From Atopobium sp. oral taxon 810 str. F0209 (GTDB lineage: Bacteria; Actinomycetota; Coriobacteriia; Coriobacteriales; Atopobiaceae), in NCBI RefSeq assembly GCF_000466405.1, contig NZ_KE952948.1, positions 1-64,000 of the forward strand: 64,000 nucleotides of DNA. Direction: 5' to 3'. The translations under genes and the position numbers were made by a program. A model generated the notes under the pieces. That model was not told the origin of the DNA, did no database searches, and saw only the letters and a program-made list of their open reading frames with translations. Shown in pieces: positions 1 through 64,000 of the stretch. Each line of letters begins with the position of its first letter. Within the stretch, counting starts at the first letter, position 1.

Positions 1-11
1 GTGAAGTAGAA

Positions 12-108
12 CGTGGCTTTTGGCAAGCAGAGCCTCACTAGGGGAAAGAATACGTGGCGTTTGGCAAGCAGGGCCATGCTGCATGAAACAGTTCGTGGCT
101 TTTGACAC
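12..108. repeat. Direct repeat, 41-bp period (edge of an array)
   Basis: Three copies of CGTGGCTTTTGGCAAGCAG-like sequence begin at 12, 53 and 94, exactly 41 bp apart. The first two match over about 23 bp (one or two changes); the third keeps only the first 12 bases or so. The segments between copies differ but each contains a GAAA-like stretch. The array may continue left of the window. I see no gene in positions 1-140. Confidence 0.6.
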
Positions 109-140
109 AACACACGACACCAGATTGATGACCCGTCGCA

Positions 141-172
141 AAAAACGGCAGCCCGCCAAAAGCGAGCTGCCG
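141..172 (-). terminator. Rho-independent terminator of the maltodextrin operon
   Basis: CGGCAGC (146-152) pairs with GCTGCCG (166-172). On the minus strand the hairpin is followed by a T tract (positions 145-140). It lies about 30 bp beyond the stop codon of the transporter ATPase, the last gene of the operon. Confidence 0.75.
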
Positions 173-201
173 ACAGAGGGAAGGCACGTAAAACCTAGAG
201 C

Positions 202-1407
202 TTAAAACTCGAGGTTGTGCTCGTCTTCCTTGGAGAAGAGATGCACCGCATTGCCTGGGAAAGAGAAAGAAATCGTTGTCTCGGGAGCAAATGCCGTTAA
301 ACCTGACTTTGCTAGCTCGGTAGTCTGAACGATAACGATAACGTCTTGACCTTTGGCATTCAGATGCAGGTGAATCGATGAGCCCATCATCTCGGAGACC
401 TCAACGCTACCATTGAGCGTATTGGCTGCGGGAGGCTCGCTGGTATCAAGTACCAAGTGCTCGGGACGCACGCCCAAGGTAATAGCCTGGCTCTGAACAT
501 CGTGGGCAAGCAGACGCTCCTGCTTGTCCGCGCTTGGCTCAACTACAACATCACCGATAACCACCGAGTAGCTATCTCCCTTGCGTACGAGCTCGGCATC
601 AAAGTAGTTCATCTGAGGCACGCCAATGAAGCCTGCAACAAAGAGATTTGCGGGATGATCAAAGACTTCCTGAGGAGTGCCAACCTGCTGCACCACACCA
701 TCTTTCATGATGACAATGCTGTCACCCAAAGTCATAGCTTCGGTTTGATCGTGTGTGACATAGATAAAGGTGGTATCAATGCGCTGGCGCAACTTGATAA
801 TCTCTGCGCGCATCTGGTTGCGCAGCTTTGCATCAAGGTTGGAGAGCGGTTCGTCCATAAGCAGAACCTTGGGCTCACGAACAATAGCGCGACCGATAGC
901 AACACGCTGACGTTGGCCACCAGACAGCGCCTTGGGTTTACGCTCGAGGTACTCAGTGATGCCTAAAATCTCTGCAGCTTCACGAACCTTGCGGTCAATC
1001 TCGCTTTTCTCAACCTTGCGAAGTTTAAGGGGAAAAGCGAGATTGTCATAAACGGTCATATGAGGATAAAGAGCATAGCTCTGGAAAACCATTGCGATGT
1101 CGCGATCCTTGGGCGCCACATCATTCATAAGCTTGCCGTCAATCAACAGCTCGCCACGGGTAATCTCCTCTAGGCCTGCAACCATACGCAAGGTAGTAGA
1201 CTTGCCGCAGCCCGAAGGGCCAACAAGAACAACAAACTCGCGGTCAGCAATTTCGAGGTTGAAGTCCTCTACTGCCAAAACACCCTCATCGGTTACCTTG
1301 AGATTGTGCTTCTTCTTGGGGGCTTGAGCCTTTTTGCCAAACAAGCCCTTCTTTGCCTCGGTGTTGGGATACACCTTTTCGATATGACGTAGGCTTACTG
1401 TTGCCAT
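202..1407 (-). CDS. malK: Sugar ABC transporter ATPase, MalK/MsmX type
   Basis: This is the cytoplasmic ATPase of a carbohydrate importer, 401 aa. Walker A GPSGCGKS is at residues 63-70, signature LSGGQ at 161-165 and Walker B VLLMDEP at 181-187. The last 140 residues form the TOBE/regulatory region typical of MalK/UgpC/MsmX. It powers the MalFG permease encoded upstream. The frame starts 13 bp inside the malQ end, with AGGAG about a dozen bases before the ATG. A Lys-rich insertion of roughly 25 residues (about 16-40) separates the first beta strand from the rest of the ATPase core, which is unusual for the family. ATPases of this type often serve several sugar permeases, so use by other importers is possible. 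Confidence 0.93.
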
Positions 1408-2903
1408 GAGTGCTTCACACTCCTTTCGTACTGGGTGGTAAGGTCGGCAATTTGTGCCGCCAGACTACTGCTCAGCTGGCCAGGCACAAGTCGCCACTGC
1501 CAGTTGCCGCCGAGAATTCCCGGCGAATTGATACGAGAATCTGCACCGAGACCCAGATAATCCTGAATCTGTGCCATAAAAAGCTGTGCCTTGCTTGCCA
1601 TACCTGCGCGTACAAAAGCCCAAGGAAGATCGGACTCATCCTTTATCTTGAGATACTCAGACGCCGCTGCCAAATCACTCGCTTGCACCTCTTGTGCCCA
1701 TGCAGCAATAGGCGCGTTGTCATGAGAGCTCACATAGCACACACAGTTTTGGGGATAGTCTTCTGGCATAATGCCTGCACTATCCTGATCGCGTGAGTCA
1801 AAGGCAAATTGCATAATCTTCATCCCTGGAAGGGCAGATTGAACAAGCAATTCACGTACCTCAACTGTAAGGTAGCCCAAATCCTCAGCGATCAAGCCAC
1901 AATCCCCAATGGCAGATTTAATGGCATTGACAAGACGGATACCAGGCCCTTTGACCCAGTGACCATCTTTGGTGGTCGTCGCACCATAGGGTACCGCCCA
2001 ATAACTCTCGATACCGCGGAAGTGATCGATGCGAATTACGTCAAACAGACGAGCAGCACCAGCAGCACGGCGACGCCACCAGTCAAAACCATCAGCTTCC
2101 ATTGCTTCATAATCGTACAAAGGGTTACCCCAAAGCTGACCTGTTGCTGAAAAATTATCAGGTGGTACACCTGCAACAAACGTGGGGACATTAAGTTCAT
2201 CCAACTGGAAGTTTGCAGGCTCAGCCCAGACATCAGCAGAATCCATTGCCACATAAATTGGCATATCGCCAATGATGCCCACACCCCGTTTGTGTGCGTA
2301 GCGACGCAACTCCTCCCACTGCTGGAAGAAGAGATACTGCGTATACACAAAGAGGCGTACATCACTAGCGAGCTTTGTGCGATATGCTTCGCAAGCTTTG
2401 TTTTCATGCAGGCGAATAGCCTCATCGGGCCAATCGGTCCAAGCAACCATACCAAAGTGGCGCTTTACGGCCATAAACAGCGCATAGTCATCAAGCCAAG
2501 TGGCATTTTCCCGAGCAAAGCTAGCAATTTTTGCAGCATCACGCTGCCAGCCACGCTCGCAAGCCAAGGCTAAAAGCGATAGGCGATGCTCATAGAGCGC
2601 CTGGTAGTCAACACGTGCGGGGTCATTTCCCCACTCGACTGCCATAAGCTCTTTTGTCTCTAGAAGTCCATCTTGAACAAGCAAGTCAAGATCGATCAAG
2701 TAGTGATTACCTGCAAAAGTCGAAGGACTTTGGTAAGGCGAATCTCCATAGCTCGTAGGACCTACCGGCAGCAATTGCCACCAGCTCTGCTTTGCTGCAG
2801 CAAGAAAATCAATCCACTCGCGCGCAGCAGCGCCCAAGCTACCAATGCCATAAGGTGATGGTAGTGAGAACAGTGGAGCTATGATACCACTCGACCTCTC
2901 CAT
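1395..2903 (-). CDS. malQ: 4-alpha-glucanotransferase (amylomaltase, GH77)
   Basis: The 502-aa protein begins [19 protein letters not shown], followed by an [15 protein letters not shown] segment, both typical of GH77 amylomaltases. Further recognisable parts are [18 protein letters not shown], the nucleophile region IRIDHFRG and the IAEDLG acid/base segment. It disproportionates the maltodextrins brought in by the adjacent importer, transferring glucan chains and releasing glucose. It starts 2 bp after the malG stop codon, with AAGGG upstream, and its 3' end overlaps malK, so translation is probably coupled. Confidence 0.95.
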
Positions 2904-2905
2904 GA

Positions 2906-3772
2906 CTAACCCTTCACAGCGCCAGCTGCGACGCCCTTGATGATGTGCTTCTGGCAGGCAAGATAGAAGGCAACAACAGGAATAATGGCAAGCAAAATCA
3001 AAGCCATCGTTGCACCTAGATCAACTGTGCCGTAACTACCCTTGAGATACTGAATATGAATAGGAATCGTACGATATTCATTGGTATCAAGTACCAAATA
3101 TGGCAGGAGATAGTCGTTCCAAACCCACATAATCTCAAGGATACCTACAGAGATAAGGGTAGGTTTGAGCATGGGCAACACTACGAGGAAGAAGGTACGA
3201 ACAGGTCCGCAACCATCAATTGCAGCAGCTTCTTCAATCTCAAGAGGAATTGCTTTAACAAAGCCCGAGAACATAAAGATGGCAAGACCTGCGCCAAAAC
3301 CTAGGTAGATGATGGGAATGGTAAAGGGATTGTCCATGTGTAACACATAGGCAGTACGCGACAGGGTAAACATCACCATCTGGAAGGGCACTACCATCGA
3401 GAAGACACACAGATAGTAGACGATCTTGCAAAACAGCGAGTTCACGCGCTGAATATACCAAGCGGCCATCGAGCAGAACACCAAAATAAGCGCTACCGAC
3501 AAAACGGTAATGATGACCGAATAGAGAGCAGAGCTTGCAAAGGGATAGTTACCAAAGGTCATACCTTTGATGAAGTTATCCCAACCAGCAAAGCTTTCTG
3601 CTGTAGGCAAAGCAAAGGTCTCGGTCTTAACGAAGGTATTCTTCTTGAATGAGTTGATAATCACGGCAACCATAGGCAGTACCCAAGCAATGCAGATGAT
3701 TGCAAGTGTCACCGACAAGGTAGTCTTGGTACGACGCTCGGCAGCGAGAGTCTGTTCTTTTGTCTTTGCCAT
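2906..3772 (-). CDS. malG: Maltodextrin ABC permease, MalG type
   Basis: Integral membrane permease of 288 aa with about six hydrophobic segments. The conserved EAA loop that contacts the ATPase reads EIEEAAAIDGCGPVRTFF. It pairs with the MalF-type permease to form the translocation channel for maltodextrin. Its start codon overlaps the malF stop in a TAATG arrangement, which implies translational coupling. Substrate assignment rests on the adjacent malQ and on the binding protein, not on the permease sequence. Confidence 0.92.
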   Translation of the reverse strand: MAKTKEQTLAAERRTKTTLSVTLAIICIAWVLPMVAVIINSFKKNTFVKTETFALPTAESFAGWDNFIKGMTFGNYPFASSALYSVIITVLSVALILVFCSMAAWYIQRVNSLFCKIVYYLCVFSMVVPFQMVMFTLSRTAYVLHMDNPFTIPIIYLGFGAGLAIFMFSGFVKAIPLEIEEAAAIDGCGPVRTFFLVVLPMLKPTLISVGILEIMWVWNDYLLPYLVLDTNEYRTIPIHIQYLKGSYGTVDLGATMALILLAIIPVVAFYLACQKHIIKGVAAGAVKG

Positions 3773-4674
3773 TACTGCTGCACCTCCCTTCTACGGGTGT
3801 AATAAAGCTGAGCCAATCCAAGTGCTGCAACCAGCACAAAGAAGATGACAGCCTTGGCCTGTGCAACACCGCGAGCAGCGGTTGCAGAGCCATAGAAGGT
3901 ATTGAAGATGTTAAGTGCCAGCATCTCAGTCGTATTGATGGTGTTGCCATCAGGCTGGATGATGTAGGGCAAACCACCCGTAAGAGCAAGGTTCTGGTCA
4001 AAGAGCTTAAAGCCGTTGGTAAGCGACAAGAACATGCAGATGGTAATCGAGGGCATGACATTGGGAATTGTCACCTTAAAGAGAGTCTGCAACTTGGTTG
4101 CGCCGTCAATCTTGGCGGCCTCAAGCATATCCTCGGGCACAGCCTGCAAGCCAGCAATATAAATAATCATCATATAGCCAACCTGCTGCCAGCACATCAA
4201 GATGATAAGACCCCAAAAACCGTAGGTAGTATTAAGCAAGATTGATGTGTTGTAGGCGCGCAATATGCCATCAAAAATCATCGACCAGATATAACCCAAA
4301 ACAATGCCACCAATGAGGTTGGGCATAAAGAAAACTGTACGGAAAAGATTGGATCCCTTGATGTTTTGGGTGAGTACATAGGCAACTGTAAAGGCCAACA
4401 CATTGATAAGCACGAGACTTACCACTGCGGTAAGAGCTGTGTACCAGAAAGAGTGCTGGAAGCTTTCATCAGCCAAAGCCGTTGCAAAGTTTGAAAAGCC
4501 AACAAACTGAGCATTGGAAACAAGCCTAAAGCTACACAGCGACAAATACATGCCTTGGATAAAGGGCCCAATGAAGCCGATGCAAAATGCAGCAAACACT
4601 GGCAGGATAAAAAGCCATGCCCAATGACGTGTAGACCTGCGGATTGAATTTCCAGTCTTGAGCTTAGCAGCCAT
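3772..4674 (-). CDS. malF: Maltodextrin ABC permease, MalF type
   Basis: Permease of 300 aa. A first transmembrane segment at about residues 18-38 is followed by five more. The EAA loop is MLEAAKIDGATKLQTLFKV. It is shorter than enterobacterial MalF and lacks the large periplasmic P2 domain, as is usual in Gram-positive sugar permeases. It is the partner of MalG. A 124-bp gap containing a weak hairpin separates it from the binding-protein gene upstream, so it may be expressed less than malE. Confidence 0.92.
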   Translation of the reverse strand: MAAKLKTGNSIRRSTRHWAWLFILPVFAAFCIGFIGPFIQGMYLSLCSFRLVSNAQFVGFSNFATALADESFQHSFWYTALTAVVSLVLINVLAFTVAYVLTQNIKGSNLFRTVFFMPNLIGGIVLGYIWSMIFDGILRAYNTSILLNTTYGFWGLIILMCWQQVGYMMIIYIAGLQAVPEDMLEAAKIDGATKLQTLFKVTIPNVMPSITICMFLSLTNGFKLFDQNLALTGGLPYIIQPDGNTINTTEMLALNIFNTFYGSATAARGVAQAKAVIFFVLVAALGLAQLYYTRRREVQQ

Positions 4675-4730
4675 TCTCTCTCCTTTCTGCTTCTCGAAAT
4701 GAATTCAATAAATACTGGAATTTGGGTAAA

Positions 4731-4766
4731 GAGCCGAGACGGGGTAATTTCATCCCATCCTGGCTC
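4731..4766 (-). terminator. Possible attenuator hairpin between malE and malF
   Basis: GAGCC (4731-4735) and GGCTC (4762-4766) can pair. An inner GGG/CCC pairing and a short T run follow on the minus strand. The stem is weak, so it would act as a partial terminator that keeps malE expression above that of the permeases. It could also be chance. Confidence 0.3.
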
Positions 4767-4798
4767 CACACTAAATCGCTAGTACGAGTTGCTAAAGC

Positions 4799-6127
4799 TT
4801 AGGCATTTGCCTTTGCGTACTGGGTTGCCCAGCCATCGACAAACGCAGTCTTGACTGCATCCCAGTTTGCATCGGTCTGATCGGCGCAGTAAGCGTTCAT
4901 AGCCGAAACAAGAGCTTTACGGTAGTCATCAACGTTGGGCTGATAGCTGGTAACCCAGTCCATGACATAGTTGCCCTTCTCGGTGTAAGCAGCAGCAGCG
5001 TTGAGATAGCCGTTGGTAGACTTTGCAGCGTTCTGGAACGGCATAATGCCGAGCTGCTCGACGAGCTGAGCAGAAGCATCAGCATCGGTAACCAGCCAGA
5101 CCATGAAGTCCTGGGTTGCCTTCTGCTGCTCTTCGGAGGAGTTGGTGTTGACAGCCCAGCGGTTCTCGGTGCCGCAGTTGAGACCAGCCTTCTCCTCGCC
5201 CTCAACGCCGCAATAATACGGAATCATCGTGGTGTTCTTCTGAGCCTCTGCATAGGTGGCATACTGCCAGCTGCCCTGAACATCGAAGGCCGCCTTGCCA
5301 TCGATGAACTCCTGGCCGTTGGAGTAGGAGGTATCGGTTGAAAGGGTCTTGGGGTCAACGGTGCAGTTGTTGATGCACAGGTCAAAGAGCATCTTGTAAT
5401 TGGGCAGGAACTCACCGGTGATGGTCTTGGGGCACTCATCCCACTTCTTGCCAGCCTTCTTCTCCTCGTAAAAGTACTCGAGGTTTGCCATATGGCCGGT
5501 GAAGCGCCAAGAGCTGTCGTCAGTCATATCGCATGCGGTGAATGCGTCAAATCCAAGTTCGTCCTTGCGCTTGTGAATGTCCTCGACGACCTTCTTGAGA
5601 CCCTCAAAGTTGGTGATCTCGTCCATGCTGTGGCCAGCCTTCTCCACGAGGTCCTTGTTGGCGATGATGCCGTAGCACTCGTAGCAGTAGCCCTGAGAGA
5701 CCATCTTGCCGTCAGCGTCAAAGAGATCGTAGGTATCGTCGATCTCTTCTTTCTGGATGTCGGTGCCCTTGAGGTCGATAGCATAGCCGCCCCAAGATTT
5801 AACACCCGCAGAGTTGCCAATAACAAAGAGGGTGGGAGCCTTCTCTGCCTTGTCCATATCAGCGGTCAGGGTCTGCTCATAGGTACCAGCAGCCGCAGTC
5901 TTGACCTTGACATTGATGCCCTTGTCCTTGCTGTACTGCTTAGCAAGCTTCTGGAGGAGCTCATCAATCTCGGGTTTGAAGTTGAGCCAATAAACGGTAG
6001 CGCCGCCCTCGTCTGCGGAGGAACCAGCACCACCCTTGCCACCCTTGCCGCCGCAAGCGGCGAGAGTCGTTGCTGCAACAAGACCTGCAGTACCCAAGAA
6101 AGTCTTACGTGTCATTCCCTTGCTCAT
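4799..6127 (-). CDS. malE: Maltodextrin-binding lipoprotein, MalE type
   Basis: Extracellular solute-binding protein (family 1), 442 aa. The signal begins MSKGMTRKTFLGTAGL and the lipobox LAAC places the lipidated cysteine at residue 25. A Gly/Ser-rich linker follows. The TRKTFLG stretch resembles a Tat motif with RK instead of RR, so Tat export is possible. It captures maltodextrins at the cell surface and delivers them to MalFG. An AGGGAAAGGA ribosome-binding site precedes the ATG. It is the first structural gene after the regulator, with 103 bp between them. Confidence 0.92.
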   Translation of the reverse strand: MSKGMTRKTFLGTAGLVAATTLAACGGKGGKGGAGSSADEGGATVYWLNFKPEIDELLQKLAKQYSKDKGINVKVKTAAAGTYEQTLTADMDKAEKAPTLFVIGNSAGVKSWGGYAIDLKGTDIQKEEIDDTYDLFDADGKMVSQGYCYECYGIIANKDLVEKAGHSMDEITNFEGLKKVVEDIHKRKDELGFDAFTACDMTDDSSWRFTGHMANLEYFYEEKKAGKKWDECPKTITGEFLPNYKMLFDLCINNCTVDPKTLSTDTSYSNGQEFIDGKAAFDVQGSWQYATYAEAQKNTTMIPYYCGVEGEEKAGLNCGTENRWAVNTNSSEEQQKATQDFMVWLVTDADASAQLVEQLGIMPFQNAAKSTNGYLNAAAAYTEKGNYVMDWVTSYQPNVDDYRKALVSAMNAYCADQTDANWDAVKTAFVDGWATQYAKANA

Positions 6128-6157
6128 ACCAAATCCTTTCCCTCTGTTTATATTTCC

Positions 6158-6206
6158 CGCATCTTGCGATGCGTTCGTGCCCTACATAAGTTTGTGCCCT
6201 ACATAA
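6158..6206. promoter_or_regulatory. Palindrome and 17-bp tandem repeat upstream of malE
   Basis: CGCATC-TTGC-GATGCG forms a perfect inverted repeat at 6158-6173. Immediately next to it GTGCCCTACATAA occurs twice (6177-6189 and 6194-6206), 17 bp apart. Both lie between lacI and malE, where a malE promoter and regulator site would be expected. They do not resemble the AACGTT palindrome in front of lacI, so which protein binds them is unknown. Confidence 0.4.
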
Positions 6207-6230
6207 CGAGCCGTACCTACTTTGTTGCAT

Positions 6231-7253
6231 CTACGAAGCAACTGGAGCGATGGTGCCTCCCTTCCGCAGATGTGTCTCCACGCGGATGTGCCGCGTAGAA
6301 TCCTCCTTATTGAGCATCGAGAGCAGCGTATCGACTGCAAGCTCTCCCAGCTCTATCTGGGGTTGTACCAAGGTGGTTAATGTAGGAATTGCAAAGTACG
6401 ACAGCTCAATTCCGTCGATTGCAATAAGCGAAAAATCCCGAGGGACTATCAAGCCTTCATCATGAAGACCTTTAAGCGCAGCAATTCCCAGTGAATCGGC
6501 TACCGCAAAAAGAGCTGTTACTTCAGGATGATTTTGAATGAGTGTACGAGTTCCCGAATAGGCTGCCTCAAGAGAAAAATCCAAAGCACAAACAACAAGA
6601 TTTTCATCTATCGTCAGTCCTGCTTCGCGCAGAGCTCGACAATATCCGCGATAGCGAAGCTCGGAAATGGAGTGATCATCTGTAGCCGAGAGAAGCACTG
6701 CTATATGCTTGTGACCCAGTTCAATAAGTTTATTTGTTGCCTGAAAAGCAGTTGCTTCGTCGTCAATAGCAACCGAGGAATAGCAACTTTCATCAAGGCT
6801 GCCAAATTGATTGGCATGAGTACAACAACAAATGACTGGAACACCAATAGAAGCAATGTCTTCGGGGTTATAGTCAAAACGACCGCCAAGCAAAATAACA
6901 CCGCGCAGACGCTTAGACTGAGCAAGCGCTGCCGCTGCCGCAACCTCATCAGAGTCAAACTCAATTTGATCAATGACCATGGTGTACCCAGCGCGATCAA
7001 TACACTGCCCAATGGTGCGTACGATGGGAGCATAAAAAGTATTTTCTGCACCACGAATCACTAGACCGAGGTGTTTTACTTGGGTTTGTACAAGATCACG
7101 AGCGCTGATATTGGGTACATAGTGAAGCTCGCACACAGCATCCATAACCTTGGCTCGAGTTTCTGCACTCACATCGGGATGACCATTGATTGTGCGGGAG
7201 ACTGTACTCACTGCAACGCCGCTCAAGGCTGCAACGTCTTTGATAGTGGCCAA
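6231..7253 (-). CDS. LacI-family repressor of the maltodextrin operon
   Basis: DNA-binding regulator of about 340 aa. The N-terminal helix-turn-helix reads TIKDVAALSGVAVSTVSR, followed by the hinge region and a periplasmic-binding-like sugar domain. I place the start at the TTG at 7253: it gives the usual LacI beginning MATIKDVA and has a strong GGGGGAG site 5 nt upstream, whereas an ATG seven codons earlier has none. It lies directly upstream of malE in the same direction. A perfect palindrome just behind its own -10 box suggests autorepression. The inducer is presumably maltose or a maltodextrin. Confidence 0.88.
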   Translation of the reverse strand: MATIKDVAALSGVAVSTVSRTINGHPDVSAETRAKVMDAVCELHYVPNISARDLVQTQVKHLGLVIRGAENTFYAPIVRTIGQCIDRAGYTMVIDQIEFDSDEVAAAAALAQSKRLRGVILLGGRFDYNPEDIASIGVPVICCCTHANQFGSLDESCYSSVAIDDEATAFQATNKLIELGHKHIAVLLSATDDHSISELRYRGYCRALREAGLTIDENLVVCALDFSLEAAYSGTRTLIQNHPEVTALFAVADSLGIAALKGLHDEGLIVPRDFSLIAIDGIELSYFAIPTLTTLVQPQIELGELAVDTLLSMLNKEDSTRHIRVETHLRKGGTIAPVAS

Positions 7254-7302
7254 GGTCTCCCCCTTTCGGCTCATCTGTGCAAGGCTTGCTTTGTCTTGCC
7301 AA

Positions 7303-7340
7303 TGGAAACGTTTCTGGTAACGTTTCCAACTACTTTTATA
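7303..7340 (-). promoter_or_regulatory. lacI promoter -10 and LacI-type operator
   Basis: TGGAAACGTT (7303-7312) and AACGTTTCCA (7319-7328) form a perfect 10-bp-arm palindrome with a 6-bp centre. TATAAA on the minus strand at 7340-7335 is a plausible -10 element, which puts the palindrome at about +1 to +26. This is a typical layout for repression. The AACGTT core matches LacI/CcpA-type operators. Confidence 0.7.
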
Positions 7341-7354
7341 CTATCTTGTAGACA

Positions 7355-7380
7355 TAAAAAAGGGGCACTAAAGTGCCCCA
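7355..7380 (-). terminator. Terminator of the copper operon
   Basis: GGGGCACT (7362-7369) pairs with AGTGCCCC (7372-7379). The minus-strand transcript continues into a T tract (7360-7355). It separates copA from the lacI promoter. Confidence 0.85.
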
Positions 7381-7420
7381 GATTCTAGGCGAGCGGTTAG
7401 TTTTGGTCGGCAAACGTCTC

Positions 7421-9997
7421 TTACGCGATGTTTGCCTTATACCCCGCCTCTTCAACTGCCTTGACAAGTGCACTATCGCGAACAAGCAGGCCCGCGTCAA
7501 GATCAGCTGTACCCTGCTCCAAATTGACGGTGACATTCTTGACACCTTTCACGTCCTCAAGCGCTTGAGTAACATGAGCGACGCAATGTTGGCACATCAT
7601 GCCCTCGACCTTGAGTTGTTTGTGAGACATTTCTTCCTCGCCTTCTGTCAGTACAGACTGACTCTCTTGAACAACGACGGTATGTTGACTGCTAAATTTA
7701 GGCTTCTTTGGCTTCCACAAGCGCAAAAGCAAGGCATTGCTTACTACAAAGACGCTGGAGGCGCCCATGGCTGCAGCGCCAATCATCGGATTAATTTGGA
7801 TGCCCCAAGGTACAAGCACGCCCGCCGCAATAGGAATGCAAAGCGCATTGTAAAAGAGCGCCCAAAAAAGACCTAACTTGATTTTTTTGAGCGTTGCCTG
7901 CGACAACTCAATAGAAGTTGCTACATCATTGGGGTCGGAGCGCATCAATACAATGTCTGCCGACTCAATGGCGACATCGGTACCAGCACCAATAGCAATG
8001 CCAATATCTGCGCGAGCAAGTGCGGGCGCATCGTTAATACCGTCACCTACCATAGCAACTGTACGACCAGCCTTTTGTAGTTCGCGAACTTTTTGCTCTT
8101 TTTCCTGCGGGAGCACGCCTGCAACAACCTCATCAACACCAACTACCCCAGCTACTGCTGTTGCAGTGGTCAACTGATCACCAGTAAGCAGCAAGGTTTT
8201 GATACCCATGCCACGCAGACGGTTTATTGCCTCGGCGCTACTAGGCTTGATGGGATCAGCAACAGCAAGCATACCAAGAGCTCGCGTACCCTCCGCAAAA
8301 AAGATCGGAGTTTTAGCCTGAGCTGCAGCAGTCTCAGCAGGGCCAAGCAGAGCTCCCAACTCGACGCCCTTTGCCTCCATCAGACGACGATTCCCCGCAA
8401 AAACCTGCTGCTCTTCCAAAATTCCTGTCAGTCCGCCACCATCAATTTGCTGAAATTTCTGCACAACAGCAGATTGTCTGTCTTGAACATGATGGGCTTC
8501 TGCCCAGCTCATGACGGCGCGTGCCAAAGGATGTTCGCTTTTTTGTTCAAGCGCATGAGCAAGCTTTGCAAGTTCATCTTCACTGATGTTAGCTGCCACT
8601 ACAACGTCGGTAACCTCAGGTGCTCCTGCCGTGATAGTACCCGTCTTGTCCATCACAACCATATCTACATTGCAAGCACCCTCAAGGGCCTCAGCACTCT
8701 TGATAAGGATGCCATGTGCTGCTCCCCTACCAGTGCCCACCATAACAGCAGTTGGAGTGGCAAGACCTAAAGCACAGGGACAAGAAATCACCAGTACCGA
8801 TACCGCATGAGTAAGCGCTACTGAAAGCCCCGCACCCAAAAGCAACCAAACAATCAGTACTATCAAAGCAATGCCAGTAACTACAGGTACAAATACACCG
8901 GCAATCTTGTCCGCCATGCGCTCAATAGGAGCTTTAGAGCTGGTAGCTTCATCGACCAAGCGAATAATGGCAGAAAGTGTCGTATCATCTCCGACTGCCC
9001 GAGCCTCAACTGTCATCCAACCCGAGGTACTCGTCGTGGCAGCGCTCACCTTTGAACCCACCGTTTTTTCTGCAGGAATAGGCTCGCCCGTGATTGCAGA
9101 TTCATCTACCAAAGCAGAACCTTCAATTACCACACCATCTACCGGCAAAGACTCGCCAGCACGCACGATAACTCGCTCACCTAGGTGCACTTCCTCGGCA
9201 GGAACCTGCTGCTCTTCTCCGTCACGCATAACATTTGCCGTTTTGGGGGCAAGATTCATCAGCGAAGCGATCGCATCAGTAGTGTGACCCTTTGCTCGGG
9301 CTTCAAAGTACTTACCCAAGGTAATCAGGGTCAAAATCATACCAGCAGAGTCAAAATACAAATCATGCGAAGCCGCCATCGCCTGGGTAAAATCGCCACC
9401 ACCAAGCGACCAAGCCATACGCAGAGTCGCGGCAAGCGCGTAAATTACTGACGAGGCAGAGCCAATAGCAATCAAACTATCCATGTTGGGCGATAGATGC
9501 CCTAAGGTGCGGAAACCAACCACAAAGTAATTACGATTAACCAAAAGGATAGGCACCAACAAAAGCAGCTCAACAAGCGCCCTTACCATTATTCCTTGTT
9601 GACCCACAAAAAATAACAATTGAGGCCATCCAAACATGGGACCCATTGCAATATAGAAAAGCGGCAATTCAAATATTACGGAGATAATGAGCTGGTGAAG
9701 CTTTTGTTCTTGAGTCTTGCGCGCAATCTCTCCGGGCGCAAAAACAGCAGTATCCTTTTTACTTACATCTGAGCGTTGCCTACGCAGAGCACCATAGCCT
9801 GCTTTTTCCACGGCTGCCACAACCGCCTGGACTGTTGCAGGCGAGCCATCATAATCTAGGGTCATCGAATTTTTAAGTAGGTTCACATCTGCAGCACCAA
9901 CACCTGGCACAGCAGATGCGGCTTTTCCCACACGAGCAGAACAAGCAGCACAAGTCATGCCAACAATATCAAGAGTTTCTTTCATGTCTTTCCCCAA
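7421..9997 (-). CDS. copA: Copper-exporting P1B-ATPase with fused C-terminal CopZ domain
   Basis: Copper efflux pump of 858 aa. An N-terminal heavy-metal domain (MTCAAC, Cys16 and Cys19) is followed by membrane helices, the TGE actuator motif, the CPC metal motif (SCPCALGLATP), the phosphorylation motif DKTGT and GDGINDAP. After the last helices comes a linker and a second heavy-metal domain, residues 790-858 (MMCQHC, Cys802 and Cys805). That domain has the size of a free CopZ chaperone, and its Met790 is preceded by GAGGAAGAA, so it may also be made separately. CopA normally carries such domains at the N terminus. It starts 39 bp after csoR and shares its promoter. Confidence 0.95.
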   Translation of the reverse strand: MGKDMKETLDIVGMTCAACSARVGKAASAVPGVGAADVNLLKNSMTLDYDGSPATVQAVVAAVEKAGYGALRRQRSDVSKKDTAVFAPGEIARKTQEQKLHQLIISVIFELPLFYIAMGPMFGWPQLLFFVGQQGIMVRALVELLLLVPILLVNRNYFVVGFRTLGHLSPNMDSLIAIGSASSVIYALAATLRMAWSLGGGDFTQAMAASHDLYFDSAGMILTLITLGKYFEARAKGHTTDAIASLMNLAPKTANVMRDGEEQQVPAEEVHLGERVIVRAGESLPVDGVVIEGSALVDESAITGEPIPAEKTVGSKVSAATTSTSGWMTVEARAVGDDTTLSAIIRLVDEATSSKAPIERMADKIAGVFVPVVTGIALIVLIVWLLLGAGLSVALTHAVSVLVISCPCALGLATPTAVMVGTGRGAAHGILIKSAEALEGACNVDMVVMDKTGTITAGAPEVTDVVVAANISEDELAKLAHALEQKSEHPLARAVMSWAEAHHVQDRQSAVVQKFQQIDGGGLTGILEEQQVFAGNRRLMEAKGVELGALLGPAETAAAQAKTPIFFAEGTRALGMLAVADPIKPSSAEAINRLRGMGIKTLLLTGDQLTTATAVAGVVGVDEVVAGVLPQEKEQKVRELQKAGRTVAMVGDGINDAPALARADIGIAIGAGTDVAIESADIVLMRSDPNDVATSIELSQATLKKIKLGLFWALFYNALCIPIAAGVLVPWGIQINPMIGAAAMGASSVFVVSNALLLRLWKPKKPKFSSQHTVVVQESQSVLTEGEEEMSHKQLKVEGMMCQHCVAHVTQALEDVKGVKNVTVNLEQGTADLDAGLLVRDSALVKAVEEAGYKANIA

Positions 9998-10036
9998 AAT
10001 CCAGCCTCACATCCTCGGCTGGGATATCAACAGTTT

Positions 10037-10333
10037 TTAAGCGCCAAATTTCTTGAGTAGGGCCATAACCTCATCAAGCACTTCGGTGTTGCCCGCCTGA
10101 ACCTGCTCGACTACACAGGTTTCTAGATGCTCTTTGAGTACTATGCGACTCACTGCTTTGACTGCACTCTCCACAGCAGCAAGCTGCGTTAGCACATCAC
10201 CGCAGTAGCGATTGTCATCAATCATGGTTTTTACACCATCGAGCTGACCAATCGCGCGATTGATACGACGAGTAACATCAACTATGAGTTCATCCGAGCG
10301 AGGCGTCTGCTTATATGCACAATGCTCTGCCAT
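10037..10333 (-). CDS. csoR: Copper-sensing repressor CsoR
   Basis: All-helical metal-sensing repressor of the CsoR/RcnR family, 98 aa, the usual length. The Cu(I) ligands of CsoR are visible as Cys44, His69 and Cys73 (RYCGDV and LKEHLETC). With copper absent it would bind the palindrome just upstream and silence csoR-copA. A GGAGG site precedes the ATG. Its place directly ahead of copA supports copper rather than nickel, formaldehyde or sulfide sensing. Confidence 0.93.
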   Translation of the reverse strand: MAEHCAYKQTPRSDELIVDVTRRINRAIGQLDGVKTMIDDNRYCGDVLTQLAAVESAVKAVSRIVLKEHLETCVVEQVQAGNTEVLDEVMALLKKFGA

Positions 10334-10368
10334 CCGAATCCCTCCTCCTATATGTTGCAGTTGAAGGC

Positions 10369-10390
10369 AGTATACCCCTAGGGGGTATAT
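10369..10390 (-). promoter_or_regulatory. CsoR operator overlapping the csoR-copA -10 box
   Basis: TATACCCCTAGGGGGTATA (10371-10389) is a near-perfect GC-centred palindrome of the form known for CsoR operators. The minus-strand TATACT at 10374-10369 is a likely -10 element and lies inside the palindrome, so bound repressor would exclude RNA polymerase. No strong -35 is visible. Confidence 0.82.
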
Positions 10391-10433
10391 CTAAATCAGC
10401 AGGCTGCTCTGTGTGGAGAAAAAGGCAAATCCT

Positions 10434-11807
10434 CTACTCCTCAAGCTGGCGGAACTTTTCCTGCATGGTGGGATTGCCCCAAGTAAGCTTACGGATAGTA
10501 AGACCTTGCGCTTTGTCATTAGCAAGTCGTAGTTGATTTTCGGAGGTTAAGAGGTTTTCTTTAACTTTTTGCAGATGTGAGATTGTCTTATCAATTTCCT
10601 CGATAGCCGTGTCAAAGCGCTTTGACGCTGCAGCAAAATTTTTGGAAAAACCATCCTGGAAATTCTGCATCTTTTCTTCGAAATGCGTCACATCGATATT
10701 TTGCTGACGAATCTCAGCCAATTCACGGCGAGCATCAGCTGCCGATAAAGCAGCATTGCGTAAAAATGAAATTAACGGAATAAAGAACTGTGGACGGATG
10801 ACATACATCTTAGGGTAGCGATAGGACACATCCACAATGCCTTGATTGTAGAGTTCGCTTTCAGGTTCAAGCAGACTGACAAGCACAGCATACTCACAGC
10901 CCTTACGACGCCGATCGGCATCCAATTTGGCAAAAAAATGCTCATTAGTCTTTTGATTGCGCGTGTCCGAATTTGTAGACTCATTTTTCATCTCAAACAT
11001 GATGGAGAGCAATTCAACCCCATCATCAGCCTCTTCGCGAAAGATGAAATCCCCCTTTGTACCCTCGGAAGCATCGTTATCTTTCTCAAAATATGCATGA
11101 GGAAACGCTGTCATACGAATCTTGTTGAATTCGTTTTGGCAGTGCTGCTCTAAAGACTCTCCTACGAGCTTGACCGAAAGCTTAGACTTCATATCTTTAA
11201 GCTGTGAAATCTCTTCTTCGCGAAGTTTGATGAGGGCATCGCGACCAGCAAGCTGCTCAGACATCTGCATCTGTAAGGTATTAACACTACGTTCTGCTTC
11301 ACTTTTTGCCAGCGCAAGTTGAGAGGTCAGCTCATCTCGCTCCTTTTGGGCTTGAGCATGCATCTTGGTAAGTGCAAGTTCGTTTTGTGCCTGAAGTGTA
11401 TCTTTTTGGGAGGCAAGCTGAGCTGTCAGTTGAGCAATACGAGTATCGCGCTCGGCTAGCTGAGTTTGTACCTGCTGGATAGTTTGGGTCTCAGCAAGAC
11501 GTACTGCTTGATCGCGGGTATCTTGAGCAGCCTTAATTTGAGCTTTGAGTTCTGCTAGCTGAGCATCACGCTGAGCAATCTCATGAGCAGCAATTTGCTT
11601 GTCTTTAGCTGCATCAGCCAAGAGCTGATCGCGAAGTTTTGCGAGCTCGAGCTGCTGAGACTTTTGACTATCAGATCGCAGCAAATTCTCGCGCGCCTCA
11701 AGCTCATGTTTGAATTCCTTGTCTCGCACTTGTGCCACAATTTGAGCGTAACCACTTTCATCAACAGTGAAATGCGTACCACAGTTGGGACAAACGATAT
11801 CGCTCAT
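10434..11807 (-). CDS. DUF2130 domain protein with long coiled coil
   Basis: Protein of 457 aa with no established function. It begins with a small CPNC...F motif ([13 protein letters not shown]), half of a zinc-ribbon-like element. Residues of roughly 25-200 are a Gln/Ala/Glu-rich coiled coil, followed by the DUF2130 domain. The segment [20 protein letters not shown] resembles PD-(D/E)XK nuclease-like cores, an idea not proven here. GGAAAG precedes the ATG. It is transcribed in the same direction as csoR-copA and ends about 45 bp before the CsoR operator, but the copper genes have their own promoter. Confidence 0.8.
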
Positions 11808-11864
11808 GAGCTTTCCTTCCGCTAGCTTTGCTTAACGCTTATCTTCTCACAAGCACCGGACAGC

Positions 11865-11893
11865 AAAAAGGCTGTCAACATATGACAGCCTTT
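11865..11893 (-). terminator. Terminator downstream of htrA
   Basis: AAAGGCTGTCA (11867-11877) pairs with TGACAGCCTTT (11883-11893) around a 5-nt loop. A minus-strand T run follows at 11869-11865. The stem is symmetric and could work weakly in the other direction. Confidence 0.8.
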
Positions 11894-11926
11894 AGGTACT
11901 TCTTTACACAAACAAAATGAATAGGT

Positions 11927-13306
11927 CTACTCGCCAAAGCCTTCAAAAGGATTGTTGCCTTGAGAATTTTGATTGTTCTGCTGGTTGTTTCTCATGAGTT
12001 GCTGTTGGCTCTGTAGTTCCTCATCGTTGCCTAGCGTCACCGTAAAGCTCTTTTCTGCGCCATCACGATTGACGGTAACCTTGACTTTATCGCCCTCGGC
12101 ATGGCTACGAATGCTCAAAATCACGCCATCAGCGGAGCTAATCTTGTCATCATCAATTGCAGTAATGATGTCACCCTTCTTGATACCAGCCTTTGCGGCG
12201 GGGCCATCCTTGTCAACTTGTGCCACATAAGCGCCCTCGTCAACAGAGAGACCGCTGGAATTTTGAGAGTTAACTGTCAGCATCGATACGCCAATATAGG
12301 CATGAGTAACCTTTTCGCCAGCAATAATTTTCTTGGCAATATTTACAGCGTAATTTCCTGGAATCGAAAAACCAATGCCCGAGAAGTCACCGCTTGAGGA
12401 CTCTACCAGTGTATTGATACCTACAAGCTCCCCCTTATCATTAACTAAGGCGCCGCCGGAATTTCCTTGATTGATAGCAGCGTCAATCTGAATAAGGTTG
12501 GCGTAAACCGTGGTACCCGAAGAAGAAGGCAATAAGGTTGAGCGGTACAAAGCCGAAACAATGCCCGTCGAAACAGACTGGTTGAGACCGAAGGGGCTGC
12601 CAATGGTCATAACCCAGTCACCAACAACCAACTTATCGGAGTCGGCAACATTGATTGGAGTTACGCTAGCGCCCTTGAGATCAACTTTGATCACAGCAAT
12701 GTCAGAGGAGCTATCTGAGCCTACAACCTCGGCATTGTAAGTTTTGCCCTCAATATCAACGGTAAGCGACTGAGCATTTTCAACTACATGATAATTGGTG
12801 ATGATATTGCCTTTTTTGTCCAAAATAACGCCAGAGCCCAGAGCTTCCCCACCTGTAGTTTTGACACTGATGGACACAACGGAAGGCAAACACTTGGTAG
12901 CTACTGCCTCCGCAATCGAAGCATTCTCACTGTTGGCATTGATAGTTATTTTGTTGCTTGAACCAGCAGTTGTAGTAACAACTTTTGAGCCAAGAACTCC
13001 TGTACCAAGAAGTATCGCCGTTAATGCACCAGCACCTACTACACCACCAAGTACGCCCTGCAGAAAATGCTTAGCTCCATTGTGTTTTTTCTTATTGGCA
13101 TTTTGCACTGTGGGCGCAGGCGTAGGCTGATCACCCACAGGACCATTTGCGCCACCATAGTTTTGTGTGGGCTGTGGCTGTACTGCCGTAGGCTGCGCCA
13201 CGGGGTTTACACGCGTCGGCTGTTCAGAGACAGGATTACTTACCGTCGGCTGCTCAGGGGTAGGATTCTGCTTATCAAAGATGGGCTGCTCATCAAATTC
13301 ACTCAT
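11927..13306 (-). CDS. htrA: Membrane-anchored HtrA/DegP-like serine protease
   Basis: Envelope quality-control protease of 459 aa. A cytoplasmic tail rich in Gln-Pro-Thr repeats is followed by one transmembrane helix (about residues 85-110), a trypsin-like domain and a PDZ domain. The catalytic triad is visible as NYHVVE (His), SSDIAVI (Asp) and GNSGGAL (Ser). The C terminus is Asn/Gln-rich. I choose the ATG at 13306 because AAAGGAGC lies 5 nt upstream; an ATG twelve codons earlier lacks a site. It degrades or refolds damaged exported proteins. It has its own terminator and is separated from the regulator upstream. Confidence 0.92.
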   Translation of the reverse strand: MSEFDEQPIFDKQNPTPEQPTVSNPVSEQPTRVNPVAQPTAVQPQPTQNYGGANGPVGDQPTPAPTVQNANKKKHNGAKHFLQGVLGGVVGAGALTAILLGTGVLGSKVVTTTAGSSNKITINANSENASIAEAVATKCLPSVVSISVKTTGGEALGSGVILDKKGNIITNYHVVENAQSLTVDIEGKTYNAEVVGSDSSSDIAVIKVDLKGASVTPINVADSDKLVVGDWVMTIGSPFGLNQSVSTGIVSALYRSTLLPSSSGTTVYANLIQIDAAINQGNSGGALVNDKGELVGINTLVESSSGDFSGIGFSIPGNYAVNIAKKIIAGEKVTHAYIGVSMLTVNSQNSSGLSVDEGAYVAQVDKDGPAAKAGIKKGDIITAIDDDKISSADGVILSIRSHAEGDKVKVTVNRDGAEKSFTVTLGNDEELQSQQQLMRNNQQNNQNSQGNNPFEGFGE

Positions 13307-13507
13307 CGTCGCTCCTTTGCTTCGGCATTGCTTGTATGCCAAGCCTCAAATATAAGAAAAATTTACCCTTAATGAAAGTTCTCATACCCAATAAGCACTA
13401 AGAGTACATTTAGCCAAAAAAACAGTGCGGCACGATAATTCTCAAATTAAATTCTGCTACTTTATTAAATACATGTCGCATCGTGCTTTTTCGGCGCACA
13501 TAAAGTT

Positions 13508-13531
13508 GTAGCTAGGCATCAACCTAGCTAC
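13508..13531 (-). terminator. Possible terminator after the GlnR-like gene
   Basis: GTAGCTAGG (13508-13516) and CCTAGCTAC (13523-13531) form a perfect 9-bp stem with a 6-nt loop. Only a short T stretch follows on the minus strand, so termination may be weak. Confidence 0.5.
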
Positions 13532-13565
13532 AAAGACTTTAGGTATAAATTTTTGGATCTACAGC

Positions 13566-14240
13566 TTAAATCTTGAAAAGATAGCCGACGCCACGTACGG
13601 TCACAATATGAGCTGCAATCTGAGGACCTACCTTGGAACGAACGCGTCGGATATGAACATCAACCGTACGAGTGCCACCGCAATACTCAAAGCCCCACAC
13701 GCGGTGAAGCAGAGCTTCGCGCGAATAAGCACGTGACGGGTGTGTAGCCAAGAAGGACAACAGCGAGTACTCCATTAGTGTTAAGTCAACGCTCTTCTCA
13801 TTAATATAGACCTGATACGTAGCCAAGTTAATCGTCATATTGTCAACAGAAATGATGTCATCTGGAGCGTTTTCCTCACCAGGCCACAGCAGCAGAGAAC
13901 AACGCACCTCAAACTCAGCATCACTGGCAGTAGAGCAAATAAAGTCATTGTGACCCTGAACGGGCAAATGGAATTTGCTGAGCTTGTGCTCGTCCATAAT
14001 AAAAAGACGAGGAATGAGGCCGTTGTCGGCCACGTAGCTATCAACGCTGGTGAGCGTTTCATTTTCCATATCTTCGGGATCAATAATTACCAGAGAAAAC
14101 TCATGACCCGAAGAAATTGCCTGCGAAAACGTAGCAGGCGTGGCTAGTGCAACCGAAACGTCAAGCTTATGCGTAAGCTCGCTCATTCTTGCATGATAGC
14201 GATCAGACTTCGCAATGAGCAAGATATTCTTGTGATGCAT
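13566..14240 (-). CDS. Orphan OmpR-type regulator, GlnR-like
   Basis: Winged-helix transcription factor of 224 aa with an atypical receiver domain. An Asp is present at the usual phosphorylation position (IIDPED, Asp54), but the acidic pair near residue 10 is reduced to one Asp and the conserved Lys is not evident. This is also true of actinobacterial GlnR. The C-terminal domain (about 125-224) is a clear OmpR winged helix: LTLMEYSLLSFLATHPSRA and RTVDVHIRRVRSKVG. No sensor kinase lies nearby. The gene directly follows glnA in the same direction, which supports a role in nitrogen control. GGGGAG precedes the ATG. Confidence 0.72.
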   Translation of the reverse strand: MHHKNILLIAKSDRYHARMSELTHKLDVSVALATPATFSQAISSGHEFSLVIIDPEDMENETLTSVDSYVADNGLIPRLFIMDEHKLSKFHLPVQGHNDFICSTASDAEFEVRCSLLLWPGEENAPDDIISVDNMTINLATYQVYINEKSVDLTLMEYSLLSFLATHPSRAYSREALLHRVWGFEYCGGTRTVDVHIRRVRSKVGPQIAAHIVTVRGVGYLFKI

Positions 14241-14347
14241 GTGCTTGCTCCCCGTACTCTTTTGCTAAGACAGTGCCAAAGGCCCTGCACATTTCAAAAA
14301 GAATAGCATATTGATATAAGATTAGACGCGAATATGAAAACCCACAT

Positions 14348-14375
14348 CGAGTCTCTAGTTGTTACCAGAGACTCG
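14348..14375 (-). terminator. Hairpin downstream of glnA
   Basis: CGAGTCTCT (14348-14356) pairs with AGAGACTCG (14367-14375). On the minus strand a GGGTTTT stretch follows a few bases later, so this is a plausible but imperfect terminator between glnA and the regulator gene. Confidence 0.5.
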
Positions 14376-14416
14376 TTCCTTGCAAACATATCTTAACTAG
14401 CTGGAGTCTTAAGGTT

Positions 14417-15784
14417 TTAAATACCTGCGTAATACCTGTCACGTTCCCAGTCAGTAACGGCGCTACAGTACTCATCCCACTCCTTATGCTTTGCCTCAAG
14501 CATATAAGAAACAATGTGGTCACCCAGCACTTCACGCATAAGCTCACTCTTCTCAAAGACGTCTAAAGCCTCACCCAAGGTGCGCGGCAATGCGGCCACA
14601 CCTAGACGTGCAAGCTCGGCAGGACCTTTTGCCAAAGTCTCGGCATTGACTTCACTGGGGAGTACAAGCTTTTCTTCAATACCGCGAATACCTGCAGCAA
14701 GAGTAGCTGCGATAGCAAGGTAAGGATTGGCAGAAGGATCGGGGCTACGTAGTTCGCAGCGGGCAGACTGGTGCTTGCCTGGTTTGTGCATAGGCACGCG
14801 CACTAAAGCGTTACGATTCTTGAATCCCCAGGTAGCATATGCAGGCGCATCTCCCGAAGGCACCAGGCGCTTATAAGAATTAATTGTTGGGTTGCAAATT
14901 AGGGTGTATTCGGGTGCATATTTGAGAAGACCCGCCATGTACTGGCAACCAACCTCAGAGAAGTGTGCATGCGGTGCATCGGAGTCACCATCGCGCGGAC
15001 CCCAAAAAACGTTATTGCCATCTAGGTCAAAGAGCGACTGATACAAAAACATTCCAGAGCCTGTGTACGCACTCATCGGTTTGGGCATAAAGGATGCCAA
15101 CACTCCGTTTGCCTGGGCCATCGAGCGGATGACATAACGCGCAGTAATGATGTTATCGGCAGCAGTGAGAGCCTCGGTAAAACGTAGCTCAACAGCATTT
15201 TGCGAGGGCGCACTAGAGTGGAAATTGTACTCCACGGGTACAGACATGCGCTCGAGCATCATGGTGGTATCGCGACGCAAATCAGAACTTGAATCAAAAG
15301 AAGTCAAATCAAAGTAGCCTGCATAGTCCAAAGGACGCGCCTGATTGGGGCGAGCAGAACCATCTGAAGCAAAATAAAAATACTCAATGCGAGGGCCAAT
15401 GTTTGCTACATAGCCTTTTTCATCAAGATTTCCGAAGAATGTTTTGAGGCAGGTACGAGGATCACCCTCAAAAGGCTCACGACGAGGTGTAGCGATGTTG
15501 CAAATAATGCGCGCAGAGGGACCTTCGGAGGAATTGCCCGGCAAAATCTGAAAAGTCGAGGCATCAGGGAAAGCCAGCATGTCAGATTCCTCAAGCGGTA
15601 CAAAGCCATCAACGGAGGAACCATCAAAGCCAATACCCTCTTCAAAAGCTTCTTCCAAATCTTCGGCTGAAATGGCAAAAGATTTTAATGTACCAAGCAC
15701 ATCGGTAAACCACAGTCGTATAAAGCGAATGTTGCGTTTTTCCACTGTACGCAGAACGAAATCGATGTTTCTGTCGTCGCTCAT
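14417..15784 (-). CDS. glnA: Glutamine synthetase, type I
   Basis: ATP-dependent ligase making glutamine from glutamate and ammonia, 455 aa, the usual length of class I enzymes. The N-terminal beta-grasp carries RLWFTDVLG and GFDGSSVDGF. The catalytic domain shows EYNFHSSAPSQNAVELRF, NPTINSYKRLVP and the RCELRSPDPSANPYLAIAA substrate segment. The adenylylation-loop tyrosine motif of GSI-beta enzymes is not apparent, which suggests the feedback-regulated GSI-alpha type. GGGAGG precedes the ATG. A GlnR-box-like half-site lies about 115 bp upstream. Confidence 0.96.
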   Translation of the reverse strand: MSDDRNIDFVLRTVEKRNIRFIRLWFTDVLGTLKSFAISAEDLEEAFEEGIGFDGSSVDGFVPLEESDMLAFPDASTFQILPGNSSEGPSARIICNIATPRREPFEGDPRTCLKTFFGNLDEKGYVANIGPRIEYFYFASDGSARPNQARPLDYAGYFDLTSFDSSSDLRRDTTMMLERMSVPVEYNFHSSAPSQNAVELRFTEALTAADNIITARYVIRSMAQANGVLASFMPKPMSAYTGSGMFLYQSLFDLDGNNVFWGPRDGDSDAPHAHFSEVGCQYMAGLLKYAPEYTLICNPTINSYKRLVPSGDAPAYATWGFKNRNALVRVPMHKPGKHQSARCELRSPDPSANPYLAIAATLAAGIRGIEEKLVLPSEVNAETLAKGPAELARLGVAALPRTLGEALDVFEKSELMREVLGDHIVSYMLEAKHKEWDEYCSAVTDWERDRYYAGI

Positions 15785-15898
15785 TCAATGCCTCCCTCAG
15801 GCATATCGTGCCAGACCAACTCTGAACAGCTATTGCACTGAGCAGTCCAGCAAAACTGCGCATATCCATAGTCGAGCATGGGAGTATTCCATATATAA

Positions 15899-15915
15899 AT
15901 TTCGTCTCTGTTACC
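15899..15915 (-). promoter_or_regulatory. GlnR-box-like sequence upstream of glnA
   Basis: On the minus strand GGTAAC is followed after 6 bp by GAAAT, close to the actinobacterial GlnR pattern gnTnAC-n6-GaAAc. An AT-rich TATATA stretch that could be a -10 lies right behind it. A second complete half-site pair is not seen. The assignment is an inference from position and pattern. Confidence 0.35.
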
Positions 15916-15944
15916 TGTTTTGGCTGAACTCCGCAGAAGGTAGA

Positions 15945-16151
15945 CTAACGACCTTGTACGTCCTTTTCAAGAGCAGAATTTGCGCGCTGGAGCATATCGG
16001 CTGCAGCGGAACAGTGACCTGAACCCGTAGCGCGTGCCTCACAGGTACCAGCGCTGCCACAACTAGCACACTCTCCTCCGTCTTTCCTGAAAGAACGAAA
16101 CGCCAAAAATACACCCAGCCCAATGAGCGCTAGGACAATCACATCAACCAT
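15945..16151 (-). CDS. FeoB-associated-type Cys-rich membrane protein
   Basis: Small protein of 68 aa. One N-terminal transmembrane helix (MVDVIVLALIGLGVFLAF) is followed by a basic stretch and a cysteine motif (GECASCGSAGTC, then a further HC). This is the layout of FeoB-associated Cys-rich proteins, which accompany ferrous iron transporters. No feoA or feoB lies in the window, so the assignment rests on sequence alone. The ATG at 16151 has GAGGGGG five bases upstream; an in-frame ATG nine codons earlier does not. Confidence 0.72.
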   Translation of the reverse strand: MVDVIVLALIGLGVFLAFRSFRKDGGECASCGSAGTCEARATGSGHCSAAADMLQRANSALEKDVQGR

Positions 16152-16322
16152 GGGAACCCCCTCGTCTTTGTTAGACAAGTATAACTATACCCAACAAACT
16201 CTGCCCTGCGGCAGTGATACGTTGATTGCTACGTGAGGAACACACAGACCCCGCTCTCGCTTACAATAAGAAGTATCAGGTCGCGGAATACCGCGTAGGG
16301 ACAAGACGAGAAAGAGGAACAG

Positions 16323-17087
16323 ATGGCAGACGACCAGAACATGCACCTCGTCATTATTCGCCACGGCGAGAGTGAGTGGAACAAGCTCAACCTCTTCACT
16401 GGTTGGACAGATGTAGACCTTACCGAGACAGGTCACCAAGAGGCTGCTGCAGGCGGCCGTGCGCTCAAGGAGGCAGGCTTTGACTTTGATGTTTGCTACA
16501 CCTCCCTGCTCAAGCGTGCTATCCATACCCTCAACCACGTCCTTGATGAGATGGATCGCAATTGGCTACCTGTTCATAAGACATGGCGTCTTAACGAGCG
16601 TCACTACGGTGCGCTCCAGGGTCTAAACAAGGCTGACGCCGCTGCAGAGCACGGCGATGAGCAGGTCAAGATTTGGCGTCGCTCCTTTGATGTGTGCCCA
16701 CCTGCACTGGAGCCTGGCGATAAGCGCGATCCCCACATCCAAGATCAATTCCGCGATGTACCTCAGGAGGAGTTGCCTTACACCGAGTGCCTCAAGGACA
16801 CCATTGCTCGTGCATGGCCGTACTTTGAGTCCGAGATTAAGCCTCAGATGGAGGCTGGCAAGCGTGTGCTCATTGCTGCTCACGGTAACAGCCTGCGTGC
16901 TCTTGTGATGCAGTTTGAGCACCTTACTCCTGAGCAGATTCTTGAGGTCAACATTCCTACTGGCGTTCCTTGCGCATACACCTTTGACAAGGACTGGAAC
17001 GTTATCGACAAGCATTACATTGGCGATCCTGCCACCATTGAGGCAAAGATTAATGCTGTTGCCAACCAGGGCAAGGCAAAAAAATAG
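16323..17087 (+). CDS. gpmA: 2,3-bisphosphoglycerate-dependent phosphoglycerate mutase
   Basis: Glycolytic enzyme interconverting 3- and 2-phosphoglycerate, 254 aa. The phosphohistidine motif RHGESEWN is at residues 13-20 (His14), with NLFTGWTDVDL, the RRSFD segment and the second catalytic histidine in AAHGNSLRAL. Length and motifs match the dPGM family well. GAGG precedes the ATG. The gene stands alone on the plus strand, with its own terminator and a short GC-rich leader that could form small hairpins. Confidence 0.96.
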   Translation: MADDQNMHLVIIRHGESEWNKLNLFTGWTDVDLTETGHQEAAAGGRALKEAGFDFDVCYTSLLKRAIHTLNHVLDEMDRNWLPVHKTWRLNERHYGALQGLNKADAAAEHGDEQVKIWRRSFDVCPPALEPGDKRDPHIQDQFRDVPQEELPYTECLKDTIARAWPYFESEIKPQMEAGKRVLIAAHGNSLRALVMQFEHLTPEQILEVNIPTGVPCAYTFDKDWNVIDKHYIGDPATIEAKINAVANQGKAKK

Positions 17088-17157
17088 TGCAGTCGAGTAA
17101 TTGCGCTGCTTGTTGTTGCAATTCTTTCTTTTGCTGAATTGTACTGCAATAAATTTT

Positions 17158-17187
17158 GAGCCAGGGTTTATGCCCTGGCTCTTTTTT
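17158..17187 (+). terminator. gpmA terminator
   Basis: GAGCCAGGG (17158-17166) pairs with CCCTGGCTC (17173-17181), followed by TTTTTT. The T tract touches the stop codon of the convergent small membrane-protein gene. Confidence 0.92.
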
Positions 17188-17368
17188 ACTTTTCTGCTCC
17201 AAAGACAATGAGAATATTACCTGCAATAAGAAGTACAATTCCTCCCGCAAGCACGAGATTACGCACTTCCCCCATAAAGGAGCTGGGAAGATAAAAAGCT
17301 CCTAGAACCAGGTAGATGCTCATAATGACAGCTATCAATCCAACCATCTTCTTGAGCGTGGGTGTCAT
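17186..17368 (-). CDS. Small hydrophobic protein, unknown, two membrane helices
   Basis: Protein of 60 aa with two predicted transmembrane helices (about 8-28 and 38-57) separated by a short LPSSFMGEVRN loop. I do not recognise a family. It is likely real: GGGGAG lies 6 nt upstream and its ATG overlaps the stop codon of the ABC gene in an ATGA arrangement, so it is translationally coupled as the last gene of the ECF/ABC operon. It may be an accessory or stabilising subunit of the transporter, but nothing in its sequence shows this. Confidence 0.65.
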   Translation of the reverse strand: MTPTLKKMVGLIAVIMSIYLVLGAFYLPSSFMGEVRNLVLAGGIVLLIAGNILIVFGAEK

Positions 17369-19125
17369 ATTGCACTCCCCTTGTCCTGGAGCGGATATTT
17401 TGATGCTCCCACCATGCCAGCACGGACCATACGCGCGTACGCTCCATTTGAAGTTATGAGCTGATCGTGTCTACCATGTTCAGCAATTACTCCTTTATCA
17501 AGCACGATAATATCGTCAGCGTTGCGAATGGTATGTAGGCGATGTGCAATCACGATAGTAGTTTTGTTATGGCACAAAGCAGAGAGCGCCTCCTGAACGT
17601 AGTGTTCATTATCAGCATCCATGCTGGCAGTTGCCTCATCGAGAATCACAATTGGTGCATTTTTTACAAGTGCACGCGCAATAGATAAACGTTGAGCCTC
17701 TCCACCAGAAACACTGGCTCCGCCCTCTCCGATCATAGTGTCAAAGCCATAAGGCATCTTTTTGATAAACTCAAGGCAGCGCGCTTTTTTGGCAGCCATC
17801 AGAATCTCATCATCACTTGCGTGGGGACATCCCATAGCTATATTTTCGCGGACAGTTCCTTGGAATAGATACACATCCTGAAACACCATACTGATTTGAT
17901 CCATAAGCACAGCAAGAGGCATATCGCGGATGTCAACTCCACGGATACGTATGGTACCTTCTTTTACATCCCAAAAACGACCAATGAGATTTGCAATAGT
18001 CGACTTTCCACTACCCGACTGTCCTACCAACGCAAGCATCGTATGAGGTTTCACTGAAAAAGAGATGTCTTTGAGTACATTTTGATCACTATACGCAAAG
18101 GTCACATGTTCAAACTCAATCTCGACTGAATTGTTCTTTGGCACACTCTCTTGTCCCGTATCGGACAACTCTGGAACAGAAAGAAGCCATTCAATACGAT
18201 CCAGCGCACTTTTGGCAATGGTAAGAATTTCAGTTTGACCATAGGCGCTCTTTATAGGCACAAAAAGCTGAAAGAGAAATAGAAGTATCCCGATGAACAT
18301 GGCCAGAGAAAGGGAGTTCATTTCAAACTGTATGACAGTCACCGCAATTACAGCTGCTGTTCCTAGGGCATACAACACAAGTACCAGCGCTTTAAACGGA
18401 GCATGTTCGTTTGTATATGCAACATTCACCTGCTTAAGATTAAAAAAAGAGGAGTGTAAGTCGCGAGCGCTTTCACCCGATGCGCCGTAGGCTTTCGCTG
18501 TTGGCAAACCAGCAACATATTCCAGTACTGCCTTGGTAGATAGTTCCGTTGAAGCACGAAGCTTTTCAGAGTTTTGTACAGCTTCTTTAAATGCAATACG
18601 TTCTATAAGCATTGCAATCAACTCTACTGCCAGCACCACAGCACCTACGGCAGGGCTCATTACACATAACCAGAGGGTGATAATTATCTGCGATACCAAG
18701 CCGCTTACCACTTGAGATAGGGCTGTCATACCCATCTCCTCGAGGGAAATGATATCGCTCGAGAGAATTGAACTTACCTTTCCCAAATTCCCCTCAGTAA
18801 AAAAGCCCATAGGAAGTTTACGCAGATGAGCTCCAATTTCACGGCGCTTCTCAGCAAATACAAGATAGCCAGCACCTGATTGCGTGCGGTCAGTCATATA
18901 TTGAAATAGTGTCTGTAATCCAAAAGAGCAGATAAGAGCAGCGGATGCAATGATACAAAAATAAATAGTGGCAGTTCCCTCGAGTATTGCATTAATCAAA
19001 GCAATGGATATAACAAAAGGAACCGTTGCGCAAAGTGAACGCAAAAACGTAAAAAGATAGGCAAGACGTATACGACGTGCATACGGCCCGCAAAATACGA
19101 GAAGTCGATGAACCATGGCTAGCAT
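17365..19125 (-). CDS. Exporter-fold ABC half-transporter (IrtB/YbtQ-like)
   Basis: Half-transporter of 586 aa: six-helix membrane domain (about 1-310) followed by a nucleotide-binding domain. Walker A is GQSGSGKST, the signature reads VSGGEAQR, Walker B is IVILDEATAS and the H-loop His lies in IVIAHRLHT. Its partner is almost certainly the exporter-type half at the C-terminal end of the preceding fusion protein, with which it overlaps by 7 bp. Exporter-fold pairs of this type include the siderophore importers YbtPQ and IrtAB. Association with an ECF module favours uptake, but direction and substrate are not proven. GGAGG precedes the ATG. Confidence 0.88.
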   Translation of the reverse strand: MLAMVHRLLVFCGPYARRIRLAYLFTFLRSLCATVPFVISIALINAILEGTATIYFCIIASAALICSFGLQTLFQYMTDRTQSGAGYLVFAEKRREIGAHLRKLPMGFFTEGNLGKVSSILSSDIISLEEMGMTALSQVVSGLVSQIIITLWLCVMSPAVGAVVLAVELIAMLIERIAFKEAVQNSEKLRASTELSTKAVLEYVAGLPTAKAYGASGESARDLHSSFFNLKQVNVAYTNEHAPFKALVLVLYALGTAAVIAVTVIQFEMNSLSLAMFIGILLFLFQLFVPIKSAYGQTEILTIAKSALDRIEWLLSVPELSDTGQESVPKNNSVEIEFEHVTFAYSDQNVLKDISFSVKPHTMLALVGQSGSGKSTIANLIGRFWDVKEGTIRIRGVDIRDMPLAVLMDQISMVFQDVYLFQGTVRENIAMGCPHASDDEILMAAKKARCLEFIKKMPYGFDTMIGEGGASVSGGEAQRLSIARALVKNAPIVILDEATASMDADNEHYVQEALSALCHNKTTIVIAHRLHTIRNADDIIVLDKGVIAEHGRHDQLITSNGAYARMVRAGMVGASKYPLQDKGSAI

Positions 19126-22100
19126 GAGTCAGCCTCCTGATCTTTGAGGGTCCATGCATCCGTTTCAGCAGAAGATGTCCACAGCCGGTGATATGTCTTG
19201 CTCTCATTCATCAGTGTTGGGTGGGTCCCACAAGCTTCAATACTGCCTTGCGACAGGACAATAATCTGATCGGCATCAACAATCGATTGGAGCTTATGGG
19301 CAATAACAATAAGCGTCTTATCTTTGACAAGTGCTCGAATAGCAGCATCCATTTTCGCCGCATTCTCTGCATCAACCGATGCAGTCGCTTCATCCAAAAT
19401 CACAATAGGAGCATCTTTTAATATAGCCCGAGCAAAAGCGATACGCTGGCGCTGACCTCGGGAAAGCTGCAAGCCCGCAGCACCAGCATCAGTTTGATAC
19501 CCATGGGGAAGCAAGTTAATAAACTCATCGCATTGTGCCGCACAAGCAGCACGGCGAACTTCTTCATCGCTTGCGTCAGGTTTTCCTAAACGAATATTTT
19601 CGAGAATGCTTTTATTAAAAAGGAATACGTCTTGGGAAACATATGAAATCAACTGCGCTGCAGCTTGAGCCGACATATGTGTTATGTCCTGACCGCCTAC
19701 ACAAATGCTACCCAGCTCGACGTCATATTGGTGGGCAAGTAAGCGCGCAATAGTGCTTTTGCCACTTCCGCTCTCACCCACAATTGCTGTTACTGCGTTT
19801 TCGGGAGCTACAAATGATATGCCTCGTAACGCTTCTGAACCGCGATAGGAAAAACGCACATTTTTAAACTCAACCGCATGATTTGTACCACAAAAATCTT
19901 CATTGCCCATGCATATGGATGGCATATCAAGTGCTTTTTCTAAGGACTGAATCTTGTAACTTACAAGTGGAATCGAGCTAAGGAATGTAATGCAATGTAT
20001 CAAAAGTGAGCTTATGCCAAAAGCAAGGCACAATACTAAAACTAATTTTGTGAGCGATAGAGCGCCGATAATCACCAAAAGTGCTCCTACCGGCAGTGCA
20101 TACAAAACTATATGAGAAAATAAACTGCCATAGAGTGCCATCCATGGCCAACTAATTTGATACCAATCTAAGACATAATCACGGTGAGCATCAATAGCAT
20201 CTTCAAGCTGTTTGCCTGAATTGTCCTGTCGATTGAATATGCGCACAACTTCCATGCCATTAACGTATTCAACAATAGTATTATTCAGACGTTTTGATGC
20301 GGCAAAGTAACCGCCCATGCGTTCTATACCTACAATACTCATCTGTCGAGATGCAACAAAACCTAAAGCAATAACAACAGCCACCAGTATTGCCAGCTCC
20401 CAATCAATAAAGAGCAAACACAGCATAACTACAACGACAACAGCTGCGTTAGCCATACCTTCGGGAATCATATGAGCAATAAGCAACTCTATGGATTCAA
20501 CATCATCAACAAATAGTTTTTTTATTGCTCCTGAACCGCAATCAATGACCGATCCTAAGGGCTGCGCATCAAGACAGCGTTGGAGGTGTATGCGTAAATT
20601 TTCCAAAATGGTAAATGCTGCGTGATGAGATATCACCAAACCGCCTGTATAGAGCACGGCATGCAGCACGCCGCACAGTGCCATGATTGCAACAGCGGGT
20701 AGAGCATCTGTCCAGGTGAGTCCAAATCCAGATAGCGCACGATCAATGAGATAGTACACAAACCAATACGGAACAAGACTCGCAGCAGCACCAAGCGTCA
20801 TACATGCTGCAGCAAGCCAAACCTTTTTGCGATGTTCCCCTGCATATGACAATATTTTTGCAACGGGTCCACGGGTATCGCGCTTCTTGCTTGAACTTGC
20901 ATCGCTTGGTGATAAGAAATAACCCAAAACACGCGTAATACCGCCCTCATCAAGCGGATAGAATGCTTCTACACGACCATTTTTTATATACAGCACATGG
21001 GTGCAACACTGCAGGATAAGTTCCGGATCATGGGTGATAATAAACGATGTACCAACATCTTTCCCCACAAGCTTAATAAGAAAGCCAAATCGCTCCATAC
21101 CCCGTCGATCCAGGCCGCTTGTAGGCTCATCATAAAAAATAATTTCTTTTCCTGCACACAATGCCGACGCGATAGCAACACGCTGCTTTTGTCCACCTGA
21201 AAGCGATGCGGGATGACGGGTTTTGTATTCTAAGAGCCCCAAGCGATCAAGAATGTCATTGAGCTTAGCGTCAGAGACTTCAGTGTTAAGCCTCAATTCA
21301 TCTTCAACGCTTTCGGAGAAGAGCTGGCGATTAACATCTTGCATAACCATGAATGTCTTATGCGCCCGCATCTTATCCGTCATGTAGACGCCATGAAATG
21401 CCACAGAGCCATCGGAAGGAATGAGACCGCAAAGCGACTCTGCCAATGTTGACTTACCACAACCATTATCACCAATAATTGCAACAGTCGCACCAAGCGG
21501 AAGAGTGAGCCGATCAATATCCAATATACGAGCATTACCCCGCATACAAGCCAAATCCAGCGCATCAATGGCAACATCAAAATGCGTCGAGGAGGAAAAA
21601 GACTGACTCGTAGTTGTTATTCTCTCAAGATGGGTACAGCGAAGACCAAGCTGGGAAAGTTGGCTTTCGGATAACGCATCAAATTCTTCAACAGAATATA
21701 TACGCTCGATATGCCCATCTTTGATATATACAAAGCGATCGGCAATATCCATGAGATAGTGTAGTCTATGCTCTGATAAGACGAGCGTCTTTCCCTCTGC
21801 CTTCATACGCGCAAGGATATCGTGCAAACGTCGAATTGCTTTTTTATCAAGGTTGGACGAAGGCTCATCCATAACAAATACGCAAGGATTTTGAGCATAA
21901 ACTGAACCGCAGGCGATTTGCTGCTTCTCTCCGCCTGAAAGTTCAAAAATATTGCGATTCATAAGTGCATCAAGCTTCATATCAATGCGAGCTTTTTCAA
22001 TGCGCTTAACAATTTCTGCACGATCTAAACCTTGGTTTTCGCAACCAAATGCCAACTCACCAGTAGTATCCATATTGAAAAATTGGCTTTTTGGATTTTG

Positions 22101-22370
22101 AAAAACGCTTCCTACCAGCTCTGAAATCTCGGCAAGCTCAGCAGTGCTTACACACATGCCATCAACATAGACCGTCCCATCAAGCTGACCTTCATAAAAG
22201 TGAGGAGCTAAACCATTGATTAAGCGTGTAATGGTCGTTTTCCCACAACCGCTCTCACCTACAAGGACAACCACTTCTCCCTGCTCAATTTTCAGAGTAA
22301 TATGATCAACTCCATCGCCCGTGGCATTTTCTCCACCATAATGAAAGCTGACGTCATTAAGCTCTATCAA
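19119..22370 (-). CDS. Fusion: tandem ECF ATPases (A-A') joined to an exporter-fold ABC half-transporter
   Basis: Unusual 1083-aa protein with three nucleotide-binding domains. Domain 1 (about 1-245): Walker A GESGCGKTT at 38-46, LSGGE at 144, MDEPSSNLD. Domain 2 (about 265-485): GDNGCGKST at 300-308, LSGGQ at 390-394, YDEPTSGLD. These two look like the CbiO/EcfA pair of an ECF transporter. Residues of about 515-805 are a six-helix exporter membrane domain, followed by domain 3: GESGSGKST at 865-873, a degenerate signature LSRGQ at 969-973, ILDEATAS and a His in VIAHKLQ. The start is the TTG at 22370: it follows the ecfT stop by 11 bp and has GGTGGAGG just upstream. The frame is uninterrupted across all domains, so this is a true fusion in this sequence. 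Confidence 0.92.
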   Translation of the reverse strand: MIELNDVSFHYGGENATGDGVDHITLKIEQGEVVVLVGESGCGKTTITRLINGLAPHFYEGQLDGTVYVDGMCVSTAELAEISELVGSVFQNPKSQFFNMDTTGELAFGCENQGLDRAEIVKRIEKARIDMKLDALMNRNIFELSGGEKQQIACGSVYAQNPCVFVMDEPSSNLDKKAIRRLHDILARMKAEGKTLVLSEHRLHYLMDIADRFVYIKDGHIERIYSVEEFDALSESQLSQLGLRCTHLERITTTSQSFSSSTHFDVAIDALDLACMRGNARILDIDRLTLPLGATVAIIGDNGCGKSTLAESLCGLIPSDGSVAFHGVYMTDKMRAHKTFMVMQDVNRQLFSESVEDELRLNTEVSDAKLNDILDRLGLLEYKTRHPASLSGGQKQRVAIASALCAGKEIIFYDEPTSGLDRRGMERFGFLIKLVGKDVGTSFIITHDPELILQCCTHVLYIKNGRVEAFYPLDEGGITRVLGYFLSPSDASSSKKRDTRGPVAKILSYAGEHRKKVWLAAACMTLGAAASLVPYWFVYYLIDRALSGFGLTWTDALPAVAIMALCGVLHAVLYTGGLVISHHAAFTILENLRIHLQRCLDAQPLGSVIDCGSGAIKKLFVDDVESIELLIAHMIPEGMANAAVVVVVMLCLLFIDWELAILVAVVIALGFVASRQMSIVGIERMGGYFAASKRLNNTIVEYVNGMEVVRIFNRQDNSGKQLEDAIDAHRDYVLDWYQISWPWMALYGSLFSHIVLYALPVGALLVIIGALSLTKLVLVLCLAFGISSLLIHCITFLSSIPLVSYKIQSLEKALDMPSICMGNEDFCGTNHAVEFKNVRFSYRGSEALRGISFVAPENAVTAIVGESGSGKSTIARLLAHQYDVELGSICVGGQDITHMSAQAAAQLISYVSQDVFLFNKSILENIRLGKPDASDEEVRRAACAAQCDEFINLLPHGYQTDAGAAGLQLSRGQRQRIAFARAILKDAPIVILDEATASVDAENAAKMDAAIRALVKDKTLIVIAHKLQSIVDADQIIVLSQGSIEACGTHPTLMNESKTYHRLWTSSAETDAWTLKDQEADSC

Positions 22371-22381
22371 AATGCCTCCAC

Positions 22382-23113
22382 CTAAGGAAGTTCTATGCTC
22401 ACCCATACCACCAGGCAAACAAGTATCGCCAGTACGAGATAGTCCGAAAATCTCATTTTTACATCTGCCAACGTAGTACGCGCCACATTACAATCAAGAC
22501 CTCGCGCAAGCGAAGCAGCTGCCAGCTCCTCCATCACAGCAACGGTACTAAACAACAGCGGTATAAGAATGTATTCAATTGTTTGAAATGGTGCGCGAAT
22601 AATTGCAGTAGGCGTCAATTCAATACCACGGAATGCCATCGCTTTTCGTACGCCCATCCATTCTTCCTGGACGGTAGGAACGAAGCGGAACATAACGGTG
22701 AGAGGGATGACAACTACCATTGGCATATGCATTGCTTGAAACGCTGCAAGAATCTGACTGACACGTGTAGTCCGCACAAGCAGTGTAAAGGCAGCTAGGA
22801 TGGGAAAGAACAGTCTATAGAGCGCATAGATGGCCATCACAAGCGAAGCCATACCCGCTGACACGGAAGGCATGGAAGCAACCAATACGTTTAGGCTTTC
22901 CATCAACGCACTCATAAGCATGAGTTTGATACCAACAAAGCGCTTTCCATTAAGGAATATAAGAATGCACTCAAGGGCGCACAACAACATCAAAGGCACC
23001 TCTCCCGCAGCCCCAAACGTAATAAGACATGCGGAGAGAAGTACCAAAAATTTCGTTCGGGGATCAAAGCGAATTATTGCTTGAGAGTCGTCTGCGTAGG
23101 TATCGAAGACCAC
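22382..23113 (-). CDS. ecfT: ECF transporter transmembrane component (EcfT)
   Basis: Membrane protein of 243 aa of the EcfT/CbiQ family with about five hydrophobic segments. The RAMAFRGIE-like coupling motif appears as KAMAFRGIEL, and a second arginine motif as LARGLD. It joins the S component to the ATPases encoded by the next gene. It begins with GTG one base after the S-component stop codon, so expression is coupled. The two ATPases it should contact are fused to an exporter half, which raises the question of how the complex is assembled. Confidence 0.9.
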   Translation of the reverse strand: MVFDTYADDSQAIIRFDPRTKFLVLLSACLITFGAAGEVPLMLLCALECILIFLNGKRFVGIKLMLMSALMESLNVLVASMPSVSAGMASLVMAIYALYRLFFPILAAFTLLVRTTRVSQILAAFQAMHMPMVVVIPLTVMFRFVPTVQEEWMGVRKAMAFRGIELTPTAIIRAPFQTIEYILIPLLFSTVAVMEELAAASLARGLDCNVARTTLADVKMRFSDYLVLAILVCLVVWVSIELP

Positions 23114-23722
23114 TTATATAATCGCCGCCTTTTCAAAATGCTTTTTGAGCAATTTGCTAGCAAGCAACGCGCCACCAATGCCTCCGACAAGAGCAAAGCC
23201 AATGGTTCCAAGATAGAAACCACCTTGGAAAATTTGGGTAGTAGCCTTCACATATGCGGCGCCATAGTATTGTGCGCTCATGGCCAAGGAAGCATCAAGA
23301 TCGAACACAAAGCAAAGGTAAGGCCCGCACATGCTCAAATTGAACAAAACAAAAGAGGCGAGATACATCTTACGAGACTCATATTTACCCATAAAAATCA
23401 CAAGCTCAGCAAGGAGAGGTCCTACCAAACAAGCACAGAAGGTATACCACCTTGTCGAACCAGCTACTAAGGCAAACAGCAGACCCAAGATAAGAGCCGT
23501 GCCAAACTTTTTTACCTTCATAACACAGAGTATATAAACTGTGCCGCCAATAAGACCTACAAACATAGGAGCAAGCCAATATAGCAAAGGTATTGCTCCA
23601 AGACCCATCACAATAGCAAGCATAAGAACAATGTATATAGCCCCGAATGCTCCTGCATAAATTAAATCTTTCGTGGTGAGCTTATTTTTCTTCTCACCAG
23701 ATTGAGACATCTCCTTGCTCAT
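23114..23722 (-). CDS. ECF transporter S component, MptD/Trep_Strep family
   Basis: Substrate-binding membrane subunit of 202 aa with about six hydrophobic stretches; the start reads MSKEMSQSGEKKNKLTTKDL, then a first helix beginning YAGAFGAIYIVLML. It resembles the MptD/Trep_Strep group of putative S components, whose substrate is not firmly established. It is the first gene of the operon, followed directly by ecfT and the fusion protein. The promoter in front carries sequence blocks shared with the second ABC operon. AAAGGGAGAG precedes the ATG. A metal chelate or siderophore is my guess from the neighbours only. Confidence 0.83.
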   Translation of the reverse strand: MSKEMSQSGEKKNKLTTKDLIYAGAFGAIYIVLMLAIVMGLGAIPLLYWLAPMFVGLIGGTVYILCVMKVKKFGTALILGLLFALVAGSTRWYTFCACLVGPLLAELVIFMGKYESRKMYLASFVLFNLSMCGPYLCFVFDLDASLAMSAQYYGAAYVKATTQIFQGGFYLGTIGFALVGGIGGALLASKLLKKHFEKAAII

Positions 23723-23758
23723 AGCTCTCCCTTTTTACACGACTACCCGTACATGACT

Positions 23759-23799
23759 GCTAACATAGCAGGTTAGCTATACTGTTATACAAGGCTAAC
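23759..23799 (-). promoter_or_regulatory. Putative TetR operator of the ECF/ABC operon
   Basis: GCTAAC (23759-23764) and GTTAGC (23772-23777) form an inverted repeat, and GCTAAC recurs at 23794-23799. ACTGTTATA lies between them at 23781-23789. GCTAAC and ACTGTTATA (or their complements) recur in front of the second ABC operon at 28721-28760. The site is 37-77 bp upstream of the S-component start, where promoter control would be expected. Confidence 0.5.
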
Positions 23800-23930
23800 A
23801 CATTCTACAATCACATTAAAGTAAGGTGCGGTTGACAGTATGGGAGAGCCTGAATTCTTGATATGAGGCATATAGGAAAAACGTGTGTCCACACATACAC
23901 ATGCGTTCAACCAATGATTAGCAGATGAAA

Positions 23931-24140
23931 AGTTCCTCAAAGGTGCATATAGGTTCCCTTGTCACCATCCCGCCCGAAAGGTTCACCGTTCATCACCTCG
24001 TTTGGAAAAGGTTCACCGTTCACCATCTCCTCCAGAAAAAGTTCCTAATTCACGTTTGGCTCCACAAAATGCCTGGTAAATTTTGTGCCAATGGGGAAAT
24101 AGGAACCTAATTCACGGTCTGCTGATGAATTGTGAACCGT
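23931..24140. repeat. 30-bp-period GGTTCA array with facing inverted copies
   Basis: AGGTTCACCGTTCA-type units start at about 23979, 24009 and 24039, 30 bp apart, with two weaker copies to the left near 23932 and 23952. After a palindromic centre (CACAAAAT at 24063-24070, ATTTTGTG at 24080-24087), inverted GGAACC/TGAACC copies occur at about 24102 and 24133, 31 bp apart. CCTAATTCACG appears twice in the same direction (24044 and 24106). Confidence 0.6.
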
Positions 24141-24295
24141 TTTGCGGGGTAGGTGTGCCAGATGATGCGTCCGTCTTGAGGAACTGACCTCATTGCGCTT
24201 CATATCGCCTCTGCATACAGGGCGCAGTGTTTTCTCTGCCATCAGGCACTTGGACAACAAAGATAACGAGGGTAAACATAGGGTTTCGCCTGCAC

Positions 24296-24420
24296 TGTCA
24301 GGTCAGAATCGGACACACATTTTGCCTGACCGCTTAAAATCTCCAGACAGAATTTAAGCATCGATTTTTCCATACTTGACCTACGGATATATCCCAAATT
24401 TGGGCACGCATTTTTTCCTA
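24296..24420. mobile_element. Possible vestigial IS21-family end (three terminal-type repeats)
   Basis: Three related units lie about 45 bp apart: ATCGGACACACATTTTGCC (24308-24326), TTTAAGCATCGATTTTTCC (24353-24371) and TTTGGGCACGCATTTTTTCC (24399-24418). They resemble the multiple internal repeats at IS21-family ends, which carry a TCGGACACATTTT-like core. The putative tip is TGTCA at 24296. No istA or istB lies in the window, so this would be a solo remnant. Alternatives are a regulatory repeat or structured RNA: GCTTAAA (24332) and TTTAAGC (24353) can pair. Confidence 0.35.
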
Positions 24421-24502
24421 TACGCCTGGTATGACAGCTGCGCTAAGCCAAAGCCGCTCACGGTTTAACTCCGCGATCGGCTTTCTTGTTCTCATATTTT
24501 GA

Positions 24503-25135
24503 CTATGGGCGCGATATTTCAAATAAGCTTGCATAACCACTGTGGTAAAAACGGACAAGCGCTTGTATATGTTCAGCAGCGGTTCTTTCATCTGGTTCAT
24601 TACAAAAAATTTCAAAGAGACAGGAAAAATAAGAGCGCGCGAGCGTATGCGCCAGTACATCAGAGATAGGACACATACTTTCATTGCTCTGAGCATTACA
24701 GATTTCAACATATTCAGTAGTACTTTTTGCCTCAATCTCCACAAAGCGATCAACGTAATTTTCCCACGGTGTACCACTTGCTTTTTCTAGCACAAGCAAA
24801 AAAGAATCGCGATTGGCATAAAGTGCTTCCGTTACATGCTTACTCACCGCAAGCGTGTAATCAAGCATGGCTTCCATGCTTTGCCTATCGGGGCTTAAGG
24901 CATAGAACTCTTCTTGAGCTTTTTCAAAAAGGGTAAGAAGGCCTGCAGCTGCAGGCTCAACAAGTGCATTAAAGAGCGCTTGTTTTGAAGTAAAGTAGCC
25001 ATAGATAGCACCTGTAGTCATATGTGTTTGCTGAGCTATCGTACGCAGAGATGCCTTCTCAAAACCGTACTTCCAAAACTCAGTACGAGCCGCAGCAAGA
25101 ATTTTTTCTCGTGAAGAACTCTGTACTGCACACAT
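24503..25135 (-). CDS. TetR-family regulator
   Basis: One-component repressor of 210 aa. The N-terminal helix-turn-helix is typical: REKILAAARTEFWKYGFEK and MTTGAIYGYFTSKQALFNAL. The C-terminal ligand domain is divergent and its effector cannot be read from sequence. It lies between the two exporter-type transport operons and directly behind the second ABC pair, with its own TATAAT box. Sequence blocks common to the promoters of both operons suggest that it controls them together, perhaps responding to the imported substrate. Confidence 0.88.
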   Translation of the reverse strand: MCAVQSSSREKILAAARTEFWKYGFEKASLRTIAQQTHMTTGAIYGYFTSKQALFNALVEPAAAGLLTLFEKAQEEFYALSPDRQSMEAMLDYTLAVSKHVTEALYANRDSFLLVLEKASGTPWENYVDRFVEIEAKSTTEYVEICNAQSNESMCPISDVLAHTLARSYFSCLFEIFCNEPDERTAAEHIQALVRFYHSGYASLFEISRP

Positions 25136-25150
25136 ACCAATGCCCCTCTC

Positions 25151-25187
25151 GCCCGCTTGCCTTGCCAGCCATTATAGACAAGCGGGC
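25151..25187 (-). promoter_or_regulatory. tetR promoter within a 9-bp inverted repeat
   Basis: GCCCGCTTG (25151-25159) and CAAGCGGGC (25179-25187) are perfect inverted arms with a 19-bp centre. The minus-strand -10 TATAAT (25176-25171) lies inside. It could be an autoregulatory operator or a weak terminator of the ABC operon upstream. No good -35 is visible. Confidence 0.5.
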
Positions 25188-25196
25188 ATACGGGCC

Positions 25197-26936
25197 TTAT
25201 ACAGCAGATATCTTCCAACCAGCAGCTTGCTTGCGCATATTTACAAATGTGGCGTAAAGACCACCTTGCTGCATAAGCATATCGTGTGTACCACGTTGAA
25301 CAATGCGTCCCTTGTCACACACAAGTATTTGGTCGGCATCACGTACCGTTTTTAAGCGATGCGCAATCATGATGACCGTTTTACGAGAGGTAAGTTCAGC
25401 GATGGCACGTTGCAGTTCCAGCTCATTTTCGGGGTCAACATTTGCGGTTGCCTCATCAAGCACCACAATTGGCGCATCTTTTAAGATCGCTCGCGCAATT
25501 GACAATCTCTGGCGTTCTCCACCCGAAAGCACTGAACCATTTTCACCAAGACGTGTCTCATATCCATCTGGTAAAGCAGTAATAAAGTCATGACAACACG
25601 CTCTTTGTGCTGCTTGTACTACCTGCTCATGGGTGGCGTTAGGAGAGCCAAATTTAATATTGTTTTCAATCGTATCGTCAAAGAGAAACACACCTTGAAA
25701 TACGGTAGAGAAATTTGAAAGCAATGCATCAACCTTATAGTCGCGCACATCATAACTTCCTAAGCTGATGCTACCTTCGTCTACATCCCAGAAGCGCTCA
25801 ATTAAACGCGCTAAGGTAGTTTTTCCCGAACCAGAGGGACCGACAATTGCACAGGATGTGCCTGCTGGGATATTAAAGCTGACATCTTCTAGGATACGTT
25901 CTTTTCCATAGCCAAATGAAACATGATCGACGGTAATATCAAGGCTGTCTGGGGTTTCTTTGCCGCCACCTTCGCTCATCTCTTTCGTAGCAAGCAGTAA
26001 GTCAACGCGATTCATCGCAACTTCTATATGGCGCAAAATGGTAGAGAAGGTTCCAGACATTTCAAGACGACTGAACACCATAAAAGAGGCAACTATCATC
26101 GTGAGGCTGATGCCCGCATCCATTGAACCCGTAATATACAACCAGCATGAAAGGAGACACATTGCAACACTTGTCGCTTTTGAGACAACAGCTTGCATCA
26201 CGGCAAAACGCATGGCAGCCAGCTCAAAACTCACATTCTCTTTTTCACAGGCATCAATGGCAGACGTCAATCGATTTTGAGCGCTATCAAGAAGGGAAAA
26301 CGCACGTACAACAGAAATGCCGCGAACATATTCTAGGACTGCTTCTACAATAGACTGCTGAGCTGCAGTTCGTCTGTCAGAAGCCACGCGCACAAAACGC
26401 TGTAAGAGTTCCATACTTCCGCCAAACAGAGCGGTAGTTGTAAGTGTCAAGAACCCTAATCTCCAGTCAAGTACGAACATCATCATGCAAATCATAAATG
26501 AAAAAGCCAAGCCACCAAGCACTGCTTGATATACTAATCCACCGAGGTTTTGCACATCATCAAGGGTATTTGTCATAATGCTCGTAACTTCACCTAGGCT
26601 CTTTTCATTGAAGTAACCCATGGGCAAATGACGCAATTTGTCACCTACATCCATGCGTTTCTTTCCCGCATTACCAAAGTTAGCCGAGCAAAAATTCATA
26701 CTCGCAAGATGTGTAGATACAAATGAACCAACAATATTTACCAACATGATGGCAAGAGCAATAAGAGCTGTCGTTCCCGACACCTCATTGCGAACAAGAC
26801 TAGATAGCACAACCCAAAGCGCCGTAATTTGTAGCCCCTCAAATAACGCATGAAGAAGGGTAAAAATGAGTCCGCGCCTTAGTTTGAGTTGGTAGGCATT
26901 GCCAAATGCAAAATACTTTCTTAGAACAGAAAACAT
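25197..26936 (-). CDS. Exporter-fold ABC half-transporter (YbtQ/IrtB-like)
   Basis: Half-transporter of 579 aa: six-helix membrane domain (about 1-310) then ATPase. Walker A is GPSGSGKTT, signature LSGGERQR, Walker B VVLDEATAN and the H-loop His in IMIAHRLKT. I choose the ATG at 26936 because AGGAGGG lies 8 nt upstream; the longer frame would overlap the previous gene and adds an arginine-rich stretch without a ribosome-binding site. It forms a heterodimer with the half-transporter encoded 14 bp upstream. Resemblance to YbtPQ/IrtAB-type siderophore importers is from overall pattern; export cannot be excluded. Confidence 0.88.
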   Translation of the reverse strand: MFSVLRKYFAFGNAYQLKLRRGLIFTLLHALFEGLQITALWVVLSSLVRNEVSGTTALIALAIMLVNIVGSFVSTHLASMNFCSANFGNAGKKRMDVGDKLRHLPMGYFNEKSLGEVTSIMTNTLDDVQNLGGLVYQAVLGGLAFSFMICMMMFVLDWRLGFLTLTTTALFGGSMELLQRFVRVASDRRTAAQQSIVEAVLEYVRGISVVRAFSLLDSAQNRLTSAIDACEKENVSFELAAMRFAVMQAVVSKATSVAMCLLSCWLYITGSMDAGISLTMIVASFMVFSRLEMSGTFSTILRHIEVAMNRVDLLLATKEMSEGGGKETPDSLDITVDHVSFGYGKERILEDVSFNIPAGTSCAIVGPSGSGKTTLARLIERFWDVDEGSISLGSYDVRDYKVDALLSNFSTVFQGVFLFDDTIENNIKFGSPNATHEQVVQAAQRACCHDFITALPDGYETRLGENGSVLSGGERQRLSIARAILKDAPIVVLDEATANVDPENELELQRAIAELTSRKTVIMIAHRLKTVRDADQILVCDKGRIVQRGTHDMLMQQGGLYATFVNMRKQAAGWKISAV

Positions 26937-26950
26937 AGTAATGCCCTCCT

Positions 26951-28705
26951 TTAGGCTGCGTCGCGTGCGCCGATATGTGCCGTATACATATCTGCATAAA
27001 GCGGGCAATTCTTCATGAGTTCACTGTGGGTACCTCGAGCCTCAATGCAACCCTTTGACACCACAACAATCGAGTCGGCATCGCAGATTGTAGAAAGTCG
27101 ATGCGCAATAACAATAAGCGTTTTACCAGCAACCAATTTGGCAACCGCAGATTCAACCTCAGCTTCACTTTCGGGGTCAGCATATGCTGTAGCTTCATCG
27201 AGCAACACAATAGGTGCATCTTTCAGCATGGCACGCGCGATGGTAATACGTTGGCGTTCACCACCTGAAAGATGTCCTCCAGCACTACCAACAACTGTCT
27301 GATAGCCCTTCGGTAGCGCTACTATAAAATCATGACAACCCGAAGCTTTTGCACAAGCAATTACCTCAGCATCACTTGCTTGCGGTCTACCCATGCGGAT
27401 ATTATTCATGATACTGTCATCAAACAAATAACTATTTTGGTCAACATAGGCAATTTGCTGCGCGAGCTGATCTGCGCTCATCTCTTGTAGTGAATGTCCA
27501 CCTATACACACCTTGCCACTATCAGGGTCCCAAAATCCTGCAATAAGACGCGCAAGAGTGGATTTTCCCGAACCAGAAGGTCCGACTAACGCTGTCATCT
27601 GACCTGCTTTTATTTCCAAATTTACACCGTGAATAACTTCTTGATCGCTATAAGAAAAATGAACGTCTGAAAGACTGATATCGTGATTCTCAAGTAAAAC
27701 TGGCTTTGTAGCGCGGCGTTGATTGGGTAAATCAAGTACTTTGGCAATCTCATCTACCGTGGTACCAATCTGCGCCAAAGAATCTGCAAAACTCATTGCG
27801 GCATACAGCGGCGGGAAGATGCCCACCGAAAGAACAGCACACATGACAAAGGTGGCTGCATCAAGTGTTCCCTGTGCAACAAACAAACAACCTAAAGGAA
27901 GCACGGTAACAAGCGTTGCAGGCGCCAGCGAAAGAGCACCATCCGACCAAATTTGGCAATGTGCCATCCAATCGATAAACGCATGTGCAGATGCATAAAC
28001 AGCACGGGAGAATTTCTCATATGAGCTGGCAGATTGTCCAAATGCCTTGATAACCTCAATACCAGCAACATATTCTACTGAGGCATCATTCATGGCTTTG
28101 CCTGTTGTTACGGTATTGCCATACCACGTTTCATAGTCATGGGCCATCCCCGCCATGCAAAACATTCCTAAAAAGAACGGAACAAGTGCTGCCAACGCCA
28201 ATCTCCAGTCAAGGGTAAATAGATATATCAAGACAAGCGCCGGAATCAGCAAGTTTGATGTGAGCTCAGGAACTGCATGAGCAAGCATGGTTTCGATACT
28301 ATCAACCTTCTCGACCATGAGTGATTTAAGCGTACCTGAGGGAATATCAAGAACATAACCCATAGGGACATGAACGAGCTTTTCAGCCAAAAGCTGCCGG
28401 ATATTCGAAATAGTAGCAAACGTAGCAATGTGCGAAATTGCCGTCGAAGCAAAGTGAAATACGAGATATACAAGGTAGCCTACTGCCGCCACTACTCCCC
28501 AATGCAAAAAGAAGTTCCAATCTCGTTGCCCCGTAAGGATGCCTGTAATCATATGACCAGCGGCAAAATAAGGCACCATACTTCCCGCAACACCAATAAT
28601 TGCGAGGATAACGCTGAGCACATAACTCCCTTTTTTCTCAGACCAACCCAAAAGTCTCACTAGAGGTGATGATTTTTGGGATGGATTTGACGAAGAAGTT
28701 TCCAT
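26951..28705 (-). CDS. Exporter-fold ABC half-transporter (YbtP/IrtA-like)
   Basis: Half-transporter of 584 aa, first gene of the second ABC operon. The membrane domain carries segments such as MGYVLDIPSGTLKSLMVEKV and NDASVEYVAGIEVIKAFG that recur in the YbtP/IrtA group. The ATPase has Walker A GPSGSGKST, signature LSGGERQR, Walker B VLLDEATAY and an H-loop His in IVIAHRLST. The membrane domain is similar in layout to that of the ECF fusion protein (the fusion has NNTIVEYVNGMEVVRIF), so the two systems look paralogous. AGGAAGG precedes the ATG. Substrate unknown. Confidence 0.88.
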   Translation of the reverse strand: METSSSNPSQKSSPLVRLLGWSEKKGSYVLSVILAIIGVAGSMVPYFAAGHMITGILTGQRDWNFFLHWGVVAAVGYLVYLVFHFASTAISHIATFATISNIRQLLAEKLVHVPMGYVLDIPSGTLKSLMVEKVDSIETMLAHAVPELTSNLLIPALVLIYLFTLDWRLALAALVPFFLGMFCMAGMAHDYETWYGNTVTTGKAMNDASVEYVAGIEVIKAFGQSASSYEKFSRAVYASAHAFIDWMAHCQIWSDGALSLAPATLVTVLPLGCLFVAQGTLDAATFVMCAVLSVGIFPPLYAAMSFADSLAQIGTTVDEIAKVLDLPNQRRATKPVLLENHDISLSDVHFSYSDQEVIHGVNLEIKAGQMTALVGPSGSGKSTLARLIAGFWDPDSGKVCIGGHSLQEMSADQLAQQIAYVDQNSYLFDDSIMNNIRMGRPQASDAEVIACAKASGCHDFIVALPKGYQTVVGSAGGHLSGGERQRITIARAMLKDAPIVLLDEATAYADPESEAEVESAVAKLVAGKTLIVIAHRLSTICDADSIVVVSKGCIEARGTHSELMKNCPLYADMYTAHIGARDAA

Positions 28706-28720
28706 CTCTTTCCTTCCTAG

Positions 28721-28760
28721 TAGTTATCCTTAGCTAACTATATAACAGTGTTATAACAGT
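28721..28760 (-). promoter_or_regulatory. Putative TetR operator of the second ABC operon
   Basis: TAGTTA (28721-28726) and TAACTA (28735-28740) are inverted arms around a TTAGCTAA core. TATAACAGT occurs twice in the same direction (28741-28749 and 28752-28760), 11 bp apart. These blocks match those in front of the ECF operon at 23759-23799. The site is 16-55 bp upstream of the start codon and overlaps AT-rich promoter sequence. Confidence 0.5.
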
Positions 28761-28802
28761 TTTTATGCCAGATTCCTACCCAAAAAGTAGAAGGTTTTCA
28801 AT

Positions 28803-28830
28803 AAAAAAGGTGCCAACCATTGTTGACACC
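28803..28830 (-). terminator. map terminator
   Basis: GGTGCCAAC (28809-28817) pairs with GTTGACACC (28822-28830), allowing one G-T pair. A T run follows on the minus strand (28808-28803). Confidence 0.85.
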
Positions 28831-28872
28831 CATTTGAAATATATGACCGAGCAAAAGAGCTATAAAACAGGA

Positions 28873-29757
28873 CTACCAGGACAGAAGCTCATAGCCGTCT
28901 TCGGTAACAACCAGCTGGACTTCCCACTGAGCAGAATCACTACCGTCCTTGGTGCGGACTACCCAACCATCACTCTGGTCAATCCAAATATCATGACTAC
29001 CCGCATTGACCATAGGTTCAATCGTAAAGCACATACCTGGCACAAGGACATAGTCAGTATCTGGCTCGCCCACAAAGCTCACAAAGGGATCTTCGTGGAA
29101 TTCCTTGCCAATACCATGTCCACCATACTCGCGCACCACCGAATATCCTGCTTCTTCAACGCAACGCTGAACAGCATAGGAAACATCGCCTAGATGACCC
29201 CAGGGTATAACTGCCTCAAGACCCGCCTTAACTGACTCGTGCGTCACCTCCACCAAACGGCGGCGCTCATCGGAAACCTCACCAATACAAAACATTCGAC
29301 TCGAATCTGAGAAATAACCATTCAAGATAGTCGAACAATCAACATTAACGATATCGCCTTCCTGCAACACTACTTTGGGAGAAGGAATACCGTGGCACAC
29401 CACATCATTAATCGAGATACAAACGCTTTTTGGATAGCCTTCATAGTTGAGGTCAGCAGGTACGCCACCATGTGCGGTAGTGTATTCGTAAATCCACGTA
29501 TCAATCTCCTCGGTGGTAACTCCTGGAGCAATGCGCTTCCCCACCATATCCAACACACCACGATTAATTTCAGCAGATTTACGAATGCCCTCGATATCAG
29601 CCTCGGACTTCATGAGACTACGAGGGAGCACCTCTTCACCCTCAAGCGCGAGTCTTTCCATACGCTCATCTTTGCGCATATGGCATTTCTTGTACTTCTT
29701 GCCCGAACCACACCAACATTCGTCGTTGCGACCTGGTACATATTCATTGTCATACAT
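28873..29757 (-). CDS. map: Methionine aminopeptidase with N-terminal SEC-C zinc motif
   Basis: Removes the initiator methionine from new proteins; 294 aa. Residues of about 9-26 hold a SEC-C motif (GRNDECWCGSGKKYKKCH) that binds zinc and is seen in a subset of Gram-positive MetAPs, possibly for ribosome contact. The catalytic pita-bread domain follows, with metal ligands in IVNVDCS, YFSDSSRM, GGHGIG and FTIEPM. A GAAAGGAAG site precedes the ATG. It is monocistronic, between its terminator and the divergent sdpR gene. Confidence 0.95.
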   Translation of the reverse strand: MYDNEYVPGRNDECWCGSGKKYKKCHMRKDERMERLALEGEEVLPRSLMKSEADIEGIRKSAEINRGVLDMVGKRIAPGVTTEEIDTWIYEYTTAHGGVPADLNYEGYPKSVCISINDVVCHGIPSPKVVLQEGDIVNVDCSTILNGYFSDSSRMFCIGEVSDERRRLVEVTHESVKAGLEAVIPWGHLGDVSYAVQRCVEEAGYSVVREYGGHGIGKEFHEDPFVSFVGEPDTDYVLVPGMCFTIEPMVNAGSHDIWIDQSDGWVVRTKDGSDSAQWEVQLVVTEDGYELLSW

Positions 29758-29812
29758 GGCTTACTTCCTTTCGTCGCGTTTCATTATAGGTTTCAACCAG
29801 CAAAAATCAGTC

Positions 29813-29872
29813 TTGACGCAAGAAGAGCACTGTCATACCATCTCATACTAATTTGATATCTATCGAATTAGT
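29813..29872 (+). promoter_or_regulatory. Promoter and operator of sdpR-sdpI
   Basis: TTGACG (29813-29818) and TACCAT (29836-29841), 17 bp apart, are a plausible promoter. Directly downstream ACTAATT (29847-29853) and AATTAGT (29866-29872) are perfect inverted arms, a likely site for the ArsR-type autorepressor encoded 12 bp further on. Confidence 0.6.
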
Positions 29873-29883
29873 GAGGAAAGGAC

Positions 29884-30168
29884 ATGGCAGGAGAAGCATT
29901 CACCGCACTATCTGATGCAACACGCAGACGCATTTTGAAACTCTTACAAGACCAAGATCTCACTGCGGGCGAAATTGCCGAACATTTTGACCTGAGCAAA
30001 GCCACCCTAAGTCATCACCTTGCCATTCTCAAAAATGCAGGGCTTGTAAGTTCTGAAAAAGAAGGACTCTACGTACGCTATCGACTCAATACCACTGTTG
30101 TTCAGGGACTTATGGCGTGGCTGTTTGAGCTCACGTCACACGAAGGGACGCAAGACCATGAAGGCTAA
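29884..30168 (+). CDS. sdpR: ArsR-family autorepressor, SdpR-like
   Basis: Winged-helix repressor of 94 aa. It starts MAGEAFTALSDATRRRILKL, with recognition region LSKATLSHHLAILKNAGLV, typical of SdpR/ArsR proteins. It lacks the metal-binding cysteines of metal-sensing ArsR members. It overlaps the sdpI-type gene by 11 bp, the same pairing as Bacillus sdpR-sdpI, where the membrane protein SdpI both gives immunity to a toxin and sequesters the repressor. No sdpC toxin gene is in the window. An inverted repeat in its promoter is the likely operator. Confidence 0.87.
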   Translation: MAGEAFTALSDATRRRILKLLQDQDLTAGEIAEHFDLSKATLSHHLAILKNAGLVSSEKEGLYVRYRLNTTVVQGLMAWLFELTSHEGTQDHEG

Positions 30169-30826
30169 GGAAAAGAAGTTTTGGCTGGTAATAGCCCTAC
30201 TTTGCCTCATTAATTTAGCAGCTCACCTCTATTTTTATCCGAAGCTCCCTCAGACTATTCCTACGCATTGGGATACAAGCGGACAGATAAATGGTCATGG
30301 TCCTCGTTGGGTAGCACTGATTTTGTCGAGCTTGCCTCTGGGGATGCTGGTGCTTTTTTACTTTATCCCCAAGATTGATCCAAAAGGCGAGGCGTATAAA
30401 AAAATCCAAGGGCTTTGGCATGGCTTTATCATTGCGACTAGCTGTTTATTCATTATCCTTTCTTGGATTACGGAAGCCACAGTATTTGGCTGGATTCCTC
30501 AAAGCAGCAAGATAGTTCCCCTACTCATACTCTGCACATTAGGAGTAGGCCTTATTGCCCTAGGGAATTATCTTCCCCGTGTACGCCAGAATTACAGCTT
30601 TGGCATCAAGACGCCCTGGGCACTGGCAGATGAGCATTGTTGGCAAAGAACACATCGCATGGGCGGCATTACGTCCATATTTATGGGAGTAGGACTCATC
30701 GTCTGCGGTCTTGCCAGCGATATTTTACAAGCGCTCGCAGCACCCATTCTTTCAGTAATTTTGTTGGGCGGAGTTGTGTGGATATATCTCTACTCGTATT
30801 TAGTTTATGCAGGTAAAATGCGCTAA
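30158..30826 (+). CDS. sdpI: SdpI-family membrane protein (DUF1648)
   Basis: Membrane protein of 222 aa with about six helices. The DUF1648 segment PQTIPTHWDTSGQINGHGP lies after the first helix, and the SdpI C-terminal domain includes NYSFGIKTPWALADEHCWQ. In Bacillus SdpI protects against the SdpC toxin and relays its presence by binding SdpR. Here no toxin gene adjoins, so it may defend against toxins made by others or have a regulatory role. The start at 30158 lies inside the end of sdpR. Confidence 0.88.
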   Translation: MKAKEKKFWLVIALLCLINLAAHLYFYPKLPQTIPTHWDTSGQINGHGPRWVALILSSLPLGMLVLFYFIPKIDPKGEAYKKIQGLWHGFIIATSCLFIILSWITEATVFGWIPQSSKIVPLLILCTLGVGLIALGNYLPRVRQNYSFGIKTPWALADEHCWQRTHRMGGITSIFMGVGLIVCGLASDILQALAAPILSVILLGGVVWIYLYSYLVYAGKMR

Positions 30827-30861
30827 GCAGTCAGAGCGCTATCAAGCAGAGCAAAACACGT

Positions 30862-31614
30862 CTACTGCTCTTTAACCTGACCTGAGAGCAAACGTTTTGT
30901 CATAACAGAGTTTGCTTCAAGCTCCTCTGCATCGTCAAGCGGCTCGAGCGTTACATCACCGTAGCGACGCTCGAGTGCACGCGCAATCAGATAGTCTGCC
31001 ACCCCAGGATTTTTTGGGAGCAGAGGCCCATGAATATAGGTACCTACCACATTTTTGTAGAGACAGCCCTCAAAACCCGTCTTACCATCATTGCCATGAC
31101 CATATAAAACCTTGCCCATAGGCTCAACGCCAGCGCCTAAATGCGTGCGCCCACCATGGTTTTCGTATCCCACAATACGCTGTGGGGATATGCGACTCTC
31201 CACTACAATATTGCCAATAAGACGTGGCTCAGCTCTATCGGTATACATGTCCACCAAAGATAGACCTGGAAGCTTTTCATCCCCCATCAGATAGTTGGAA
31301 CCTAGTAGCTGATAGCCACCGCAAACTGCCGCAAGTACACCATTATCCTCGACAAAAGCAGCAAGCTCTGCTTGAACCGAGAGGAGCTCCTTACAAACAA
31401 TACTCTGCTCACGGTCAGATCCCCCGCCGATAAAAGCAATATCTATATCCGAAAAAGTCGGACGATCACCCATGTGACACTCAATGACCTCACAGCCAAT
31501 CCCACGCCATTCCAAACGACGGCGCAGTACAAGAATATTGCCCGAATCGCCATAAAGATTAAGCAGCTCAGGATAGAGATGCGCAATACGAAGTGTCCGA
31601 GAAGTACTAGACAT
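30862..31614 (-). CDS. gatD: Lipid II isoglutaminyl synthase, glutaminase subunit GatD
   Basis: Class I glutamine amidotransferase-like protein of 250 aa of the CobB/CobQ type. It releases ammonia from glutamine for MurT, which amidates D-Glu of lipid II. Recognisable parts are IAFIGGGSDREQ, the nucleophile Cys in AAVCGGYQLLG and the catalytic His in GTYIHGPLL. I use the ATG at 31614, which overlaps the murT end by 8 bp and follows GGGGGCG; a longer frame would overlap murT heavily. Amidation is important for peptidoglycan cross-linking and lysozyme resistance in Gram-positives. Confidence 0.93.
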   Translation of the reverse strand: MSSTSRTLRIAHLYPELLNLYGDSGNILVLRRRLEWRGIGCEVIECHMGDRPTFSDIDIAFIGGGSDREQSIVCKELLSVQAELAAFVEDNGVLAAVCGGYQLLGSNYLMGDEKLPGLSLVDMYTDRAEPRLIGNIVVESRISPQRIVGYENHGGRTHLGAGVEPMGKVLYGHGNDGKTGFEGCLYKNVVGTYIHGPLLPKNPGVADYLIARALERRYGDVTLEPLDDAEELEANSVMTKRLLSGQVKEQ

Positions 31615-32968
31615 GACGCGCCCCCATCTCTTCGAGCTCAGCTTTGGCAGGCCAGAGCGCCGAGTAATTTGTGAGTACATAGAGTGTTTGTTTTGTATCA
31701 GATGCTTCAAGTGAGGCGAGTGTACTTTTTACATTTTCAGAAATCGATGATGCAATCCCTGCATACTTAAGGCGTACTTGCAGGTCATTTGCGCGACTGC
31801 CGCTGCAATATACCTGTATAGGATTCTCGTCGTCGGAAAGACGCTCAAAATCGACATCCCAAATCCAAGAGATATCCTTACCATCATTTACATTGTCATT
31901 AATGGCAATGTGAACATATTTGGGGCGCTCATCTGCCAACAAAAGAGAAATATTTTGGTTGAAACCCGTAGGATTTTTTGCAAGGTTGAGGACAACTTCA
32001 CGCCCATAAACGTTGAAGTGTTGCAAACGACCATTGGCAGGCCGGTATTCATCTATAGTGCGCTGAAAACTTGCATCATCTGTGGCAGCAAGATGCGCTG
32101 CAGCATAGGCGGCAAGCAGGTTATACACCATGTAAACGCCACCAAAATCAGCATGAAGCTGCAGCGGCTTTTCATTACCAAAGCCAGGTCCCGACACACT
32201 AAATGCGATTCCTTCACGGCTGACTTTGACCTCGCGAGCTACAAAGTCGAGCTCAGGACGGGCAAAATCGCAGTTGGGACAATGAAACGCGCCAAGCTGT
32301 GCATAGCTGCGATAGTCATAGCTAAGCTCTGCTCCACATTGTTGGCAAAAACGTGCTTCGGGCACGCGGTCGGCTGTTTGATCTAAATCTTCACCAATAC
32401 CAAAGCTCAACACATGCGTCCCTGCCTGAGCGGCACGATAAGCCACACCTACCGAAAGCGGATCATCGCCACAACAGACAAGGACAGTCTCAGGAGATGC
32501 CAGCAGGGCTGACACAATAACATCCTGTACGTGCTCAATTTCGCCTGCCCGATCTAATTGATCTCGAAAGAGGTTGAGCAACACGAGATATTTGGGTTGC
32601 AGTTGAGGAAGGATATGAACTGTTGAGAGTTCGTCCGCCTCAATCACTGCCCAGTCTGCCGTCTTTCCAGGAAGCAGTGCCGCCGCAACACCAGGAGCCA
32701 TATTTGCCCCCACGCGATTGCAGAGCACACGTTGACCCGCAGCCTCAATAGCAGACGCCACTATATTGTTAGTAGTGGTCTTACCATTTGTGCCACAGAT
32801 AACAATCGAGCCTTTCTGCAGTTTTCCTGCCAAAGCTGCAATCACCTGCGAGTCTATCCCCAACGCCACTCTTCCAGGTAGCTGGGATGCATTGCGGTGA
32901 AGCAAATCTCGCAAGCCCCAAGAAGTTAGTCTTCCTAGAGCGATTGCAACTGATGTGCGCAAACTCAC
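31607..32968 (-). CDS. murT: Lipid II isoglutaminyl synthase, ligase subunit MurT
   Basis: Mur-ligase-like protein of 453 aa. The P-loop GTNGKTTT is at residues 59-66, and a zinc-ribbon insertion has Cys208, Cys211, Cys230 and Cys233. The C-terminal DUF1727 domain is typical of MurT. With GatD it converts D-glutamate of the stem peptide to D-isoglutamine. The start is GTG, 2 bp after the stop of the Asp23 gene, so envelope stress and wall-amidation genes form one operon. Confidence 0.94.
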   Translation of the reverse strand: MSLRTSVAIALGRLTSWGLRDLLHRNASQLPGRVALGIDSQVIAALAGKLQKGSIVICGTNGKTTTNNIVASAIEAAGQRVLCNRVGANMAPGVAAALLPGKTADWAVIEADELSTVHILPQLQPKYLVLLNLFRDQLDRAGEIEHVQDVIVSALLASPETVLVCCGDDPLSVGVAYRAAQAGTHVLSFGIGEDLDQTADRVPEARFCQQCGAELSYDYRSYAQLGAFHCPNCDFARPELDFVAREVKVSREGIAFSVSGPGFGNEKPLQLHADFGGVYMVYNLLAAYAAAHLAATDDASFQRTIDEYRPANGRLQHFNVYGREVVLNLAKNPTGFNQNISLLLADERPKYVHIAINDNVNDGKDISWIWDVDFERLSDDENPIQVYCSGSRANDLQVRLKYAGIASSISENVKSTLASLEASDTKQTLYVLTNYSALWPAKAELEEMGARHV

Positions 32969-32970
32969 CC

Positions 32971-33570
32971 TTATTCCTCTGTTTCGGTTTCGGTAGTCTC
33001 AGCCTGTACAGCTGCTTCAGCAGCAGCTGCGGCGGCAGCGGCATCGGCACGCTTGGAAGCAGCATACTCTTCCTGCGTCAAGACATCCTCAATACGAAGA
33101 TTGACACCAGCAACTTCGAGTCCTGTCATACCCGTGACCTGCTTGACCACGGTCTTTTTGACATCCTCAAAAACCTGGGGAGCATAGGCACCATACTCAA
33201 TCATGACTGAGATATTGACACGTACAGCAGAATCGGGGGTAACCTCAACCGTCACTCCCTTGCGAGGCGCATGAGCACCAAAGGTTTCCTGTACACGATC
33301 GAGCCAGCCGCCCTTCATACCAATAACACCTGGTACATCGCGCATAGCAATGGCAACAATTTTCTCAATGACACCATTGGAGAATGTCAGGGAGTCTTCA
33401 CTGTCGAGATCTTCTTCAGAGTCAACAGCTACTCCCTCACCCCCATCCCATACGGGCTCTATAGCAGTACTGGTCTCGCTTTCCTCGATAGCAGCAAGAG
33501 GGACTGCGGGGGTATCTACACTTTCCTGAGAAACTGCCTGCTCAAGCTCCTGCTTTTTGTCTTCACTCAT
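32971..33570 (-). CDS. asp23: Asp23/Gls24-family envelope protein
   Basis: Protein of 199 aa. An acidic N-terminal region of about 60 residues precedes the Asp23 domain: NGVIEKIVAIAMRDVPGVIGMKGG, through VRVNISVMIEYGAYAPQVFEDVKK, to VNLRIEDVL. An Ala/Glu-rich tail follows. In Staphylococcus Asp23 is a cytoplasmic protein held at the membrane by AmaP. The amaP-like and DUF2273-like genes immediately upstream fit that complex. AAGGA precedes the ATG. Confidence 0.9.
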   Translation of the reverse strand: MSEDKKQELEQAVSQESVDTPAVPLAAIEESETSTAIEPVWDGGEGVAVDSEEDLDSEDSLTFSNGVIEKIVAIAMRDVPGVIGMKGGWLDRVQETFGAHAPRKGVTVEVTPDSAVRVNISVMIEYGAYAPQVFEDVKKTVVKQVTGMTGLEVAGVNLRIEDVLTQEEYAASKRADAAAAAAAAEAAVQAETTETETEE

Positions 33571-33611
33571 GGAAGTGTCCTTTCTAGCTGCACAAAGGCC
33601 AGTTCATAATC

Positions 33612-33986
33612 TTAGTTGCGAGGCTCAAAAAGTGAGCGAATGGTACGAATAATACGGGGATCACCATCAAGTAGCTGCCCCACCGCAACACCAGCAATAC
33701 AGAAAAGAGCAATTTCTAACGTAGTCCAAAAGCCAACAATCAAAAAAAGAATTGCTAATGCAAGACCTGTGACACCACCGTAAAAGGCGTTCTCATGACC
33801 TGGGAAGCTACGATGAACCCACCCAACAACAGCCTGATGCGGAAGCTTGCTCGCCTCAGCACTCTGCGGAGACACTTTTTCACTAGCCACTAATTGTTGA
33901 GAGTTGGCTTCAACTGCTTTGGTCTGCTCTTCTTTATCAGCGGCTATCTGCTGTTCTATGGTCATCTTGGGTTTCTTTTCTTGCAT
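33612..33986 (-). CDS. DUF2273-like small membrane protein
   Basis: Protein of 124 aa. A charged Gln/Glu/Lys-rich N-terminal region (about 1-50) is followed by two hydrophobic segments (about 68-88 and 90-105) that match the small DUF2273 proteins usually encoded between amaP and asp23. Its ATG overlaps the amaP stop codon in a TAATG arrangement. It probably belongs to the Asp23 membrane complex. The long N-terminal extension is more than the usual family member carries. Confidence 0.75.
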   Translation of the reverse strand: MQEKKPKMTIEQQIAADKEEQTKAVEANSQQLVASEKVSPQSAEASKLPHQAVVGWVHRSFPGHENAFYGGVTGLALAILFLIVGFWTTLEIALFCIAGVAVGQLLDGDPRIIRTIRSLFEPRN

Positions 33987-34759
33987 TATGAGCCCTCCCT
34001 ATCAGTTGTAGGGACTTCTTCAGTTATATCCATGTCAACAGAAAGATCATCGTCGTCGTTAGCCTCAGACTCAAGCTGAAGTGGACGCAAAGCCGTTGTG
34101 TGTCCCATGGGTACACGAATATCTTCAGCAACAGGCACTTCGGGAGCAGTTGGCTGAGACTCAGACTCTGCCGACGCAGGATGTGCTTTTGCCATCGTGT
34201 TAGCATAGCTGGCTTCAAGGCTGTCAAAATTGACAGGCTCGTCATGGGTGACGGGATCAACAAACTCAATCGTGACGCTATCAACCGTATCGCCACATAT
34301 CTCGGCAAGCCCAAGCATCAAGCGGTCGTGAAGCTCTGCTCCCAACGTTGCAACATTAACCGTATTGTTGGGCTGAATGCGACAAAAGACACGCACATGG
34401 CCGCGTTTCTTTGCTTTGACGTTCACACTCCGTGCCGTCAACGTACCATCGCGCTCTATGGTATGCACTGCTTGCGCACGAATAGCATCACGCGTGACTT
34501 GCACCTCATCGCCATCAACAACAGACACAATAACCGAATGCGGATTACGCGGAGTAAACAAAGCGCCCAACAGACATACCAACAGACCTAGACCCGTAAT
34601 GCAGGCAAGCACAAGAGCAGCTGTACCGCCAATAGGATTGGCGAGCACAGTCGCAATGCCATGCTGATAGATGCCATACCAAGGCAGCACTAGTATTGCG
34701 AGGCAGGCCATTCCAGCCAGTCCAAAGACAAACATGCACAAGCGCTTAAAACCGCTCAT
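33986..34759 (-). CDS. amaP: Asp23 membrane anchor AmaP-like
   Basis: Membrane protein of 257 aa. Two N-terminal hydrophobic segments (about 5-25 and 40-65) are followed by a soluble domain and an acidic disordered tail (SEANDDDDLSVDMDI). The order is that of AmaP, which recruits Asp23 to the membrane. I place the start at the ATG at 34759, preceded by GAGGGGG; a longer frame adds 26 residues without a site. A 93-bp gap separates it from the LCP gene. Confidence 0.8.
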   Translation of the reverse strand: MSGFKRLCMFVFGLAGMACLAILVLPWYGIYQHGIATVLANPIGGTAALVLACITGLGLLVCLLGALFTPRNPHSVIVSVVDGDEVQVTRDAIRAQAVHTIERDGTLTARSVNVKAKKRGHVRVFCRIQPNNTVNVATLGAELHDRLMLGLAEICGDTVDSVTIEFVDPVTHDEPVNFDSLEASYANTMAKAHPASAESESQPTAPEVPVAEDIRVPMGHTTALRPLQLESEANDDDDLSVDMDITEEVPTTDREGS

Positions 34760-34852
34760 GCCCCACCCCCTCATACTCTGCAGCACACAGGCCGCGATTA
34801 ATCTACTCTCATGAAGGATAACGCAAGCGCCGGACACGTGGTGTGCTTGCTT

Positions 34853-36166
34853 TTATTCCATGCCAGTCTTTACATCCTTATCCTCAGGATTGCCACCTGC
34901 ATTGATGACCTCCATCAGACGCGAAGTTGCCGCTTCATCATTAATGACATAAGACACACCATCAATATAATCAGTCGTGGATGGTAGTGCTGCACGATAA
35001 ATAGTGGGTGATCCACCCAACATACGCAGCATAATCGGCATCATGTTGTAACAGCGCATCGAACTGTCCATCATGTCGGCCATTGAATTGGCAACACCTA
35101 CCATCTCCCAAGGCGGCAGCGTGCGAGCTTTGCTCATGATGGCCTGCAATACCAGCATCTGGTCTGCTTGACGTTGAAAATCACCCAAAGCAAAGCCATG
35201 ACGAACACGTGAGAAAAGCAATGCAGTCTTGCCGTCCATCTGATGCGTCCCTGCGGGTAGGACAAGTCCTGTGTACTCAGGGTCATTTACATCCACTGGC
35301 ACCTTAACCGTAATGCCACCCACTGCATCTACGAGCGAAGATAGCCCATCAAAGTGAATAACGGCAACCTTTGAAATAGGCACATTCACGAGCGTGCTCA
35401 CAGCAGATGCCATGCCTCCAGCTCCGCCAAAAGCATAGGCAGCATTGATTTTTTGAGTACCGTGACCAGGAATTTCTACTTTGGTATCGCGAGGAATGGA
35501 CAACATCGTAATCTTGTTGGACACAACGTCAATGCGCGCCAAAATAATGGAATCGGCACGCGACACTGCATCGCCCTCTCGCGCATCAGAGCCCAGCAAA
35601 AGCACATAATAGGGCTGCAGGGGAATATGCATCTGGGTAGCTTCCGCCACGCCTTTTGCCTCGGGATCTTTGAAGGCAAGTCTATTGTCGATAGGCAAAA
35701 ACACCAGTGCATACACCGCTGCAAGTACAGCAATCAAGACAACTAAAAACTTTAGGAATCCATGACGTTTGTGCTCACGGTGTGGTAAATGAATCTGGCG
35801 CCCTGGCTGTCTATCGTAGGCACTCTCATCAAAATATTCCTGCGCAGACCTGCGAGACCTGTGTATAGGTGCAGCAGACCAGCTATCAGTATTGCCGTAG
35901 CCTTCATTTCTATAGCGACGATCAAAATCGGCACGATTTGCCTCAAGACTGCTCAGACTCGCCGGATGTTGTGGCAATTGCACGCCTGGATTTGCATTTG
36001 CACGACGAGTCTGCGACGCCGAATTGGCAGGCGGCAAGTCGGCTGCGCCCCGCGAAAAGGCTGAGCCACTCTGAAAATGTCCCTTTTTGTGATTATGCGA
36101 AGCGACCTCGAAGCCATTGGCCTCGAGGTCGTCGTCATAATTGCGATATTGCCTACTCAAGCGCAC
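34853..36166 (-). CDS. LytR-CpsA-Psr (LCP) family wall glycopolymer transferase
   Basis: Membrane protein of 437 aa. A long cytoplasmic, Arg/Asn-rich region (about 1-130) is followed by one transmembrane helix (FLKFLVVLIAVLAAVYALVF) and the extracellular LCP domain. Conserved positions for pyrophosphate-lipid binding appear in LLGSDAREGD, SRADSIILARID, RDTKVEIPG and RVRHGFALGDFQRQADQM. It would transfer teichoic acid or capsule-like glycopolymers from lipid carrier to peptidoglycan. The start is uncertain: GTG at 36166, or TTG at 36160, which has the better-spaced GAGG. Confidence 0.9.
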   Translation of the reverse strand: MRLSRQYRNYDDDLEANGFEVASHNHKKGHFQSGSAFSRGAADLPPANSASQTRRANANPGVQLPQHPASLSSLEANRADFDRRYRNEGYGNTDSWSAAPIHRSRRSAQEYFDESAYDRQPGRQIHLPHREHKRHGFLKFLVVLIAVLAAVYALVFLPIDNRLAFKDPEAKGVAEATQMHIPLQPYYVLLLGSDAREGDAVSRADSIILARIDVVSNKITMLSIPRDTKVEIPGHGTQKINAAYAFGGAGGMASAVSTLVNVPISKVAVIHFDGLSSLVDAVGGITVKVPVDVNDPEYTGLVLPAGTHQMDGKTALLFSRVRHGFALGDFQRQADQMLVLQAIMSKARTLPPWEMVGVANSMADMMDSSMRCYNMMPIMLRMLGGSPTIYRAALPSTTDYIDGVSYVINDEAATSRLMEVINAGGNPEDKDVKTGME

Positions 36167-36230
36167 CTCGCAATGCTCGTCTTGGCCAAAGTTGCTTTAC
36201 CTAACTATACGCAAAGCACCTAGGTCGAGG

Positions 36231-37031
36231 CTACTCGTCAGCTGCGAGGGCCTCCTCAATCTCATCAGTACGGTTCATGGTGTCATAAACGTTTTGAACG
36301 TCCTCAAGCTCCTCAAGGCGATCAACAAGGCGCTGAACCTTTTTGGCATCAGCAACAGAAACCTCAGTGGGGGTCGTAGCAATCATCGTGAGCTCGGAAC
36401 CCTTAACCTCAATACCCTGAGCTTCAAGGCCCTTTTGGACATCCTGCATCTTGTCATAGGCGGTATAAACAATCCACTGATCGCCAGCATCCTCATAATC
36501 GTCGCCCTCAGCTTCGGCGACTGCCATCATAAACTCGTCCTCATCGACAGCATTCTCGCGGTCGGCAACCTTCTTGTCATCGCTCTTGATGATTTTCTCA
36601 ACAGCAATAGAGCCTTTACGCTCAAACTGGAAAGCAACAGAGCCCGAGGTACCAAGATTGCCACCAGCATGAGAAAACGCAGAGCGCACGTCTGCAGCAG
36701 TGCGGTTTTTATTGTCGGTTAGGCAATCAACATAGACAGCGACACCCGCAGGGCCATAACCCTCATAGCTAATCTCTTCGTAGACAGCGGCATCGGCACC
36801 AGCACCAAAGGCCTTGTCAATAGCAGCCTTAATCTTTGCATTGGGCATGGAAACCATGCGAGCACGAGCAACAGCAGCAGCAAGCGTTGCATTGTTGTCC
36901 GGGTTGGGGTCGCCACCAGACTTGGCGGCAACAGTAATGTTGCGCGAGAGCTTAGAGAAGAGCGATGAACGCTTTGCGTCGATCGCTGCCTTCTTGTGCT
37001 TGGTGGTAGCCCACTTAGAGTGTCCGGACAT
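36231..37031 (-). CDS. yebC: YebC/PmpR-family protein
   Basis: Conserved cytoplasmic protein of 266 aa. It begins MSGHSKWATTKHKKAAIDAK, the invariant family start, and contains ARMVSMPNAKIKAAIDKA and YEGYGPAGVAVYVD. Members are described as transcription regulators and, more recently, as translation factors that relieve stalling at difficult proline-containing motifs. The ATG at 37031 has AGGAG upstream; a frame 41 residues longer exists but does not match the family. The LCP gene follows after 64 bp. Confidence 0.93.
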   Translation of the reverse strand: MSGHSKWATTKHKKAAIDAKRSSLFSKLSRNITVAAKSGGDPNPDNNATLAAAVARARMVSMPNAKIKAAIDKAFGAGADAAVYEEISYEGYGPAGVAVYVDCLTDNKNRTAADVRSAFSHAGGNLGTSGSVAFQFERKGSIAVEKIIKSDDKKVADRENAVDEDEFMMAVAEAEGDDYEDAGDQWIVYTAYDKMQDVQKGLEAQGIEVKGSELTMIATTPTEVSVADAKKVQRLVDRLEELEDVQNVYDTMNRTDEIEEALAADE

Positions 37032-37256
37032 GCAGGTCTCCTTCTTGCATCGTGGTAGAAACAGTAGAATTTTAGCTGTTTGTCTTGTTAAGGGAAAGAG
37101 AAAAGCTTCTCCCCTACTCAAAACCCACGCAGTCATGGTAATTTTTGCTGCCAATTTTTACCGTCTACCTAGGCTCGTTCAATTGAGAGTCTACATGCGT
37201 TAAAGTCACAAGTGAAGAGTTTGTATTGTTGTATTCCTCAGCTAAAGGAGGCGCTC

Positions 37257-37712
37257 ATGCTTTATATAGGTAACTTCAACTACAATGATGAAAACGATGT
37301 CTCTGACAACTACGTGTTGATGCCTGCCGTAGTAGAAGCTGCAGATGCAGAAGAAGCGCTGGATCGTTTTGAAAAGATGTTCGAGCGCATAAACGCCAAG
37401 TCCGACCTGCTTGATGGTGCGCATTCCATTTACCTGGACTCTTTGGTTGAGCTCGATCGTGCGCCTGAATCCGCCGTACTCATCCAATGGGAAAAGATTG
37501 TTCCTACAGATGAGGGGCTCTGCTCTATTACTTCAGCTCTGCCCGAACTCGAAGAAGGTGAAGCGGCGTCTGCTTATGGTTGGAATGACGACGATGGAGA
37601 GTTTGAGCACATCCACGTCCACAACGATAACGAACATATTGCAGACGCCGAACTCGACGACTTTGATGATGACCAGAATGGTTTTGAAGAAGAGCCTTTC
37701 ATGAGACTCTAA
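37257..37712 (+). CDS. Hypothetical acidic protein
   Basis: Protein of 151 aa that I do not recognise. The first half (MLYIGNFNYNDENDVSDNYV, then AADAEEALDRFEKMFERI) looks like a small alpha/beta domain. The second half is very acidic, with HIHVHND and a Asp/Glu-rich end. The frame is supported by AAAGGAGG ahead of the ATG and a strong terminator after the stop. No membrane segment or signal peptide is seen. It lies between yebC (divergent) and the repeat array before lgt. Confidence 0.7.
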   Translation: MLYIGNFNYNDENDVSDNYVLMPAVVEAADAEEALDRFEKMFERINAKSDLLDGAHSIYLDSLVELDRAPESAVLIQWEKIVPTDEGLCSITSALPELEEGEAASAYGWNDDDGEFEHIHVHNDNEHIADAELDDFDDDQNGFEEEPFMRL

Positions 37713-37761
37713 GCTCTGCTTTATTAAGTGCTAAAGCAAACTCTACACGTCACGTAAGAGC

Positions 37762-37795
37762 AAATCCCCGTCGTCATGCCCACGGCGGGGATTTT
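37762..37795 (+). terminator. Terminator of the acidic-protein gene
   Basis: AAATCCCCG (37762-37770) pairs with CGGGGATTT (37786-37794), leading into a short T run (37792-37795). Confidence 0.8.
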
Positions 37796-37812
37796 GCGTT
37801 TTCTTGCGCACA

Positions 37813-38002
37813 GATGGTTCAAGCTTCGGACGCTATACCCACAGATGGTTCAAGCTTCGGAGTATTTCCAAATAGATGGTTCAAGTGTCGGAGTTGGAGT
37901 ACACAAAACAGCTGGTCATTTTTTTCGGTAGACCGAAGGATGAACCATCTGTGTGAGTGTGCGCCGAAGAATGAACCATCTAGGAAATATCATCTAGGAA
38001 AT
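37813..38002. repeat. 31-bp-period repeat array, three direct and two inverted units
   Basis: GATGGTTCAAGCTTCGG-type 17-bp units begin at 37813, 37844 and 37875, exactly 31 bp apart. Two inverted copies, CCGAAGGATGAACCATC and CCGAAGAATGAACCATC, start at 37933 and 37964, also 31 bp apart. Between the sets lies the palindrome TTCGGT-AG-ACCGAA (37924-37937). A 12-bp direct repeat CATCTAGGAAAT at 37977 and 37991 closes the array, and its second copy contains the lgt stop codon. Confidence 0.8.
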
Positions 38003-38827
38003 GCGCATGAGGTGAATTCGCTGGGGGCTTTTGAAGTGAGCAGCAATGATGAGTACTGCTATACCAGCAATAATCAATGGCAACGACAGAATTTGGCCCA
38101 TTGTCAAAAAATTGCCAAAGAGATAGCCCAGCTGGGCATCTGGTACACGCACAAACTCAATCAACGCACGAAATACCCCATAGAGCAGCAAAAATACACC
38201 CGAAAAAGTCCCTTGTGGAAGGGTGGGCTTACGTCGTGACAGCACAAAAAGTACCAAGAAAATCACGACGCCTTCAAGCAGAGCTTCATAGAGCTGCGAG
38301 GGATGGCGATAGACCATACCACCGCCTGCATCAGAAAACATGACACCCCAAGGCAGATCAGTTGGTTTGCCCCAGAGCTCGCCATTGATAAAGTTGGCAC
38401 AACGCCCAAAGAAAAGCCCAATCGGTGCAGCACTTACTCCTAAGTCACAAAGGGTTACAAGCGACAAATGCAGTCTACGTACTACAATCCCGCCCCCTAT
38501 GATTGCCCCTATAAGGCCACCATGAAAGCTCATGCCTCCTTGGTTGAGTGCCAAGATCTCAAGCGGATGCTCCAGATAGTAGCCAGCTCCATAAAAGAGC
38601 ACATAGGCAAGACGAGCTCCAATAATGACACCAAAAGCAAGACCAATCATGACTGATGTCAACTCGTCGAGGGTTAAATCCAACCCCCAGCGTTTTTGCG
38701 TCCTCCAAATCCAAACAGCACCCAGTACAAAGCCAGCAAGATAAGCCAAGCCATACCAGCGTACTACCACTGGTCCCAGTGCAAAAGCTATGGGATTAAG
38801 CTGATGATACAGCTCGTTAAGCCACAT
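37994..38827 (-). CDS. lgt: Prolipoprotein diacylglyceryl transferase
   Basis: Transfers diacylglyceryl from phosphatidylglycerol to the lipobox cysteine of prelipoproteins; 277 aa with about seven membrane helices. Family motifs include VVRWYGLAYLAGF, SFHGGLIGAIIG and the Lgt signature GRCANFINGELWG, plus HPSQLYEA. Several substrates are encoded in this window (MalE, the tannase-like lipoprotein, the cyclophilin). It starts 12 bp after the NifU-like gene. Its last codons and stop run into the repeat array, so the C terminus may have been altered by it. Confidence 0.95.
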   Translation of the reverse strand: MWLNELYHQLNPIAFALGPVVVRWYGLAYLAGFVLGAVWIWRTQKRWGLDLTLDELTSVMIGLAFGVIIGARLAYVLFYGAGYYLEHPLEILALNQGGMSFHGGLIGAIIGGGIVVRRLHLSLVTLCDLGVSAAPIGLFFGRCANFINGELWGKPTDLPWGVMFSDAGGGMVYRHPSQLYEALLEGVVIFLVLFVLSRRKPTLPQGTFSGVFLLLYGVFRALIEFVRVPDAQLGYLFGNFLTMGQILSLPLIIAGIAVLIIAAHFKSPQRIHLMRIS

Positions 38828-38839
38828 ACCTGCGCTACC

Positions 38840-39079
38840 TTAGAACGGCATTGCAGGCATAACCTTGGTTACGCCTGGGACATGCTCCATCAAAATGCGC
38901 TCAATGCCCTCACTCATGTCATACGAAGACAGAGGGCAACCAGCGCAAGCACCCTGCATCTCAAGCGTTACCACACCATCATCAGTACAATCGATAAGCG
39001 CTACATCACCACCATCAGCCTGTAGGCTCTGACGGATAACGTCAATTGTCCTCTCAAGAAGGTCCCTATTTACTGCCAT
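38840..39079 (-). CDS. NifU C-terminal-domain Fe-S scaffold protein
   Basis: Small protein of 79 aa consisting only of the NifU C-terminal domain. The start reads RTIDVIRQSLQADGGDVALI and the cluster-binding CxxC is in GACAGCPLS. It would carry or transfer iron-sulfur clusters. I choose the ATG at 39079, preceded by GGAAGGGG, over a GTG eight codons earlier. It is the first gene of a two-gene unit with lgt. The 198 bp upstream, toward the U32 peptidase, show nothing specific. Confidence 0.9.
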   Translation of the reverse strand: MAVNRDLLERTIDVIRQSLQADGGDVALIDCTDDGVVTLEMQGACAGCPLSSYDMSEGIERILMEHVPGVTKVMPAMPF

Positions 39080-39277
39080 CTCTACCCCTTCCTTCGCGAG
39101 CACATTGACACACGCTCGCCATAATCCCTATTTATCAGCTAGACATTAGGCTATGTTACCCGATACAACTTTGCGCATTCACTTGTATCTTTCTTTACAT
39201 GAATGCCAAATGTGTACACCCTGAGATGCCTCAGACGCCAAAAGACACCCACGGAAAACGAAACATCCATCTGTCGC

Positions 39278-41776
39278 CTAATCAATCGGGCTAAATAGAT
39301 GTCCTGTATCGCTTCCTGCAAGGCGCGGAGCAGGACGTTTGCCCGCCTGTACTGCCAAGAGCGCCGCTTGGATACGCTTGAGTTCGCTGCCCACTTCTTG
39401 CTCACTTAACAAACTACAATCCACCATCAAGCGGCTTACTCCCGCAGAAAGCAACTCTCCTATCTCTGGCGTCAAATCCAAAGGACGAGCTGCATACAAT
39501 CTTGAGCGACCCTGCAAATCCGTACGCACAGGCAACAAAGAGCCATCTCGACTACGCAAAGACAAACGTTGCTTGCGTAATCCACAGTGAGCACAATCCT
39601 CTATACAATGTCCTGCAGTCTGCAAAATACAATGCTCACTAGTCATCGCGCGGATGCGTCCCGATACAGTCACGCCTATGGGAGTCTTTGCTTGGGAAGC
39701 AATCTGACGTATCTCCTCAAGCGTTAGCTCCGAAGACAGCCAAAAACCCTGCGCACCTTGGGCTTCAAGCCAAGAGAGACAGCTTGCATTATGCACAGGA
39801 ATACATGCCCTAATCTCAGGATACGCACCTCTATCAACAGCTGCCGCCAACTCGGATACATTACCTACCGCAAGCTCGCTACCTGGCACGATATAGTTAT
39901 CAATACGTTTATGATCTGCTTGTCGGCAAACCTCATCAAGCCAAGGAATTACCTCGGCAGGCCAAGTTGAAAGCGTTGGATCGGACAGCTGATCATCACG
40001 AACATACACGCGATGAGCACCAGCAGTGAGTGCCGCATGTGCCACCTCAGGCGTTACCACCAACGCGCAGATTTCTGCAGTCTGCACTGATTTCATATCA
40101 GTAAGTAACGCAGCTTTTTCGCGAGGACCGCGCAGTCCTACACCTACATTCTCGGAGCGCCCTTCATAGCTTGCAAGCAATTCTTTTTCAAGCAATCTAC
40201 AAGCCCTTGATCTCAGCTTATGTAGGGAAGAAAAACCTAGACCCACCCCTTCATCAAGCTCAACATCTATGGCTCGCGCTTCAAAGGCAGAGTTTCCCAA
40301 CCTACCCGCATGCTCCGCAAGGTCCTCAGTTGTCACAGCCTTGGTGCGTGCCGCCTCAACCAGATCGCCTTCTGCGCGCACGGAAGCAGAGCCATCGACG
40401 CAGCTCATTTCAACAGCAAGTGGCATACCCATATGTGCAATAACCCTCATTGTTATCGCGCGTTTGGGAGCAGCACTGGGACGTGCCGCCAAAGCCGAAG
40501 CATCCAGCGCTGCCTGCGAGCGAATAACACGCACCACACTTCCCGCAGGTAGTGTGCGTACCGTACGACATGTGAGGATCTCGCCAGGACGTACATCTTT
40601 TGATGCCAAGGTAGTCAAAAACTGCGAGGGATCTTCAAGCGGCCTCAACTCAAGCAAATCACCTTTGCCCACTGGCACGTCAACGCGCAGTGTGACTTCA
40701 GCCTCGTGGTGCATGCGCGTACGCTCACGACCACCTGCCGAACCGCCCTGCACCCGCCTAAAACTCCCAAGGTCGCGACTTGAAAGCACCTCTCCTGCCA
40801 GCTCGCCACGGTTATTCGAGCGGTCATAGCTCATCATCTCATCGCCTGAGCGACCTTTGAGATAGGCATCAGTAAAGTTACGATTGAAGGAACGCAAAAG
40901 CAAGTCTCGACGACGATTGATATTGTCCTGACTAGACTTGCGCCCTGCAGCAACATCATCTAAAGCCCCGCGATAAGCAGAGACTACCGACCACACATAG
41001 TCAGCCGCTTTCATACGACCTTCTACCTTGAGGGAGCCAAGTCCTGCTTGTGAAAGCTCAGCTAAATCACTTATGGTGCAGTAATCTTTGGGACAAAGCG
41101 GTCGAGTGCGTCCGTCCGCTGCTATCACACGACCCTTACTATCCACCAGATCGTAAAGCAGACGGCAAGGTTGCGCGCAAAGACCGCGGTTTGCCGAACG
41201 GTTACCCACCGACGAACTCAACTTGCAAATACCCGAATAGCAAAAGCAAAGCGCGCCATGCCCAAAGTTTTCAAGCTCTACGCCCTCCTGTGCAATGCGT
41301 GAAATCTCAGCCAAGGACAACTCGCGTGAAAGCGTCACCCGCTCTACCCCAAGAACATCACGCACCCATGCCACAGCACGCCCGTCATGCACATTTGCCT
41401 GAGTAGATACATGAATTTCGATGTCAGGACGACGGCGACGGAGTTCCGACATCAGACCCCAGTCTTGCACGATGAGTGCGTCTGCACCAAGTGCCCAAGC
41501 ATGGGCGGCCCAGCGTACAGCCCGCTCTAGCTCGTCTTCCTTGATAACAACATTTTGTGTTACGTAGACCCGTGCACCCGCAATATGAGTAACGCGGCAG
41601 GCTTCACGAAACTCCTCATCAGAGAAGTTATGTGCACCTCGACGCGCATTAAAATCGCTACCAAGACCACAGTAAATTGCATCGGCTCCTGCAGCCAGCG
41701 CCGCATAAAAAGCCTCAGGTCCACCAGCGGGCGCCAGCAGCTCAGGTACCTGCCGAGCGCCAGCTTGATTAGTCAT
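39278..41776 (-). CDS. U32-family peptidase / RlhA-type protein
   Basis: Large protein of 832 aa. The N-terminal half is a U32 domain: ELLAPAGGPEAFYAALAAGADAIYCG, then the signature ELENFGHGALCFCYSGICKLSS followed by NRGLCAQPCRLLYD, whose cysteines fit the Fe-S site proposed for RlhA/YhbU-type members. The C-terminal half belongs to the DUF3656-type extension, with a cysteine set near the end (TSEHCILQ, CIEDCAHCGL). Such proteins are linked to 23S rRNA or tRNA hydroxylation as well as proteolysis, so its exact role is uncertain. The ATG at 41776 has GCAGGAGC upstream and follows tyrS closely. Confidence 0.88.
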   Translation of the reverse strand: MTNQAGARQVPELLAPAGGPEAFYAALAAGADAIYCGLGSDFNARRGAHNFSDEEFREACRVTHIAGARVYVTQNVVIKEDELERAVRWAAHAWALGADALIVQDWGLMSELRRRRPDIEIHVSTQANVHDGRAVAWVRDVLGVERVTLSRELSLAEISRIAQEGVELENFGHGALCFCYSGICKLSSSVGNRSANRGLCAQPCRLLYDLVDSKGRVIAADGRTRPLCPKDYCTISDLAELSQAGLGSLKVEGRMKAADYVWSVVSAYRGALDDVAAGRKSSQDNINRRRDLLLRSFNRNFTDAYLKGRSGDEMMSYDRSNNRGELAGEVLSSRDLGSFRRVQGGSAGGRERTRMHHEAEVTLRVDVPVGKGDLLELRPLEDPSQFLTTLASKDVRPGEILTCRTVRTLPAGSVVRVIRSQAALDASALAARPSAAPKRAITMRVIAHMGMPLAVEMSCVDGSASVRAEGDLVEAARTKAVTTEDLAEHAGRLGNSAFEARAIDVELDEGVGLGFSSLHKLRSRACRLLEKELLASYEGRSENVGVGLRGPREKAALLTDMKSVQTAEICALVVTPEVAHAALTAGAHRVYVRDDQLSDPTLSTWPAEVIPWLDEVCRQADHKRIDNYIVPGSELAVGNVSELAAAVDRGAYPEIRACIPVHNASCLSWLEAQGAQGFWLSSELTLEEIRQIASQAKTPIGVTVSGRIRAMTSEHCILQTAGHCIEDCAHCGLRKQRLSLRSRDGSLLPVRTDLQGRSRLYAARPLDLTPEIGELLSAGVSRLMVDCSLLSEQEVGSELKRIQAALLAVQAGKRPAPRLAGSDTGHLFSPID

Positions 41777-41791
41777 CTTTCGCTCCTGCAT

Positions 41792-43006
41792 TTAGGCAAG
41801 ACGAGCAAACTTGCGCTTGCCAACTTGCACTACACAGCCAACATGCAGCTGTTCGGGGTCAATGTTGTAATTCTTTGCAGCAACAGCAACCTGATCAATT
41901 TTGACGCCGCCACCGTCAATCTGGCGACGCCCGTCACCTGCCGAGGCGCAAAGTCCCGCTTCGGCAAGTACACGAGCAAGATAAATCTTGCCTTGGTCGT
42001 TGGGAGTCAAATCCACGCTGACTTCAGCAATATTCTCAGGCAGCTCACCCTTCTTGAACCGAGCATCAAAAGCAGCTTGTGCTACAATACCCGCACCTTC
42101 ACCGTGATAGAGATCACAAATATTGCGAGCAAGTGCGCGCTTAAGCTGGTAAGGGTCGGCCGTACCATCTGCATAAGCAGCATCAATTGCATCGACTTCA
42201 TCGACAGGCAGTGTTGAGCAGAGACGGTAATACATAGGCACTACTGTGTCATTAATACTCATGAGCTTGCCAAACATTTCGTCAGCAGGGTCAGTCAGAC
42301 CAACATAATTCTTGTAGCTCTTAGACATCTTCTTGACACCGTCAAGGCCCACAAGCAGCGGCATCGTAAGAGCTACCTGTGGTTCCATGCCAGATTTTTC
42401 CATCAAATCGCGACCAGCGAGAAGATTAAAAATCTGGTCGTTACCGCCCATCTCGAGGTCAGCCTTGATAATCACCGAGTCATAGGCTTGCAACACGGGA
42501 TAGATAAACTCATGCAATGCAATTGGCATACCATTTGTGTAACGATTGTGAAAGTCTTCACGCTCAAGGATGCGTGCAACATTGAACTTGCTCATCAGAC
42601 CAAGCATTGAGCCCAAATCCAAAGGTTTAAGCCATTCGCCATTGTGAACAATTTGCGTACGCTCGGGATCCAAAATCTTGAGAGCTTGCTCGACATAGGT
42701 GGCAGCGTTGGCTTCGACCTGCTCTTCTGTTAAAGGAGGACGGGTAGAATCACGACCCGAGGGGTCGCCAATGAGCGCCGTGCCATTGCCAATAATGAGT
42801 GTTACCTTGTGACCAAGATCTTGAAACTGACGCATCTTGCGCAAAGGCACCGCATGACCTAAGTGCAGGTCAGGCGAGGTAGGATCAACGCCTAGCTTTA
42901 TATTCAGAGGAACTCCACGTTCGAGTTTCTTTTTGAGCTCATCCAAAGGAACAATCTGCATAGTTCCCGAAGTAATTACCTTGAGCTGCTCTTCTACCGA
43001 TAACAC
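41792..43006 (-). CDS. tyrS: Tyrosyl-tRNA synthetase
   Basis: Charges tRNA-Tyr; 404 aa. The class I motif HLGH (DLHLGHAVPLRKMRQF) and KMSKS (KKMSKSYKNYVGL) are both intact, and a C-terminal S4 RNA-binding domain is present (DGRRQIDGGGVKIDQ). It belongs to the TyrZ-like branch by its HIGH-motif context and length. The start is GTG, 7 nt behind AGGAGG. No T-box leader is visible in the 140 bp before it. The U32 gene follows after 15 bp. Confidence 0.95.
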   Translation of the reverse strand: MLSVEEQLKVITSGTMQIVPLDELKKKLERGVPLNIKLGVDPTSPDLHLGHAVPLRKMRQFQDLGHKVTLIIGNGTALIGDPSGRDSTRPPLTEEQVEANAATYVEQALKILDPERTQIVHNGEWLKPLDLGSMLGLMSKFNVARILEREDFHNRYTNGMPIALHEFIYPVLQAYDSVIIKADLEMGGNDQIFNLLAGRDLMEKSGMEPQVALTMPLLVGLDGVKKMSKSYKNYVGLTDPADEMFGKLMSINDTVVPMYYRLCSTLPVDEVDAIDAAYADGTADPYQLKRALARNICDLYHGEGAGIVAQAAFDARFKKGELPENIAEVSVDLTPNDQGKIYLARVLAEAGLCASAGDGRRQIDGGGVKIDQVAVAAKNYNIDPEQLHVGCVVQVGKRKFARLA

Positions 43007-43105
43007 AACAGACCTCCTGAGATTTTATTAACTACCATCGCCCCCCAATAAATTAGTTGAAGGATGGACTCTCCTACTCTAGCAGGACAGGCGCGGTCGA
43101 ACCCT

Positions 43106-43111
43106 TATAAT
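43106..43111 (+). promoter_or_regulatory. -10 element of the PBP gene
   Basis: A perfect TATAAT lies 36 bp before the start codon. No good -35 is visible 16-18 bp upstream. A GAGGAGG ribosome-binding site precedes the ATG. Confidence 0.55.
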
Positions 43112-43146
43112 GTTGACGCAAATGTCGCTCGCCTGAGGAGGACTGC

Positions 43147-45279
43147 ATGGGCATTCGTACGCGCAGGGCCCGTCTGCATTCGCGCACACATATCGTCGGC
43201 TTTGGAATTGTTGGCGTTTTTGGCTTTTTAGCCTTATTCGCCGCCGCTGTGGGTATTTCTCTTGGAGCACTGGTTTCAAGCTGGCTCCAGAACCTACCTG
43301 ACTATCAGTCAGCCGATGCCTATCTCGTGGCAGAGCCTACACAGGTGCTTGCCTCTGATGGCACGGTCATGGCTGAGTACTATCTGCAAAATCGTCACTC
43401 TGTAAAGCAGGCTGACGTAGCAGATGCCGTATTCAAGGCCACCGTCGACGTTGAAGACGAGCGCTTCTACAAGCACAATGGTGTTGACCCGCAGGGTATT
43501 GCTCGAGCTATTGTTTCGCAGCTTGCTGGTCGCTCTGAGGGTGCATCTACCATCACTCAGCAGCTTGTCCGCAATACTGTCTTGTCTGATGAACAATTCG
43601 AGCAGAGCCTCAAGCGCAAAGTTCGCGAGGCCTATATTGCCATTCAGATGGAAAAGACCTACACCAAAGACCAGATTCTGATGATGTATCTCAACACCAT
43701 CTACTATGGTCATGGTGCTTATGGCATTGAAGCTGCAAGCAAAACTTACTTTAATAAGAGCGCCAAAGACCTCGATCTCAATGAAGCCACAACTTTGGCT
43801 GGTATCCCCAACTCTCCTGGCTATTTTGATCCCACAGTCAACATGGAGGCCTGCAAGAAGCGCCGCAACCATGTACTTGACCGTATGCTTGCAATTGGTG
43901 ATATCAGCAAGGAAGACTATGACAAGGTTAAGAGCGCAGATATCAAGCTCAACCTAGGCAGCTTCAAAGAATCTGATAGCTCTAGTCCCTACTTTACCGA
44001 CTATGTCCGCGAACTACTACTTAAGGACTTTGATCAGGATCTGATTCTCAAGGGCGGCCTGAAGGTCTACACCACACTCGACCTTAATTGGCAAAAAGCT
44101 GCCGAGGAAGCCGTATCCGACCAACTCAAGACCATTGATGACGACCAACTACAAGCAGCACTGTGCGCTATTGACCCTGGCACTGGTTATGTCAAAGCCA
44201 TGGTCGGTGGCAGAAGTTACAAGAAGAGCCAGTACAACATGGCTACCCAAGCAAGGCGTCAGCCTGGTTCGAGCTTTAAGGCGTTTACGCTGGTAGCAGC
44301 GCTTGAAGCGGGTGTGAACCCTAATATTTACTTGGATTGTAGCTCTCCGCAGCAGATTACCAGCACTTGGAAGGTACAAAACTACGCCAACGAGAATCTT
44401 GGTATTCTGACTCTGCAACAGGCACTTGCGGTGTCTTCTAACACAGGCTTTGCACGGGTTGCCATGGGTATTGGCGCCGACAAGATTGTAACTACTGCTC
44501 ATGATATGGGCATTGATGTTGACCTACCTGCTTATCCTGCTATTACCTTGGGTACCGAGGGTGTACCTCCCATTCAAATGGCAGAAGGCTATGCCACACT
44601 TGCCACTGGCGGTATCCACCATGATGCCGTTGCTATTACACGTATCGAAGACCGCAACGGTAATATCGTCTACGAGCATAAAGATGATGGTAAGCGCACT
44701 GTACCTGCAGAGATTGCTCAGGCTGCAACTGAAGCTCTGCAAACTGTTGTCACGAGTAGCAGCGGTACGGCAAATGTTGTCTCCTACACCACCAACTACA
44801 ACCAGCCCATCGCTGGTAAGACTGGCACAACCGAGGACTTCCGTGACCTATGGTTCTGCGGATATACACCTCAGGTTTCAGTTGCGGTATGGGTGGGCAA
44901 CGAAGATAACACTCCTGTCTTGGTACATGGCAGCTACCTGCATCCTTATAACACCGCCTGCCCCATCTTTGTAGGCTTTACCAATGCCATTCTCAAAGAT
45001 ACAGCACGTGAGGAGTTCCCCACCACAGACAAAAAGCCCACCTACAAGGACAATAGCGCTTGGGACTTTGCTCGCACCTATACCATGGAATACGAAGTCG
45101 AGGAAAAGACCGAAGAGACCACAACTGAGCAGAACACTGAAAATACCGAGAATACTGAGAACAATACTCAGAACAACGAAAATCAGACCGATCCTAATAA
45201 TGGCGGCGGAGCTACAACTCCTGACAACACCGACAATAGTGGTGATGAGCAGCAACAAGATGCGCCTGCGGGTGAGTAA
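43147..45279 (+). CDS. ponA: Class A penicillin-binding protein (PBP1a type)
   Basis: Bifunctional peptidoglycan synthase of 710 aa. One transmembrane helix (about 16-45) is followed by a GT51 glycosyltransferase domain with catalytic Glu103 in VEDERFYKH and EGASTITQQLVRN. The transpeptidase domain has the active-site Ser in GSSFK (about residue 375), the SSN motif and KTGT (about 557-560). The C terminus is a long Thr/Glu/Asn-rich, low-complexity tail. It is transcribed alone, divergent from tyrS. Confidence 0.95.
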   Translation: MGIRTRRARLHSRTHIVGFGIVGVFGFLALFAAAVGISLGALVSSWLQNLPDYQSADAYLVAEPTQVLASDGTVMAEYYLQNRHSVKQADVADAVFKATVDVEDERFYKHNGVDPQGIARAIVSQLAGRSEGASTITQQLVRNTVLSDEQFEQSLKRKVREAYIAIQMEKTYTKDQILMMYLNTIYYGHGAYGIEAASKTYFNKSAKDLDLNEATTLAGIPNSPGYFDPTVNMEACKKRRNHVLDRMLAIGDISKEDYDKVKSADIKLNLGSFKESDSSSPYFTDYVRELLLKDFDQDLILKGGLKVYTTLDLNWQKAAEEAVSDQLKTIDDDQLQAALCAIDPGTGYVKAMVGGRSYKKSQYNMATQARRQPGSSFKAFTLVAALEAGVNPNIYLDCSSPQQITSTWKVQNYANENLGILTLQQALAVSSNTGFARVAMGIGADKIVTTAHDMGIDVDLPAYPAITLGTEGVPPIQMAEGYATLATGGIHHDAVAITRIEDRNGNIVYEHKDDGKRTVPAEIAQAATEALQTVVTSSSGTANVVSYTTNYNQPIAGKTGTTEDFRDLWFCGYTPQVSVAVWVGNEDNTPVLVHGSYLHPYNTACPIFVGFTNAILKDTAREEFPTTDKKPTYKDNSAWDFARTYTMEYEVEEKTEETTTEQNTENTENTENNTQNNENQTDPNNGGGATTPDNTDNSGDEQQQDAPAGE

Positions 45280-45308
45280 CAGTTACTTGTGTGACCCTTA
45301 TACTGATA

Positions 45309-45360
45309 AAAAGCATGCTCGACTCAACATCAAGCGTGCTTTTATCAAGCGTGCTTTTTT
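45309..45360 (+). terminator. PBP gene terminator with duplicated 3' arm
   Basis: AAAAGCATGC (about 45309-45318) can pair with either of two GCGTGCTTTT copies, at about 45334-45343 and 45350-45359. TCAAGCGTGCTTTT is repeated in tandem 16 bp apart. The second copy is followed by a longer T run. Confidence 0.65.
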
Positions 45361-45382
45361 GTTGCCATGCTTACATGTAAAG

Positions 45383-45820
45383 CTACTTGTGCGTACTGCG
45401 CAGCTTTTCTATGAGATTGAGCAACTCGATTGCTGCCTCGTCATCAGCCGAAACTACAAGTACCGTATCGTTACCAGCAACGGATCCGCAAACATCGTGC
45501 AAAGCTGCCGCATCAACAGCAGCAGCGACACCTGGAGCAGTACCCGGCTGACTTTTAATAATCACAAGATTGTGAGCACGATCAACATTTAACACAAATT
45601 CAGAAACCATGCGCTGAAGATGCAGGTCTTCGGCGAGCACATAGATACCTTCAGAGAGCTTACGCAAACCCATATCGGCAATATCGCGCGAAACAGTAGC
45701 CTGAGTGCATTTATATCCGATATCCTGCAGTTCATCAACTAACTCACGCTGAGTACGGATGGACTTGCCGCGGACAATATCACGAATAGCATCTTGCCTA
45801 CTGTTGCGTCTTTTCACCAT
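45383..45820 (-). CDS. argR: Arginine repressor
   Basis: Hexameric arginine-responsive regulator of 145 aa. The winged N-terminal domain reads QRELVDELQDIGYKCTQATVSRDI. The C-terminal domain carries GTAPGVAAAVDA and the arginine-binding GNDTVLVVS segment. The ATG at 45820 follows GGGGTTGATT; an upstream GTG four codons earlier is weaker. No arginine biosynthesis gene is in the window, so it acts on distant operons. Confidence 0.93.
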   Translation of the reverse strand: MVKRRNSRQDAIRDIVRGKSIRTQRELVDELQDIGYKCTQATVSRDIADMGLRKLSEGIYVLAEDLHLQRMVSEFVLNVDRAHNLVIIKSQPGTAPGVAAAVDAAALHDVCGSVAGNDTVLVVSADDEAAIELLNLIEKLRSTHK

Positions 45821-46235
45821 AATCAACCCCACAAATCCGATATGTATGCATAAACCTCAAAATTCAAAGGTCATAATACCTTCTCATTTGAGCTGCATGA
45901 GATATAGCCACTATGCATCATACCTACTTAATAATCGAATAATTGAACTTTATGTTTGAACGAGCGGCAAGCGGTAAGAACCAAGGGGACAAACGGAGTT
46001 TTACACGTCTCCTGCACATAGTTTAGCTATACATTAAGCACTTATAAATCTTCGAAAGAATTCTCAAAAGGATTACTGATAGCTCAATATGTTAGTTTTC
46101 ATGAAAAACATGCGTTACCATTCGCATATTTTTTCTCAGCTAGATTTGCGGGCTTGGCATACTATAGATATGGAATACAAGGCACTAAGCTGCTCAGCCT
46201 CATAGAGCAGCAAAGTTATAGCTGAGAGGATTCCC
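45821..46235. other. 415-bp divergent intergenic region
   Basis: It separates argR from the C39-like gene and holds both promoters. It is AT-rich. TATGCATAAAC followed by AAAATTCA (about 45841-45866) is a faint ARG-box-like candidate for autoregulation of argR. I see no open frame with family features, no hairpin of note and no GGTTCA repeat. Confidence 0.5.
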
Positions 46236-47477
46236 ATGTCCAATTATGCAGATTCAAACCGTGGCGGTTCGCGTCCGCGTTCTGGCGGCTATTCCGATCG
46301 TCCTGCTCGCCTACGTTCTACTTCTAGCAATAGTGGAGCAGGACAAGGTGCTCGTCGTGGATACCGTTCTGGGCAGGGTCCTTCTCATGATAGACGCGGC
46401 GGTCAACGTCCCTATCGCTCCAATCGCAATTATCGTACCATCAACGGTCATGACACTGGCTATTCATTGCGCCAGCGCGGCATCAACTTTAGTGGACGCA
46501 AAGGCGGTCTGCTTTCCAATCTTGATCAGCGTAGTCTCCTCATTCTTGCTGGCGGCATTATTGCTCTGCTTATTTTGATATTTGCTATCTCAAGCTGTGT
46601 CCGCGGATGTGCTTCTGGAGCAAACAAGAAAAATAATTCAACCAGTTCAGTCAACTCTCAGGACACTAGGGTCTCAGCTAGTGCGTCCCCTGACATCACC
46701 AGCAAGCTCACCCCTGCTTTGGATAACGCTGACAGTTTGTACAAGATTGCTAAAAATGCTGACAAATATAAGGATAGCCGCATGATTGATTTGGCTGTTA
46801 ACGAGCCAAATGCTATTAAGTTTGTCCTCACCTACCCCGATGCCGACCACACCAGCGGTGCATATGAAGACACTGTTGAAAAAGGTACCTATCCTTTACT
46901 CTTTGATTGGGATTCTCGTTGGGGTAATGTGGATTTTGGCGACGGCGCTCTTGGCGTCACAGGTTCTGGCCCCACTTCACTTGCCATGGCTTATATGGGT
47001 CTCACTGGTAAAACCGACCAAACTCCCGCCACGATTGCCAAAGCAATTGCTGATGCAGGTGCAGATTCTGGCGACACGGGCATGGCAACGTCCTTCTTTG
47101 ACAAGGGCATCTCAACTGTGGGCCTAAGCGTTACTTCAATGGAAGTTAGCAAAGACAATCTGCACTCTATTTTGGGCAATGGAAGCCCTGCTTTGGTACA
47201 AGTAAAAGACGATAGCCTTACGGCATCAGCACATTGGATACTTGTAATTGGCTATGGCAACGATGGCTCGATTGTCGTTTATGATCCCACCTCATCGGCG
47301 GTATCTTCCCACAGTTGGGATGCAGGTACCATCAGCTCAAGTGCAAGCGCACTTTACTCGGTAGGCGTTGCCGCACAAAACGATACGAGCGACGGATCCG
47401 ATAGCAACAACAGCGACTCTGGTACAAGCGACACTGGAGATACATCTTCCGATACCGCCGACAGTTCCAACCAGTAA
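46236..47477 (+). CDS. Membrane protein with C39-like extracellular domain, catalytic Cys replaced
   Basis: Protein of 413 aa. The N-terminal 95 residues are Arg/Gly/Ser-rich and basic. One transmembrane helix (about 99-122, LLILAGGIIALLILIFAIS) is followed by an extracellular domain that fits the C39_2 peptidase-like fold: PLLFDWDSRWGNVDFG, LGVTGSGPTSLAMAYMG and SAHWILVIGYGNDG with DPTS. The position expected to be the catalytic Cys is Ser244 (GSGPT rather than GCGPT); His333 is kept. A Ser/Thr/Asp-rich tail ends the protein. It may be a binding pseudopeptidase or use serine. It begins after an AGAGGATTCCC site. Confidence 0.75.
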   Translation: MSNYADSNRGGSRPRSGGYSDRPARLRSTSSNSGAGQGARRGYRSGQGPSHDRRGGQRPYRSNRNYRTINGHDTGYSLRQRGINFSGRKGGLLSNLDQRSLLILAGGIIALLILIFAISSCVRGCASGANKKNNSTSSVNSQDTRVSASASPDITSKLTPALDNADSLYKIAKNADKYKDSRMIDLAVNEPNAIKFVLTYPDADHTSGAYEDTVEKGTYPLLFDWDSRWGNVDFGDGALGVTGSGPTSLAMAYMGLTGKTDQTPATIAKAIADAGADSGDTGMATSFFDKGISTVGLSVTSMEVSKDNLHSILGNGSPALVQVKDDSLTASAHWILVIGYGNDGSIVVYDPTSSAVSSHSWDAGTISSSASALYSVGVAAQNDTSDGSDSNNSDSGTSDTGDTSSDTADSSNQ

Positions 47478-47510
47478 GCCATCTGGGCAGGTCGATTTTT
47501 TGCCAATGAG

Positions 47511-47575
47511 GAATTAGGATTCCTTTTCGATTGGGATGATGAACGGTGGACCTTTTCTTCTCTTAGGACCGTTCC
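47511..47575 (-). repeat. Repeat units related to the 24-kb array
   Basis: On the minus strand GGTCCACCGTTCATCATCCC (47552-47533) and GGAATCCTAATTC (47523-47511) match the AGGTTCACCGTTCATCACC and AGTTCCTAATTC units at 23979-24050. They are 29 bp apart, against 30 there. GGAACGGTCC at 47575-47566 may be a further degenerate unit. They sit between convergent genes. Confidence 0.55.
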
Positions 47576-47607
47576 ACAATAGGCAAGACAGACCAAACAA
47601 ACACATG

Positions 47608-47642
47608 AAAAAAGCCCACACCTGCAAGGATGTGGGCTTTTG
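47608..47642. terminator. Bidirectional terminator
   Basis: AAAAGCCCACA (47610-47620) pairs with TGTGGGCTTTT (47631-47641). Both sides have A or T tracts, so it can serve the convergent C39-like gene and the phosphohexomutase gene. Confidence 0.85.
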
Positions 47643-47671
47643 CGTAAGCTTATAACAAGCAGAGCGCCATG

Positions 47672-49396
47672 CTACGAGAGGATCTTCTCGCTAGCAGCAC
47701 GAAGTTTTGCCTCAACCTCTTCGGCTTCAGCGCGCGTTGCGCCCTTAGCAAAGAGGTATGCCTTGACCTTGGGCTCGGTACCAGAAGGACGGAAGATAAC
47801 CTTGTTGTCGTCTTCCAAGCGATACTCGATAACGTTTGCCTTGGGCAGGGTCTGCTTGGGCTCCTTCTGAAGACCACCCACGATAGCCATCTGAGCACCA
47901 GTGGCAAAGTCGGTAGTACCGATAACCTTGTAACCAGCAATCTCGGTCAGAGGCTTCTCGCGCAAACCAGCCATAATCTCTGCCATGCGCGCAGCACCTG
48001 CAGCACCTGGGAAGGAAGCATTGACCGTACCATTGAGATAGTAACCGTACTTCTGATACAAGGCATCCATAGCCTCGTAGAGATCCATACCCTTAGCTGC
48101 ATAATATGCACTCATCTCTACTGCGAGCATCGTGGCAACGATTGCATCTTTGTCACGAGCGTGAGTACCTACGAGGTAACCATAGCTCTCCTCAAAGCCC
48201 ATGAGGTAGCGGTCTTCTTCACCCGCATCTTTAAGCAGGTCAATCTGGCCACCAATATACTTAAAGCCAGTCAGCACGCGACGCATCTCAAAGCCATAAT
48301 CACGAGCCAAAGCATCAGGCATGACAGAAGAAACAATGGTAGAAACAGCAACCTTGCGGGTCACATCCTCGCCATTTTCCTTGGCCATGGTTGCCAGCCA
48401 GTCCATCAGCAATACGCCCATCTCATTGCCGGAAAGCAGCACATAGCCACCATCGTGAGGAATAGCGCAACCCATACGGTCGGCATCAGGGTCGGTAGCC
48501 ACCATGAAGTTCGGCTTGACCTTGTCGCACAAATCCAAACCCAGCTGCAGTGCCTCGCGGAATTCAGGGTTGGGGTACTGGCAAGTTGGGAAATGTCCGT
48601 CAGGCTCTGCTTGCTCGGGAACAACGGTCACGTCCTCAACGCCAATCTCCTTGAGGATGCGCGTGACGCACTCCATACCAGTGCCATTGAGCGGTGTATA
48701 GACAACCTTGAAGCCCTCGGGAGCCTTAAAGCCAGGAACAGAGACCTTCTTGACAGACTCGATAAAGTTGTCGAGAACCTCCTCAGGCGTCCACTCAACC
48801 AAACCCTGAGCCAAGGCTTCGTCAAAGTCCATCATCTTGACTGCATCAAACATGGGCGTACGCGCGATAGAAGCGGAAATCTCATCTGCAGCTTCATTGG
48901 CAATCTGGCAGCCGTTGTCGTCATAGACTTTATAACCGTTGTACTGGGCGGGATTGTGAGAAGCAGTCAGCACGATACCAGCAGAAGTATGCAGGTAGCG
49001 CACGGCAAATGACAGCGTTGGCACAGGCTCGATACGAGGATAGACATACACATGGATGCCATTTGCAGCCAAAACCCCTGCTGCGACCTTCTGGAAATCC
49101 TCACCCTTAAGACGAGAGTCACGGGCAAGTGCCAGCGAGGGATTTTCGTAGTGAGCATTCAGATAATCTGCAACGCCCTGAGTAGCTTGAGCTACAACAT
49201 GCACATTCATGCGATTGGTACCAACACCAATCGTGCCGCGCAGACCTGCCGTGCCAAACTCAAGGTCGCGATAAAACGCATCGTTGAGTTTTTCCTCATT
49301 TCCAGGGGCCATCAGGTCTTCGAGCTCAGATTTGAGATCAGCTTCTGTGACGTTCTCAGCCCAAAGCTGTACCTTGTCCTGAATCTCTTTGTCCAT
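47672..49396 (-). CDS. pgcA: Phospho-sugar mutase (phosphoglucomutase/phosphomannomutase)
   Basis: Alpha-D-phosphohexomutase of 574 aa, the length of PgcA/PGM2-type enzymes. The phosphoserine loop is TASHNPAQYNGYK, the metal loop DPDADRMG, the sugar loop GFEESYGYL and the phosphate-binding loop RPSGTEPKVKAY. It interconverts glucose-1-phosphate and glucose-6-phosphate and may link the maltodextrin products of this window to glycolysis. AAAGG precedes the ATG. Confidence 0.93.
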   Translation of the reverse strand: MDKEIQDKVQLWAENVTEADLKSELEDLMAPGNEEKLNDAFYRDLEFGTAGLRGTIGVGTNRMNVHVVAQATQGVADYLNAHYENPSLALARDSRLKGEDFQKVAAGVLAANGIHVYVYPRIEPVPTLSFAVRYLHTSAGIVLTASHNPAQYNGYKVYDDNGCQIANEAADEISASIARTPMFDAVKMMDFDEALAQGLVEWTPEEVLDNFIESVKKVSVPGFKAPEGFKVVYTPLNGTGMECVTRILKEIGVEDVTVVPEQAEPDGHFPTCQYPNPEFREALQLGLDLCDKVKPNFMVATDPDADRMGCAIPHDGGYVLLSGNEMGVLLMDWLATMAKENGEDVTRKVAVSTIVSSVMPDALARDYGFEMRRVLTGFKYIGGQIDLLKDAGEEDRYLMGFEESYGYLVGTHARDKDAIVATMLAVEMSAYYAAKGMDLYEAMDALYQKYGYYLNGTVNASFPGAAGAARMAEIMAGLREKPLTEIAGYKVIGTTDFATGAQMAIVGGLQKEPKQTLPKANVIEYRLEDDNKVIFRPSGTEPKVKAYLFAKGATRAEAEEVEAKLRAASEKILS

Positions 49397-49602
49397 AGTC
49401 AGCCTTTCTGTCGAGCCGCGACACTTGTCTGCGGCCTTCTCGCATACTTAATTTAGTTTACCCCGACAGAGTGCATGAAAGCCGAGCAAGACGGCAGAAG
49501 GTGGTATTTACCAAGGCTAAAGAACAAGTCTGTCACCCGAAACGGACAAAAGACTTACATCCTCTATCTTTTCTCAAGCAGAGCTGGGTATTAGCAAACT
49601 TT

Positions 49603-51798
49603 CTAGACCGCAGTCGGCCGACAGCGCCGCACGATATAGCAATGATGAATACGCTTATTGCGCAAAAAATCATCGGGGATTGTTTGGTCAGTAATATCAC
49701 TAAGCTCCACTCCTGCTTTGGCAAGTTTTTCAAACTCTGGTACAAAGTCTCGCAAATTGCAGCAAAACACACAGCTACCCGCCCGTGTCAGCAAACGCGA
49801 AACACCAATCAAGAGTTCCACATGGTCTCGCTGAATATCAAACGAAGAACTCTTCATACGCGAGGAATTGGAGAAAGTAGGAGGATCAAGATAAATCAAA
49901 TCCCAGCGATTGCGTGTATGGCGTTGCTCATTTACCCAGCTCAAGACATCCGCTTGTATATATTCATGCTCAGGCCCACCAAAACCATTGCGCCCCATAT
50001 TGCGCTCAGCCCACTCCAGATAGGGACGGGAAAGGTCAACCGTCGTCGTATATTTGGCACCACCATCCGCAGCATAACAGCTCGCACTACCCGTATAGGC
50101 AAAAAGATTCAAGAAACGCTTGGAGCCAGCAGTTGCTTTGGCCATCTCGCGAATACGTGCGCGAATATCACGGGTATCTAGGAAAAGCCCCACGTCCAGC
50201 CCACCTGAAAAATTGAGCTCAAAAGTCAGTCCGCCCTCATCTACGAGATGTGCTCCAGCAGGTAGAGCAAGCTTACCTTTCTTTGCTGCACTATCACGTA
50301 CTACTTGGCGATTTGCATATTGCGAGCCACCGCGAGCACGCAAGCGCTGACGCACAAAGATATCTCCTGCAGCCACACCTAAAACAGGCGCTGCAATAGC
50401 AAGAGCATCCGAAAGTCGAGTGCGCGCTAAAGCAGGGTCAATTTCCTTGGGTGCAGCGTACTCAGACAATACCGCCCAAGGGCCCCCTCCCGTTCCACCA
50501 TATTTGGCTTCATCAATGAGCACAGAAGGTTCAAAACGCTCAATAGCGACAGCATAATCCGGTAGGTCAGCATCATATACACGGTAGGCGCCTACATCCT
50601 CGCGACGTGCCCAACGGCGACGCAGTCGCCAAGCTTTTTCCAAGCGGCGGGCAAATTGCTCACTTGAGGGTAGTTCCACCATCACAGTCGAACCATTCTT
50701 GAGCGCAAGCGGCATACCTTGACGCGTGTCTTCTCCTAGCTCGTAGGCTGCAAGCACTCCTTCATCTGCGCCAAGATAGATGCGTTCCTCCAGCGTGGGC
50801 TCTAAACCCAAAGTCACACCAAGGCTTTTGTCACGCCCAAGCACGGCAAGAGTTGAACCCGATGGCAAAGCTGCTGCAGCAGAACGTGCCTGTGCCAGCT
50901 CGCGCGATGTTTCAGCAAAGTCTGCAGCTCCACTTAGATCACAGCAAAGCAAAACATCAGCAGCTCCAAGCTGCGCAGCATCAAGCCCGTCTATACCAAC
51001 GTCAATAAAGTTTGCTGTCGTACTGGCTTCGGCAGCCGCCTCCGCGCGTTCATCAGCCTCATCAAGCAAAGCAAACCACGCTGCTTCATCATGTCTAAGC
51101 CACGACTCAAAGCTCCAACGATGCCGTAACAAATTGGGTGCTCTGTCATCGCGCTCTACTTGTGCTTCCGCAAGCAGAGTCGCTGCCCTCGCTCCTAGTA
51201 CCAACAAAGTTGGTGTTTGGTGCCTACACAGGCGATACCAACCGCCTGCTGCCAAAAGTGCTGCCGCATAGTCGGGACGCAAAGATTCACGCAGACTGGA
51301 TTCGCGCCGCCCATCGCGGTGGAAAAGTGGCTCTCCCGCCAGCTCAATACCTATTACTGCTCGCTCACGCGAAAGACGAACCATCACCGTCAAATCTGCT
51401 TGACTGGGATCTGTGGCCAATCGCACGCCACGCATCTCTGCCATACGGTCGGCAATAGCATCTTTAGTACGCAGAGCAGTAAAACGAGTATTGCGTAGCT
51501 CAGAATTAGTGCCATGCGCATCAACCGAAATGGTTGCTGTACGTGGTAGCTCTTCTTCCCAAGCAATCTGTGATACACCCTCGTAAAGCTCATCAGCATT
51601 ACGAGCACCTACACGCGCCAAAATCGCAACCACGCGGGAGGCAAGGCGCGACCATAGGCAGACACGATAAGCATCTGCCAGTTTGCCTTCAAAGCCAACC
51701 TGTCCATGCAGGGGGCGCACACGAGGTGTACCCAAAGCCCGCAGTTCATCAGCGAGAAGGCTTTCAAATCCTGCAGGACAGCTGGCAAAAAACTCCAT
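49603..51798 (-). CDS. rlmKL: RlmKL-like rRNA methyltransferase with degenerate RlmL half
   Basis: Protein of 731 aa with the layout of E. coli RlmKL. An N-terminal THUMP region (MEFFASCPAGFESLLADEL) is followed by a domain aligned with RlmL, then RlmK. The RlmK half looks active: FLNLFAYTGSASCYAADGG, TTTVDLSRPYLEWAERN and IYLDPPTFSNSSRM, and would make 7-methylguanine in 23S rRNA. In the RlmL half the SAM motif DPMCGSGT of E. coli is replaced by VLGARAAT, and the catalytic NPPYG cannot be found. The N2-methylation function is probably lost. The ATG at 51798 has GGAGG 5 nt upstream. Confidence 0.85.
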   Translation of the reverse strand: MEFFASCPAGFESLLADELRALGTPRVRPLHGQVGFEGKLADAYRVCLWSRLASRVVAILARVGARNADELYEGVSQIAWEEELPRTATISVDAHGTNSELRNTRFTALRTKDAIADRMAEMRGVRLATDPSQADLTVMVRLSRERAVIGIELAGEPLFHRDGRRESSLRESLRPDYAAALLAAGGWYRLCRHQTPTLLVLGARAATLLAEAQVERDDRAPNLLRHRWSFESWLRHDEAAWFALLDEADERAEAAAEASTTANFIDVGIDGLDAAQLGAADVLLCCDLSGAADFAETSRELAQARSAAAALPSGSTLAVLGRDKSLGVTLGLEPTLEERIYLGADEGVLAAYELGEDTRQGMPLALKNGSTVMVELPSSEQFARRLEKAWRLRRRWARREDVGAYRVYDADLPDYAVAIERFEPSVLIDEAKYGGTGGGPWAVLSEYAAPKEIDPALARTRLSDALAIAAPVLGVAAGDIFVRQRLRARGGSQYANRQVVRDSAAKKGKLALPAGAHLVDEGGLTFELNFSGGLDVGLFLDTRDIRARIREMAKATAGSKRFLNLFAYTGSASCYAADGGAKYTTTVDLSRPYLEWAERNMGRNGFGGPEHEYIQADVLSWVNEQRHTRNRWDLIYLDPPTFSNSSRMKSSSFDIQRDHVELLIGVSRLLTRAGSCVFCCNLRDFVPEFEKLAKAGVELSDITDQTIPDDFLRNKRIHHCYIVRRCRPTAV

Positions 51799-51837
51799 TA
51801 TTTCCTCCGGCGTGATTGCGTAGGTCAACACGCGTCT

Positions 51838-53355
51838 TTAATGCTTACGGTAAAAGGCTGCAAGATCGGCATCCATTGCCTCAAGCGTGGGAACATCCAC
51901 ATAGGCCATATGACCACAGCCATAGCGATGGAATTCTACGCGTTGCTTGATTTCATCAGAGAGGAACTGTGCAGAGAGATCATGGACAACATTCCAATAG
52001 GTTGTCGCTGCATCGTAGCGACCACCAAGCACGCACATCTTGATAGTAGGATCGCGACGCAAAGCACAGGCGATATCAATGGCAACGTTGGGAGCACCGA
52101 CTTTTTCACCCGTACCAGGAGCCTCGTGCTCCCAGTCCCATTTCATACCAACACGCTCATAGTTGTTGTCAAGATAGCGAGCAGGACTACGATAGCCCAA
52201 GCTATCACGTAGGAAGGTACGGAAGGCATTGTTCCAGACAGCATTAACCGCATCGTCAGCGGCATCCTCACCTGCAATCCAGTCAGGAGTTTGCTGATAG
52301 CTTGGCGCATCAGATACAAAACGCATATCGAGACGGCCACAAACTTTGCCCTCGTCTGCCAAGATATGCCTACGGAAATCCTCCAGCGATACACGTAGAT
52401 GGCGAGAGGCGATGTAGTCAGCAGACAGACCAATAAGCTCGGACATCTGCTCGGCCACCTTGCGTTCGCGCTCCTTGCCTAGGCGGTCTCCAACAAGCAA
52501 AGCGGGGGCATAAACCTCGTCAGAAAAGCTCATTGCCTTGTCAAACCAGCTGTCTACATCAATATCTTTGCCTGCACGGCCAAAGAACTGTGCTGTTGCA
52601 GCAAATGTTGGCAGCATGCCCAAGTAATACAGATCCTCGCCAGGTAGGGTCTGTACCCAATCCCAAATTGCAGACAGCATGGTCACACCAGTCAACTTGA
52701 CGCCACGCTCGCCCAAAAGACGCATCAATACCGCATTGCGGACAGTGCCGTAGGACTCACCCAACAAATACAATGGACTTGCCCAGCGACCCTCACGCTC
52801 TAGCCAATCAGTAATAGCACGGCAAAAAGCATCAGCATCCCCATCAACACCAAAGAGCGACTTGGGTTCTGCATCTGCAGCAACTGGTGAAAAACCCGTA
52901 CCCGGTGCGTCAAAAAAGACAAGGTCAGAATATTTCAACAGGGTATGAGGATTGTCAGTCACAGGAGCAGATGAATATAGGTGGTCAGTACCTGAGGTCT
53001 CTACGCGCAGCGGACCAAAGCCACCAAAGTTGATAGGCACAGATGCACAACCAGGACCGCCGTTAAAAAGGAAGGTCACCGGACGCGTGGGATCAGATTT
53101 ACCCTCAGCATCAACTGCAACATACGCAAGATGAAACATCTGAGCCGTCAGGCGACCCGTATCATCACGCACGTCGGCGTGGCCTGCCGTGGCGATGTAA
53201 TCGATAGTTTCCCCCTCACCCTTCCAGCTAAGGTGCTGGGATACAGCCTCAGGTACAGGCACAGTTCCCGAACCCTGAGCCACCCAAAAGTCACTCTTTT
53301 TTGCGGGGGTTGCGGCAGGCGTAGCCACCAGCTTTCCCTCAGTTTCTTCTGCCAT
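51838..53355 (-). CDS. S10-family serine carboxypeptidase-like protein
   Basis: Protein of 505 aa. Family motifs are FLFNGGPGCASVPINFGGFGP, FFDAPGTGFSP, the nucleophile LLGESYGT and the catalytic His in GCGHMAYVD, with Asp in VLGGRYDAAT. These match bacterial S10 peptidases. No signal peptide is evident, so it is probably cytoplasmic and may trim peptides from the C-terminal end. The ATG at 53355 follows AAGGAGG; an upstream ATG adds 15 residues. The gene upstream on this strand is far away. Confidence 0.9.
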   Translation of the reverse strand: MAEETEGKLVATPAATPAKKSDFWVAQGSGTVPVPEAVSQHLSWKGEGETIDYIATAGHADVRDDTGRLTAQMFHLAYVAVDAEGKSDPTRPVTFLFNGGPGCASVPINFGGFGPLRVETSGTDHLYSSAPVTDNPHTLLKYSDLVFFDAPGTGFSPVAADAEPKSLFGVDGDADAFCRAITDWLEREGRWASPLYLLGESYGTVRNAVLMRLLGERGVKLTGVTMLSAIWDWVQTLPGEDLYYLGMLPTFAATAQFFGRAGKDIDVDSWFDKAMSFSDEVYAPALLVGDRLGKERERKVAEQMSELIGLSADYIASRHLRVSLEDFRRHILADEGKVCGRLDMRFVSDAPSYQQTPDWIAGEDAADDAVNAVWNNAFRTFLRDSLGYRSPARYLDNNYERVGMKWDWEHEAPGTGEKVGAPNVAIDIACALRRDPTIKMCVLGGRYDAATTYWNVVHDLSAQFLSDEIKQRVEFHRYGCGHMAYVDVPTLEAMDADLAAFYRKH

Positions 53356-53594
53356 ATGAGCCTCCTTAAAATCGCGCCGAAGCGCATCTCTTGTCGACAA
53401 ACACTATAGAGCAGACAAGCAAAACTCGACCTGCCATCCGCACTTCTTCTCTGCATCTACGGGTCTCAACTTGCCCCGCCCCTACAAAAAGATAAAATTA
53501 TAGATTCAGTGTGCGCTAACACTCGCTTCACACATAGTTTAAATACAGCATGTTGCTTGATGTCTGCGCAGGTAGATACGTTGTTTGGAGCGTC

Positions 53595-55946
53595 ATGAGC
53601 ATAGCTAATATGCCTGTTGAGGGACCTTCAAAGACCCCTTTGGGATCCGTCAAAGACTTTTCTCGCAAAAAAAGTCACACACATAAGGCGGCACGTGGAA
53701 ATGCGGGCATTCCGTTTTCTATGGGTATGGTGTTAGTAACCTTAGGCGTTGTCTACGGCGACATCGGCACGAGTCCCATGTACACCATGAAGGCAATCAT
53801 GGAGGGTAACGGCGGACTCAAAACCATGAGTAGTGATGTGGTTTTGGGTGCTTTGTCTCTACTGATTTGGACCATCACCTTAATTACAACGGTGAAATAC
53901 GTCCTTATTGCCATGAAAGCAGACAACCACAACGAGGGCGGTATTTTTGCTCTCTACAGTCTCGTGAGGCGCTGTAGCAAGTGGCTGCTCTTCCCTGCTA
54001 TGGTAGGTGGAGCAGCACTGTTGGCAGATGGCATCCTCACTCCTGCCGTCACCGTAACCACAGCTATTGAGGGTCTGCGCACCATTGAGGCAGTCTACAA
54101 CATCATTGGTGATAATCAACATATTGTTATTGGTATCACCATTACCATTCTCTGCGCACTTTTTATGATTCAACGCGCAGGTACCTCTACCATCGGCAAA
54201 GCCTTTGGTCCAGTCATGACTCTATGGTTTGGCTTTTTGGCAGCCATCGGTTTGATGAATATCATTACTACAGGGAATTGGGGGGTGCTGCGCGCACTCA
54301 ATCCTATGCGTGGTGTTATCTTCCTTTTCTCAGATATCAATGCAGCAGGTCTCATGGTGCTGGGTAATGTCTTCCTCTGCACCACTGGTGCTGAAGCACT
54401 GTATTCAGATATGGGCCATGTTGGTAAGTCAAACATCTATGCAAGCTGGCCTTTTGTAAAGCTCTGCTTGATTCTCAACTACCTAGGTCAGGGCGCCTTT
54501 ATTTTGGCAAACAGAGGTAACACTGGTTTGTATGGCATTGAACAGCTCAATCCCTTCTTCGAGATGGTGCCCGAAAACCTCCGCGTATTTGCCGTCATTC
54601 TTTCAACCTTGGCTGCTATCATCGCTTCTCAGGCACTCATTACTGGCTCTTTCTCCATCGTTAGTGAGGCTATTCACCTCAACCTCATGCCCCACCTCAA
54701 GATCACCTATCCCTCCAATACTAAAGGCCAGCTCTACATTCCTTTGGTCAACACCATTATCTGGATTGGTTGCATCTTTGTTGTTTTGCTCTTTAGGACA
54801 TCCAGTCATATGGAAGCCGCATACGGTCTAGCAATTACAGCAACTATGCTCATGACCACCGTTTTGCTTTTTGTCTACCTCCATACCATCCGCCACAAGC
54901 CACTTATTGCCTATGTGTTCCTTGCCTTCTTTATTGCACTTGAGGCTATGTTCTTCGTCTCTAGCCTGACAAAATTCCTACATGGCGGCTATTTCACGGT
55001 ACTAATGGCGGCGGCAATTTTCTTTGTCATGTATGTATGGCGCCGCGGCACCGCTATCGAACGTACGCAGACGGTCTATTTGCCAGTCAACAAGTACATC
55101 GACCAGCTCCGTGACCTTAGTCATGACGAAAGCTATCCTCTCACAGCAGACAATCTGGTGTTCCTTACTAACGATTCCAGCCCTGATAAGCTTGACCGAG
55201 ACATTCTCTATTCAATTTTGGACAAGCAGCCCAAACGCGCCCGCGCGTACTACTTCCTTAACGTGAAGGTTACTGACGAGCCCCGCACGCTTTCGTACTC
55301 AGTTAACAATTTTGGCACCGATTTTGTCTTTAAGGTACAGCTACGTCTGGGCTTCCGTGTTAATCAGCGCGTTAACCAGTACCTTTATCAGATTGTCTCT
55401 GAGCTCGTGGAGTCTGGTCAGCTGGCTCCGCAACCACATCGCTACTCTATTTACCGTAATACCAGCAGTATTGGTGACTTCCGTTTTTGCATGCTGCGCA
55501 AGGAGATTTCACCTGAATCCGAGATCTCAGGTGGCAACGCTGGCATCTTGACGGTAAAGTACGCTATCCGCCGTTTCTGCGGCTCCCCCGCCCGTTGGTA
55601 TGGTCTGGAAAACTCTTCCAATATCATCGAATACGTGCCACTGTTTGCCAAGGCAAAGCACACACACAAGCTTACCCGCGAACCTTACAAGCGCACCACC
55701 AAGCGTGGCAATACCGCATCTTCTGCGCCAGTTGTTGCTATCCCTGAAGTCAAAGTTGAGGAAGAAGAAAGCGATGTCTTTAGCGACGAGCTACGCAAAG
55801 CTCGCGAGGAAGCAACGCAAGCCGCAGCTACCACCCTTATCGGTGGCGATACCGCAAGCTTCCAACCACTTGTAATTGACGAAGATACCGAAGATGATGC
55901 TCTGCTTGCCGATGGCGAACTAGGCCGCGAAGAAGACATCGACTAA
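53595..55946 (+). CDS. kup: KUP-family potassium uptake protein
   Basis: Potassium-proton symporter of 783 aa. The first membrane segment holds the KUP signature VVYGDIGTSPMYTMKAIM, and about twelve helices end near residue 480. A long cytoplasmic C-terminal domain follows, ending in an acidic stretch. The ATG at 53595 has TTTGGAGC upstream; a frame 15 codons longer has no site. No c-di-AMP riboswitch is recognisable in the 190 bp before it. It is transcribed alone and ends at the large repeat region. Confidence 0.93.
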   Translation: MSIANMPVEGPSKTPLGSVKDFSRKKSHTHKAARGNAGIPFSMGMVLVTLGVVYGDIGTSPMYTMKAIMEGNGGLKTMSSDVVLGALSLLIWTITLITTVKYVLIAMKADNHNEGGIFALYSLVRRCSKWLLFPAMVGGAALLADGILTPAVTVTTAIEGLRTIEAVYNIIGDNQHIVIGITITILCALFMIQRAGTSTIGKAFGPVMTLWFGFLAAIGLMNIITTGNWGVLRALNPMRGVIFLFSDINAAGLMVLGNVFLCTTGAEALYSDMGHVGKSNIYASWPFVKLCLILNYLGQGAFILANRGNTGLYGIEQLNPFFEMVPENLRVFAVILSTLAAIIASQALITGSFSIVSEAIHLNLMPHLKITYPSNTKGQLYIPLVNTIIWIGCIFVVLLFRTSSHMEAAYGLAITATMLMTTVLLFVYLHTIRHKPLIAYVFLAFFIALEAMFFVSSLTKFLHGGYFTVLMAAAIFFVMYVWRRGTAIERTQTVYLPVNKYIDQLRDLSHDESYPLTADNLVFLTNDSSPDKLDRDILYSILDKQPKRARAYYFLNVKVTDEPRTLSYSVNNFGTDFVFKVQLRLGFRVNQRVNQYLYQIVSELVESGQLAPQPHRYSIYRNTSSIGDFRFCMLRKEISPESEISGGNAGILTVKYAIRRFCGSPARWYGLENSSNIIEYVPLFAKAKHTHKLTREPYKRTTKRGNTASSAPVVAIPEVKVEEEESDVFSDELRKAREEATQAAATTLIGGDTASFQPLVIDEDTEDDALLADGELGREEDID

Positions 55947-56632
55947 ACGCACATATACATGCGTACGCTGCGTACGTGCCGTTTTGCCGCCTGCATATGT
56001 AAGGTAAGCCACCCTTTCATATGCAGACGGCATTCTTTCTGCGCAGGAGGTTTGCTTCTTCTCGGCAAACATCAGTCCATCATACGGACAACGCAATCCT
56101 TATACCTATAGGCGGTTCAATAGCGTCGCGCGTTCCCGTAAACGGTTCAAAACCGTCCCCAACCCCCCCACACAAACGGTTCAAAAGCGTCGCTCTGCTT
56201 CAATAAAAGCGCTGCTTACCTTTTTGCTGAGGGTGCCTCTTGAACCGTTTGCAGATAAAAGGATGCTTCTTGAACCCGTTGTCTTCCATTTAATGCAGAC
56301 GGTTCAAAACCGTACCAAACGGCCGAAGAATGCCCAGGTAAAAATTGGCGCAAGGGCACATATTGAACCCGATGCGGATAAAAGGGTGCATTGTGAACCG
56401 CCTGCAGGGAAAGCGTGGTTGGAAAGGCACTTCTTGAACCCGTTGTCTTCTATTTAATGCAGACGGTTCAAAAGCGTACCCAACCGCCGAAGAATGCCCA
56501 GGTAAAATTTGTCGCAAGGGCGCTTATTGAACCCGATGCACGCAAAAAGGCGCATATTGAACCCGATACGAAGAAACTGCAACTAGGGCTATAGCAAAAC
56601 CTGCGACGAAGACTACGAGACCTGCTGGAAGG
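55947..56632. repeat. Large intergenic GGTTCA repeat region with 164-bp tandem duplication
   Basis: No gene is supported between kup and the convergent citrate synthase gene. Direct GGTTCAA units lie at 56114, 56144 and 56178; inverted TTGAACC at 56240 and 56270 (30 bp apart). A block of about 140 bp starting near 56266 is repeated near 56430 with an exact 164-bp offset: GGTTCAA 56301/56465 and TTGAACC 56270/56434, 56363/56527 and 56393/56557. Many units can fold, such as ACGGTT-CAA-AACCGT. GCCGAAGAATG (56322, 56486) also occurs in the 37.9-kb array. Confidence 0.8.
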
Positions 56633-58258
56633 TTAGCGCTCAGCAAGGGGCACATAGGCTTGGTTGGTCATATAGGAGTTATAAGCAGGACGAATAATAC
56701 GAGCAGCACCATACATTTCTTCCATGCGATGTGACGCCCATCCAGCCAGGCGCGCAAGCGCAAAAATAGGCGTATAGAGCTCTTCAGGTACACCAAGCAT
56801 CGAATAGACGAAGCCCGAATACAGGTCAATGTTGGCACAGATCGCCTTGTCTGTACCACGAACTTCTTTCATGAGTTCAGGCCCAATGCGTTCGATGGAT
56901 TCGATGAGACCCAGTCGTCCATCATCACCCTTTTTGTGAGCAAGTTTTTCAGCATAGGCACGCACAACCTCAGCGCGAGGATCGGTCTTGGAATAAACCG
57001 CATGTCCCAAGCCATAAATCAAGCCGCTGCCATCAAAGACCTCACCTTTGAGAATGCGTGTAAGATAGCTTGCTAACTCGTCCTCGTCATCCCAATGATT
57101 CACGTTTTGAGCAATGTCATCAATCATGCGCGACACCTGCGCATTTGCACCGCCATGTTTGGGACCTTTAAGCGAACCGAGTGCGCCAGCATAGGCAGAA
57201 TAGGCATCTGTTGCCGAAGATGACAATACACGGCAAGTAAAGGTTGAGTTGTTACCGCCACCATGTTCGGCGTGTAGCATAAGCATAACGTCGAGCATAC
57301 GTGCTTCATCAACACTAAAGCCCTCATCGCCACGAAGAATATCAAGGACCGTTTCAGCCATGGAGTAATCTTCACGTGCAGGCGGCACCAATAGCTGGCG
57401 ATTTTCCTCGGATGCACGATATGCCTCGGAGGCAACCGCCGCCACACGCGGCCAGCGACCAAGCAATGACACTGCCACGTCAATCTCGTGTTCGGGCGAG
57501 GTATCATCAGGTATTGGGTCAAAGGCATACAGCATGAGCGTTGCACGCTGTAGCACGTTCATAATGGAATGGCTGTAAGTCGCTCGTGGAAAGCTACGTA
57601 AAAAACCATCTGGCAGCTGGCGTCTCATACCGATGCGAGCCTTGAAATCAGCTAACTCATCGGCGGAGGGCAGAGCGCCAGAAAGCAACAGGTATGCAAT
57701 CTCTTCATAGCCAAAACGATCTTCATCAGTTGCGCCATGTACTAAATCAGCGATATCGTAGCCGCGCAGGGTCAGACGTCCTTCATCAGGCACCACCCAG
57801 CCATCAACTTTGTTGTATCCATGTACATTAGAAATTGTGGTCAAGCCCACCAAAACGCCTGAACCATCAGAATTGCGCAAGCCACGTTTGACATCGTAGC
57901 GCTGATAAAGCTTTGCAGGCACCTTATCGACTTTATCCATGCCATGATAAAGCTGATCGGCAACACCTGTGGTACCCATCACTTCAGATGGCATAGGGTA
58001 CGGGTCGCGCATATGCTCAAATGCTGAGGTGCCCGTCTCAGTCAGACGACGCCGTACCGACTCACCCAAAGGTGTATCAAGACCACCACCTGCCTCAATG
58101 CGCTTTACACGCTTTAAGCGACGAGTAATTTCGCGCATATCTTGGTCAGCACGCTCATCAGCAGGCATGCTGTGAGCGCTCTGCTTGTCATGAATTTTAT
58201 TGATAGCTGTGTCGTTCTTTTTTTTGTTGTTCTTTTTTTCTGCTTCATTTGCGGCCAT
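56633..58258 (-). CDS. gltA: Citrate synthase with extended N terminus
   Basis: Condenses acetyl-CoA and oxaloacetate; 541 aa, about 100 longer than typical enzymes. Residues of about 1-130 are charged and Lys-rich at the start, then lead into YDVKRGLRNSDGSGVLVGLT. The catalytic residues lie in LMLHAEHGGGNNSTF and GLGHAVYSKTDPRA. Many citrate/2-methylcitrate synthases of anaerobes share the GVLVGLTTISNVHGY region, so a methylcitrate activity is possible. AGAGGACC precedes the ATG. The ACT gene lies 14 bp upstream and is probably in the same unit. Confidence 0.93.
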   Translation of the reverse strand: MAANEAEKKNNKKKNDTAINKIHDKQSAHSMPADERADQDMREITRRLKRVKRIEAGGGLDTPLGESVRRRLTETGTSAFEHMRDPYPMPSEVMGTTGVADQLYHGMDKVDKVPAKLYQRYDVKRGLRNSDGSGVLVGLTTISNVHGYNKVDGWVVPDEGRLTLRGYDIADLVHGATDEDRFGYEEIAYLLLSGALPSADELADFKARIGMRRQLPDGFLRSFPRATYSHSIMNVLQRATLMLYAFDPIPDDTSPEHEIDVAVSLLGRWPRVAAVASEAYRASEENRQLLVPPAREDYSMAETVLDILRGDEGFSVDEARMLDVMLMLHAEHGGGNNSTFTCRVLSSSATDAYSAYAGALGSLKGPKHGGANAQVSRMIDDIAQNVNHWDDEDELASYLTRILKGEVFDGSGLIYGLGHAVYSKTDPRAEVVRAYAEKLAHKKGDDGRLGLIESIERIGPELMKEVRGTDKAICANIDLYSGFVYSMLGVPEELYTPIFALARLAGWASHRMEEMYGAARIIRPAYNSYMTNQAYVPLAER

Positions 58259-58272
58259 ACTGGTCCTCTCGC

Positions 58273-58569
58273 CTACAGCCGATACATATAACGAAAGACA
58301 TCCTCACGCTGCAGCATTATCTGCACACCGAGCTGCTCTTGGAGCTCGGCTAGGCGAGATTGGAGATCGGCAAAGTCACTCTCTCCTGCACTTAAATCCA
58401 CCAACATGGTCATTGTAAAAATGCCCTGAAGAATGGTCTGGGAGATATCCAAGATATTGGCATCTGCTTGCGCCAAAACTGCAGAAACTGCCGCAACAAT
58501 GCCAGGACGGTCTGAGCCCAAAACGCTCACCACCGCACGGTTTGTCTGTTCACCCATCTGTGAAGCCAT
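58273..58569 (-). CDS. ACT domain protein (UPF0237 family)
   Basis: Protein of 98 aa holding a single ACT domain: RAVVSVLGSDRPGIVAAVSAVLAQADANILDISQTI followed by the second strand-helix unit. ACT domains bind amino acids or other small ligands and usually regulate enzymes; free-standing members of this family have no firm function. GGAGG precedes the ATG. It is the first gene before citrate synthase, which may mean an amino-acid-linked control of that step, an inference from position only. Confidence 0.9.
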   Translation of the reverse strand: MASQMGEQTNRAVVSVLGSDRPGIVAAVSAVLAQADANILDISQTILQGIFTMTMLVDLSAGESDFADLQSRLAELQEQLGVQIMLQREDVFRYMYRL

Positions 58570-58762
58570 AGCCCATCCTCCTCAAGTGTGCTGCGATATC
58601 GCACGCTCTGTGTATATCACGTTCAAGCTATGCTATTTTAGCGGCTCCCACGTTCTGCTCATATATGGCTACCTATACTGTTTTTGAAGCGAAACTCTTT
58701 TTGCTTTTAACTGGCACAAGCTGCACGTTTATAACATGCATTACAAGTGAAGGGGAGTCTAT

Positions 58763-58783
58763 ATGAACGATTTTGAGTGAATG
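58763..58783 (+). other. Five-codon leader ending in TGA at the alcohol dehydrogenase start
   Basis: ATG AAC GAT TTT GAG TGA, preceded by AAGGGGAG, is in frame with the ATG that follows immediately. Relatives of the enzyme commonly begin MNxFExxSPTK, so the TGA sits where a residue such as Trp would be expected. The ribosome-binding site serves the leader, not the downstream ATG. Confidence 0.65.
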
Positions 58784-59953
58784 TCACCTACAAAGTTTAT
58801 CTTTGGACACAATGCTGAGAAAAAAGTGGGTGCATGGGCGGCTGACGAAGGGTACAAAAAGGCTCTTGTGCTGTATGGCAAAGGTCATGTTGTACGTTCT
58901 GGTTTGCTAGATACCGTATTAACCTCACTTGACAAAGCAAGTATTGCTCATGTCGAGCTGGGCGGCGTGCGTCCCAACCCTGAAGTTAATCTCGTGCGCC
59001 AAGCGGTTGAGCTTGCACGTAGTAAGCAGGTCGACTTTGTGCTCGCCGTAGGTGGAGGCTCCGTGATTGACACTGCCAAAGCTTGCGCCATAACTGTCCC
59101 CAATGATTGGGACGTATGGGAATATTTTGCTCATGGCAATCCTTTACCCAAAGTTAAGGCATTAGCTGTGGCAAATGTACTAACCATTCCCGCTGCGGGC
59201 TCTGAGGCCTCAAACTCCTGTGTCATTTCTAATGATGAGCTGGGCATCAAAAAAGGAATCAACAGCGATATTATCCGCTGCAAAGCAGCCTTTATGAACC
59301 CTGAGCTCACGCTAAGCCTGCCTGCTTATCAAACTTTTGCAGGTGTCACCGATCTGATGATTCATATCATTGAGCGTGCATTTTCTGCCTCTGGTGACGT
59401 ACCTGTAACTGATGGTATCGCTTTTTCCCTGCTGCGTACCATCCGTTCGGCAGCTCTTGTGGTGCTACGCGATCCTAACAATTACGACGCGCGCGCCAGC
59501 CTGATGTGGGCATCAACATTGGCTCATAATGGTCTGTGCGGTAATGGCCGCGCTGAGGATTGGTCATCTCATGGCATGGAGCACGTCTTGTCCGCTGTAA
59601 AGACCGAAGTTACCCATGGTGCCGGCCTTGCCGTTATTGTTCCTGCTTGGCTACGTCATTGTTGCAAGCAAAACCCTACACGCATAGCACGTTTAGGTGC
59701 AGAGGTCTTTGGTGTTGCTCAGACTGGCTCCCTCGAAACCGATGCTCTAGCCGCAATTGATGCTCTACAGGATTTTTTCTGCACGATTGGCATGCCTCGC
59801 TATCTTGATGAGTTTGGCTTTGTTCCTGCAGATGTAGATCAGCTGGTAGAAGGTCTACGCGCTACTAAAGGCGATCATTTGGGTTCGTTCAAACGAATGA
59901 ATATGGATGATGTACGCGCTATTTATAGTTCTGCTTTTGCAACTCAAGACTAG
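58781..59953 (+). CDS. Iron-containing alcohol dehydrogenase (butanol dehydrogenase type)
   Basis: NAD(P)-dependent group III alcohol dehydrogenase of 390 aa as written. The nucleotide-binding part contains AVGGGSVIDTAKA. Metal ligands are expected in TDLMIHIIERAF, SSHGMEHVLSAV and VTHGAGLAVIVPAW. It resembles YqdH/BdhA-type enzymes reducing aldehydes during fermentation. Translation probably begins at the ATG at 58763, but an in-frame TGA at codon 6 interrupts it; the ATG at 58781 follows without a gap, so reinitiation or readthrough may be needed. A clear terminator follows the stop. Confidence 0.9.
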   Translation: MSPTKFIFGHNAEKKVGAWAADEGYKKALVLYGKGHVVRSGLLDTVLTSLDKASIAHVELGGVRPNPEVNLVRQAVELARSKQVDFVLAVGGGSVIDTAKACAITVPNDWDVWEYFAHGNPLPKVKALAVANVLTIPAAGSEASNSCVISNDELGIKKGINSDIIRCKAAFMNPELTLSLPAYQTFAGVTDLMIHIIERAFSASGDVPVTDGIAFSLLRTIRSAALVVLRDPNNYDARASLMWASTLAHNGLCGNGRAEDWSSHGMEHVLSAVKTEVTHGAGLAVIVPAWLRHCCKQNPTRIARLGAEVFGVAQTGSLETDALAAIDALQDFFCTIGMPRYLDEFGFVPADVDQLVEGLRATKGDHLGSFKRMNMDDVRAIYSSAFATQD

Positions 59954-59991
59954 CAGACCTGTCGCCGTCAACCACACATTCAGCTAAGCAA

Positions 59992-60029
59992 ATAGCCGCG
60001 AGCCCTCAGCAGAGTCGCGGCTATTTTTA
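59992..60029 (+). terminator. Alcohol dehydrogenase terminator
   Basis: ATAGCCGCGA (59992-60001) pairs with TCGCGGCTAT (60015-60024), followed by TTTT and further A/T. Confidence 0.9.
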
Positions 60030-60116
60030 TAAAAAGCTGTCTGGCGCAAAGACACTAGCGGTCCCACCAGCTTTTTAACTCGCGTCATCTATGAAGTAAC
60101 GCAGAGTCTTCAGCTG

Positions 60117-60617
60117 CTAGTTGTCTTCTGGATTTTCTCCTTCGGAAGCCACAAAGAGCATGGTAACATCCTCTGGCGTCTTGTCCAAAGCAACCGAAAG
60201 CTCGGTAAGCGAACGCTTGCGCGCTTTTTTGAGAATGCGCTCATAGGCTACGGGCGGTTTTTTGCCAGCTGCTTTGAGATCCTCAATACGCTGACGGAAA
60301 GTTTTGACAATACGCACGGAATCGCGGCAATCCCCATAGCGAATCTCATCGGTAAAGTACTGTTCTTCAAGGGCATTACTGCGCTCTTTATGGGACTCAG
60401 GCGCCATCGTAGGATAATCATCGATAATCTCGGCAGCCTCATCATGGCTCAAGATAGGCCGCAAAGTATCTTCGCGCGCAATTGGAAAACTAATACGCAT
60501 AGGATTTCGCTGACCAACAGGAGTCAGCATATAAGAGCTCATTGGCTCATCGACAATCCCTTTGATCTGGCAGACACCTTGACCAGGATGAACGATGAAC
60601 TCTCCAACCTCAAACAT
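60117..60617 (-). CDS. carD: CarD-family transcription factor
   Basis: RNA polymerase-binding regulator of 166 aa. The Tudor-like RNAP interaction domain begins MFEVGEFIVHPGQGVCQIKGI; the C-terminal helical DNA-binding domain includes RIVKTFRQRIEDLKAAGKKP and ERILKKARKRSLTELSVAL. CarD stabilises open complexes, chiefly at rRNA promoters, and is found in actinobacteria and related groups. AGGTGGGGG precedes the ATG. It is monocistronic. Confidence 0.93.
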   Translation of the reverse strand: MFEVGEFIVHPGQGVCQIKGIVDEPMSSYMLTPVGQRNPMRISFPIAREDTLRPILSHDEAAEIIDDYPTMAPESHKERSNALEEQYFTDEIRYGDCRDSVRIVKTFRQRIEDLKAAGKKPPVAYERILKKARKRSLTELSVALDKTPEDVTMLFVASEGENPEDN

Positions 60618-60737
60618 GTATAAACCCCCACCTCAACTGCCAATACTGTTATCAATACTAGCACGCCAAGGCAGAAAAATAATATTTTTTGAGTTTTGCT
60701 CTTACAAAAAGCATCAATTTACGCTATTTTATTACGT

Positions 60738-62654
60738 TTACTCTTTTTCATAGATTTGAGTTACCCAAGAAACAAGCTTGTCTTCAGCATTACCCTCACG
60801 TTCAGCCAGCTCAAATCCTGCCCCCCATACAGGCGTAAAAGCTACATCTTTAATGCCCTTATAAGCCTTAAGCGCCAGCGCCAAGTTGACTTCATCAGCA
60901 AAGGAAGTCGTATTCGAGAAGAGACCCGCGTTGATACGCCAATAAGGCGCCACCTTGGCACTGCCATTACTCTTGGAATTATCCGCGATGAAGTGCAAAG
61001 GACTCATCATCTGGACGCGACTTACAACATCCAGCTCAAAGCTGTCGGTTTTGCTGAGATCTTCTTTCCAATCAAAAGCATAATTAGCATCCCAGTCTTT
61101 GAGCTTGCTATAGCTATCCTGATGGGCAGCAATTTGCTCAGCCATAATCTGGTCAAAGTGCAGCGAAGTTTCTTCACCTACACCAAAGAGCTGATTGATG
61201 GTCGAGGAACGGTCGCAGGCATCAAAGGCACCCACATTATGCTGTGCTGGCCGACAAGCCTCCACAAAGTCCCAGAGATTGGTTACATTCGCTCGCTGTG
61301 CCGTACCGCTATAAACCAGCCAACGTGTCTTACCAGTAAGGGATCCAACGTAACTCTCGATAGAATCATAGACCGTCGACTGTACAGTTCTTACACCGCT
61401 TGGAGTGTTAGCATTTTTATCGGTAGAATTCGCATCGCTTGCTGCGTCACTCGCCGCTGTAACACTTGCATAGTTACTCTTTGCCAAGGTTGGATCACCA
61501 GGAAAAAGCGGAGTATTTTGATCTGTCGGTGTATAGGTATAGGGAAAAGCCGTAGCCGAGAAGAACTTACTTGCTGCAGCTTCTACCAAACCCAACAGGT
61601 AGTCGTAATAATTACCCGAGATGAGCGAACCATCTTCGGCGGCATCCAAACTGAGTGGCTTACCTTCTTCATCAAGCAGACCTAGCTTATTGACATATTT
61701 ACCATAAGCAGTGGCAAGATCTGCCGAGAGTGCTCCGCCAAAGCTTCCCTCTGCACGAGCACCCTCATCTGAGAACTGACCCATCATCCACTCGTAAGAT
61801 GCATCGGCAGAATCAAGCGCTGTGACAGGACACCATGCACCAACACCTTGGATGGCGTCAGAAATAGTCTTACCCTCTTCCCCATCATGCATTGCGGCAC
61901 CGATTTGCTTGAGGTAAGGCTCAAACTCAGGAGAATCACCCGAGCTACCAAGGCAAGCAGCAATGCCACCGCCACCACCAAAACCAAAGGCAAAAATTCG
62001 ATTTGTGTTACCTGGCAAAAGGTCTTTGTTGTAGCGCAAATAACGTATTGCAGCTTTGAGATCGACCACTGGCCATGGGGCACCACCTGCAATAAGCTCA
62101 GAAGTATTGCTTTCTGCTGTTGCTGAACGACCACGGAAACCAGCATAAACGTAAATAAGACCCGCCGAGAGATAGCGCGTAAGACCTGTATAAGAAAAGC
62201 CCGTCGGACATGCTTGGGCCTCAAAACGTGCAGAGTTGAGCGGCATCATAATGGGCGCAGTAGCTGCGGTAAAAGAAGCAATCTTTGCATCGGGTACCAG
62301 CGTGCACTCATAGCTCCCATTAAGGCGCTTCTTACCTTCAAAGTATGGACCAGGTACAAAAATCGCAAGAGACTCATAGGCTTCGGTTGCAGGATGCAAA
62401 CAATAAGGCACACCAAGCTGGTAGTAGCAGTCAAATGTTGTATCGTAATTCCACGCACCCATATCAAGCTTGAGAGCTGCAAACTCTTTGAGATCGATTT
62501 CGGTTTCAGCAGAACCTTGAGGGGTTTTTGAGCTGTTTTGCTGGCCCTCATCCTTATTGATAAACCAAGAAAAATTGGGCTGGGCGCAGGCACCGAGACC
62601 TGCCATAGTTGCAGCCGACGCCACTCCGAGGAATGTCCTTCTGCTTACACCCAT
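60738..62654 (-). CDS. Tannase-like (subtype B) lipoprotein lacking catalytic Ser and His
   Basis: Exported lipoprotein of 638 aa. It begins MGVSRRTFLGVASA with a twin-arginine motif and a lipobox LGAC. The alpha/beta-hydrolase fold resembles subtype B tannase/feruloyl esterase proteins. In those, as I recall them, the nucleophile elbow reads GTSAGG and the catalytic His is in WGQGHTMAER. Here they are GFGGGG (Gly226 in place of Ser) and WGAGFELAER (Phe614 in place of His). It is likely a surface pseudoesterase, perhaps binding. The ATG at 62654 has GGGAGG upstream. It is divergent from the acylphosphatase gene. Confidence 0.75.
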   Translation of the reverse strand: MGVSRRTFLGVASAATMAGLGACAQPNFSWFINKDEGQQNSSKTPQGSAETEIDLKEFAALKLDMGAWNYDTTFDCYYQLGVPYCLHPATEAYESLAIFVPGPYFEGKKRLNGSYECTLVPDAKIASFTAATAPIMMPLNSARFEAQACPTGFSYTGLTRYLSAGLIYVYAGFRGRSATAESNTSELIAGGAPWPVVDLKAAIRYLRYNKDLLPGNTNRIFAFGFGGGGGIAACLGSSGDSPEFEPYLKQIGAAMHDGEEGKTISDAIQGVGAWCPVTALDSADASYEWMMGQFSDEGARAEGSFGGALSADLATAYGKYVNKLGLLDEEGKPLSLDAAEDGSLISGNYYDYLLGLVEAAASKFFSATAFPYTYTPTDQNTPLFPGDPTLAKSNYASVTAASDAASDANSTDKNANTPSGVRTVQSTVYDSIESYVGSLTGKTRWLVYSGTAQRANVTNLWDFVEACRPAQHNVGAFDACDRSSTINQLFGVGEETSLHFDQIMAEQIAAHQDSYSKLKDWDANYAFDWKEDLSKTDSFELDVVSRVQMMSPLHFIADNSKSNGSAKVAPYWRINAGLFSNTTSFADEVNLALALKAYKGIKDVAFTPVWGAGFELAEREGNAEDKLVSWVTQIYEKE

Positions 62655-62793
62655 TGTTGCCTCCCAAAAGCGAAACTTACCGAATTGTGTATTTGACACC
62701 TTGTAGTTTGCACAATTTTGCGTCCTAATTCGTCTATTGTAGACGGAGAATGAGTTTTCACGAGAGACCTACATGGCGTGTAAGGAGCTGCCC

Positions 62794-63210
62794 ATGCTGA
62801 AGTGGTTCAAACGCGCGAATGAAAAGCAACAAAAAGAGGTCAAAGAGGCTGCGGGGGCTGCCAATTTGAGTGCGGCAAGCTCAAACATAAGCGAGCAAGC
62901 AGATCTTGAAGACGCTGACACAGCAAAGCTACGACGCGTACATTTTGTTTTTCGTGGACAAGTGCAAGGGGTTGGCTTTCGCTGGAACGCACGTAACTGT
63001 GCTAACGATTTGGGGCTGCTCGGTTGGGTACGCAACGAATGGGATGGCTCGGTCACGATGGAACTACAGGGCGACTCCGAGCGCATCGCGCGCTTCTTTA
63101 CGCTCTTTAACCAGCAGTATCGCCATTTTCAAATTGATTATGTTATCGACGAAAAGGAAGACATCCCTCTTCATAATGATGAAAGCGAATTTAAAGTAAT
63201 TTTTAGCTAG
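62794..63210 (+). CDS. acyP: Acylphosphatase with charged N-terminal extension
   Basis: Small enzyme hydrolysing acyl phosphates; 138 aa. The acylphosphatase domain occupies about residues 48-138, with the phosphate-binding Arg in VQGVGFRWNARNCANDLGL and the catalytic Asn in VRNEWDGSV. The first 45 residues are Lys/Ala/Glu-rich and not part of the family domain. AAGGAG lies before the ATG at 62794; an upstream ATG at 62773 would add seven residues. Confidence 0.88.
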   Translation: MLKWFKRANEKQQKEVKEAAGAANLSAASSNISEQADLEDADTAKLRRVHFVFRGQVQGVGFRWNARNCANDLGLLGWVRNEWDGSVTMELQGDSERIARFFTLFNQQYRHFQIDYVIDEKEDIPLHNDESEFKVIFS

Positions 63211-63245
63211 AGATGACTGAGCAACAAGGCGCGATGCCTACAGTC

Positions 63246-64000
63246 CTAATCATCAATTTCAAGCTTTTCGATAACTGGCTGGTCATCCTGGACAATAGAA
63301 CCGTTGCTATCTGTCGGTTTTGCTTGTTTGCAAATCTCGTCGACAACATCCATGCCGTCAGTAACATGGCCAAAGGCAGCATACTGCCCATCAAGAGACT
63401 CCTGATAACTCTGCATGATAAAGAATTGCGATGAGGCAGAATTGTAGTCTTGGGCGCGCGCCATCGCGATAGTACCTCGAGTTAACAGGAGCTTGTTGTC
63501 AACCCCATTAGCACTAAACTCTCCTTTGATTGTACGGTCGGAACCACCAGTCCCGTTAGCTTTGGGGTCGCCGCCCTGCATCATAAAATCCTCGATAATG
63601 CGATGGAACGTAAGACCGTTGTAGAAGCCATCCTTTGCCAAGCGACAGAAATTACTAACGGTGATAGGTGCAGAATCTGCATCTAAAACAAGCTTGATTG
63701 TTCCGTAATCCTTGATGATAAGCGTGGCATGATGGGTCCCATGACCAAATTCATCATCAGGAGCAACCGCCGTAATAGTGCTTGCATTTTTGTCTTGAGC
63801 AGTACCTGCGAGAGGATCGGTTTTTGTTTGGGTTGAGGTAGTGGAACCCATCTCAGTATAGGATCCAGAGCCACTGGACGTGACGGCTGAGTCTTGAGAG
63901 GAGCAGGCGGTTAGTGCCGCTATGGAAACAAGACTGCCAGCAGTCAGACTTGTCAAAAATGCCCTTCTTGAAAGAGTAAGCTTCTCTAGGGAACTTCTTG
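63246..64000 (-). CDS. Tat-exported cyclophilin-type peptidyl-prolyl isomerase lipoprotein (5' end cut off)
   Basis: Cyclophilin domain with family segments VSNFCRLAKDGFYNGLTFHRII, DFMMQGGDPKANGTGG, SQFFIMQ and YAAFGHVTDGMDVVD. It assists folding of secreted proteins. The frame stays open to the right edge: before the TTG at 63956 the codons read LSRRAF, which completes a twin-arginine signal SRRAFLTSL with a lipobox LTAC. The true start therefore lies beyond the window. It ends 35 bp from the acylphosphatase gene, which is convergent with it. Confidence 0.88.
   Translation of the reverse strand, partial: RSSLEKLTLSRRAFLTSLTAGSLVSIAALTACSSQDSAVTSSGSGSYTEMGSTTSTQTKTDPLAGTAQDKNASTITAVAPDDEFGHGTHHATLIIKDYGTIKLVLDADSAPITVSNFCRLAKDGFYNGLTFHRIIEDFMMQGGDPKANGTGGSDRTIKGEFSANGVDNKLLLTRGTIAMARAQDYNSASSQFFIMQSYQESLDGQYAAFGHVTDGMDVVDEICKQAKPTDSNGSIVQDDQPVIEKLEIDD

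Follow-up and report, generated by a model that had tools for sequence, protein, structure and literature searches.

So far, extragenic repeats of the REP type have been attributed to a single kind of partner, the Y1 transposase known as RAYT. The RAYT genes are described as invariably flanked by two inverted REPs, coevolve with them and correlate with REP abundance (Nunvar 2010, PMC2817692), and the REPINs, inverted REP doublets dispersed in the genome, presumably owe their mobility to RAYTs (Bertels and Rainey 2011, PMC3116915). The system described here has much in common with these pairs: a gene is situated between two palindromic repeats, with one cognate repeat family per gene, inverted doublets with species-specific sequences are dispersed outside genes and form mosaic clusters, and repeat abundance tracks the presence of the gene. 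It differs in that the partner is not a Y1 tyrosine transposase, in that the half-sites lie 63-69 bp apart around a conserved core and carry direct extensions of about 30 bp, and in that the modules on either side of the gene match each other directly in most cases (26 of 37), whereas the REPs around RAYT genes are inverted. The Y1_Tnp/RAYT family (PF01797) was absent from the genome under study (G000), from its sister species (G004) and from two further genomes (G001 and G003), with controls positive in 5 of 14 cases; as the defining transposase is absent, the system is not REP/RAYT by membership. Of the three guesses offered in the original prediction (a protein-binding array, a REP-like element or a folded RNA), the second nevertheless came nearest: the element is a dispersed, mosaic inverted repeat with a gene of its own, even though that gene is no Y1_Tnp/RAYT.

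Further known elements invite comparison. The BOX elements of Streptococcus pneumoniae are mosaic intergenic repeats composed of ordered end and middle parts, with a variable number of internal units; the likeness to them, which is one of description, lies in the mosaic intergenic organisation, and the difference in the cognate partner gene identified here. As with MITEs mobilised by an insertion sequence, short non-autonomous copies with inverted repeats coexist with a rarer gene-bearing form, but here without a recognised transposase family and without a consistent target duplication. With respect to the protein, the closest system is the AbiE type IV toxin-antitoxin: AbiEi and Rv2827c, both of them winged-helix proteins, each recognise 23-bp inverted repeats that occur in pairs, and neither binds the sites of the other (PMC7319586). 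Homologues of the partner protein resemble AbiEi models, and AbiEi is known to bind cognate paired inverted repeats; what sets the present system apart is a single gene whose product has a putative PD-(D/E)XK-like C-terminus, with modules on both of its flanks and dispersed elsewhere. In the open reading frame lists of the three gene cassettes of this genome only one gene lies between the modules, and an adjacent AbiEii nucleotidyltransferase toxin is absent. A literature search for the pairing of an AbiEi-like gene with palindromic repeats found no description; one may exist elsewhere.

The array between kup and citrate synthase

The window, that is, the whole stretch of 64,000 nucleotides that was analysed, contains the following features around the array.

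53550..55946, strand +: kup potassium transporter gene, left neighbour
55985..56032, strand +: hairpin 3' of kup, with 20-bp arms
56094..56584, no strand: family-1 array of 12 sites, with steps of 30 bp (also 34 and 41), convergent pairs at 63 bp and divergent pairs at 30 bp
56114, 56144, 56178, 56301, 56465: array sites in > orientation
56241, 56271, 56364, 56394, 56435, 56528, 56558: array sites in < orientation
56166..56258, strand +: convergent module 1, left-end core type, TGCTTCAATAAAAGCGCTGCTTACCTTTTTGCTG
56266..56399, strand +: repeat with 164-bp offset, copy 1
56289..56381, strand +: convergent module 2, common core type, CCCAGGTAAAAATT
56430..56563, strand +: repeat with 164-bp offset, copy 2, 88% identical to copy 1
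56453..56545, strand +: convergent module 3, common core type, CCCAGGTAAAATTT
56633..58258, strand -: citrate synthase gene, right neighbour

The kup and citrate synthase genes converge on the array region, as had been predicted. Between 55947 and 56632 there are 12 GGTTCA/TGAACC hexamers, which span 56114 to 56563. Exact spacings recur among them, 30 bp in six pairs and 63 bp in three convergent pairs; when the same 12 hexamers were placed at random, 5000 trials attained neither number. The predicted phasing of direct and inverted units at 30-bp steps is thus borne out, and the heptamer GGTTCAA, with 24 occurrences in the window against 7.7 expected, is equally frequent in none of 100 shuffles. 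The array is far from chance.

Three details require correction. The tandem duplication with a 164-bp offset exists, but it had been called exact, and the repeated segment is 134 bp long with 118 of 134 positions identical (88%), which makes it an old duplication of a module. The array had been taken to start at 55947; its actual start is near 56094, and the hairpin at 55985..56032 is a separate feature, probably the terminator of kup, with a related hairpin in the sister species. Finally, a 30-bp step was said to equal about three helical turns and to place the sites on one face of the DNA, whereas it amounts to 2.86 turns and leaves neighbouring sites offset by about 50 degrees around the helix; the one spacing that comes near whole turns is that of the 63-bp pairs. 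Because the 30-bp unit is itself copied, no selection for a helical face is needed to account for the phasing.

Several other explanations of the arrays were rejected. A coding function (30 and 63 are multiples of three) is contradicted by stop codons that are low in all frames and not frame-specific, and by steps of 31, 34, 40 and 41 that break the reading frame; the resemblance of GGTTCAA to a tRNA T-arm is one of sequence similarity only; and a phage or plasmid origin found no match. Searches for the array pattern gave one match in IMG/VR and two in GTDB, about the chance expectation. Two other features of the window may be recorded: a gene for a CarD-like RNA polymerase-interacting protein near the array (60117-60617), which is ordinary, and an unrelated, possibly coding 30-bp tandem repeat at 23962-24044, which contains GGTTCA and lacks the module geometry.

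Three families of palindromic repeats

This bacterium has three related families of palindromic repeats, which together number more than 100 scattered copies. A blastn search with the array region gave 55 matches in its own genome, so the possibility that the array might have no further copies, on which the original prediction would have fallen, no longer applies. The loci around these matches comprise about 32 intergenic family-1 arrays, dominated by three spacings (convergent at 63 bp, n=44; divergent at 30 bp, n=39; direct at 30 bp, n=68), with minor classes at 31, 40 and 41 bp. The 57 bases within a convergent pair can be aligned from copy to copy without a gap and contain the conserved core CAGRTAAAAATT. 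The basic unit of family 1 is therefore a module composed of a half-site, a core and an inverted half-site, to which direct 30-bp units are added and which is combined into mosaics.

A sequence model of the module matched 106 times in this genome and 28 times in one sister species, with many of the matches belonging to family 2, and had no match in 38 other genomes of the order. Array and module matches are confined to this genome and G004; genomes G001-G003 have no such repeat families, and stretches of G001 and G003, examined for this geometry with a different motif, have no prominent inverted-pair spacing. Family 2, AGATGGTTCA...TGAACCATCT, comprises about 38 modules, mostly single and with the 63-bp geometry of family 1. 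Family 3, CAAAMGCCAC, is represented by 95 matches at about 40 loci; its convergent pairs are spaced 69 bp and its direct steps measure 31 and 41 bp. Its core GCGCAGGTAGATTTTTT is similar to that of family 2, GCGCAGGTCAGATTTTTC. Pieces of all three families occur within the window, those of families 2 and 3 being as follows.

37810..37997, no strand: family-2 array, AGATGGTTCA...TGAACCATCT, with a 63-bp convergent pair and 31-bp steps
1..106, strand -: family-3 array fragment at the window start, GTGGC[GT]TTTG at 13, 54 and 95

The family-2 array lies between convergent genes, in a position that is conserved in the sister species. The genome is a draft of 38 contigs in which several arrays contain N gaps or lie at contig ends, and as family-3 arrays occupy many of these ends (C5, C6, C7, C11, C16, C23, C25, C28, C30, C34) the copy numbers given here are lower bounds; the repeats probably broke the assembly. 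Beside many family-2 modules (e.g., L097, L105, L110, L135) the segment TATTTGGAACGCAGGTGGGATACAAACCAC is conserved, which suggests that the full family-2 element is longer than the 85-bp module.

That the modules function as folded RNA or as transcription terminators, forming hairpins at the ends of transcripts, was one of the predicted options and is hardly credible. In other genomes the inverted arms reach 30 bp, the fold energies are below those of shuffles, and there is a slight excess of covariation between the arms (31 cells compared with 19.4 in shuffles). However, the family-2 stem contains two central pairs that are disrupted in 39 and 41 of 50 copies (about 80%), the inner arms of family 1 are systematically non-complementary, the modules have no consistent orientation relative to genes, and no Rfam model matches them. 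A folded RNA is not established by these observations, and an RNA hairpin function is not needed to explain them. A small inner hairpin in the family-2 core was also considered and rejected, its covariation not being above that of shuffles.

A partner gene between cognate modules

Three copies of a partner gene are found in this genome, each bracketed on both sides by modules of its own family, and the sister species lacks each of the three cassettes as a whole. In the first, a 332-aa gene lies between two family-1 arrays and the segment measures 2283 bp compared with 16 bp in G004; in the second, a homologous 331-aa gene lies between two family-2 modules (1590 bp compared with 43 bp); and in the third, a gene found by protein search lies between two family-3 arrays (2547 bp compared with 162 bp, where one family-3 unit is left). 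Of the 40 genomes covered by the same protein search, 14 besides this one have homologues, and G004 has none. Across the class, 111 of 298 genomes, in 30 of 125 genera, carry homologues in one to five copies; none was found in viral contigs.

The association of gene and repeat is general. With a threshold of E<1e-6 for a flank match, left and right flanks match each other at 22 of 29 loci in the discovery set, all 22 matches being palindromic, and at 15 of 19 new loci taken from the class-wide search regardless of their flanks, 13 of them palindromic. Mismatched flank pairs matched in 1 of 400 cases and random spans in 7 of 300. A repeat thus flanks the partner gene on both sides at 37 of 48 loci, and matching flanks are absent at the other 11 of 48; the best match is direct in 26 cases and inverted in 11, an orientation that palindromes render ambiguous. 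Each gene has palindromes of its own, even where several copies share a genome: only 1 of 46 pairs of such other copies has a 16-mer in common. Conversely, the seven most similar module pairs between genomes all have a protein-similarity rank of at least 0.96, and the mean rank of the top eight pairs was never reached in 2000 permutations; the overall rank correlation between module and protein is weak (0.07) because most modules are too diverged to compare. Gene and repeat coevolve, to which shared host ancestry may contribute. Copies that consist of the module alone also lie elsewhere in each of the two other genomes that were tested. This recurrent pairing of a gene with different repeats in many related bacteria looks like unrecognised selfish or regulatory DNA. 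In several homologues the matched stretch contains one stop (e.g., L174, G016:C1:2264268), which suggests that gene decay is frequent.

The partner protein is about 330 aa long. Among 24 aligned homologues the motifs GGES, PxLQ, D-[FY]-x-W and E-x-DG-x2-KY are invariant, with one exception at the second position of D-[FY]-x-W, and from these residues a PD-(D/E)XK-like nuclease core may be predicted. PADLOC models of AbiEi match 11 of the 24 (best 6e-10; the first-listed member from this genome has no match), Pfam AbiEi_4 gives one weak match among the 24 (E 0.017), and searches of NCBIfam, PHROGs and PDB sequences with the partner protein gave none. By analogy, the binding behaviour of AbiEi and Rv2827c would fit modules of paired half-sites with cognate specificity, and the predicted protein-binding array is compatible with these data, since AbiEi, which relatives of the partner match, is a family of winged-helix proteins with inverted repeats as their binding sites.

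A further reading is that the palindromes are operators through which an AbiEi-like regulator controls its own gene, and that the dispersed copies are passive debris of recombination. AbiEi and Rv2827c do bind inverted repeats in their own promoters (PMC7319586), and the 11 homologues matched by AbiEi models agree with such a role; yet the modules also occur downstream of the gene, where they are usually nearer to it (median 94 bp compared with 234 bp upstream), and dozens of copies are located far from it. Autoregulation alone is very unlikely.

We consider it probable that the array in the window is a non-autonomous copy within a dispersed-repeat system, in which an AbiEi-like gene is situated between two of its own modules and spread resembles that of REPIN/RAYT with an unrelated protein. 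Its basic unit is a pair of inverted half-sites around a conserved core, 63 bp apart in families 1 and 2 and 69 bp apart in family 3; further half-site copies in direct orientation, at intervals of about 30 bp, lengthen it, and such units are fused into mosaics. An N-terminal winged helix would bind the paired half-sites of its own module, and the putative C-terminal nuclease-like domain would nick or cut DNA. Modules would thereby be copied to new intergenic sites, and the whole module-gene-module cassette only rarely. The chances seem about even that this constitutes a mobile repeat system of a new class that is common in Coriobacteriia: a DNA-binding protein resembling AbiEi, equipped with a nuclease domain and without kinship to known transposases, would spread its own palindromic modules, with the gene between two of them and phased arrays of up to 12 sites. 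If so, a second, unrelated protein family would be accompanied by flanking and dispersed palindromes, systems of a repeat and its keeper would have arisen more than once, and many unassigned intergenic repeats of Coriobacteriia would be accounted for. The protein and its cognate module would then provide a testable pair for the spread and persistence of repeats, and a common gene without a curated family name gains a predicted binding site.

Placement of the repeats and comparison with the sister species

The repeats might instead serve the host, as operator or topology sites (BIME-like) at the 3' ends of genes and in convergent gaps, bound by the AbiEi-like protein or another factor and spread only incidentally. 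None of 60 family-2 modules lies inside a gene. In favour of a host role, family-2 modules are found in convergent gaps in 31 of 58 cases and in divergent gaps in 2 of 58, compared with 8 of 47 and 8 of 47 for adjacent gene pairs in the window. This bias is as compatible with tolerated insertion as with a topological role, as avoidance of promoters is equally expected of insertions that the genome tolerates. Changes between species also speak for a host role: mirrored positions change in parallel in many copies, GGTTCA here corresponding to GGTTCG in G004. In family 2, the left-arm half-site base is A in 38 of 38 modules here and G in 64% in G004, and the right-arm base is T in 87% here and C in 77% in G004. 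Simple concerted evolution was rejected as an explanation; orthologous modules are about as similar as paralogues, yet neutral divergence alone could yield that.

The sister species, with about 90% identity in flanking genes, bears on the same question in both directions. Its approximately 22 family-2 modules include at least 16 at orthologous positions, as a host role would lead one to expect, yet it has no partner gene. At 23 orthologous sites of family-1 arrays, recognisable modules are kept in G004 at 3, one of them the site between kup and gltA with a single degenerate module, and absent at 20; at the four family-3 sites that were tested, arrays are likewise missing or down to one or two units. 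Most family-1 and the tested family-3 arrays are thus absent or reduced to one or two units where the neighbouring genes are intact, and we regard service to the host as unlikely, though it merits some weight. Single leftover family-1 or family-3 units remain at some sites, which points to decay in G004, at least for part of the difference, and not to gain here. As G004 keeps its family-2 modules as orphans, the gene is not needed for their persistence, and they show that modules can outlast it, or do without it. Such orphans and leftover units count against the favoured reading of a dispersed-repeat system with its own AbiEi-like gene, as do the homologue loci that lack matching flanks.

Two differences from the sister species may be noted. 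At L099:1465-1773, compared with L165, a 307-bp family-2 insertion is flanked by CCTACATA/CCTACTTG, a possible target duplication of about 8 bp; this is the one candidate, as no clear duplication was seen at the other junctions examined. At L028:3395-5300, compared with L044, a segment of about 1.9 kb beside a family-1/family-2 array is missing from the sister species; it holds a DUF1835 gene and a gene for a small secreted-looking protein, and genes may be gained or lost preferentially at such arrays.
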